A DNA stretch of 35,877 nucleotides from Saprospiraceae bacterium (GTDB lineage: Bacteria; Bacteroidota; Bacteroidia; Chitinophagales; Saprospiraceae), in NCBI GenBank assembly GCA_020629965.1, contig JAHDCG010000033.1:15108-50984 (forward strand), written 5' to 3'. The notes under the pieces were generated by a model, which saw only the letters and a program-made list of their open reading frames with translations, was not told the DNA's origin and did not search any database. Positions 1 through 35,877 of the stretch are shown here, in pieces. Within the stretch, counting starts at the first letter, position 1, and each line of letters starts with the position of its first letter. The translations under genes and the position numbers were made by a program.

Positions 1-714
1 ATGAGTTTCCTAACCGCAGAGTGGCGAAAATTAGCCATGGCAAATTATGTTATCGACCCGCAAATCCTGCAAAAGTATTTGCCGCCGCATACCGAATTGG
101 ATTTTTTCGAGGGCAAGACCTACGTTAGTGTCATCGGATTTATGTTCCTGAAAACCAAGGTTTTAGGCATCGGTTTTCCGTGGCATAAAAACTTTCCCGA
201 GATAAATCTGCGTTTTTACGTGCGCTACAAACACGGCAACGACCTGCGGCGCGGCACGGTTTTTATCAAAGAAATTATCCCCAAGCCTATCATTTCTTTC
301 GTCGCCAATACGCTGTACAAAGAGCATTATCAAACCCTGCCGATGCGACACGGTTGGGATATTTCCGCAGAGAAAATCAAGACGGATTATGCCTTTAAAT
401 TTAAAGGGAAGTGGCACGATATGAGCGTCACCGCCGCGCCGAATTTGGTAGAAATACCCGTCGGCAGCAAAGAAGAATTTATCACCGAGCATTATTTCGG
501 TTACACACCGGCGAGCAAAACGACGACCTACGAGTACGAGGTTACGCACCCGCGTTGGGAGATGTACCCGGTCAGAGATTACAAAATAAACATCGACTTT
601 GCGGCGGTGTACGGGGCGGATTTCGGGTTTTTGGATAGTGCGGCGCCGGACTCGGTTTTGTTGGCGGAGGGTTCTGCGATTACGATTGAGGGTAAAAGAT
701 TGGTGAAAGGTTAG
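1..714 (+). CDS. DUF2071 (YqjF-like) family protein
   Basis: The 237-residue protein matches the DUF2071/COG3361 family in length and layout. It opens with a W-R segment, then a 'LPPHTELDFFEG' stretch near residues 27-38 (the family's 'LPPGLELDxFxG' signature), then 'VSVIGFMF', and later an 'INLRFYVR' strand near 68-75. It ends with the usual beta-rich C-terminus. The family is related to acetoacetate decarboxylase-like folds; its substrate is not established, and I infer none here. The ATG is the first base of the window, so any upstream leader or a longer start cannot be judged. The stop is followed directly by a degenerate GGTNG-type repeat and a strong terminator shared with the convergent gene downstream. 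No operon partner is visible. Confidence 0.85.
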   Translation: MSFLTAEWRKLAMANYVIDPQILQKYLPPHTELDFFEGKTYVSVIGFMFLKTKVLGIGFPWHKNFPEINLRFYVRYKHGNDLRRGTVFIKEIIPKPIISFVANTLYKEHYQTLPMRHGWDISAEKIKTDYAFKFKGKWHDMSVTAAPNLVEIPVGSKEEFITEHYFGYTPASKTTTYEYEVTHPRWEMYPVRDYKINIDFAAVYGADFGFLDSAAPDSVLLAEGSAITIEGKRLVKG

Positions 715-738
715 GTGGCAGGTGGTTGGTCGGTCGAA

Positions 739-777
739 AAAAATGCCGGATACAAACCCTGTATCCGGCATTTTTAA
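739..777. terminator. Bidirectional intrinsic terminator
   Basis: A perfect 14-bp stem (AAATGCCGGATACA at 741-754, its complement at 760-773) closes a 5-nt loop. It has an A-run on its left and a T-run on its right. It can therefore end transcription of the DUF2071 gene on the plus strand and of the convergent membrane-protein gene on the minus strand. Confidence 0.9.
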
Positions 778-789
778 TCGGCGAAAAAT

Positions 790-1620
790 CTATCGCAAAG
801 CCATAAACTCCCGCGCCGCCTGCGGCTCGATTTTGATGTATTTCGTCACATCGTAAGCCTTCATTTCGACCTCGCCTTTGTCGTTGGTTTCGGGTCGGAT
901 GGCTTGCGTATGCAGAAAATAATCGTCACAGCCTTCGCAGTCGTACATCGTAAATCGGGTGTGGTGGTACATTTCATCGCCGCGCTCCATATTCATCAAT
1001 CCGGTGTAGTCTTTACCTTCCAAATCCTTGACAAACTGCTGCGGATTTTGCAGCGCGATACGCGGTGACATTTTGTGTTCTTTCGCCCAATTATTACCCG
1101 CTTCCGAAAAGGGGCGGTCTTCATTTGCCGTGTAAGTTGCCAAGCCGACGATAATCAAAAATTCGATTGTCCAGATGACCGTCAGCATCGTGCCGTTGAC
1201 GGGGTCGCCGGAGTCGCCGAGTGACCAAATGCCCATCATGTTGACGAGTTCCGCCATGACTTTGACATCGCCGGGCGAAAAAATCATGCTGAACGGACCG
1301 GTCTCCATCGCAAAGCCCATCCAATAGCCCCAAGCGCAGTACCAGCCGATTAAAGCCCCGACAAATGCCAAACCTTTTTGGTATTTCGTACCGCGAATTT
1401 TGCCGAAACGCAAACCGTAATCAAAGGCTTTGCCGAGAAACATCCCGTAACCGACGGCGACCAAAGCATTGATGTAAATAAGCGGAATGTACCAAGTAAT
1501 GCCCGCATATATCAATCCGCCGACCATACCGGCGACTACGGCAACGAGCAAAAAAATTAAAACGCCCTGCGGCGGTGCGGCGGCGGCGGGCGTGTAATAA
1601 AGAGAAGTGTTTTGAGTCAT
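790..1620 (-). CDS. Unrecognised four-helix membrane protein
   Basis: A 276-residue protein I cannot assign to a named family. Residues 10-18 are Pro/Ala rich. Four hydrophobic segments are visible at about 18-40, 43-64, 83-103 and 143-163. A hydrophilic C-terminal half (164-276) contains a small cysteine/acidic cluster, 'YDCEGCDDYF' near 226-235, that could bind a metal or form a structural knuckle (inference). There is no signal peptide beyond the first helix. The gene stands alone on the minus strand, converging on the DUF2071 gene across a shared terminator. Codon usage and composition look like the neighbours. A membrane-anchored protein with a cytosolic domain is the safest description. 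Confidence 0.75.
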   Translation of the reverse strand: MTQNTSLYYTPAAAAPPQGVLIFLLVAVVAGMVGGLIYAGITWYIPLIYINALVAVGYGMFLGKAFDYGLRFGKIRGTKYQKGLAFVGALIGWYCAWGYWMGFAMETGPFSMIFSPGDVKVMAELVNMMGIWSLGDSGDPVNGTMLTVIWTIEFLIIVGLATYTANEDRPFSEAGNNWAKEHKMSPRIALQNPQQFVKDLEGKDYTGLMNMERGDEMYHHTRFTMYDCEGCDDYFLHTQAIRPETNDKGEVEMKAYDVTKYIKIEPQAAREFMALR

Positions 1621-1790
1621 GTTGTTAGTTTTTCCGACAACCGATTGATTTTTTGGTTTTCAAATTATCGGTTTTGGAGGTGAATAATTGCGGCGGTGAA
1701 GGTAGGGAAAAAATGTATTTGAGAAAAATTAAAGTAAGGAAATCAAATATTTAAGTGACGGGTGGTAGGTCGCGGTTTGTCAAAAAAAAT

Positions 1791-1950
1791 CTTAGTTAGC
1801 GCGAGGCTGTGCCTCGTGTTTACTATTGCTCCGCCTCCGGCGGATTCGTAAAACGAAATTTACTGTTGATATGAACTAAATTTTAGAAAATACGACTCCG
1901 CCGGAGGCGGGCAGATGTGCAGCACGAGGTACAACCTCGCGCCAACTGCG
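1791..1950. repeat. 160-bp cruciform palindromic element
   Basis: The two ends are long imperfect inverted repeats: the left arm starts AGTTAGCGCGAGG and the right arm, read on the other strand, starts AGTTGGCGCGAGG. Homology continues through a CCGCCTCCGGCGGA block in both arms, around an AT-rich centre of about 45 bp. Each arm holds two smaller hairpins (GAGGC/GCCTC type and CCGCC/GGCGG type), so a single strand could fold into a branched cruciform. There is no ORF inside. It looks like a non-autonomous MITE-like or REP/BIME-like unit. Confidence 0.75.
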
Positions 1951-2001
1951 TACGGGCAACTGACCGTCCACCGTCCACCCTCTCACCGTCCACCATCAAA
2001 C

Positions 2002-2040
2002 AAAAAAAGCCCCCCCCAACACCGAAGTGCCGAGGGAGGT
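2002..2040 (-). terminator. Probable terminator of the first HYR giant
   Basis: On the minus strand a 13-bp stem with several G-U pairs closes a TTCG tetraloop (CCTCCCTCGGCAC ... GTGTTGGGGGGGG). It is followed by C and seven T. It lies about 270 nt past the stop codon at 2312, so the transcript would have a long 3' leader containing the 2195-2231 hairpin. Confidence 0.65.
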
Positions 2041-2194
2041 CATCCCAAAAACCAGATTTTGAGAAACCTTAAATCGGTGTAATGGGAAATCGCACATTGT
2101 CTCAAGTCTTAAAAAAGGTACGGGGAGTATTTCCCCTTTTTTCGTCTTGTGATGCAATTTCCGTGTGCGGAGGGAATTTGCGTGTATCGTCGTT

Positions 2195-2231
2195 TTTAAG
2201 TCGGGTGAACCCGAAAGCTCACCCGCTTAAA
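2195..2231. other. Bulged 13-bp hairpin in 3' spacer
   Basis: TTTAAG-T-CGGGTGA (2195-2208) pairs with TCACCCGCTTAAA (2219-2231), with one bulged T and a 10-nt loop. There is no U-tract, so it is not a canonical terminator. It may stabilise the 3' end of the upstream minus-strand mRNA. Confidence 0.5.
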
Positions 2232-2281
2232 ATTGTATGTATCAGTCTGATTTAGAGTCGCTTAGAAAGTCAGAGCAGAAG

Positions 2282-2313
2282 TCTAAAATCTAACGTCTAA
2301 AATCTAAAATCTC
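2282..2313. repeat. Heptamer array TCTAAAA, about 4 units
   Basis: Units read TCTAAAA, TCTAACG, TCTAAAA, TCTAAAA, then a partial copy. The array abuts the stop codon of the HYR gene at 2312. The same heptamer family occurs at 17276-17324 and 33639-33725. Confidence 0.85.
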
Positions 2314-5300
2314 AGTCAAGAACCACCATCTTCTTAGTTGCCGTACCCGCTGCCGTTTCCAAGCGATAAATCATTACGCCCGTCGCATCGAGTTGCGATT
2401 TGCTGATTTCTACGCTGTTGTAGCCCTGCGCAAAGTCACCCGTGCGCAGCAGCAGCGTCTTGCCTTCGAGGTCGAAAACCGTAAGGGTCGCCGTACCCGC
2501 CGCCGGTAGATTGAAACTGATTTCCGTTGCCGTTTTGAACGGGTTCGGTTGGTTTTGGTACAGTGTCAAGTCGGCTGCCGCTTCGTTGAAAGTCAAGTTC
2601 AAATCAAAAACTTCCGCTTGCTCCGTGTATGCCTCGGCGGTGAGGTGACGACGGTCGATGTGCAGTGCGTTTTTGAGTGAAGTGCTGTTCTTAGCTTTAA
2701 AAGTGATGGTGAAAATAGTGTTAGTGTTGTGTGTGTTTTCTGCTTTGTCCCGGCTCACGAGAAGAATGCCTTGTTCGATGTTTGTCATTCCGAAGTTGTT
2801 GAGCGTCATATCCGAGTTTTCTTCCGGAGTCACGCTCACTAATTCTAAGGTCTCGGTATCGAAATTTAAACCGAATTGGTAGCCGATAACCTGCTCGTAG
2901 TCAGTCAGTTGCAGAGAAATTGTATGCTCTTCGCCCGCCGTCAGGATGCGGTCGTCGATTTCGATGTTCAATGCGTTGCTGCTGCGTTCTTCCGCGCCTT
3001 GCATCACATTGTAGATGGCCGTTCCGTTCACATCGCCGACTTTGATTGCCGTAAAATCTACGTTCATCAAGTCTGCTTCGAGGTTGTTCACGTTGAAAAC
3101 TTCGGGGAAGCCCGCCTCCCACGGATTTTCCGGATTAGCGAAAGTATAGTCGCTGTCCACAAATCGGTAAGAAGGATTTTCCTGCGGGAACACTTCGTCG
3201 ATGCCCAAAATCATGCGACGCAAAGACACAATGTCGGAGGTCGTCACGGAGGACGAACGGTTGACGTCGGCCGCGATAATTTTGTACGGACTGTCGAGCA
3301 ATTCCAAGCCCAAAACGTGTCTTCTGATGAGGACGAGGTCGAAGGTCGAAACGCCGTTCATAAAGTCCGCATTCATCGCCGGCTGTACCGTGTAGTCGTA
3401 GCCCGATTGCAAATCATCGAACTCAAAATGACCGTCATCGTCGGTGAGCGAGGGGTTTGCGGTCGGGCCGTTGCCGCTGACCGCGACGTTGACACCCGGC
3501 ATCACGTTTCCGTCTTCACTCATTATTCCTCCGGCAATAATTTGGTCACCTCCGGCTCCGTCGGTACATAAATTCATATTGTCCTGAATAATAATGTAAG
3601 TCTCGCAAAAATCGCTGTTGCCCGCTTCGTCGGTCACTGTAAGCGTTACAACATTCGTTCCAACATCCGCACAATCGAATACATTCGGCGACAGTTCAAA
3701 AATTAAATCTTCCTGTGCCGTGCAGTTGTCCGTACTTCCGTAATCCATGATGTCAGCCGCCACTTCAATCATGCCGCCTTCGCCCATCGGCATCAGCTCG
3801 ATAGCCACGCCGTTCACACAAATCGGAGAGGGCTTTTTGCCGTCTAAAATGGTCAGCGGGAAGGAGCAGATACCCACATTGCCGCAGCCGTCGGAGCCGA
3901 GAATAGTCACCTCGTGCATACCGAAAGGATACACGCCGCTGATGTCGTTGCCGTTGCCGAATACATCCGTATCGCCGTCGCTGTCGAGGTCGATTTCAAA
4001 CGAGAAAGTCACGTTGGGGCTGCAATCGGTACCAATGAAAGGCTCGAAAGAAACGGGCGCATTGCCGCAGTCCTGCTCGGTCGAGGTCACGATGAGTTCG
4101 TCCGGACAGTCGAATACAGGGGCTTCGTTGTCGCTGACTTTGATAATCTGCGTCCACTCGCCGTAGCCCTGCGGGTCGCCGTCGTTCGGGTCGTATTGAC
4201 ACCAGTCGATGACTATCCATTTGCGCAGAATTTTGAAGCAAGCGGGCGGGTTAATCGGCAGGTAAGTGTCTTCGTAAGTCACCGCAATCAAATCGCAGGA
4301 GTTAGAGCTGAACACCGGCTGACGATAATTCAAAGGCTGCAAAGGCAAGCTGTCGGGGTCGATGCTCGCACCGCATTCAAACGTCTCGTAATCGGCGGGC
4401 CAAGAGACCGCGTTTACATCGAAAGGATTGCTGTTGACAATGGTCAGCGTTTGGTTGCAAGTTGCCGTGCGCCCGGCTGCATCCGTTGCCGTGAAGGTGC
4501 GGATAATTAAGCCCGTGCCGCAGGTTGTGCGTTGGTCGTCCACCGTATCGGCAATCATGACGTCGCCGCAGTTGTCCAGTCCGATGGCAATGCCTTGACC
4601 GTCGAGGTCATCGAGGTCGAGGGCGTTGCCTTCACATTCGATGGTTTTGTCCGGCGGGCAGACGATGGTCGGGTCGAGTTTGTCTTGTACCTCGACTTCT
4701 ACCATACATTCGTTAAAATTGTCGCTCGTGTCGAACACGCGGAAAACGACCATGACGGTTTCTACCACATCTTCGCAGCAAAAGGAAATGTATTCGTCAA
4801 AAATCGGTGTAGAACCGTCACAATTCAAGCCGTTCATGCGGCGCACCTCGAAGCGGTCCACCTCGCAGTTATCGTCGGAGCCGTCGTCAAATACGGCTGC
4901 GTTGATGAGTGCCGAGCCGTCACCGGTCAGGGCTACAATGGTAAATTCGTCACAGACCGCTACGGGTGCCGTGTTGTCGTTGATGTTAAGTGTGGTTGTG
5001 CAAGATGAAGAGTTACCGCACTGGTCGGTAGCTACATAAGTTAAAGTGTGTGCTCCTACGCCCAATGTAATCGGTTCTCCGATTTGTCTGATACCCTGTG
5101 GTGTGATGATGAAAACTTCCACGTCCGAACAGCCGTCCGAGACGCTCGCCGGTGCCGGCAAGACGAAAGTCGCCAAACAAGCCGAGCCTACCGTGCTGAC
5201 ATTAAATGCCGCCGGACAGACCACCGTCGGCGGTTCGTTGTCTTCGATTTGGATGACCTGAATACAGTTGTAAGGATTTTCGTCCAAATCAGTGCTCACG

Positions 5301-6187
5301 CACCAATCGTAAACCGTCCAGGTGCGCAGAATTTTTTGTCCGCCGCCGCAAAGGTCGAATACCTCATCGGAAAAAGAAGACGCCAACTCGCAGAAGTTAT
5401 CGGCGCCCGGTACGATGTCGTACACTTCCCCTTCAACGGTGAAAGTCGGGTAACCCGTCTGTGAGGGGTCGGTAATCGGTTGGTTGTCCGCGCTGCACTG
5501 CAAAGTGACATTCTCCGGGCAGGTCGGCGTAAAATCAATCAACGACACGCGGTCCACCTGAATGGTTTGCGTGCAGGAAGAGTTGTTGCCGAGACCGTCG
5601 GAAGCGACCCAGGTACGCGTGATAATCGCGCTGAAGTCGTCGTCGCAGTCACCGTCGGTCACTTGGTCGAAGAAGTCGATAGTCAGCGACGTCATGCCGC
5701 CGGAGCAGTCTTCGATGACGGGCATCATGTCGCTCATCGCATCGGTGCTTTCTACGCAGAAGACGGTTTGGTCTTCGCAGCCGATGCTCGGGCCGAGTTT
5801 GTCTTCCACGTCGATTTGACCCCAGCAGGAGTTGTTTGTCGCGCCGTCGGTCACTTGGTAGGTCAGCGTTTGACCGATGTAAGTTTCATCGACGGTAGGG
5901 GAGTTGGGGATGGTCTGTCCCGCCAAGGTCATCAAGACCAAGGTGTACGGGCCGGCACAAGCGTCCGGGTCTTCGAGCACCATATCCGGGGTCACGGTGA
6001 CTTCGCAGCCGAACTCCGGAGCGGGCAACGAGATATTTACATCGTCGTTACAAGTCATGGCACACTGCGCTTTCAATGAACTTTGTACGGCAAGCGAGCA
6101 GAAAAAGACAGCCACAATGCTGAAAATTTTCGCTAATCGAATGCCTCCCGTGTGCCTGCGGTTTTGTGTAAACCTAAGTTTTCTCAT
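2312..6187 (-). CDS. Giant secreted HYR/dockerin-like/cohesin-like protein, T9SS cargo
   Basis: 1291 residues from the start at 6187. That start gives a classic signal peptide (basic 1-20, hydrophobic 21-40, cleavage near KAQ at 39-41). The frame remains open upstream to 6280, but that adds 31 non-signal residues. Residues 130-870 hold several HYR-like modules, each opening with motifs such as 'DNEPPTVVCP', 'DNTAPVAVC', 'DKLDPTIVCP' and 'DNEAPVFDCP' and containing paired cysteines. Then come a carboxypeptidase-regulatory-like domain (about 880-940), a duplicated dockerin-like F-hand region (about 940-1000, loop 'DVNRSSSVTTSD'), an extra 'IKVGDVNG' loop (1048-1055), a cohesin-like beta-sandwich (about 1072-1200) and a type-A T9SS sorting domain (about 1207-1291, 'NQPNPFKTATEISF'). 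It is probably exported through SecYEG and T9SS to the cell surface as an adhesin or scaffold (inference). A tandem paralogue lies upstream. The substrate or partner is unknown. Confidence 0.9.
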   Translation of the reverse strand: MRKLRFTQNRRHTGGIRLAKIFSIVAVFFCSLAVQSSLKAQCAMTCNDDVNISLPAPEFGCEVTVTPDMVLEDPDACAGPYTLVLMTLAGQTIPNSPTVDETYIGQTLTYQVTDGATNNSCWGQIDVEDKLGPSIGCEDQTVFCVESTDAMSDMMPVIEDCSGGMTSLTIDFFDQVTDGDCDDDFSAIITRTWVASDGLGNNSSCTQTIQVDRVSLIDFTPTCPENVTLQCSADNQPITDPSQTGYPTFTVEGEVYDIVPGADNFCELASSFSDEVFDLCGGGQKILRTWTVYDWCVSTDLDENPYNCIQVIQIEDNEPPTVVCPAAFNVSTVGSACLATFVLPAPASVSDGCSDVEVFIITPQGIRQIGEPITLGVGAHTLTYVATDQCGNSSSCTTTLNINDNTAPVAVCDEFTIVALTGDGSALINAAVFDDGSDDNCEVDRFEVRRMNGLNCDGSTPIFDEYISFCCEDVVETVMVVFRVFDTSDNFNECMVEVEVQDKLDPTIVCPPDKTIECEGNALDLDDLDGQGIAIGLDNCGDVMIADTVDDQRTTCGTGLIIRTFTATDAAGRTATCNQTLTIVNSNPFDVNAVSWPADYETFECGASIDPDSLPLQPLNYRQPVFSSNSCDLIAVTYEDTYLPINPPACFKILRKWIVIDWCQYDPNDGDPQGYGEWTQIIKVSDNEAPVFDCPDELIVTSTEQDCGNAPVSFEPFIGTDCSPNVTFSFEIDLDSDGDTDVFGNGNDISGVYPFGMHEVTILGSDGCGNVGICSFPLTILDGKKPSPICVNGVAIELMPMGEGGMIEVAADIMDYGSTDNCTAQEDLIFELSPNVFDCADVGTNVVTLTVTDEAGNSDFCETYIIIQDNMNLCTDGAGGDQIIAGGIMSEDGNVMPGVNVAVSGNGPTANPSLTDDDGHFEFDDLQSGYDYTVQPAMNADFMNGVSTFDLVLIRRHVLGLELLDSPYKIIAADVNRSSSVTTSDIVSLRRMILGIDEVFPQENPSYRFVDSDYTFANPENPWEAGFPEVFNVNNLEADLMNVDFTAIKVGDVNGTAIYNVMQGAEERSSNALNIEIDDRILTAGEEHTISLQLTDYEQVIGYQFGLNFDTETLELVSVTPEENSDMTLNNFGMTNIEQGILLVSRDKAENTHNTNTIFTITFKAKNSTSLKNALHIDRRHLTAEAYTEQAEVFDLNLTFNEAAADLTLYQNQPNPFKTATEISFNLPAAGTATLTVFDLEGKTLLLRTGDFAQGYNSVEISKSQLDATGVMIYRLETAAGTATKKMVVLD

Positions 6188-6431
6188 GGGAAAAATAATT
6201 TGAAAATCGAGAGTCGGGACATAAAACGCCCGGTTCGACAGAGGGCAGCGGCCGCTCTTCCGAGGGTTGTATTCCTGCATTTTTCAGCTCTCGAATGTTT
6301 TTAAAAAAATGTTTCGACAGTGTGTAAGAATGTGGTCGAAGTACTGTATGCGGGCTGTGTAAGCAGCCTTTTTTTTTGGTTGTTGGTTGTCCGTTGCCGG
6401 TTGACCGCGGGGTTACTGTTTTTTTCTTTTG

Positions 6432-6469
6432 GTTTGAGTGGTTTGATGATTGTTTGAGTTGTTTGAATA
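6432..6469. repeat. Nonamer array GTTTGAGTG family
   Basis: Units GTTTGAGTG, GTTTGATGATT (11 nt), GTTTGAGTT and GTTTGAATA follow one another. The same family recurs at 20951-21004 and as an inverted pair at 34072-34205. Confidence 0.7.
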
Positions 6470-6663
6470 GTTGCGTTCTTGCTTTGTGCAAATCGAGTTT
6501 TCTCGAAGTACAACTTGAGTCTTGAAATGGTAAAAAAACGTGAGGTTTTGACCTCAAAAAAAATGTGTGTGTAAGTGAAAGTACGTTCAGCAAAAGGAAG
6601 AAGGAAAATATATCAGAAGGAAGCAGGAAAATCAATTAAAGCAGAAAGTCAAGCAAAATGCAC

Positions 6664-6686
6664 CCGTCAACCGTCAACCGTCAACC
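6664..6686. repeat. Heptamer array CCGTCAA, 3.3 units
   Basis: Three perfect CCGTCAA units and CC. Relatives of this array are at 11154-11185 (other strand), 15805-15834, 21109-21138 and 29094-29124. Confidence 0.85.
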
Positions 6687-7178
6687 AAAATAATATATTA
6701 AAAGCCGGCAAATCAGTCAGTAAATGCAGTCAATCAGGCAAGTACAGCCCGGCAACCATCAACTACCAACCATCAACCAACCAAGAAGGGATTTGCCGAG
6801 CAGCCCCCGTCGAATAAGGAGCTGCCCGGACAAATCGCCGACTGTTTAATCGCCGCATTGCTTTTAAAACGCAGACGATAAGCGACGACCGAGTTGGTCG
6901 GTTTTTGGAGTACGCAACTCGACAACCGTATGATTGTCAAAGAATTATAGTCCCTCAGTCGTGATTTTTTATAATGTAAATTTTCTTTTTGTTCATGGAA
7001 AATTCTCATTTGTCATGACCGTAAAACCAACCGAAAAAATGTGTGTGTATAAGTAACTGTGTAAATAGTGTTAAAATGCTGAACGGTTAAAGAAGAATAG
7101 ATTCGTGTAAGAAAAATTCTCGGTGGTCGCTGTTCTCAAAGTATGTTTAGTCTTTTGTCGTAAACTTTTTTACGACGT

Positions 7179-7315
7179 GCCCCCTAACCCCCGGAGCGGG
7201 GGAACTTTCTCCGGGCTTGAGCTTAGAGGTAATTCGCAATTTATCGCTTCGACCTCCTGTATTGTTTAATTCGATTTTGGCTTTTGAAAAGAAAAAGGTG
7301 GTCTCCTTCATTCGA
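7179..7315. repeat. Partial copy of the GC-armed repeat element
   Basis: The left arm (GCCCCCTAACCCCCGGAGCG, then GGGGAACTTTCTCCGGGCTTG) nearly matches the left ends of the complete copies at 14752 and 14962. The interior has diverged and the GC-rich right arm is missing. Only 'CTTCAT' followed by CGAG-like sequence resembles the flank of the complete copies. I read it as a decayed or truncated member of the same family. Confidence 0.6.
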
Positions 7316-7390
7316 GAATGTCGGAGACCGACCCATCCCAAAAAACCTAATTTTGAATATAATTTTTTTGTTTTGTGTGGGGTTTGTTTT

Positions 7391-7438
7391 CCCCGGCACT
7401 AACGTACCGGGCTGATGTGCCTCGTGCCTTCGGCACTT
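7391..7438. repeat. Two-hairpin repeat (CCCGG...CCGGG + GTGCC...GGCAC), copy 1
   Basis: CCCGGCACTAACGTACCGGG is followed by GCTGATGTGCCTCGTGCC, TTC and GGCACT. It contains two short stem-loops and lies just downstream of the stop codon of the second HYR giant, with which it could form a 3' mRNA structure. A copy with two substitutions lies at 11623-11670. Confidence 0.8.
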
Positions 7439-7447
7439 ATATGCTTG

Positions 7448-10400
7448 TTACAGCACTAACATTCTCTGCACCTCTGTTTTTTTACCTTCGATTTCTAACC
7501 AATAGAAAAGCACACCTTTCGGCAGGTTTTCTAAGTAGATTTCTTGTCTGCCCTGCGGGTAGTCGGCGTTTAGTTCTTGCAGCATATTTCCTTCAATATC
7601 GCTTAAAAACAGCGTCACATTTTCTGCGGTTGGTATGTCAAAAACTACCGTCGTGCCGGCCTTCGCGGGGTTAGGGAAATTCTGTAATAAGCGAACGCTT
7701 TTTACCGCTTTGTCAAAGTCGAATGCGAGTTTGTAAATCTCGTTATCGCGGTACGCTTCCGCTGTAATCCGTGTCTCGTTAAAGTGCAGGACATCGGATA
7801 ATTCGCCGTCGGCTAATGCGGTGAAATGTAAAGTAAAATCAAGCGTTTCGGCTTTCTCCGACTCCGTATTCCAACTGAAATTAACCTTGCCCGCCGCCGT
7901 TTTTTCTCTTCCGAAATGAGCGGCGGTAACGTTTTCGTTTGCGCATTTTATATCATGCAACAACACTTTAGTATAGTCCAAAGCCGTGCCGAATTGTGCT
8001 CCCGTGACCTCATTTATCGAAAAATTTATAAAATAATTTTCACCTTTTTTCAATGTCACATTTTTAATATGAATCGGAAGGAGGTTTGCGTGGGTTTTGT
8101 CGGAAAAATCGCGTTCTTCCGCCCCCCCGTCGGTGAGGTTTGCGGTGCCGTTGATGTCGCCGATTTTTACGGCGATAAAGTCGGTGTCCCAGTGATTTTG
8201 GTTTAAAACGGGAATGATAATTTCTTCGGGAAAATTTTGCTGAGTAGCATTGACATTCGCATCGAAGACAAAATTTTTATCGACAAATCGCCAACTCTTA
8301 TTATTCGGAAATTCTTCGATGCTGCCTAAAATCAGTTTGCGCATCCAGACCATATCGAGCGTCGTGACGTCGCCGGAATTATTCACGTCGGCGGCGATGA
8401 ATGTGTAAGGCGATTCGATTTCTTCCAAACCCAAAATGTGCTTGCGAATGCCGATGATGTCGTTGGTCGTCACACCGTTGAGCGGGTTGAGATTGTAGGT
8501 CGGTTTGATTGCGTAAAATTCGCCCGCCGGTAAGTCCGGAAAAGCGTAAGTGCCGTCCGTTTCCGTAGCGACCGCCATTTGTACGCCGCCGCTGAGACCG
8601 ACGTATTTTCCGTCGATATTTTCGCCCTCCGCGTTGGTGATTTTACCGGCGATGGTGCCGTCGGGGCAGATGTTGCCGTTGTCTTGTACCGTTAAATTTG
8701 TCCAACAACTCGCCTCGTTGCCCTCCGCGTCTCTGACCTGAAAAAGCACTTCGTTATCGCCCCGGTCGGCACAGCCGAAAGTGTGCGGCGTGAGGTGATA
8801 GGTCAAAGTTTCGGAGCAATTATCGTAGCTGCCCGCGTCGAAAAGTTGCGGATTTACGGCGACCGTTCCGTTGCTGCCGAGATTGACCGTGAAGCCCTCG
8901 TTGCACAACACGGTCGGAATTTGTGCGTCCAAAACGTACAAATCCATGCTCAAATTCGTGATATTGTCGCATTCGTCGCGCGCCGTAAAAGTGATGTAGT
9001 GAAAACCCGCCGGGTAAGTACCGCTTGCGTTTTCCTTGTTATCGTCGGCGTAAAAAGAGTTGTTGCTCACCTCGACCGCCGCGCTGCAATCCGTCGCCCA
9101 GGCATCGGGAAATTCAACGTAAGTTTCGCAGTCCTCGCCGTAAATGAAAACCGTAATGTCGGCGGGAACGCTGAGTTCGGGCATTTCGTTATCGTAGATT
9201 TTCAGGGTTTGATTGAACGACCAATAACCGTCTTCCGCGCTGTCATTCGGGTCGAAAACGCACTCGTCGTACACTTCCCAAAAACGAACGATGTGCAGAC
9301 AGGCATCCGTCACGGCGATGGTGTCGTCGGTATGAAAACTCAAAATTTGCTCGCAGTCCGCGCCGCTGATTTCCGGGTAGCCGGTGTGGTCGGGGTCGAG
9401 CTTGAGACTGCATTCATAAGTCGTAAAATCCGCAGGAAAAACCACATCCGTCGGGGTCGCATCACCTACCGTAATTTGCTGCACACAAAAAGCGGAATTA
9501 TCATCTTCATCCGTTGCCGTCCACAGTCTCAACACCGTGCCGTAGCCGCAGTCGTTGAGGTCGGAAATATCGTCGGTCGGGATGATACTTGCCACCGCGC
9601 AGTTGTCGGTTGCGGTTGCCGTGCCGCTGATTGTCAGGTTGTTATAGTCATCGGTGCAGTTTAGCTCGACGGGCAACGGGCAGACAATCGACGGTGCCAA
9701 AAAGTCATCGACCGACACCTCTACGGCGCAGTCGTTGTGCAGCCCCGCGACGTCATAAACCCGCAGGGTAATTGCCAGCGGCGACGCCAAAATATCGCTG
9801 CAATCGAAGCTCGCCGAAGGTGCGAAAGCCGCTCCGTTTTTACTGACTTCGAAGCGGTCGATTTGGCAATTATCCGTGCTGTTTTCGTTGAATGTGTGCG
9901 CGGCAAGTACCGTATTTTCTTCCTCGCCGAGCGAGATAAAAGTGTGTTCTTTGCAGACGGGCGTCGGTACTTCATTGTCGATGATAGTGACCGCCGTTTG
10001 ACAGGTGCTTTTGTTGCCGCATTCGTCCTGCGCCTCGTAGGTAATCGCGTGGGTGCCTTGCGGAATGTTGCTGTAAGTCGCGGCGTTTTCGCCGTATTCC
10101 CAAAGGTGCGTGAGCGTAAAATTCGAGCAGTTATCCGTTGCCGTCGCAGCGGGCGGAGTCACCGTGCCGGTGCAGTTTCCGTTGTCGGTAAAGACCGTAA
10201 AATCGGCGGGGCAGGTTATCGTCGGTGCCTGTGTATCTTTGACGCGAATGAGTTGAATGTAGGTCTCACTGTCGTCGGTACAGTAGTCGAATACCGCCCA
10301 GGTGCGGAAGATTTTGGTTTCGCCGCCGCAGACGACCGTCGTTTGGTCGGAAAAACTCGTAAGCAGGTCGCAGTCGCTGCTGCCTTCGATAATTTTGCCG

Positions 10401-11122
10401 TTGATGCGGGGTTGACCGGTCAGAGTTAAGTCCGCCGGATCGTCTTGATTACAGACCAAACTCGGCATTACGAAGCCGTCGCGGTTGGCGGGCCACTGCA
10501 CGTCGTCGAGTGTATTGCGGTGCAGCATAATGATTTGGTCCGCGCTGCGGATGTTGCCGTACTCGTCGGTCACATACCAGGTGCGGAGGATTTCCGCCGT
10601 ATATTCTTCGCCGCCGATGCCGTAAAAACAGTCGTGGTCGGTGAAAGTATCAATCCAATCGTAAGTGATGTTATCGGGGTGACTCACGTTGTCCTGCACG
10701 CCGGGGAAGCCGATAATTTCGGGGTCGGTGTCGGCATTACAATTTAAAAACAGGGAGTCTAAAAAGATGACGGGCGGGGTATTGTCGGCGACGGTGATGC
10801 CGCCTTCGCAGTTGTTGCCGGTGGCGTTGTCGGTGACTTTAAACATCAAATCTGCGCCAATCATAGTTGCGTCCGCCGTGTCGCCGTAGCTGTATCCGCT
10901 GAGGTTGTCGATGATTTCTACGGTAAAGCCTTCGGTGCAGCCGCCGGTCGCACTGCTCAATGCCACCTCGGGGGTCAGTACCGCCTCGCCGTCGCCGCCG
11001 AGACTGATGGTAAAATCCTGACGGCAAACCATGGGGCACTGCGCACGCAAAATGCTCTCACCGATTGCCGTTCCGAGGAGGAATAACAACGCGATTACGA
11101 ATATTTTGCGGGCTGTGCTCAT
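7448..11122 (-). CDS. Giant secreted HYR/dockerin-like/cohesin-like protein, T9SS cargo (paralogue)
   Basis: 1224 residues, same architecture as the downstream paralogue at 2312-6187 and clearly homologous. It has a signal peptide 1-27 (cleavage after RAQ) and then 'CPMVCRQDFTISL', matching 'CAMTCNDDVNISL' of the other protein. HYR-like modules span about 113-815 ('DTQAPTITCPADFTV', 'DNEVPTPVC', 'DFLAPSIVCP'). A carboxypeptidase-regulatory-like segment lies near 820-875. The dockerin-like pair lies at about 878-935 with a good calcium loop 'DVNNSGDVTTLD', plus 'VKIGDINGTA' near 985-994. A cohesin-like domain spans about 1013-1135 and the T9SS sorting domain 1143-1224 ('LLQNFPNPAKAGTTVVFDI'). 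The start at 11122 gives the signal peptide directly. It is probably surface-exposed. Dockerin plus cohesin-like modules in one chain would permit homotypic or paralogue assembly, which is inference. The two genes are separated by 1.26 kb and may be transcribed separately. Confidence 0.9.
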   Translation of the reverse strand: MSTARKIFVIALLFLLGTAIGESILRAQCPMVCRQDFTISLGGDGEAVLTPEVALSSATGGCTEGFTVEIIDNLSGYSYGDTADATMIGADLMFKVTDNATGNNCEGGITVADNTPPVIFLDSLFLNCNADTDPEIIGFPGVQDNVSHPDNITYDWIDTFTDHDCFYGIGGEEYTAEILRTWYVTDEYGNIRSADQIIMLHRNTLDDVQWPANRDGFVMPSLVCNQDDPADLTLTGQPRINGKIIEGSSDCDLLTSFSDQTTVVCGGETKIFRTWAVFDYCTDDSETYIQLIRVKDTQAPTITCPADFTVFTDNGNCTGTVTPPAATATDNCSNFTLTHLWEYGENAATYSNIPQGTHAITYEAQDECGNKSTCQTAVTIIDNEVPTPVCKEHTFISLGEEENTVLAAHTFNENSTDNCQIDRFEVSKNGAAFAPSASFDCSDILASPLAITLRVYDVAGLHNDCAVEVSVDDFLAPSIVCPLPVELNCTDDYNNLTISGTATATDNCAVASIIPTDDISDLNDCGYGTVLRLWTATDEDDNSAFCVQQITVGDATPTDVVFPADFTTYECSLKLDPDHTGYPEISGADCEQILSFHTDDTIAVTDACLHIVRFWEVYDECVFDPNDSAEDGYWSFNQTLKIYDNEMPELSVPADITVFIYGEDCETYVEFPDAWATDCSAAVEVSNNSFYADDNKENASGTYPAGFHYITFTARDECDNITNLSMDLYVLDAQIPTVLCNEGFTVNLGSNGTVAVNPQLFDAGSYDNCSETLTYHLTPHTFGCADRGDNEVLFQVRDAEGNEASCWTNLTVQDNGNICPDGTIAGKITNAEGENIDGKYVGLSGGVQMAVATETDGTYAFPDLPAGEFYAIKPTYNLNPLNGVTTNDIIGIRKHILGLEEIESPYTFIAADVNNSGDVTTLDMVWMRKLILGSIEEFPNNKSWRFVDKNFVFDANVNATQQNFPEEIIIPVLNQNHWDTDFIAVKIGDINGTANLTDGGAEERDFSDKTHANLLPIHIKNVTLKKGENYFINFSINEVTGAQFGTALDYTKVLLHDIKCANENVTAAHFGREKTAAGKVNFSWNTESEKAETLDFTLHFTALADGELSDVLHFNETRITAEAYRDNEIYKLAFDFDKAVKSVRLLQNFPNPAKAGTTVVFDIPTAENVTLFLSDIEGNMLQELNADYPQGRQEIYLENLPKGVLFYWLEIEGKKTEVQRMLVL

Positions 11123-11153
11123 GTGGATAATTTGTTGAATAGCAAGTCATGTA

Positions 11154-11185
11154 CGGTTGACGGTTGACGGTTGTCGGTTGACGGG
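11154..11185. repeat. Heptamer array CGGTTGA (complement of CCGTCAA family)
   Basis: Units CGGTTGA, CGGTTGA, CGGTTGT, CGGTTGA, then CGGG. It ends about 30 nt upstream of the start codon of the second HYR giant, so it would lie in or near its 5' leader. Confidence 0.85.
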
Positions 11186-11622
11186 AGCAGCCTGAGATGA
11201 CTCTGACCGGAGTAGAGTATCACTATTTTTGAGCTGCTTTCCTAATCAACTTTGACCGCAAAACCGCCGTGGTATAGGACACTTTTTTAGGGTGTCTTTT
11301 ACCTTGCTTTTGCTGCTGTGTGTTGAATTTAAAATGCTGACGTACAGCGGGTTGGGTGAACGAGGTTCACTTAGTCGCTGTTTGCCTTTTGTAAAAAAAA
11401 TGTTGTAGAAAAAAGAAGGAGAGTCCGGACGGTAGTTACTTTGAAACGGGGGGCTGTTTCTCGACCGTCGATGTGTTTGTGTGCAGACTTCTCTTAGTAT
11501 GTTTGTGTACTCTTTTTTCTCATAGTATGTTTTTCGCACGGCGTTAGTTTTTGACGCATTGCGATTTGTTTGATATATTAGAAAAGATTATGCCAAACCT
11601 TTTTTTGGTGTTTGCTTATTTT

Positions 11623-11670
11623 GCCCGGCACTAACGTACCGGGCTGAAGTGCTTCGTGCCTTCGGCACTT
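11623..11670. repeat. Two-hairpin repeat, copy 2
   Basis: CCCGGCACTAACGTACCGGG followed by GCTGAAGTGCTTCGTGCC, TTC and GGCACT. It is almost identical to the copy at 7391-7438 and in the same orientation. It is not next to a stop codon here, so a purely terminator-like role is less likely. Confidence 0.8.
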
Positions 11671-11709
11671 TCGGGTCGGTGGATTTTTTTACCGGGTGCG
11701 GTCCGGACG

Positions 11710-12075
11710 CGGGAAAATGCGTTTCTCTCTCAAGCAAAAAATGAAAATCAATTCACCCGAAATACCCAAAAGCGAAGACCCCGTAGAGACGCAGCACTGT
11801 CACGTCTTGCTCCGTAGAAAACGATAAAATGCAGGCAACCGAAAAACCAAAAAGCGCAGACCCCGCTCGTACAGGCGTGGGAAAACGCGTCTCTCTCAAG
11901 CAAAAATCGAAAATCAATTCACCCGAAATACTCAAAAGCGCAGACCCCGTAGAGACGTGGCACTGCCACGTCTTTCCCGGAGAAAACGATAAAATGCAGG
12001 CAACCGAAATACCCAAAAGCGAAGACCTCGCTCGTACAGACGCGGGAAAACGCGTCTTGCTCCGGAAAGGATAGC
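11710..12075. repeat. Tandem composite repeat, period about 165 bp
   Basis: Two and a half copies of a unit containing GGGAAAANGCGTNTCTCTC, TCAAGCAAAAA, AATCAATTCACCCGAAATAC, a palindrome and CGATAAAATGCAGGCAACC (at 11822 and 11987). The palindrome varies among copies: AGACGTGGCA/TGCCACGTCT is perfect at about 11951-11972, degenerate near 11783-11805, and replaced by an AGACGCG/CGCGTCT stem at about 12039-12058. It looks like nested insertion and duplication of small palindromic elements. A fragment of the CGATATAATGCAGGCAAC end recurs at 12284-12305. Confidence 0.7.
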
Positions 12076-12337
12076 AAAATTGAATTTTATACTTTGCGCT
12101 TTGTGATGATGAAATTATCGGTATCATGCCGGTCGCGTTTTTTCAGGGCAAGACGTCCCAATGGTACGTCTCTACGGGGAGGTATATTTTTGGGTGAGTG
12201 TGAAGGCAAAGTTGAACGTTTTATTCTCGGAATAAAATGTGATTTTTGCTTCATCCGTGAAGTTTATGCTGCACCTTGTCCAAAGAAAACGATATAATGC
12301 AGGCAACAACAACAAAGAAAAGCAAATACCAAGAAAT

Positions 12338-13042
12338 TCATCTCTCCCCCCGCCGCAAGCGATTCACCAAGCCGTCCGCCCGCCGTGTCGTCTCCGGCTG
12401 TCGGTATTTGTTGCAGGCGTGCAGCACCCAATCGATGGCAGTGGGCAGGTCGATTTTATGACCGATGCTGACAAAAAGTGGTTTGATGCCGTCTTGAGTG
12501 CGTAATGCCGCGCCGACTTCCGTGCCGTCGAGCAGCAAAGATTGACGGCTGCCGCGTGGTTTTTTGAGGGCGGTTTTGTCGTATTTTCCCGTCAGCCGAT
12601 TTTTGGCGCAGCCGATGGTCGGCACGTCGAGTTCGATGCCGAGGTGCGATGCCATACCGACGCCTTTGGGATGGGCGATGCCCTGTCCGTCACAGATGAT
12701 GAGGTCGGGTTTGAGGGCGATTTTTTGGTAGGCGGCTTTGAGGGCGGGAATTTCCCGAAAGGAAAAAAGTCCGGGAATATAAGGAAAAGTAATCGGCACC
12801 ACGGCGTGCTGTTCTTCAATAACGGTAAGGGTTTCGGCATCAAGTACGACGACGGCACCAATCATGGTTTGCGCCTCTTCGTCGTAAGCGACATCCGCGC
12901 CGGCGATGTATTTTATCGGATTAGGCAGTTGGTTTTCACGGATGACTCGGGTGCGGAGGGCTTCTTGGATTTTTAGGTAGGGGGTGGGGGAGAAGGGGTT
13001 TGGAGGTTTGGGGGTTGAGAGGTTGGGCGGTTTTGTCTGCAT
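12338..13042 (-). CDS. nfi: Endonuclease V (deoxyinosine 3'-endonuclease)
   Basis: 234 residues from the ATG at 13042. It cleaves DNA 3' to deoxyinosine, the product of adenine deamination, using Mg2+. Family hallmarks are all visible: 'IAGADVAY' with D50, the strand-separating wedge 'PYIPG' at 88-92 followed by 'FSFRE' with E97, 'CDGQGIAHP' with D118, 'HLGIELDVPTIGCAKNRL' at about 133-150, and the C-terminal 'RRADGL' aspartate. E. coli Nfi begins close to the equivalent of residue 22 here. Residues 1-21 are an extra Pro/Lys/Asn-rich segment encoded by a CCNAACC-type tandem repeat. A frame also stays open to 13117, but that would add still more unrelated residues. The enzyme is cytosolic. No operon partner is evident; meaB lies 204 bp upstream on the same strand. 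Confidence 0.93.
   Translation of the reverse strand: MQTKPPNLSTPKPPNPFSPTPYLKIQEALRTRVIRENQLPNPIKYIAGADVAYDEEAQTMIGAVVVLDAETLTVIEEQHAVVPITFPYIPGLFSFREIPALKAAYQKIALKPDLIICDGQGIAHPKGVGMASHLGIELDVPTIGCAKNRLTGKYDKTALKKPRGSRQSLLLDGTEVGAALRTQDGIKPLFVSIGHKIDLPTAIDWVLHACNKYRQPETTRRADGLVNRLRRGER
12965..13030. repeat. Degenerate pyrimidine-rich tandem repeat inside the nfi 5' end
   Basis: On the minus strand this stretch is a run of CCNAACC/CCAAACC-type units (for example CCAAACCTCCAAACCCC). It resembles the intergenic heptamers of the window but is translated as the Pro-rich N-terminus of endonuclease V. Confidence 0.6.
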
Positions 13043-13098
13043 ATATTTTGACTTTAGGTGATTATCAGACTTGTTTGTAAACAAAAAAACGTAATTTG

Positions 13099-13167
13099 AT
13101 AAATAGCTGTTAATCATAAATAGCTGTTAATCAGAGGTTTACTGTACTTTGAAAGTTTAGTAAACCT
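13099..13167. repeat. Short tandem duplication and AGGTTTACT hairpin between meaB and nfi
   Basis: ATAAATAGCTGTTAATC is present twice in tandem (13099 and 13116, period 17). It is followed by an inverted repeat, AGGTTTACT ... AGTAAACCT (13135-13167), with a 15-nt loop. It may be a regulatory site or weak terminator between the two genes. Confidence 0.5.
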
Positions 13168-13246
13168 TATTTCCGAACAAGTCTCATCATTTTAAGAAAT
13201 TTAATCTTTGTGAGGAAGTACAAGCAATCGCAGTAGCTCTCCACTC

Positions 13247-14350
13247 TCAACCCTCCAAAAACAACCCCATCAACTCCTCCGCCCCCCGAAACGGACTCAT
13301 CTCTCCCGCCAAAACCGCCCGCTCAATCTCATTTTTCCTACCCTTTACCTCCGGATGCTCCGCAAACAAACGCCGCAATTTTTCCTGAATACTTTCCTCC
13401 AGCCAATATTTTGCCTGTGCCGCGCGGCGTGATTGCCAATAGCCGTTTTTCTGCGTGGCTTGGTGATATTTTTGAATGTCCTGCTCGATTTCCGGAATGC
13501 CCGCGCCCGTCAGTGCGGAGCAAGTAACCGCTTTGGGTATCCAACCGCTCGCGCTCGGGGGGAAGAGGTGCAGGGCGTTGCGGTAGCTCATTTTGGCTTT
13601 TTTGGCGGCGTCGGCTGAGTCACCGTCCGCCTTATTGACCGCTATCATATCCGCCGTTTCGACGATGCCGCGTTTGATGCCTTGCAGCTCGTCGCCCGCG
13701 CCGGGGAGGAGGAGGAGGAGGAAAAAATCTGTCATGGAGTGTACCGCTGTTTCGGACTGTCCGACGCCGACCGTCTCGATGATGATGCGGTTAAAGCCCG
13801 CCGCTTCACAGAGAATTATCGTCTCGCGGGTCTTACGGGCAACGCCGCCGAGGGTCTCGCCGGCGGGGGAAGGACGGATAAACGCCGCCGGGTCGGAAGA
13901 CAGTTTTTCCATGCGCGTCTTGTCGCCCAAAATGCTGCCGCCGCTCACCTGACTCGTCGGGTCGATGGCTAAGACGGCAACCTTGTTGCCCGCCTCGGTC
14001 AGGTGCGTCCCGAAGGCCTCGATAAAGGTACTCTTGCCGACGCCCGGCGTCCCCGTGATGCCGACGCGCACCGATTGCCCCGCCGCCGGCAGACATTGCT
14101 CGATAATCTGCTGCGCTAAATCTCGATGCTCCTTTTTCGTACTCTCCAAAAGCGTAATCGCCTGACTCAGCAGCACCCGATTTCCCGCCAAAATACCCGC
14201 CGCGTATTCTGCCGCCGTGCGCGATTTGGGCCGCAGTCGCCGCCGATTTTCGGACAAACGCGGGTTGATTTGCGCCGGAGGAGCCACTCCCGGTTTTACC
14301 GTCAGATGCGTGTCTTTTTTGTTATTGTTCGATTTCATGCTTTCGGTCAA
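13247..14350 (-). CDS. meaB: MeaB/ArgK-type P-loop GTPase (methylmalonyl-CoA mutase chaperone)
   Basis: 367 residues. MeaB-type G3E GTPases protect and reload the adenosylcobalamin cofactor of methylmalonyl-CoA mutase. The Walker A 'GTPGVGKST' is at 100-108. Then come 'VLAIDPTS' (about 126-133) with 'GGSILGDKTRM' (137-147), the Walker B/switch region 'IIIETVGVGQSE' (189-200) and the G4 motif 'NKAD' (239-242). The C-terminal helical dimerisation arm is present. The start at 14350 gives a short Lys/Asn-rich leader; M5 (14338) is an alternative. The mutase genes themselves are not in the window, so the assignment to the propionate/methylmalonyl pathway comes from the family. A related IcmF- or HypB-like role is less likely given the overall length and motifs. 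A small CGTTAA/TTAACG hairpin lies at 14352-14368, just before the start codon. Confidence 0.92.
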   Translation of the reverse strand: MTESMKSNNNKKDTHLTVKPGVAPPAQINPRLSENRRRLRPKSRTAAEYAAGILAGNRVLLSQAITLLESTKKEHRDLAQQIIEQCLPAAGQSVRVGITGTPGVGKSTFIEAFGTHLTEAGNKVAVLAIDPTSQVSGGSILGDKTRMEKLSSDPAAFIRPSPAGETLGGVARKTRETIILCEAAGFNRIIIETVGVGQSETAVHSMTDFFLLLLLPGAGDELQGIKRGIVETADMIAVNKADGDSADAAKKAKMSYRNALHLFPPSASGWIPKAVTCSALTGAGIPEIEQDIQKYHQATQKNGYWQSRRAAQAKYWLEESIQEKLRRLFAEHPEVKGRKNEIERAVLAGEMSPFRGAEELMGLFLEG

Positions 14351-14751
14351 ACGTTAATGTTCTTAACGCTGTCAAATTAAAATTTTAACAATTTGTATAA
14401 CTGTTTGAAAATGAGATAGTTGGGAGGAGGTCGCACATTTAAGAACTTGCCCCGAAACAAAAGTACGAAGTTAAACTGTCTTAAACGCCCGGGCGGGCGG
14501 ACTTTGCCTATTGCTAATTCGTGACTAATGGATTTACTTTGTCGTATCGACTACGAAAGGAAAGGGAATTGACTTCTTGATTTTTTTCGCGCATACATCG
14601 AAAAAGTTGCTGTTTTTTAAAATCAACGGAACACGAACGTAAGCTAAAACGCAAATATTTTATCGACCGCGCATTTTTTATTTTTCCGGACTAAGCATTG
14701 ATACCATATAGAACACCTTTTTTGAAGTCAATTGCTTTTCTGTTCGTATTC

Positions 14752-14933
14752 AGCCCCTAACCCCGGAGCGGGGAACTTTCTGCGGGCTTGAGATTATGGT
14801 AAATTTTGAATTTCTCGGTTCTCTTTTTGTTGAAAAACAAGAGGCTTTGAGACTCGGGTTTTTGTAAGCGAATCTAAGTTCAAAACGAGTTTAAGTTTTG
14901 AAAACAGATACTCCCCGCTCCGGGGTCGGGGGT
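14752..14933. repeat. GC-armed palindromic element, copy A
   Basis: Left arm CCCCTAACCCCGGAGCGGGGA and right arm (other strand) CCCCCGACCCCGGAGCGGG are inverted repeats about 21 bp long. Each arm is itself a GC-rich hairpin. The interior of about 135 bp is AT-rich and shared with copy B (for example CGGTTCTCTTTTTGTTGAAA, GGCTTTGAGACTCGG, AAGCGAATCTAAGTT). No ORF. Confidence 0.85.
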
Positions 14934-14961
14934 CTTCATTACGAATTTGCTTTGCGTCTTC

Positions 14962-15150
14962 AGCCCCCTAACCCCCGAATCGGGGGGACTTTCTCCGGGC
15001 TTGAGATTATAGTAAATCTTGAATAACTCGGTTCTCTTTTTTTTGAAAAACAAAAGGCTTTGAGACTCGGATTTTTTGAAAGCGAATCTAAGTTAAAAAC
15101 GAGTTTAAATTCCAAAGACAGATACTCCCCCGATTCGGGGGTCGGGGGGC
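14962..15150. repeat. GC-armed palindromic element, copy B
   Basis: Same element, 210 bp downstream of copy A, same orientation. The arms are CCCCCTAACCCCCGAATCGG and, on the other strand, CCCCCGACCCCCGAATCGGG. The arm hairpin differs from copy A (GAATC core instead of GGAGC), but the change is compensated in both arms. The shared flank CTTCATNACGANTT follows both copies. Confidence 0.85.
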
Positions 15151-15480
15151 CTTCATCACGAGTTCTAACCCAAAAAACAAAAAAAAATTGCTCAATAAGT
15201 TTGATGCGAGAGGGGAAGTTCGGAAAACCAACCTCTCGTATTTTTTGAGCCGAACGATACGCTTTAATACTTCTGTACCGCCGTCGCGGACACAACCGAA
15301 TATTCCTATTTTTAACTCGAATATTTTATCTGACTCTCTTACGGTTGACGATGCGACGTGCGGTTTTTTTCTTTTGAGGAGAGAGGGGAGAGAGGTGCTT
15401 ACCGTTTTTTTAGTGCGCAAATCTGCCGCATTTGCTTACCGTTTTTACTGCTGTTTTTTAATATGTGCCGACGCACGGTT

Positions 15481-15509
15481 TTTGCCGTAGTTGCAATTTC
15501 ATATCTTTG
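15481..15509 (+). promoter_or_regulatory. Candidate Bacteroidota promoter, probably for asnS
   Basis: TTTG at 15481-15484 and TATCTTTG at 15502-15509 match the TTTG ... TAnnTTTG consensus with a 17-nt spacer (slightly short). Transcription from about 15516 would leave a 5' leader of about 325 nt before asnS. There is no experimental support. Confidence 0.45.
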
Positions 15510-15804
15510 CGCTTTTTTACGCAAAACTGCCCGCCGGGCACCGGAACTCGTTTTCTTTTTTTGCGTTAAATGAACTTTCCGAATGCTGTATTTTGTAACA
15601 AAAATTCTTTCAAATTTTTGTTGTTTAGAAGTTTAGGCGTTTAATTGTTTAGAACGCTCGCTGCAATTAAACGATTAATTCCGGTAGAAATCGGAACTAA
15701 ACTTTTAAACAATGCTGAAAGGAATTTCTGTGCAGTGTATTTTGAACAATATCAAACGGTACCGGCAAAGAATTATTACAAAAGGTATGATGAGAACGGA
15801 TACT

Positions 15805-15834
15805 CCGTCAACCGTCAACCGACAACCGTCAACC
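15805..15834. repeat. Heptamer array CCGTCAA ahead of asnS
   Basis: Units CCGTCAA, CCGTCAA, CCGACAA, CCGTCAA, then CC. The array ends 7 nt before the asnS ATG, in the place where a ribosome-binding site would be expected. No Shine-Dalgarno sequence is present. Confidence 0.85.
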
Positions 15835-15841
15835 AACAAAA

Positions 15842-17272
15842 ATGAAAAGAACCGAAATAGCTACGCTCCTCCAAAACAAACCCGTCGGCGAAAAAGTCAC
15901 CGTCAAGGGCTGGGTACGCGCCTTTCGCAGCAACCGATTTATCGCGCTCAACGACGGCACGGGTTTTAATAATGTGCAGTGCGTCGTCGATTTTGAAAAA
16001 ACGCCGGAAGAGGTCATCAAACAAATCGGCTTTCATGCCTGCGTGGCGGTGACAGGCGAAGTGGTCGAGTCGCAGGGCGCGGGGCAGGACATCGAGATTT
16101 TGGCGGATACCGTCGAGATTTTGGGCGGTACGGATTTGGAAAAATACCCTTTGCAGCCTAAGAAAATGTCGCACGAGTTTTTGCGCGAAAAGGCACACTT
16201 TCGAATGCGTACGCAGACTTTTTCTTCCGTGTTTCGCATACGTCACGCGGTTGCTTTTGCGGTGAATAAATACTTTAACGACCGCGGCTTTTACTACATG
16301 CACACGCCGATTATCACGGGCAGCGATGCCGAGGGTGCGGGTGAGATGTTTCGCGTAACGACGCTGAACGATGCCAAACCGCCGCTGACCGAAGACGGCA
16401 AAGTCGATTACAAACAGGACTTTTTCGGGAAGCCGACAAACATGACGGTCTCCGGGCAGTTGCAGGCCGAAATCGGGGCGATGGCACTCGGCAAGGTCTA
16501 TACTTTCGGGCCGACTTTCCGCGCCGAAAACTCTAATACTTCGCGTCACCTCGCCGAGTTTTGGATGATCGAACCGGAGATTGCTTTCGGTGACATCAAC
16601 GACGATATGGACCTCGCAGAGGACTTTATCAAGTACCTCATCAGCTACGTTTTGGAAAATTATCCGGATGATTTGCAGTTTTTGGAAGAGCGCATCACCA
16701 AACTCGAACGCAACCTGCCGACCGCAGACCGCCGTCCGATGCCGCTGACCGAGACGTTGCGTTTTGTAGTTGACAATGATTTCGAGCGCATTACTTACAC
16801 CGAGGCGGTGCGTCACATTCAAAATTCTAAACCTTACAAAAAAGGAAAATTCGAGTTTCCGGTAGAGTGGGGTACCGACCTCGCGGCGGAACACGAGCGG
16901 TATTTGGTGGAGAAAAAATTCAAAAAACCGGTCATCGTCGTCGATTATCCGAAGGACATCAAGGCGTTTTACATGCGTATGAATGACGACGGCAAGACCG
17001 TGGCGGCAATGGATGTCCTCTTTCCGGGCATCGGCGAGGTCATCGGCGGCTCACAGCGCGAGGAACGCTTGGATATGCTCAAAAAGCGCATGGCGGAAAT
17101 GGACGTGCCGGAGCACGAGTTGGATTGGTACTTGGATTTGCGTCGTTTCGGCGGTTGTCCGCACGCGGGTTTTGGATTGGGCTTCGAGCGCATTGTGCAG
17201 TTTATTACGGGCATGTCGAATATCCGTGACGTAATTCCGTTTCCGCGCACACCGGGGAATGCGGAGTTTTAG
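15842..17272 (+). CDS. asnS: Asparaginyl-tRNA synthetase
   Basis: 476 residues, normal for the family. This class II aminoacyl-tRNA synthetase charges tRNA(Asn) with asparagine in the cytosol. An N-terminal OB-fold anticodon-binding domain (about 1-105, 'VTVKGWVRAFRSNRFIALNDG') precedes the class II catalytic core. Motif 2 is seen in 'TFRAENSNTSRHLAEFWMIE' (about 221-240). Motif 3 is in 'GFGLGFERIVQFITG' (about 443-457), followed by the AsnRS ending 'IRDVIPFPRTPG'. The segment 'TGSDAEGAGEMFRV' is AsnRS-like rather than AspRS-like. The start codon is fixed by family alignment and directly follows a heptamer array. The gene is monocistronic, facing a shared terminator at 17542-17585. GatC, also in this window, implies that a GatCAB amidotransferase coexists with AsnRS. 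Confidence 0.97.
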   Translation: MKRTEIATLLQNKPVGEKVTVKGWVRAFRSNRFIALNDGTGFNNVQCVVDFEKTPEEVIKQIGFHACVAVTGEVVESQGAGQDIEILADTVEILGGTDLEKYPLQPKKMSHEFLREKAHFRMRTQTFSSVFRIRHAVAFAVNKYFNDRGFYYMHTPIITGSDAEGAGEMFRVTTLNDAKPPLTEDGKVDYKQDFFGKPTNMTVSGQLQAEIGAMALGKVYTFGPTFRAENSNTSRHLAEFWMIEPEIAFGDINDDMDLAEDFIKYLISYVLENYPDDLQFLEERITKLERNLPTADRRPMPLTETLRFVVDNDFERITYTEAVRHIQNSKPYKKGKFEFPVEWGTDLAAEHERYLVEKKFKKPVIVVDYPKDIKAFYMRMNDDGKTVAAMDVLFPGIGEVIGGSQREERLDMLKKRMAEMDVPEHELDWYLDLRRFGGCPHAGFGLGFERIVQFITGMSNIRDVIPFPRTPGNAEF

Positions 17273-17275
17273 TCG

Positions 17276-17324
17276 CTTGAGACTTGAGACTTGAGACTTG
17301 AGACGTTAGATTTTAGATTTTAGA
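17276..17324. repeat. Seven-unit heptamer array (CTTGAGA to TTTTAGA)
   Basis: Units are CTTGAGA four times, CGTTAGA, TTTTAGA, TTTTAGA. Two heptamer types are fused in phase with no break in the 7-bp period. The array begins 3 nt after the asnS stop codon. Confidence 0.9.
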
Positions 17325-17357
17325 CTGCCGTTTTGACTTGTACGGGTTTAGACTCAT

Positions 17358-17507
17358 TAGTGCAACGATTTATTAAACTTTGATAGTTTTTTTTTTGAAC
17401 CTGATTTATATGATTCTTATGATTGGTTATGATTTGGATTTTACTTCGTAAAATCTTCGCAATTCGCAATCAACTTAACTGTCAGAAACTAACAAATCAT
17501 TGCATTA
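17358..17507. mobile_element. 150-bp MITE-like element, copy 1
   Basis: The ends are imperfect inverted repeats of about 30 bp (TAGTGCAACGATTTATTA against TAATGCAATGATTTGTTA read from the other end). A central GATTTTAC/GTAAAATC hairpin with a TTC loop lies near 17437-17455. A copy with only about five differences lies at 31135-31283. There is no ORF, so it would depend on an enzyme supplied elsewhere. Confidence 0.75.
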
Positions 17508-17541
17508 GTTTTAATCTGTTTTGTTTTTGAAATATTTGTAA

Positions 17542-17585
17542 AAAAAAAGCCGCCGCAGAATTGATTTTCTGCGACGGCTTTTTTT
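17542..17585. terminator. Bidirectional intrinsic terminator
   Basis: AAAAAGCCG-C-CGCAGAA pairs with TTCTGCG-A-CGGCTTTTT around a 6-nt loop, with one mismatch. A-run on the left, T-run on the right. It serves asnS (plus) and the DUF4190-like triplet (minus). Confidence 0.92.
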
Positions 17586-17598
17586 GCTTTTTTATCGG

Positions 17599-18153
17599 CT
17601 AAAAACCGCCGAAAGCAATCAGAAAGAATAATAATAAAAGTATCGTAGCGGCTATCGGCAGCAGACCCGCCACAGCTCCGAAGACAATACCGGCGATTGC
17701 CGTGCCTTTTCCCGTGTAAAACCCGCCGCTTTCTTTGATAATTCTGCGGGCATTGAGACTCATGAAAAAGCCGATGATGCCTAAAACGACTCCGAGAATT
17801 AAAATCACTTCGAGCACAAACGCATTGCCGAGCAGAAGCATTAAAAGTGCCGCAATGCCTAATCCCAAACCGACTTTTGCTTTAGGATGAACGTTTGTCT
17901 CCGCGGATTTTAGCTGTTTTTTTGCCTTGAAATTGCGGGAAAAAACGCTCCCGCGTGCCGCCCGTTTGCATTTCTTTTTAACAATGCGAAAAAAACGTTG
18001 TAAGCCGTTTTTGTGTAACCTATCCGGCGCACCGGGCAGCCGTGCCGTTTGCGTTTTCGGATTTGCCTCCGCAGTAATCGCAGTATTTCTCGCGGAGACG
18101 AATGTCACATTTAAAAGCAGAAAAAACGGGAGAAAGAAAATTTGAAATTTCAT
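17599..18153 (-). CDS. DUF4190-like membrane protein with signal peptide (A)
   Basis: 184 residues. A hydrophobic N-terminus (about 5-21, ending 'FVSARN') looks like a signal peptide. A strongly basic linker follows (about 55-80, 'IVKKKCKRAARGS'), then two or three hydrophobic segments (about 94-135 and 154-184). The motif 'ESGGFYTGKGTAIAGIVFG' between the helices matches the DUF4190-like 'GxxxAIAGIxxG' signature. Two homologues follow upstream on the same strand. Their function is unknown; DUF4190-type proteins are small integral membrane proteins of unclear role. This is the last gene of a probable three-gene operon and ends at a strong terminator. Confidence 0.75.
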   Translation of the reverse strand: MKFQIFFLPFFLLLNVTFVSARNTAITAEANPKTQTARLPGAPDRLHKNGLQRFFRIVKKKCKRAARGSVFSRNFKAKKQLKSAETNVHPKAKVGLGLGIAALLMLLLGNAFVLEVILILGVVLGIIGFFMSLNARRIIKESGGFYTGKGTAIAGIVFGAVAGLLPIAATILLLLFFLIAFGGF

Positions 18154-18222
18154 GCAAGGAAATTGAGTCTAAAAGGTGTTGTACTGCCGGTGCTTTAACT
18201 TTTCAATCCGCATAATATTTTT

Positions 18223-18711
18223 CTAAAAAAGAGAAGCAAAAAACAAGAACAAAAGAATAACGGCAACAATGAAAAGCACAATAAGTAAACTGCCGGTAAC
18301 AATGCCGGCGATTGCCATTCCCTTGCCGCGAAAAAAACCGTTGCTTTCGTTGATTTTGCTGAGTCCGATAATCCCTAAAACTATCGCCGCTATTGCGAGC
18401 AACAGCCCGAGAGGCCAGAGCAAAAACACGAAAGGAAAACTTGCAATGCCGGCAATCATGCTGATTAAAGCTGTTGTCTCCGGCTTACCTTCGGCGGGCG
18501 CGGCAGCGTGACGACGGCTGCGTATTTTCTGTTTGACCGAGCGCAGCAAATGCCGAACGCGCAGTTTTTTCCCTTTTTTATCGGGACGCAGGCGAGCGGT
18601 ACGCTCGTTAATTTGGACATCGGTAACGGTAGCGGCGGCAGTCACGGCGGAGAGTGAACCGGGCACGGCAAAGGTGCAGCAGAGAACGAGGAAGAGTAAA
18701 ATTTTTTGCAC
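18223..18711 (-). CDS. DUF4190-like membrane protein with signal peptide (B)
   Basis: 162 residues with the same plan as its neighbours: a signal peptide (about 1-27), a very basic middle ('RHLLRSVKQKIRSRRH', about 54-69), then hydrophobic segments (about 80-115 and 132-162) around 'NESNGFFRGKGMAIAGIVTG'. It is homologous to genes A and C but diverged. The gap to gene A is 69 bp and to gene C 18 bp, consistent with co-transcription. No enzymatic motif is visible. Confidence 0.75.
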   Translation of the reverse strand: MQKILLFLVLCCTFAVPGSLSAVTAAATVTDVQINERTARLRPDKKGKKLRVRHLLRSVKQKIRSRRHAAAPAEGKPETTALISMIAGIASFPFVFLLWPLGLLLAIAAIVLGIIGLSKINESNGFFRGKGMAIAGIVTGSLLIVLFIVAVILLFLFFASLF

Positions 18712-18729
18712 GAGCAGAGGTTTTTTTAG

Positions 18730-19188
18730 TTATAAAGCAAAAGAAAAAATCAGAGCAATAAAGAAGAATAAAAACAAAAGCCAAAGGATACCGATAATGA
18801 TACCGGCTATTGCCATGCCGCGCCCGCCGTAATATCCGCCGCTTTCTTTGATGCGCCTGAGAGCGAATATGCCTACGATGAGTGCCGGAATGCCCGCCAA
18901 AAATCCGAGCAGAAAAAAACTCCCGATACCTAAAATCAAGCTGAGTTTGGCAAGCGGGTGTGCCGGCGGTTTTTCTGTTTTTGCGGTGCGCGCCGTGCGT
19001 TTTTTAGCTACGGAACGTATTTTTTTTTCAAGAAAAAATCGACGCGCCGTTTTTTTCTCTTTAAAAATACCTCTTTCCGCTTTTTCAACGGAAACGGTTT
19101 GGATTTCGCTGTTTACGGCGTATAAATTTCCGCTTTCGGGCAGAAATCCGAATGCGCAAAACAGGACAAAAAGCAATATTTTTTTCAT
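18730..19188 (-). CDS. DUF4190-like membrane protein with signal peptide (C)
   Basis: 152 residues and probably the first gene of the triplet. The signal peptide is about 1-24. The basic region is about 47-70 ('RRFFLEKKIRSVAKKRTAR'). The membrane part (about 80-152) contains 'ESGGYYGGRGMAIAGIIIG'. The 'ESGGxYxGxGxAIAGI' core is shared with A and B, which supports a local tandem triplication. A candidate promoter lies about 50 bp upstream. Confidence 0.75.
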   Translation of the reverse strand: MKKILLFVLFCAFGFLPESGNLYAVNSEIQTVSVEKAERGIFKEKKTARRFFLEKKIRSVAKKRTARTAKTEKPPAHPLAKLSLILGIGSFFLLGFLAGIPALIVGIFALRRIKESGGYYGGRGMAIAGIIIGILWLLFLFFFIALIFSFAL

Positions 19189-19238
19189 GAGTTCGGGAGT
19201 TTTGGTGCGGAAAGAAAATCAATGTTTTTTTGGTCTGT

Positions 19239-19246
19239 CAAATGTA
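19239..19246 (-). promoter_or_regulatory. Candidate -7 element for the DUF4190-like triplet
   Basis: On the minus strand TACATTTG matches TAnnTTTG, about 50 nt upstream of the start of gene C. No convincing -33 TTTG is present, so support is partial. Confidence 0.35.
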
Positions 19247-19399
19247 GGAAAAATAAGTCGGTTGTTGCGATTTTTGTTCTAAGAAATGTTCTTTCCGGAT
19301 GCGAAAAATGTGCACAAAATCCCTACTATTCGTTTTTCTCTTCTCAAATAATCTTACCTTGCAACCGACCGAAAGTAAACCGCTAAATGCAACTTTTCC

Positions 19400-20323
19400 A
19401 TGTCTAAAATTGTATTTTTAACTCTGATAATTGCCGTCCTTAACGGCTGCCCGAATACGCCCGAAAATATGCAAATACCCGAAAATTTCTCTTGGCAGGG
19501 ACACCGCGGCGCACGCGGATTGCTGCCCGAAAATACCGTTCCCGCTTTTCTCAAAGCCCAGGAACTCGGCATGGGTACTTTGGAATTAGACATTGCCGTT
19601 TCCCGAGACTCACAAATTATCGTCACGCACGAACCCTGGTTTTCCACCGAGATTTGCTTGAATAAAAACGGAAATGAAATAACGGAAGAGGAAGGAAAAA
19701 AGCTGCGGATTTATGAAATGACCGCCGCCGAAATCGCGGAGTATGATTGCGGCTCCAAAGCGCACACACGCTTTGCGAAGCAAGAAAAAATGCCCGCCTA
19801 CAAACCCACCCTGCGCGCAGTCGTCGAGGCGGCGGACGCCTACGCCCGTGAACATAATTTGCCGCTGCCCGCTTACAATATCGAGATAAAAAGCGAGCCG
19901 GACTACGACGGGGTGCTGACGCCGCCGATTGCCGATTTTGTAGCTTTGACGGTAAAAGAATTGCGAGATTTGGGAATTGATAAGCGCGGTAATTTACAAT
20001 CTTTCGACCTGCGCGCTTTGGAAGAAATACACAAACAAGCCCCCGACATCGCGGTCGCTTACCTTGTCGAAGCCGCCGTCGATACCGAAGCTGCTTTAAA
20101 TTTATTGACCTTTAAACCCGAAATTTACAGCCCTTACTATCCCTTAGTCAACCAAAAAATGCGCGACCTGACCCGCGCACGGGGTATAAAAATCATCCCG
20201 TGGACGGTCAACGATACCGTAACCATGAAAAAATTGATAGCTTTGGGCGTGGACGGCATCATCACGGATTATCCGAATCGCGCCGCCCAAATCGAAGGTT
20301 TTTCACCCGCCGCAAAACGCTGA
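19400..20323 (+). CDS. Glycerophosphodiester phosphodiesterase, probable lipoprotein
   Basis: 307 residues. It hydrolyses glycerophosphodiesters (deacylated phospholipids) to glycerol-3-phosphate and an alcohol, with a divalent metal. The N-terminus has a short hydrophobic stretch ending in 'LNGC', a plausible lipobox (C17), so the mature protein may be a membrane-anchored lipoprotein. The catalytic GDPD motifs are intact: 'HRGARGLLPENT' with H35 and R36, 'TLELDIAVSRD' with E62 and D64, 'VTHEPW' with H77, 'YNIEIKS' with its conserved glutamate, and the closing 'PWTVND ... VDGIITDYPN'. The length is normal. The next gene starts 5 nt after the stop, so they are likely one transcript. GlpQ- and UgpQ-type enzymes cannot be separated by eye, so no symbol is given. 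Confidence 0.93.
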   Translation: MSKIVFLTLIIAVLNGCPNTPENMQIPENFSWQGHRGARGLLPENTVPAFLKAQELGMGTLELDIAVSRDSQIIVTHEPWFSTEICLNKNGNEITEEEGKKLRIYEMTAAEIAEYDCGSKAHTRFAKQEKMPAYKPTLRAVVEAADAYAREHNLPLPAYNIEIKSEPDYDGVLTPPIADFVALTVKELRDLGIDKRGNLQSFDLRALEEIHKQAPDIAVAYLVEAAVDTEAALNLLTFKPEIYSPYYPLVNQKMRDLTRARGIKIIPWTVNDTVTMKKLIALGVDGIITDYPNRAAQIEGFSPAAKR

Positions 20324-20328
20324 AACTC

Positions 20329-20886
20329 ATGTCCAATATCTTAGACGACGACCTGCTCAAAATCCCCGCCGAACCCGCCTTGCCGCTCGCTTCTTTTTGG
20401 ACGCGCGTCGGGGCTACGCTGCTCGACAGCCTTATCCTGATGCCGCTCATCGGTCTCGGTGTGTACAATATGATTACGTGGAAAATTTTGCCGCTTTTCA
20501 TTCTCCTGCAAATCGCGGCAATGGCCTATAAACCGCTGCTCGAATGGCAGTACGGACAAACCCTCGGCAAGCAGGCGGTCAACATTCGGGTAGTCGATGC
20601 ACAGCTCGCGCCCATCACTTTGCAGCAGTCTTTGAACCGCTACATTTTCTATTTCGCCAACAGTTTTATGGGTTTGGTCGCCGGCATTATGCTTTTCGGC
20701 ACCGAAGATTTTGCGGCGGCAACCGACTTTATGACGGTCGCGGAACTGCAACAACAGGCGACCGACGAAACGGTTACACAGTTCCTCAGCCTGCTCGTTT
20801 TCGTCTCCTGCTTTTTCGCCGCTTTCGACCCGATGACGCAGACGCTGCATGATAAAATTGCAAAGACGTTTGTGGTACAGGAGTAG
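20329..20886 (+). CDS. RDD family membrane protein
   Basis: 185 residues from the ATG at 20329. The frame is open further upstream, but that part overlaps the GDPD gene and lacks RDD character. The RDD signature is seen in 'FWTRVGATLLDSLIL' (Arg and Asp in the first helix, about residues 24-38) and in 'GQTLGKQAVNIRVVD' (about 76-90). Helices lie at about 30-48, 50-70, 105-125 and 148-165, and the end 'QTLHDKIAKTFVV' is typical (the family's 'LHDxxAxTxVV'). The role is not established; some RDD proteins are thought to act in ion or solute transport. It is probably co-expressed with the GDPD gene. The stop codon is followed immediately by a GGTTG-type repeat. Confidence 0.85.
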   Translation: MSNILDDDLLKIPAEPALPLASFWTRVGATLLDSLILMPLIGLGVYNMITWKILPLFILLQIAAMAYKPLLEWQYGQTLGKQAVNIRVVDAQLAPITLQQSLNRYIFYFANSFMGLVAGIMLFGTEDFAAATDFMTVAELQQQATDETVTQFLSLLVFVSCFFAAFDPMTQTLHDKIAKTFVVQE

Positions 20887-21132
20887 GTGGTGGTTGATAG
20901 TTGTTGGTTGGCGGACGGGGAGGGGTTGACTTTTCGGTAGTCGGATATTTGTTGGAGCGGTCGGACGTGTTAGAGTGGTTTGAGTTGTTGGAATGGTTTG
21001 AACCGAATACAAACTTAAAGTCAAATCTTAACTTGCATACGGCTCTCCCGTCCACCGCCTAAACCGTATGCAAATTTAAAATCGATTTCAAGTTTACATA
21101 CGACTCTCCCGTCAACCGTCAACCGACAACCG
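20887..21132. repeat. Convergent spacer built from tandem and inverted repeats
   Basis: It contains a degenerate GGTTGNT heptamer run right after the RDD stop and six nonamers (GTTGGAGCG, GTCGGACGT, GTTAGAGTG, GTTTGAGTT, GTTGGAATG, GTTTGAACC at 20951-21004). A duplicated segment of about 60 bp (about 21002-21061 and 21063-21125) follows. The 10-bp stem TTGCATACGG/CCGTATGCAA (21033-21073) is formed across the two copies. A CCGTCAA array (21109-21138) runs into the hemE stop codon. The first and last arrays are roughly inverted to each other. Confidence 0.75.
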
Positions 21133-22158
21133 TCAACCGTTCTTAACCGTATTAACAAAAACCTTCACATTATCCAACGGCGTATCCGGATAAACGCCGT
21201 GTCCCAAATTGGCGATGTGCTTTCCTTTTCCGAATTTTTTCAGCATTTCTTCTGTTGCTTTTTCCACCTCGGCGGCGGGCGCGTAGAGCTGACAGGGGTC
21301 GAGGTTTCCTTGCAGTACCTTTTCATTGCCGACTGCATTACGCACAAAATCGGGGTGCGTATTCCAATCCACACCGATGACATTGCAATCCATGCGACCG
21401 ATTTCCGCGTAGGCAAACCAGGCATTTTTGGCGAAGACCGTGACCGGTACCTTGTCGATGGCGGCGGCGATTTGGGCGATGTAGGGGGCGGCGAAGGTAC
21501 TGTATTGCTCCGGCGTCAGAATGCCCGCCCAAGAGTCGAAAATTTGGATTAAATCCGCGCCCGCTGCGACCTTGTTTTTGAGGTAAGCGATGGTCGTGTC
21601 CGTGATTTTTTGCAGCAGCAGGTGCGCCGCTTCGGGTTGGGTATAGAGAAATTTTTTGGCTTTGCTGAAGGTTTTGCTGCCCGAGCCTTCGACCATGTAG
21701 GCGAGTATCGTCCACGGCGCGCCGCTGAAGCCGATGAGCGGCACACGTCCGTTCAGTTCCCGTTTCGTGATTTTTAAAGCCTCATAAACGTAGTTTAACT
21801 CCTCGGCGGCGGGTGCTCCGCTGCGCAGATTTTCCACATCTTTGACCGATTGAATCGTCTGCGGAAAGAGCGGCCCTTTCTTTTCCACCATTTCATAGAC
21901 CAAACCCATCGCCTCCGGAATGACGAGAATATCGGAGAAAATGATGGCGGCATCGACCCCGATTTCATCGACGGGCTGAATGGTGACTTCGGCGGCGAGA
22001 TGCGGTGTTTCTACGAGTTCTTTAAAGCCCGAGAGGGAGCCGCGCAGGGCACGGTACTGCGGCAGGATACGCCCGGCCTGACGCATCAGCCACACGGGCG
22101 GGCGTTCGGTTTGTTCGCCGCGAGCGGCACGGAGGAAGAGGTCGTTTTGCAATTTCAT
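21133..22158 (-). CDS. hemE: Uroporphyrinogen decarboxylase
   Basis: 341 residues, normal length. It decarboxylates the four acetate side chains of uroporphyrinogen III to give coproporphyrinogen III in haem synthesis, in the cytosol and without a cofactor. The N-terminal signature '[17 protein letters not shown]' (about 20-36) carries the substrate-binding arginines. '[16 protein letters not shown]' holds the catalytic aspartate D76, '[16 protein letters not shown]' (about 143-158) is conserved, and '[11 protein letters not shown]' near the end has the conserved histidine. The stop codon lies inside a CCGTCAA-type heptamer array. No other haem genes are in the window. A receiver-only regulator lies 88 bp upstream on the same strand. 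Confidence 0.97.
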
Positions 22159-22246
22159 GGCGCAATTTTACACACTTCACTCGGATAAGCGACGGTTTTG
22201 CCGAGTCTTTGACGAGGATTTTACAGAAAAGAAAAGCTGCGTGTTT

Positions 22247-22633
22247 TTAACCGAAATTTTCGAAAATCTCTTCGAGCTTCTGCGTGGTCAGCGGTTTTTC
22301 GGCAAAGGCGACAGCGGAAGAAAATTCCGAAAATCGACTCCGCTTGGTGTCGTCGATGAAAGTGGATACGATTATGACGGGTATATTATTTAAACTGCCT
22401 TGCGGTAATTTGTCCAGAACCTCCCGACCGTTGGGACCGGGCATATTGATGTCTAACAATATCAAATCAGGAGGAGTAAAATCGTTGCTTTGCATAAACT
22501 CTATTGCCGTCGTGCTGCTGTCATAAACGATAAAATCGACGTGTGGATTGATTTTTTTAATAATGCGTTTATGCCAAAAATTAGTTGCTTCGTCATCGTC
22601 GATGAGCATAACGGTCTGAAATAAATTAGCCAT
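22247..22633 (-). CDS. Single-domain response regulator (receiver only)
   Basis: 128 residues making one CheY-like receiver domain. The acidic pocket D12-D14 ('LIDDDEAT'), the phospho-acceptor D61 in 'LILLDINMPGPNG', a Ser/Thr switch near 90-91 and K113 in 'AEKPL' are all present, so it should be phosphorylatable. There is no output domain. It is the typical Bacteroidota phosphorelay intermediate or CheY-like type. It lies in line with the LytTR regulator and the HPt gene upstream, 224 bp from the former. The partner kinase is not in the window. Confidence 0.9.
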   Translation of the reverse strand: MANLFQTVMLIDDDEATNFWHKRIIKKINPHVDFIVYDSSTTAIEFMQSNDFTPPDLILLDINMPGPNGREVLDKLPQGSLNNIPVIIVSTFIDDTKRSRFSEFSSAVAFAEKPLTTQKLEEIFENFG

Positions 22634-22857
22634 GAATGAGGGATTGAGTAAAAATCGTACAAAAATTATTCGGAAAAAATCATAATTTGTAAGTTTTTTG
22701 ATTTTCGGTCTGTATTCAAGCCGGTTTTAATTCCGTGTTCGATGCACAATCCGAGGGGTTGTAGCTTTTTGGCAATATTAATTTTTTGTTATTCGATGTC
22801 GGTACCTGCAGTCTTAGAACAGCACTGCTTTTATGTGTTGAAATATGTTATTCGGGT

Positions 22858-23550
22858 TTAAATCATTTTTAAATGACGCATTAGTTTCGCCTTGTGCGCC
22901 TTACCGATAGGGATGACCTTGCGTGCAATGACAAGAGTATTTTCTTCAATATCCACGATTTTCTGCAGATTTATGATGAAAGATCGATGAATGCGTAAAA
23001 AACGATTTGCGGGCAGCTTACCGACGATGCTTTTCAGCGTACCGTAAGTCAAATATTCTTTGTCTTCGGTAAAAACCCGCACGTAGTCCCCCGCATTTTC
23101 AAAGTACATGATGTCCGCCGTGGCGACCCGGGTCAACCTGCCTTTTTCTTTGATAAAAATGTTTTTGGTGTCTGTCACCGGGGCGGGTTTTTCTTTACTC
23201 TCGGCGGTCGATATTTTGTCGATGCAACTCGCAAAACGCGGATAATTAAAGGGCTTATGCAAAAAGTCTTGTGCCTCGAACTCAAAAGCGTGCACGGCAT
23301 ATTTGCTTTCGGAAGTCGTAAAAACGACCATGGGTAAGACGGGCGCACGATTGAGAAAATCAATGCCCGACATGCCGGGCATTTCCATATCCAAAAGTAC
23401 TAAATCCGCCTTGTTTTTTGCCAAATAATCCAAACCTGCCTGTGCGCTGTCGCAGGATTGGCAAAGGTTGATGTGTGCATTTTTTTCACAATAATATTCC
23501 AAAATTTTGCGGGCATCGAGAGAGTCGTCGATGATGATGGTGTCTAACAT
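22858..23550 (-). CDS. LytTR-family response regulator
   Basis: 230 residues. The receiver domain (about 1-120) has D8/D9, phospho-acceptor D54 in 'LVLLDMEMPGMSG', T79 and K99 ('LHKPF'). The LytTR DNA-binding domain (about 128-230) has 'IMYFENAGDYVRVFT', 'RFLRIHRSFIIN' and 'KVIPIGKAHKAKL'. It would act as a transcription factor activated by a kinase or the nearby HPt protein. LytTR regulators in Bacteroidota usually sit next to a 7TM or histidine kinase of the LytS/YehU type. None is adjacent here, which makes this an orphan regulator or a phosphorelay member. Confidence 0.93.
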   Translation of the reverse strand: MLDTIIIDDSLDARKILEYYCEKNAHINLCQSCDSAQAGLDYLAKNKADLVLLDMEMPGMSGIDFLNRAPVLPMVVFTTSESKYAVHAFEFEAQDFLHKPFNYPRFASCIDKISTAESKEKPAPVTDTKNIFIKEKGRLTRVATADIMYFENAGDYVRVFTEDKEYLTYGTLKSIVGKLPANRFLRIHRSFIINLQKIVDIEENTLVIARKVIPIGKAHKAKLMRHLKMI

Positions 23551-23741
23551 AATTAGCCGGTTGAGTGCGAATTTTTTTTGCCGATGAATTTACCTAACAT
23601 AAGACATGTCTTTTGGTTGTCTGATTGTTCTGAACAACGAAAAAAAAATCGGCGAGGGCAAATCCGATTTTTCCGTTGCTTCGGTAAAAAAATTAAGATT
23701 TCGCGTTTGTAAATTTAGTTTCATACAAGCCGGTGCGTTAC

Positions 23742-24185
23742 TTAGAAGCAACGTGCCTCGGAAGAATTACTCAAAAAATTGTCGAGTCTATTTTTTTGAG
23801 CGATGACGTGCGCGATGAGATCCTGCACCGCCGCGATAACGTTTTCCGCAGATTGTAACAAATAGTTACCTACGGGTTTGGCCACGCTGATGCGGCGCAG
23901 GTTTTCGGCAATGTGCGTCAAACCCACGGAAGCAAATCCGGGAGATAGCTGATGCGCCAGTCGATAAATCGAGCTGTTGTCCTGCTTTGCCGCAGCCTCT
24001 TCAAATGTTGAAAAAAGCGGAAGAGTATTGTTGAAAAAAACGTTAAACATGAAGGCGGCATCGTGCAAGTCTCCTTGATAATGTGCCTGTAACCACGCCG
24101 CATCGAGGACTTCATCGAAGCTGAACTCGGGTTGGCTTTGTTGTAGGGGGGTGTTCGTAAATTGTGATAATGTGCGATGATACAT
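23742..24185 (-). CDS. HPt-domain phosphotransfer protein
   Basis: 147 residues, alpha-helical. The HPt signature is at 'YRLAHQLSPGFASVGL' with candidate phospho-histidine H78. The form HQLSPGFASVG resembles the Bacteroidota HPt variant (HKLKPxFxxVG) rather than the textbook HxLKG. Flanking helices cover about 24-70 and 85-140. It probably shuttles phosphoryl groups between a hybrid kinase elsewhere and the receiver proteins encoded downstream. It is first in the order HPt, LytTR, receiver on the minus strand, with gaps of 191 and 224 bp, so single-operon transcription is possible but not certain. The C-terminus 'SSEARCF' is unusual but short. Confidence 0.8.
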   Translation of the reverse strand: MYHRTLSQFTNTPLQQSQPEFSFDEVLDAAWLQAHYQGDLHDAAFMFNVFFNNTLPLFSTFEEAAAKQDNSSIYRLAHQLSPGFASVGLTHIAENLRRISVAKPVGNYLLQSAENVIAAVQDLIAHVIAQKNRLDNFLSNSSEARCF

Positions 24186-25096
24186 AATATTTAGGGTGAA
24201 TTTAATGATTAAAAAGGTTGACAGTCGTAAAGTACATGTAGATACAAAATTTAAAAAAGGGGAAATTTAAAAGAGGGAAATAACGGCGGAGGGTAGTAAT
24301 TATCCTTGCAAAAAAATGCGGATAACCTAAAAAATTAGTCCGTGAGGCTGAGGAGGAGGTTGTAATAAATCGGGAAAGTAGTCTTTTTTTAGACGGGAAG
24401 CGGTTTTGAAAACTGAGCAACAAGCCTAATATTTATTGTTTTTTTAAAATTAAATTTTGCCGATGCGACCTGTTTAAAATAATCGGTTGTCGCTGTTCGT
24501 TTGTTCGTGTTTATGGGTGCAATATCGGAGATTTGGCAATAATGAATGCAGAATGAAACTTTAAAGTGTGACAGCAAGCCGGCTTGCTTGTTTTCTTCGG
24601 AGATGTTTTGTTTTTCGGCAGAAAAGGAGGCGGGAGATTTGTGGTTATATAAAGTTTTCGGAAAAAATCAATTTTTATATGACCGCATATTTATTTAAAA
24701 AAGGTAATTTTTGTGACAATTTTTTGGAGGGTAAAAAATGAAAAAATCTTTGATATTTCATAAAACAGTAATTGTACGGTTCATAACCGGCTGAATAACA
24801 GGTGTATGTACAAGAAGTGTAATAATCCGAAATGATAAAAGAGTGTGTTCTTGTGAATGACCAAAATCGCAAGTTTTTAAAAAAATGATGTAACAAAAAT
24901 TAAGATACTGCTTCCGAATGCATAATTCGGACGAAAAAAGGGAAAATATTCCCGAAAATCGAAAAATCTCATTCAGAACACACAAATCCCTCATCTTTGT
25001 ACTGTCAATCGAAATAAGGACAGAAGTTATTTCCGCTTTCCGGTTTTTTTCCTCCCGTACTTTCAAATACTGTATAAACCCTAAACTTCTTCGCAC
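24186..25096. other. AT-rich spacer of about 900 bp without gene
   Basis: Strongly AT-rich, with no ORF that resembles a protein. The only structure I see is a perfect 16-bp palindrome at 24573-24588. The divergent HPt gene and the small gene at 25097 presumably have their promoters here, but I find no clean TAnnTTTG box. Confidence 0.55.
24573..24588. promoter_or_regulatory. Perfect 16-bp palindrome
   Basis: AGCAAGCCGGCTTGCT reads the same on both strands, in otherwise AT-rich sequence. The absence of a loop argues against a terminator; a dimeric repressor site is possible. Confidence 0.4.
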
Positions 25097-25417
25097 ATGC
25101 AATCGAAATCAAAGGTACTTTTAGTACTGCTTTCAGTTTTATTTATGTACAAGTTCACGACTTGTTCGGCCTGCATCTCGTTTTTCCCTCACGCTACCGA
25201 CACTATACGCACCGCCGTAAAAAAAATACCGACTGTCTCCGAAAAAAGCAGTACCGCCGCAGACAGTTTATATTTCGGCAAAACATCGAAAGAACCGGTA
25301 CAATCGGAAGACAAAAAAGAATTGATTTCGCCTCATAAATTAGGCGATAATTATCTTTATTACCGAGTCGCCGGAGTCTTCGAGACCATGCTGACCGCCG
25401 CCGGAAATGCGGATTGA
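25097..25417 (+). CDS. Possible small secreted protein
   Basis: 106 residues with no family that I recognise. Residues 1-25 look like a signal peptide (KSK, then a hydrophobic core 'VLLVLLSVLFMY', then 'TTCSAC'). The rest is Ser/Thr/Lys rich with a short C-terminal 'LGDNYLYYRVAGVFETML'. The frame has normal-looking codon use and nothing overlaps it. Against it: it is short, it lacks a visible promoter, and the region is AT-rich. I rate it as a plausible but unproven gene. Confidence 0.5.
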   Translation: MQSKSKVLLVLLSVLFMYKFTTCSACISFFPHATDTIRTAVKKIPTVSEKSSTAADSLYFGKTSKEPVQSEDKKELISPHKLGDNYLYYRVAGVFETMLTAAGNAD

Positions 25418-25586
25418 TGAAAAACCGAGACACCGATATCATTGAATTTCCTTTCTCTCCCGTAAAACAAAAACTATCAATAAATTTTTTGCAGGACACT
25501 ATTTTGGTATATGTTAATCCGTCAAGGTCAGTAAGTTAAACCCTTTCAATCAGCGGCTGACCGCGACACCTAAAACCCACAACAAT

Positions 25587-26573
25587 ATGACGAGTTTCAA
25601 CAAAATCCCGTTTCTCTTTGCCATCGTTTTTCTTTGCTCGCTCTCGCTTTTTGCGCAAAAAACTTACTACGTCACGCCCGACGGCACGGGACAGGGCAAC
25701 ACTTGGGCAGATGCGGCCGGAGAAATCAACGCCGTCCTTTTTGCCGCCGACGACGGCGACCGCGTGTGGGTAGCCGCAGGCACTTACTTTCCGACCACTG
25801 ACGCCGACCGCAAAATTTCGTTCTTTATTCCGCAGGGCGTCCGGGTGTACGGTGGCTTCACGGGCACGGAAACCAAGCAAAACCAACGCGATTGGAAGAA
25901 GAATGTCACTGTGCTCAGCGGCGAGATTAACACCGCCGGCGCACACGATAACAGCTATAATGTCGTCGTTTTTAAAAATACCGATGCGACCACGATTTTG
26001 GACGGTTTTACCATCACCGGCGGCACCGGCAACGGCACCGGTAGCACGGCGGCACGCAATCGCTGCGGCGGCGGCATCTACATCGACGGCTCGGGCAGAG
26101 GGCGGGAGGCATCGCCCCGCATCGCCAACTGCACCCTACAAAACAACGTAAGTCGTGACGGCGGCGCGGTGTATAACAATGCAATCGCGGGTAGTACTTC
26201 GCCTAATTTTTTCAACTGTCAATTCTTCGCCAACGCAGCCGATTTTGACGGCGGCGCGGTCTTCAACGACGGCAGAAAAGGCGGAGAAAGTCGCCCCGTT
26301 TTCGTGGACTGTACATTTAGAGGCAACAGTGCCAACTACGGCGGCGGCATCATGAATTACGCCGGCGCGGGTCTGTGTCATCCCGGCTTTTTCGACTGCG
26401 ACATCACCGGCAACACCGCGAGCCGTGAAGGAAACAACATTTTTTATACGGCTGAAAACGGCAGTTATTATCCGATATTCAAAGACAGCAGGATACGCGG
26501 GAATGCAGCAATCGACACCCGGACTCGGAAAAGCTCACAGCAGTATTTTTCCGGTGTTGCGGTAGGAGAGTAG
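25587..26573 (+). CDS. Secreted right-handed parallel beta-helix protein
   Basis: 328 residues. Signal peptide about 1-23 ('FLFAIVFLCSLSLFAQ'). The mature part opens with 'TYYVTPDGTGQGNTWADAAG', the typical start of pectate-lyase-fold/DUF1565-type proteins. Then come 'VWVAAGTYFPT' and 'GVRVYGGFTGTE', followed by four or five rungs of about 35 residues with a GG-G/A-hydrophobic turn ('CGGGIYIDG', 'DGGAVYNNA', 'DGGAVFNDG', 'YGGGIMNYA'). It resembles polymorphic outer membrane protein-like surface proteins. Unlike most secreted Bacteroidota members it has no T9SS C-terminal domain; it stops after 'YFSGVAVGE', so it may be periplasmic, use another route, or be shortened. No catalytic residues can be named. 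Confidence 0.85.
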   Translation: MTSFNKIPFLFAIVFLCSLSLFAQKTYYVTPDGTGQGNTWADAAGEINAVLFAADDGDRVWVAAGTYFPTTDADRKISFFIPQGVRVYGGFTGTETKQNQRDWKKNVTVLSGEINTAGAHDNSYNVVVFKNTDATTILDGFTITGGTGNGTGSTAARNRCGGGIYIDGSGRGREASPRIANCTLQNNVSRDGGAVYNNAIAGSTSPNFFNCQFFANAADFDGGAVFNDGRKGGESRPVFVDCTFRGNSANYGGGIMNYAGAGLCHPGFFDCDITGNTASREGNNIFYTAENGSYYPIFKDSRIRGNAAIDTRTRKSSQQYFSGVAVGE

Positions 26574-26642
26574 TTTGTATTTTTTCGATTAAAAAAAAAC
26601 AATAAGCGCATTCGATTGCGAACGGTATCTGCGCGGCTCGAA

Positions 26643-29084
26643 CTAAAACTTCACCAACTTCTCCGCAAACTCCCGCCCGTTTTCATCCGTAAAACGCACA
26701 AAATAGACCCCGTGCGGAAGCTCGGAAATATCTACCTGCGCCCGTCCGTTTTGCACCTTTTGCGTCAATATGGATTTTGCGTCGGTGTCGAAAATTGTTA
26801 TTTCGCCGTTCATTTGACCGGGTAATAAAATCGTAAACTCGCCCCGCGTCGGATTGGGCAAAAGCCGGATTTTTTGCTCCGCTGCCACGGGGTTTTCCGT
26901 TTCCACCGTCGGGTCTAAAACCGTCAGTCTGATTTGCGGTACAATGTTAAAACCCGAGCCGTTACCCACGCCGACCACGTCGAAAATGCCCGTCAAATTG
27001 AGGTCGGTCACGGTCGCAAAGCGTAAATCCTGCCGTAAATCCGACGCCACGTACATCGCCACGTAATCGCGCTCCTGACTCGACGACAAAAAGCAACGCA
27101 ACTGCGGACTGCCCGTCGGCTGCTCGAAGCGAATGACAACCATGTAATGCCGGTCGTCGGTCAGCGACTTTTGCTCACCCGTAAAGTCAACGGGAATGCC
27201 GATAATGCCCTCTTCGTCGCCCGTGATGAAGTAAACATTATTCGCAATCAGAGTATATTCTTCCGGCGTCGCTTGCAGCGGCGTCGCGGGATTGTTCAGC
27301 CATTCATAAACTTCGGTTTGCACACTTTCGCCTTCTAAATCCGCGACATTTTCGATGCCGAAATAGATGCTGTCGGCAACGTAATTTTCGCCCTGCGGCA
27401 CGTAAAAAACATTGCCCCAGCGGTAGCTGACACGCGGCGGCGTAAAGCCGAAAGTCGCCCGTTTTTCCTTCGCAAAAGCGCGCTCCGTCACCGCAAAATC
27501 GAAAGCGACGACGTTGTTTTCGGGCACATCTTCCAAATTGTCCGGACTCTCTACCGTGTACCTGCCGCGATAAGTCGCCGGCTCGGCGGGCGGCAGCCAC
27601 GCCGTAGGGAAGAGGATATTTTCGACCAATTCCAAAGGTTGCATTTCGGAAATGAGAACGGTGTCGCGGTGCATGATTTCCTCGGTTTCCGTATTTTCGA
27701 TTTCAATCAAAAGACGCACATCGGTCTGTATTTCCTTACCGAAATTTTCCACATCCGCCATAAACGGAATGCTGTCAACCTGCCCCGCAGGCACGGCATA
27801 ACTCGGCGGCACCGCAAAAAAATCGGGGCTGATGCGCAGGTCGTAATCCGCTCTTTCCAAGATGCGCACGTCGTCGATGCCCCAATAAAACAGCTTGCCG
27901 TCGAAGATAAATTTGAACCTTGCCTGCGCCGCGCCGATGAGTTCTTCGGGCAGCAAAACCGTCTCGCGGTTGTGCGTATCGGTGCTGAAAGAAATGCTTT
28001 CATTCAATCGCACGCGCTCGCCCCAAGTCGCGCCGCCGTCATGACTGAAAGATAAATAGAAGGGCGTTGCCGAGCCGAAAACGGAGGTAATGCCGAACTT
28101 GCGCGCCGTCTGATAATAGTCCAAAACGAGGCGGTCGGTCGTCGCGCTCAAGTCGATGACGGGCGAAATCAACTCCGTGACAAAATTCGGAAACAGGTCG
28201 AGACTGAACGTCGGCGGCTCGTCGTTGGTATAGCAGGCATCGCCGTTAACCACGACCGCTCCGTTTTGCGCCGTCGGTGAGTTGATGAATTTGTTGTCAT
28301 TGCCGGCGGGCAGCAGCGCGTCGCCGTAGCTGCCGTAGGGCTGAAATTCCCAACCGCACTCCGCATCGTCGAGCGTGTTGATTGTCCACTCGTTGAGTCC
28401 GCCGTCGAAGTCACCGTTACTCCATACCGCTCTGACTGACAGCGGGTTGTAGTCAAAAATTTTCACGTCGTCCAAAGCCCAAACCAATTCTTCGGCTCCC
28501 GTCCATCGCCACCGCAGACGAATGTTTTCGGCATCGGCAAAGTCGGATAAATCGGTCAGAAAGACGTTGGCATTGTGCGTGCGTTGCGGCTGTCCGCTGT
28601 TGGTGTTCGGTGTTTCGGGGTAAATAAAAAACGACTGCCAAACCCCGCCGTCCGCCTGCACTTCCAGCCGCGTTCCCTCGTGTTCGCGCGTGTGCAGCGT
28701 GTACAAAAACGATTGATATTCCAAAAAAAGCGACCCTGTTTCCGCCGGAACGGCAATCAGCGGCGAGGTCAAAAAGCTCACGTGCGCCGTGTCCGGGTCG
28801 GATTGCGAAGCAGCATAGACGTAACCGTTTTGCGCCGTGGTACTCAAAAAATCTTCGGCAATGGTAAAAAACAAAGTCGCCGGCGGGCAGTCGGTAAAGT
28901 CGATACAACGTTCCCACCGCGTCGGAAAAAAATTATCGGAAACGTCTTCGGTTGTCCACCCGGCGGGCAGTTGATTTCCGTCATTTTCATCGCCGAAGTC
29001 TTCTTGATAAAACGGGAAGTTTTGGGCAGGAAGAAGGGCTGCGGTAAGAATGAAGAGCAGTGTGTAAAGTAGTTTGGTGTTCAT
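26643..29084 (-). CDS. Secreted multidomain protein with T9SS sorting domain
   Basis: 813 residues from the ATG at 29084, which gives a clean signal peptide (1-21, 'LLYTLLFILTAALLPAQ'). The 17 residues upstream in frame are translation of a heptamer repeat, so they are excluded. Two jelly-roll-like domains (about 25-215 and 220-410) each end in a 'W-x-DDV' strand ('VWALDDVKIFDY', 'YWGIDDVRIL'), as in MAM/choice-of-anchor-J-like domains. A CARDB-like segment follows (about 415-530), then a beta-rich region (540-720). The type-A T9SS sorting domain (about 735-813) contains 'IRLLPNPTRGEFTILL' and ends 'YFVRFTDENGREFAEKLVKF'. It is probably a surface-attached binding protein. No catalytic motif was seen. 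It converges with the beta-helix gene. Confidence 0.88.
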   Translation of the reverse strand: MNTKLLYTLLFILTAALLPAQNFPFYQEDFGDENDGNQLPAGWTTEDVSDNFFPTRWERCIDFTDCPPATLFFTIAEDFLSTTAQNGYVYAASQSDPDTAHVSFLTSPLIAVPAETGSLFLEYQSFLYTLHTREHEGTRLEVQADGGVWQSFFIYPETPNTNSGQPQRTHNANVFLTDLSDFADAENIRLRWRWTGAEELVWALDDVKIFDYNPLSVRAVWSNGDFDGGLNEWTINTLDDAECGWEFQPYGSYGDALLPAGNDNKFINSPTAQNGAVVVNGDACYTNDEPPTFSLDLFPNFVTELISPVIDLSATTDRLVLDYYQTARKFGITSVFGSATPFYLSFSHDGGATWGERVRLNESISFSTDTHNRETVLLPEELIGAAQARFKFIFDGKLFYWGIDDVRILERADYDLRISPDFFAVPPSYAVPAGQVDSIPFMADVENFGKEIQTDVRLLIEIENTETEEIMHRDTVLISEMQPLELVENILFPTAWLPPAEPATYRGRYTVESPDNLEDVPENNVVAFDFAVTERAFAKEKRATFGFTPPRVSYRWGNVFYVPQGENYVADSIYFGIENVADLEGESVQTEVYEWLNNPATPLQATPEEYTLIANNVYFITGDEEGIIGIPVDFTGEQKSLTDDRHYMVVIRFEQPTGSPQLRCFLSSSQERDYVAMYVASDLRQDLRFATVTDLNLTGIFDVVGVGNGSGFNIVPQIRLTVLDPTVETENPVAAEQKIRLLPNPTRGEFTILLPGQMNGEITIFDTDAKSILTQKVQNGRAQVDISELPHGVYFVRFTDENGREFAEKLVKF

Positions 29085-29093
29085 GTTTTTTAG

Positions 29094-29124
29094 TTGTCGG
29101 TTGTCGGTTGCCGGTTGTCGGTTG
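29094..29124. repeat. Heptamer array CCGACAA ahead of the T9SS cargo gene
   Basis: On the minus strand the units are CCGACAA, CCGGCAA, CCGACAA, CCGACAA. The array ends about 9 nt before the start codon at 29084, so it occupies the translation-initiation region. Confidence 0.85.
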
Positions 29125-29373
29125 CCCGGGCACACAATAGATTCGCGGATTTAGCGGATTGATGCGGATTTACCTCTCTCCTTTCACCTCTCACCTCAAT
29201 CTACCAACGACCAAAACCCGCATTCCGTTGGCTGCAATAAAAGTAAGACCTTTAAAATTACCGAAGATAAAAAAAGTGTCAATGCGCCGAAGCGATGTGT
29301 GAACGCTGCCGAAAAGCAAACGAAAAAATCCGTGAGAATCCGTCAAATTCCGGTTTATCCGTGTTTCTATCGT

Positions 29374-29381
29374 TACTTTTG
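29374..29381 (+). promoter_or_regulatory. Candidate -7 element of polX
   Basis: TACTTTTG matches TAnnTTTG and lies 30 nt before the chosen polX start codon. That implies a 5' leader of about 25 nt and supports the start at 29412. The -33 element is weak (TTTA about 16 nt upstream). Confidence 0.4.
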
Positions 29382-29411
29382 CCGCCAAATAGAACCACAG
29401 ATAATTTTATT

Positions 29412-31079
29412 ATGACCAATAAACAAATCGCCTCCGCCTTTAGTTATCTCGCTTCTCTGATGGAGTTACACGGCGATAATCCGTTTAAAATTCGCAGTTA
29501 CAGCAATGCCTATATTGCGCTGCGCAAATTGCAAACGCCTCTCGCCGACATCCCCGCCGCCGACCTGCCCGACATCAAAGGCGTAGGGAAATCCACCGCC
29601 GGTAAAATTACGGAATTGCTCACGACGGGCAATATGGAAAATATTATTAAACTCGAAGCCAAAACTCCTCCGGGTGTGCGCGAAATGCTGAAAATCAAGG
29701 GTTTCGGACCGAAAAAAGTACGCACCGTGTGGAAAGAACTCGGCGCCGAAACGATAGGGGAGTTGCTGTACGCCTGCAACGAAAACCGCCTCATCGAGAT
29801 AAAAGGCTTCGGCGAAAAGACGCAACGAGACCTGAAAGCCAAACTCGAATATTACCAAAAATCGCGCAACAGTTTTCACTACGCCGCGCTCGAAAACGAT
29901 GCTCATGCCGCGTTGGAATATATACAAAATCAACTGCCCGGCACCGCCGTTGCGCTCACGGGCAGCATCCGCCGCCGCAGTAATATCGCCGATAAAATCG
30001 AAATTTTGGTCGGCACGGTCAACGACGAAATGATTTCTTTCGACGGCGAGACTTTGACAAAAATTAAGGAAGAAGACCACGTGCTTTTTGCCAAATCCGC
30101 GGGCGAATATCCGGTCATTATTTACCTCTGTGCGCCCGATGAGTTCGGCAGCAAGCAATTCCGCTATACCGCCGCCCCCGATTTTATGCAGGCCTGGATA
30201 GCGGAATTTCCCGGCGTGGATTTCAAAAAAATCGAAACCGAAGCTGCCGTTTTTGCCAAAGCAAATTTGCCCGTCATCGCTCCCGAAATGCGCGAGGATT
30301 CTTGGTCACTCGCACTCGCCAAAGCCGATAAGCTCCCCGTTTTGTTGGAAGAAAAAGACATCAAAGGCGTCGTACACGCGCACACGACGTACAGCGACGG
30401 TCTGCACACTTTGGAAGAAATGGCCACCTACGCTCGGTCTCTCGGCTACGAATACCTCGTGCTGACCGACCACTCCCAAGCCGCCTTCTACGCCAACGGA
30501 TTGAAGCCCGACCGCGTCGCCGCACAAATGGAGGAAGTCGATGCGCTCAACGAAAAACTCGCGCCTTTCCGCATTTTTAAATCCATAGAATGCGACATTC
30601 TGAACGACGGCAGCTTGGATTACGACGAAGAGACTTTGACAAAATTCGACTGCATCGTGGCCTCCGTGCACAGCAATTTGCGGATGGATAAGGAAAAAGC
30701 AACGGAGCGTATTTTAACCGCCGTCCGCAATCCGCACACCACGATTTTGGGTCACCCGACGGGCAGATTGCTTTTGTCTCGCGAAGGCTATCCGATTGAC
30801 CATCAGGCGATTATCGACGCTTGCGCGGAAAACAACGTGGCAATTGAGTTAAATGCCAACCCTTACCGTTTAGATTTAGATTGGACGTGGATTCCGTATG
30901 CACTGGAGAAAGGTGTACCGATTTCGGTCAATCCGGATGCGCACAGCAAGGAAGGCATGCACGATATTCACTACGGCGTTTTGTCGGCGCGGAAGGGCGG
31001 TTTGACGCGGGAGATGTGTCTGAATGCGAAGGGGTTGGGGGAGTTTGAGGAGTGGTTGCGAGGGCGGGTAGTTGTTTAA
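29412..31079 (+). CDS. polX: PolX-like protein: degenerate X-family polymerase fused to PHP nuclease
   Basis: 555 residues from the ATG at 29412 ('MTNKQIASAFSYLASLMELH'). The frame extends 39 codons upstream, but those residues are not PolX-like. The order is N-terminal 8-kDa-like HhH domain ('IKGVGKSTAGKI', about 55-66), fingers with HhH ('IKGFGPKKVRTVW', 95-107, and 'IKGFGEKTQRDL', 130-141), palm/thumb (about 180-300) and PHP domain (about 318-555). PHP metal ligands are all visible: H322-x-H324, D353-H354, E393, H420, H448 and D509-x-H511 (here 'NPDAHS'). The palm signature is GSIRRRSNIADKIEILV, where active enzymes have GSYRRG...D-x-D; the aspartates are replaced by K195 and E197. The third Asp position reads I236, and the TGSK nucleotide motif reads TAAP. 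I therefore expect a DNA-binding 3'-5' exonuclease or phosphoesterase without polymerase activity, probably in DNA repair. Confidence 0.9.
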   Translation: MTNKQIASAFSYLASLMELHGDNPFKIRSYSNAYIALRKLQTPLADIPAADLPDIKGVGKSTAGKITELLTTGNMENIIKLEAKTPPGVREMLKIKGFGPKKVRTVWKELGAETIGELLYACNENRLIEIKGFGEKTQRDLKAKLEYYQKSRNSFHYAALENDAHAALEYIQNQLPGTAVALTGSIRRRSNIADKIEILVGTVNDEMISFDGETLTKIKEEDHVLFAKSAGEYPVIIYLCAPDEFGSKQFRYTAAPDFMQAWIAEFPGVDFKKIETEAAVFAKANLPVIAPEMREDSWSLALAKADKLPVLLEEKDIKGVVHAHTTYSDGLHTLEEMATYARSLGYEYLVLTDHSQAAFYANGLKPDRVAAQMEEVDALNEKLAPFRIFKSIECDILNDGSLDYDEETLTKFDCIVASVHSNLRMDKEKATERILTAVRNPHTTILGHPTGRLLLSREGYPIDHQAIIDACAENNVAIELNANPYRLDLDWTWIPYALEKGVPISVNPDAHSKEGMHDIHYGVLSARKGGLTREMCLNAKGLGEFEEWLRGRVVV

Positions 31080-31082
31080 GAG

Positions 31083-31134
31083 TTTAGGCGTTTAACCGTT
31101 TAACCGTTTAGTTGAGCCGGGCGATTTAAACGCC
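31083..31134. repeat. GTTTAACC repeat and TTTAGGCGTTTAA hairpin
   Basis: GTTTAGGC, GTTTAACC, GTTTAACC, GTTTAG run in tandem, close to the polX stop. TTTAGGCGTTTAA is mirrored by TTTAAACGCCTAA about 30 nt later, which could fold as a 3' hairpin. It lies directly against the MITE-like element. Confidence 0.7.
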
Positions 31135-31283
31135 TAATGCAACGATTTATTAAACTTTGATAGTTTTCTTTTTGAACCTGATTTTTATGATTCTTATGAT
31201 TGGTTATGATTTGGATTTTACTTCGTAAAATCTTCGCAATTCGCAATCAATTTAACTGTCAGAAACTAACAAATCACTGCACT
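31135..31283. mobile_element. 150-bp MITE-like element, copy 2
   Basis: Same orientation as the copy at 17358-17507 and nearly identical. Terminal inverted repeats start TAATGCAACGATTT and, from the other end, AGTGCAGTGATTT. AACGCCT lies immediately or almost immediately outside both ends (31128-31134 and 31285-31291), a possible 7-bp target duplication, although the left one is also part of the local hairpin. Confidence 0.75.
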
Positions 31284-31310
31284 CAACGCCTCAACTTCTA
31301 AATAGAATTT

Positions 31311-32735
31311 CTACAAAAACAACTCCTCCATCGTCACCTCGTTACGCACCAACATATTCGAATACGCATTTTTCTCAACCCCGTAAGTCGTGATAAAAGT
31401 AAGAAAAACGGATTTACGGGTCTTGGTGACCGTTTTAAAAACGGAGATTTTCGAGCGTAATTTTTCTGCATAATCTTTGTCGATGATAAAGTCGCTGAGC
31501 GAAAATTTGCACTCGCAGAGGTTGATAACTTGGTCTCGTCGGTCGATGAGTAAATCGACTTGTGCGCGTTTGGTTTCGGTCGCACCGCGCCAACTCGCGT
31601 TGTTGGATTGTACGCCGCTGATGCCGAGAGCTGCTTTGATTTGTGCGGTATGATTGAGGCAAACCTGCTCGAATGCGTAGCCCTGCCAAGTGCGCTGTAC
31701 CGGGTGGTCGATGAGGTTGAGCCAAGCATTCTCGTCGCGATATTTGCCCGCGTGCAGAAAGCGAAAGTAGAACGCCGTGTAAAAATCCGACAAGCGATAA
31801 GTGATATTTTTTTGCTTTTGGTCGAATGCAGTGTAAGACGTAATAAAGCCGCTTTCTTCCAAATTGAGCAGGACTTTGGTCAGCGTGCCGCCTGATTTTA
31901 TGCCTGCGGCTTTGACGATTTGGCTGCGTTGCAAACCCGCATTGCGAGAAGCTAAGGCTTCGACCACATTTTCGTAAATTTCGTAATTACGAAAGAGCGA
32001 ACGGTAGAGATTGTGAAATTCATTGCGCAGTAAACCGCTTGCATCGAAGAGTAAAGACTGAATATTTTGCGGCACACTCAGGTCGGGCTGCACCGCATCG
32101 AGGTAGTAAGGAATGCCGCCCAAAACCATGTAAAGTTGAATGATTTGGTAATGCTCGAACAGGCAGTTCTTAGACGCTAACAGGGCTTTGGTTTCATTAA
32201 GAGTAAATGGAGTGAGTTTCATCTTGCGGGTGATGCGGTTGTGTAATCCGCCGGTATTATTGATAAGTACATTTATCATCCAAGATGCCGCCGAGCCGCA
32301 AACGACGAGTAAGACATCTTTACGATTAGTCGCCCAACTGTTCCAAAAATGCTCCAAACCCATCATAAAATCGGAACCGGGCGTATCGAACCACGCCAAC
32401 TCATCAAAGAAGATAACGAGTTTTCCGTTTTGCGGTCGGCGCTCCAAAAAGTCTATCAAACGCTGAAAGGCAATCAACCAATTTTTTGACGGTTCACTGA
32501 AATTTTGCGAAGATTGACGCTGCAAAGCTGCATCGAAGTTGAAGAGTTGTTGAGAAGTAGAGGCTTGCGCCAAACCCGAGATTTGAAAGTCGAAAGTGTA
32601 GTCAAAAAATTCTCGAATAAGGAAAGTTTTGCCGACGCGTCGCCGACCGTAAACTGCTAAAAATTCCGATTTACTACTTTCCTGTATTTTGTTCAGCAGT
32701 TCGATTTCCTGCTTTCTTCCGATAATATTACTCAT
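31311..32735 (-). CDS. AAA+ ATPase with DUF234-like nuclease-fold C-terminus
   Basis: 474 residues of the COG1672/DUF234 ATPase group, which is abundant in Bacteroidota and archaea and has no agreed function. Walker A 'GRRRVGKT' is at 30-37 and Walker B 'KLVIFFDELAWF' near 104-115. A sensor-like 'LLVVCGSAASWM' follows. A winged-helix-like middle (about 255-330: 'LQRSQIVKAAGIKSGGTLTK') is typical. The C-terminal part has 'QVDLLIDRRDQVINLCECKF' with D394 and E408-x-K410, the pattern of a PD-(D/E)XK nuclease fold. A glutamate upstream ('ATETKRAQ') could complete the site. The gene stands alone. A perfect palindrome overlaps its likely promoter, which suggests autoregulation. It could be part of a mobile or defence-like module; that is inference. 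Confidence 0.85.
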   Translation of the reverse strand: MSNIIGRKQEIELLNKIQESSKSEFLAVYGRRRVGKTFLIREFFDYTFDFQISGLAQASTSQQLFNFDAALQRQSSQNFSEPSKNWLIAFQRLIDFLERRPQNGKLVIFFDELAWFDTPGSDFMMGLEHFWNSWATNRKDVLLVVCGSAASWMINVLINNTGGLHNRITRKMKLTPFTLNETKALLASKNCLFEHYQIIQLYMVLGGIPYYLDAVQPDLSVPQNIQSLLFDASGLLRNEFHNLYRSLFRNYEIYENVVEALASRNAGLQRSQIVKAAGIKSGGTLTKVLLNLEESGFITSYTAFDQKQKNITYRLSDFYTAFYFRFLHAGKYRDENAWLNLIDHPVQRTWQGYAFEQVCLNHTAQIKAALGISGVQSNNASWRGATETKRAQVDLLIDRRDQVINLCECKFSLSDFIIDKDYAEKLRSKISVFKTVTKTRKSVFLTFITTYGVEKNAYSNMLVRNEVTMEELFL

Positions 32736-32763
32736 GTTGCAGCCGGTTTTACTAAAAAAGAGT

Positions 32764-32803
32764 AAGTTTTGGCTGCAAAGTTAAGAGTTTGCAGCCAAAA
32801 CTT
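32764..32803 (-). promoter_or_regulatory. 16-bp perfect inverted repeat over the ATPase promoter
   Basis: AAGTTTTGGCTGCAAA, an 8-nt spacer, and its exact complement TTTGCAGCCAAAACTT. On the minus strand TAACTTTG (32776-32783) inside the palindrome is a perfect TAnnTTTG -7 box, about 41 nt upstream of the ATPase start codon. ATTG about 21 nt further upstream may be the -33 box. TTTTGGCTG occurs again at 32817-32825 outside the palindrome, and GGCTGCAA (minus strand) close to the start codon. This geometry fits an operator. Confidence 0.7.
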
Positions 32804-32897
32804 GCAATTTATAAAAGGTTTTGGCTGTTGTCTCAATAAAACGTAATCAGGACAAAATTCATCGTAAAGTCCGAAGAATCGTAACCGCCGTCAACCA

Positions 32898-33626
32898 TCA
32901 ACCAAGTTTATACCGGTGCTCCGGGTCATAAGCACTCACCACATTTTCATTTCGTTCATCCGATTCTACCAAACCGTCACGCAGACGAATAACGCGGTGT
33001 GCGTGCTCGGCAATATCCGGCTCGTGCGTTACGAGGATGACCGTGTTACCGGCTTTATGAATTTCTTCAAAAATCCCCATAATTTCGATGGAAGTTTTGG
33101 TATCGAGATTACCCGTCGGCTCGTCGGCGAGGATAATGGCGGGGTCGTTAACCAAAGCGCGGGCGATGGCGACACGCTGTCGCTGGCCGCCGGAGAGTTC
33201 GTTGGGTTTGTGGTCGGTACGATCGCCGAGTCCGACCATTTCGAGGACTTCCTGTGCGCGGGCAAGACGTTTGCTTTTGCTCGTTCCGTTATAGACCAAA
33301 GGCAGGGCAACGTTTTCGAGGGCGGAAAGACGCGGCAGCAGATTAAAAGTCTGAAAAACAAAACCGATTTCCTTATTACGCACCTCCGCCAGTTCCGAAT
33401 CTTCCATGGTGCTGACGTTTATACCGTTGAGGATATACTCGCCCGCCGTCGGCGTATCGAGACAGCCCAAGAGGTTCATCAGCGTCGATTTGCCGGAACC
33501 GGACGGCCCCATCAGTGCGACGTACTCGTTTTTTTCTACGGCGACCGATACGGATTTGAGGGCGTGGACTTGATTGAGACCCATGGTGTAGGTCTTGCGC
33601 AGGTCGTTGACGGTGATGATTGGCAT
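32898..33626 (-). CDS. ABC transporter ATP-binding protein (LolD/MacB-like)
   Basis: 242 residues. Walker A 'GPSGSGKST' is at 40-48, then the Q-loop '[18 protein letters not shown]' (about 89-106), signature '[15 protein letters not shown]' (about 144-158), Walker B '[13 protein letters not shown]' (about 163-175) and the H-loop '[11 protein letters not shown]'. The '[11 protein letters not shown]' and 'GNLDTKTS' features place it in the LolD/MacB/FtsE-like group, which powers type VII ABC transporters that move lipoproteins or export substrates across the periplasm. A short polar C-terminal extension follows the core. No permease gene is adjacent, so the partner is encoded elsewhere and the substrate is unknown. 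It shares strand and neighbourhood with gatC, separated by a heptamer hairpin. Confidence 0.92.
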
Positions 33627-33638
33627 GTTTTTGTTTTT

Positions 33639-33725
33639 AGACGATAGATTTTAGACGTTAGATGTTAGACTTCCCAAAGCAACTTGAACACGTGAGAAGT
33701 CTAACGTCTAAAATCTAACATCTCA
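33639..33725. repeat. Inverted pair of heptamer arrays forming a hairpin
   Basis: Left arm units AGACGAT, AGATTTT, AGACGTT, AGATGTT, AGACTTC (33639-33673). The right arm (33696-33725) is the reverse complement of the same units, GAAGTCT, AACGTCT, AAAATCT, AACATCT. A 22-nt spacer separates them. The arms fill the gap from about 13 nt upstream of the ABC start codon to the gatC stop codon. Confidence 0.85.
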
Positions 33726-34013
33726 CCGCTCAATCACCTTCGGCACTTTAAAATAAGTCCCGTCGGTGTCCGGGGCGTTGCGCAGGGCGGCGGCCCGGTC
33801 GGTTTGATTTTTAATTGCATCGGCACGGAGTACATTGACCTCTTCGTTGATGTAGGTCAGCGGTTCGACGTTTTCGGTGTCGATTTCCTGCAATTTATCT
33901 ACCATGGCGAGAATTTTATCGAGGTCGCCCCCGATTTCTTCGCGTTCGGTGTCGGACAGTTGCAGCCGCGCCAGTTTTTCTAAGCGTAAAATTAGATTTT
34001 TATCGGTGGTCAT
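33723..34013 (-). CDS. gatC: Asp-tRNA(Asn)/Glu-tRNA(Gln) amidotransferase subunit C
   Basis: 96 residues, the normal size. GatC is the small linker subunit of the GatCAB amidotransferase, which converts mischarged Glu-tRNA(Gln) or Asp-tRNA(Asn) to the amide form. Visible family features are 'LILRLEKLARLQLSDTERE' at the N-terminus, 'LDKILAMVDKLQEIDTENVEP' in the middle and the invariant C-terminal 'APDTDGTYFKVPKVIE'. gatA and gatB are not adjacent, as is common in Bacteroidota. Because AsnRS is encoded at 15842, the complex is not strictly needed for Asn-tRNA. Start and stop are unambiguous. Confidence 0.95.
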   Translation of the reverse strand: MTTDKNLILRLEKLARLQLSDTEREEIGGDLDKILAMVDKLQEIDTENVEPLTYINEEVNVLRADAIKNQTDRAAALRNAPDTDGTYFKVPKVIER

Positions 34014-34071
34014 GGTTTTTGTTTAGATGAGTGAACGGGTTTTTTCGACGGGAAGGGGAAAGTTTGTTTTG

Positions 34072-34205
34072 GTTTGAGTTGTCAGAAGGTTGGAATGGTT
34101 AGAGTCGGGTTGAATTCGGACGCATTTTTAAATTAGAAAACGTATTCAAATTACGGCGCCGCAAAAAACGACTCTAACAACTCCAACAAGTCAAACTACT
34201 CAAAC
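34072..34205. repeat. Inverted pair of nonamer arrays
   Basis: Left arm GTTTGAGTT, GTCAGAAGG, TTGGAATGG, TTAGAGTCG (34072-34107). The right arm (34169-34205) is its reverse-complement counterpart, CGACTCTAA, CAACTCCAA, CAAGTCAAA, CTACTCAAA, then C. The centre is about 60 nt. The element sits between gatC and mltG and ends 8 nt before the mltG stop codon. Confidence 0.8.
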
Positions 34206-34213
34206 TAAAAGTT

Positions 34214-35245
34214 CTACCTGCGTCCTCTCTTCCGCAAATTCGCCCGATAAATCGCCGCGTTGCGATTGTGCTGCGCCAGAGTTTTCGCAAAATTATGAGT
34301 GCCGCTGCCGTCGCCGACCGCGCAAAAGTAAAGGTATTTGTGGTCTTCCGAGTTAAGCACTGCGTCGATACTCGATATGCTTGCCATGTGAATGGGACCG
34401 GGCGGTAAGCCGCCGTATTTGTAAGTATTATAAGGTGAGTCGAAAGTCGTGTGGTAATCCGTCACACGTTTTGTCATAAAATCGCGGGTCGCAAAGACGC
34501 TCGTCGGGTCGGCTTGCAGCAGCATTCCGAGGTCGAGGCGGTTCAGATAGACACCCGCCATGCGTGGTCTTTCGCTGATTTTATTCGTTTCTTTTTCAAT
34601 GATACTCGCCAAAGTATAGACCTCGGCGGTCGTCATATCGAGGGCTTTGGCTTTCGCTAAGCGGTTGTTTTTTTTCCAAAATTTTTCGTGTTCGGTCAGC
34701 ATCCGCTCCGTAAATTTTTTGGGAGAAGTATTCCAAAAAAAGTCGTAAGTGTTGGGAATGAAGAGCGACATCAGCGTTTCGGGCGTGTAGCCGATTTCCG
34801 CTAAATACTTTTTATCTTGCCACAGTGACCACAGCGCGAGGGAGTCGGGTTCGATGATTTCGCTTACTTTACCGGCGACTTCTTCCGTCATGCGTGCCGT
34901 CGAAAGCACGACTTTCACTGTTTCCTGTTTGCCGCCGCGCAGGTGTCGCACGAGGGTGAGGTTACTCCAACCGGGTTCGATGCGATACCGCCCCGCTCGC
35001 ATCGGATTTCTGACGTAGGCGAGGCGTTCCGCTACTTCCCGAAAGCTCGCTTTGTCCTTGATTTTTCCGCCGGCGTAGAGCATTTCCGCTACTTCGTCAA
35101 AGGTACTGCCGGTCGGTATCTCGACTATGGGGTCGGTCAGTTCCGCCGGTACGTTGGGCATAATGTAGGCTTCGTATTTTTGAAAGCCGATGTAGGCGCC
35201 GACGACGAGCAGGAGTAAAATAACGGCAAGGATGATTTTTTTCAT
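34214..35245 (-). CDS. mltG: Endolytic murein transglycosylase MltG
   Basis: 343 residues. MltG (YceG) cuts nascent glycan strands of peptidoglycan and releases them from the membrane. A single N-terminal transmembrane anchor (about 4-24, 'IILAVILLLLVVGAYIGF') is followed by a LysM-like subdomain (about 40-105, 'VEIPTGSTFDEVAEML') and the catalytic domain. The catalytic glutamate is E217 in 'TLASIIEKET', next to 'RMAGVYLNRLDLGMLLQADP' and 'YGGLPPGPI', all family hallmarks. The Arg-rich tail is 'RANLRKRGRR'. Length and start are normal. Its upstream region carries the 143-bp tandem repeats, so its promoter lies within or before them. Confidence 0.95.
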   Translation of the reverse strand: MKKIILAVILLLLVVGAYIGFQKYEAYIMPNVPAELTDPIVEIPTGSTFDEVAEMLYAGGKIKDKASFREVAERLAYVRNPMRAGRYRIEPGWSNLTLVRHLRGGKQETVKVVLSTARMTEEVAGKVSEIIEPDSLALWSLWQDKKYLAEIGYTPETLMSLFIPNTYDFFWNTSPKKFTERMLTEHEKFWKKNNRLAKAKALDMTTAEVYTLASIIEKETNKISERPRMAGVYLNRLDLGMLLQADPTSVFATRDFMTKRVTDYHTTFDSPYNTYKYGGLPPGPIHMASISSIDAVLNSEDHKYLYFCAVGDGSGTHNFAKTLAQHNRNAAIYRANLRKRGRR

Positions 35246-35313
35246 TGTGTTCGGGAAAGGTTTTTATTACGCTGATTGGTTAAGATTTTTTAAGATTTTA
35301 CGCTGATTTTTAG

Positions 35314-35742
35314 GCGTCTGACACGGAAGTTAAGAGTTGAAAATGCTTTTAGGATTAAACTGCTTTTGAGCAAGAAACGTGTCTGACGCCGGCCGCTGTT
35401 ATGAATTTTTCTACGCTGATTTTTTATGATTTTATAAGATTTTACGCTGATTTTAAGCGTCTGACACGGGTATTGAGAGTTGAAGATGACTTTGAGGTTA
35501 ACTCGGTTTTAAGTGAAAAACGTGTCTGACGCCGGCCGCTGTTATGAATTTTTCTACGCTGATTTTTTATGATTTTATAAGATTTTACGCTGATTTTAAG
35601 CGTCTGACACGGGTATTGAGAGTTGAAGATGACTTTGAGGTTAACTCGGTTTTAAGTGAAAAACGTGTCTGACGCCGGCTGATTTTATGAATTTTTTTTA
35701 CGCTGATTGGTTATGATTTTTTATGATTTTACGCTGACTTCA
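35314..35742. repeat. 143-bp tandem repeat, three copies
   Basis: Units begin GCGTCTGACAC at 35314, 35457 and 35600, a period of exactly 143 bp. Copies 2 and 3 are identical for roughly the first 90 bases. Copy 1 is diverged in its first half but matches copy 2 over its second half; copy 3 degenerates near the end. Each unit holds an inverted pair, GCGTCTGACAC/GTGTCTGACGC, around about 55 bp, plus an AT-rich TACGCTGATTTTTTATGATT segment. No ORF. Confidence 0.9.
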
Positions 35743-35827
35743 GACAACCTTTTTTCGCATTTCGTGAATAAAACAGAAAGAAAAAACTACAAAATCAATA
35801 CAACCGCTTAACCCAAGAACCGTTCCC

Positions 35828-35877
35828 TCGTAAATCGTAAATCGTAAATCGTAAATCGTAAATCGTAAATCGTAAAT
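35828..35877. repeat. Perfect TCGTAAA heptamer array, at least 7 units
   Basis: Seven identical TCGTAAA units run to the last base of the window, so the true length is unknown. This is the most homogeneous heptamer array here, which suggests recent expansion. Confidence 0.95.

Follow-up and report, generated by a model that had tools for sequence, protein, structure and literature searches.

An array of alternating half-sites over the promoter of a PDC-S27 ATPase-nuclease gene, a probable operator for the protein's own winged helix

Why should a solitary gene for an ATPase-nuclease be preceded by a perfect palindrome that runs into its promoter box? The gene lies on the reverse strand of the window, the whole stretch of 35,877 nucleotides of a Saprospiraceae bacterium that was analysed. 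An earlier note on this DNA had proposed that the palindrome serves autoregulation by the winged-helix segment of the protein, or is a recognition site for its action or mobility. The palindrome itself is real, with perfect arms of 16 bp and a spacer of 8 nt, overlapping the box TAACTTTG about 40 bp before the gene. The spacer contains one half of the box and the start-proximal arm the other; the motif TAnnTTTG is presumably the -7 type promoter box of Bacteroidota. Two further half-sites, absent from the earlier note, were read beyond the arms (32739-32749 and 32818-32828), and the array of the window has four half-sites in alternating orientation, with start-to-start distances of 27, 25 and 27 bp as read from the sequence. 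Three of the four were scored in the automatic half-site count. The features are:

31311..32735, reverse strand: PDC-S27 gene, encoding a STAND-type ATPase with winged helix and PD-(D/E)XK domain (474 aa; approximate domain limits in the protein, P0001: ATPase 1-250, winged helix 251-318, nuclease domain 345-474)
31866..31904, reverse strand: codons of residues 278-290, where the recognition helix begins (positions calculated from the start codon at 32735)
31893-31895, reverse strand: codon of residue 281 (S), the proposed specificity residue from comparative tests
32739..32749, forward strand: degenerate half-site beside the ATG, GCAGCCGGTTT, read from the sequence and below the threshold of the automatic count
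32764..32779, no strand assigned: gene-near arm of the palindrome, AAGTTTTGGCTGCAAA, half-site core 32766-32776
32776..32783, reverse strand: promoter-type box TAACTTTG, assigned from sequence and from the enrichment of TAnnTTTG in the family
32788..32803, no strand assigned: gene-far arm of the palindrome, TTTGCAGCCAAAACTT, half-site core 32791-32801
32818..32828, reverse strand: outermost half-site, GTTTTGGCTGT on the forward strand, read from the sequence

Perfect arms reached at most 11 bp when the window was dinucleotide-shuffled 20 times. In the genome of 6.5 Mb the pattern TTGGCTG-N6-30-CAGCCAA has a single site, against two hits per strand for the backward control, and the exact 14-mer is confined to the two arms, with 13 one-mismatch hits versus 20 for the backward control. 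The search for further palindrome copies, which the earlier note had suggested, yielded none in the genome beyond that of the window. One other perfect 16-bp pair occurs in the window, at 739-775. This inverted repeat has a 5-nt loop and A-/T-rich ends, lies between convergent ORF ends and looks like a two-way terminator.

The gene stands alone amid core genes; its neighbours encode a PHP/HHH (PolX-like) protein, an ABC ATPase, GatC and YceG, and no separate regulator gene of the CapW/BrxR type was found among them. The protein matched the PADLOC profile PDC-S27 with an E-value of 1.7e-198, residues 1-473 aligning to positions 1-473 of 474. Pfam ATPase_2 scored 57.4 bits, above its cut-off of 33.2, and DUF234 13.0 bits, below its cut-off of 22.5, which three other loci of the same genome reached. 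The former description as DUF234-type is thus loose. NCBIfam and PHROGs yielded no family for the protein. Sequence hits to TnsC were weak and led nowhere.

In the AlphaFold2 model (pLDDT 92), the ATPase-winged-helix part aligned with 2qen (Z 20.6, rmsd 3.5, 303 residues) and 2fna (Z 20.1, rmsd 3.1, 297 residues), followed by CED-4 (Z 17) and plant NLRs (Z about 16-17). Folded on their own (pLDDT 89.5), the last 144 residues matched 2vld (Z 8.9), 1y88 and EndoMS 5gke (both Z 8.4) and then further nucleases; these Z-scores are modest. Foldseek gave an E-value of 3.6e-5 for 1y88. The model thus points to a restriction-endonuclease-like fold at modest Z, and the PD-(D/E)XK-like tail recognized earlier is borne out by its residues as well as by this fold. 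The catalytic residues were compared in 115 full-length homologues of a first set of 122, seven being left out as broken, cut or short. The ATPase residues K36, T37, D111 and E112 and the nuclease residues Q392, D394, E408 and K410 are invariant in all 115, and E356 is present in 114. Because these residues are unchanged across the homologues, both putative activities seem to be kept under selection.

PDC-S27 matches were found in 17 of 60 genomes searched, the source genome included, with up to 23 per genome; the full-length close copies share 38-71% identity with P0001. A phylum-wide sample of 158 genomes had a match at E 1e-30 in only six besides the source, and a family sample had one at E 1e-80 in 52 of 150, source included. 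The first set of 122 genes was obtained from 127 hits, 123 of them distinct, one more being dropped because no start was present. Within the last 150 nt before these genes the best palindrome scored 12.5 on average, against 6.6 for shuffles, 6.7 downstream and 6.8 farther upstream. A score of at least 10 was reached before 87 of the 122; shuffles reached it in 2.2% of cases, downstream stretches in 9 of 119 and far-upstream ones in 12 of 121. Among the 115 full-length genes, 88 carry a palindrome above a cut of 9.5 and 27 do not, which counts against the explanation favoured below. A hold-out of 86 new full-length genes (three others were dropped as duplicate, at an edge or without start) had a strong palindrome within 150 bp upstream of the start codon in 76 cases; of the downstream controls, 13 of 85 had one. 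The closest relatives (L026-L030, 62-71% identity) retain variants of CAGCCAAA/TTTGGCTG; other homologues have palindromes of their own, for example of the TTCCGC, GTTACCGTAG or TAGCTCGCTAAAT types. The expectation that the palindrome would precede orthologues therefore holds for most genes as to its presence, and its sequence varies with the protein outside the closest clade.

Palindromes also precede homologues on Emticicia and Butyrivibrio plasmids and in a faecal phage scaffold, and stand farther out on a Segatella plasmid. Those of Sinorhizobium, Cetobacterium and Rhodothermus are AT-rich. Eight of 18 plasmid and phage relatives have a palindrome above 9.5 within 150 bp of the start, a count that has no matched control; L265, L269-L271, L274-L276, L278 and L279 lack one there, and in L266, L269, L274 and L276 a palindrome lies farther out. 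Two of three haloarchaeal relatives are without palindrome, and the third, L282, has only a G+C hairpin 95 bp away. L265 (2489-3952) is a PDC-S27 homologue among head genes in a Wolbachia phage WO record, annotated as an archaeal ATPase fused to DUF234; four copies of CC[GA]CGGTA, 25-31 bp apart, stand before it and fall below the palindrome cut.

The geometry of the array is shared across the family. In 164 palindrome-bearing genes there are on average 3.4 half-sites per gene (range 1-10), and orientation alternates in 346 of the 353 cases in which neighbouring half-sites are separated by less than 45 bp. Spacing in one sense is 26-28 bp in 159 of 193 pairs and 19-20 bp in 23; in the other sense it is 24-28 bp in 92 and 32-33 bp in 48 of 158 pairs. 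Neighbours in the same orientation are 50-54 bp apart in 16 of 26 cases, and 27+26 as well as 20+33 sum to 53 bp, about five helical turns. The median distance from the ATG to the last half-site is 17 bp. TAnnTTTG was present in the last 100 bp before 123 of 201 genes; the corresponding figures were 6.7% for shuffles, 18 of 199 for downstream stretches and 8 of 199 for far-upstream ones.

The array is mostly specific to its gene. In 98.8% of the 164 genes the half-site of the gene is found again two or more times in its own array, versus 13.8% of draws of the arrays of others. When two other operators were searched in eight genomes (about 56 Mb), 20 hits were obtained and none with backward controls; 17 of them adjoin PDC-S27 genes (by blast or position), and the remaining three lie inside a 194-codon ORF (L286), in a terminator-like sequence (L297) and in genome G018 (L295). 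The last is a solo palindrome (L295 1501-1533, G018:C11:129906-129938), near-identical to the operator of a PDC-S27 gene at G018:C34. No PDC-S27 gene was found near it in the 3-kb locus, and it may be a remnant or a second target. Identical 9-mer half-sites occur in five of 455 pairs of within-genome paralogues. Selection for differing operators within a genome was not supported, similarity within and between genomes being about the same at equal protein identity; the one clear drop, among pairs of at least 60% identity (1 of 15 within genomes versus 26% of 261 between), rests on 15 pairs.

When operator similarity was set against protein identity in the first set, the four best windows spanned residues 277-299, containing the recognition helix (283-294 in the AlphaFold2 model), followed by 141-151. 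Half-sites were aligned without use of protein letters, with relatedness weights only, to approximately [CT][AG]GC[CG][AG]AA[AT]. For the variable positions 5 and 6, residue 281 ranked first of 474 columns. The top columns for positions 1, 3 and 7 lie inside 251-318; those for positions 2, 4 and 9 fall outside the winged helix, which counts against the favoured explanation. A rule was fixed before the hold-out: D or E at 281 goes with G at half-site position 5 or 6, and N, S or T with none. Since the widening to 'G at 5 or 6' had followed sight of the first set, the hold-out is the real test of this rule. Among its 76 palindrome-bearing genes of 86, an acidic residue 281 went with G in 24 of 31 and without it in seven, N, S or T went without G in 36 of 42 and with it in six, and other residues with G in none of three (P 5.5e-8). 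Of 28 phylogenetically independent pairs, 18 were concordant, two discordant and eight uninformative (P 0.0004), on a tree made without the winged helix and with first set and hold-out mixed. The first form of the rule, G at position 6, had been concordant in 7 pairs, discordant in 2 and uninformative in 6 (P 0.18). An acidic side chain turned toward the C of a G-C pair would be chemically fitting.

Residue 281 would account for only part of the half-site variation. Residues 141-155 of the ATPase domain track the operator about as strongly as the recognition helix: they ranked first in the hold-out alone, with window 281-291 sixth, and with both sets joined the ATPase domain had a partial correlation of 0.088 with the operator and the winged helix one of 0.085. 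They could be a second DNA contact, or the signal could be leftover relatedness. The earlier suggestion that the winged helix acts on the palindrome has nevertheless gained strong comparative support.

The explanation that we consider probable is that the protein binds its own array through the winged helix and represses its own promoter, as a one-gene nuclease with a built-in switch. Comparison across the family supports self-binding, and autoregulation is suggested because the array sits over the promoter. The STAND-type ATPase-PD-(D/E)XK nuclease would then be its own transcription factor, with protomers occupying the half-sites of alternating orientation that cover the promoter and the DNA upstream of it, and residue 281, just ahead of the recognition helix, would help to read bases 5 and 6. 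An occupied array would block RNA polymerase and keep a costly nuclease scarce, until the promoter was freed by a trigger, by an altered nucleotide state or because the protein became diluted, possibly for antiviral use. Activation rather than repression would fit the same anatomy. The winged helix of NLR-like STAND proteins of similar fold is not known to bind DNA, which counts against self-binding.

A stronger version, unlikely in our estimation, makes the array a 'leash': switch, storage site and sensor at once. Alternating sites, forming a lattice that repeats about every 53 bp, would hold an inactive ATPase-nuclease assembly on its own gene, and stripping of the array by phage takeover, DNA degradation, competing DNA or entry of the gene into a naive cell would both turn the gene on and release the nuclease in active form.

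It is rather improbable that the array is the operator of another, unlinked host regulator and is not bound by the ATPase. Defence genes can have separate regulators; CapW and BrxR are reportedly such genes, controlling defence operons. RptR, according to PMC12255303, is a regulator encoded in a defence operon that binds DNA sites of the promoter. However, the operators of paralogues mostly differ, and one regulator would be needed for each. Moreover, the operator bases track residue 281 of the ATPase itself, and the tested operators are nearly confined to PDC-S27 genes.

We also give little credence to the idea that the nuclease moves a mobile or homing unit, with the array as its end or its target. 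The patchy distribution of the family with its many matches per genome, the copies on plasmids and in the phage WO record and the solo operator copy in G018 would suit such a unit. So would a sister species in which the same neighbours (PolX-like protein 78% and ABC protein 90% identical) have no PDC-S27 gene between them; they enclose an 82-codon ORF, so that gene and array are missing together. That ORF argues against the mobile unit, as it leaves no clean empty site. Also in favour, at least two own-type half-sites occur downstream of 16 of 160 genes, versus 3.9% with mismatched partners. Array-like downstream rows were seen in six (L144, L145, L169, L204, L233 and L234); L204, L169 and L234, and also L144, L145 and L233, are flanked on both sides, because rows of their own type stand past the stop codon too. 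The far side of most genes bears no array, however; downstream of the window gene no half-site copy was found, and matching repeats at both ends were not encountered. No transposase was found among the window neighbours, and copies within a genome are diverged, not recent. As the genome has a single palindrome of this sequence, and neither the window gene nor most relatives are followed by a matching array, a recognition site for the protein's own mobility is not supported.

That the repeats act as RNA, as leader hairpins or as an antitoxin-like RNA restraining the nuclease, is very improbable. Inverted repeats can necessarily fold as RNA, and in type III toxin-antitoxin systems toxin genes are preceded by RNA repeats. 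Of 144 genes, however, 76 have a box at a distance of 15-70 bp from the ATG, and in these 193 half-sites have their centre upstream of the box and 54 downstream, not counting any whose centre falls within it, so that most would be outside the message. The array therefore most likely acts as DNA, as is also indicated by its constant phasing and by its coupling with the recognition helix. A replication-initiator-type site is hardly credible: Orc1/Cdc6 proteins bind inverted origin boxes and their structures resemble the ATPase-winged-helix part (2qby Z 14.3, 1w5t Z 14.0), but 2qen and 2fna (Z 20) and CED-4 (Z 17) match better, and the many chromosomal copies per genome, the nuclease domain and the promoter box within the array argue against it.

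Should self-repression hold, a defence-type effector would double as its own repressor, in one of the more abundant families of predicted defence genes. A gene-specific operator with a partly readable code offers a molecular handle: it supplies a ligand DNA, a residue whose part in specificity can be tested and the basis of a promoter assay. The 164 palindrome-bearing genes represent many naturally diverged protein-operator pairs, potential parts for gene circuits.

We know of no mechanism for PDC-S27. According to PMC12988326, PDC-S27 is an ATPase fused to PD-(D/E)XK, as in the window protein, with 3,503 members counted in archaea and 4,562 in bacteria. The term 'undescribed system' used earlier is thus too strong, the family being already catalogued as a putative defence candidate, with an antiviral function that is suspected at candidate level. 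The main texts of the papers found to name PDC-S27 do not contain 'palindrom' (the name of CRISPR aside) or 'inverted repeat' for this family, and such arrays in this family do not appear in the titles and abstract openings of the open-licence papers found on ATPase_2, STAND proteins, DUF234, COG1672, PDC-S27 or DUF4143. The trait is common to DUF4143 (AAA_14) ATPases, which belong to another Pfam family: in the sample L331-L360 (three of 30 loci dropped, starts taken as the first ATG of the longest ORF) a strong palindrome precedes the start in 18 of 27 and follows the gene in none of 27. It is mostly not shared by PDDEXK_9 ATPases, with 3 of 26 before the start and 0 of 26 downstream (four of 30 loci dropped), most of these loci being from one genome. 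The archaeal STAND-type ATPases 2qen and 2fna have the same ATPase-winged-helix fold, but their alignment stops at residue 326, short of the PDC-S27 nuclease domain, and we know of no operator for them. With CapW, BrxR and RptR the likeness is that promoter sites of a defence operon are bound by a regulator encoded there; these, however, are separate regulator genes, whereas in PDC-S27 the effector itself bears the helix that tracks the operator.
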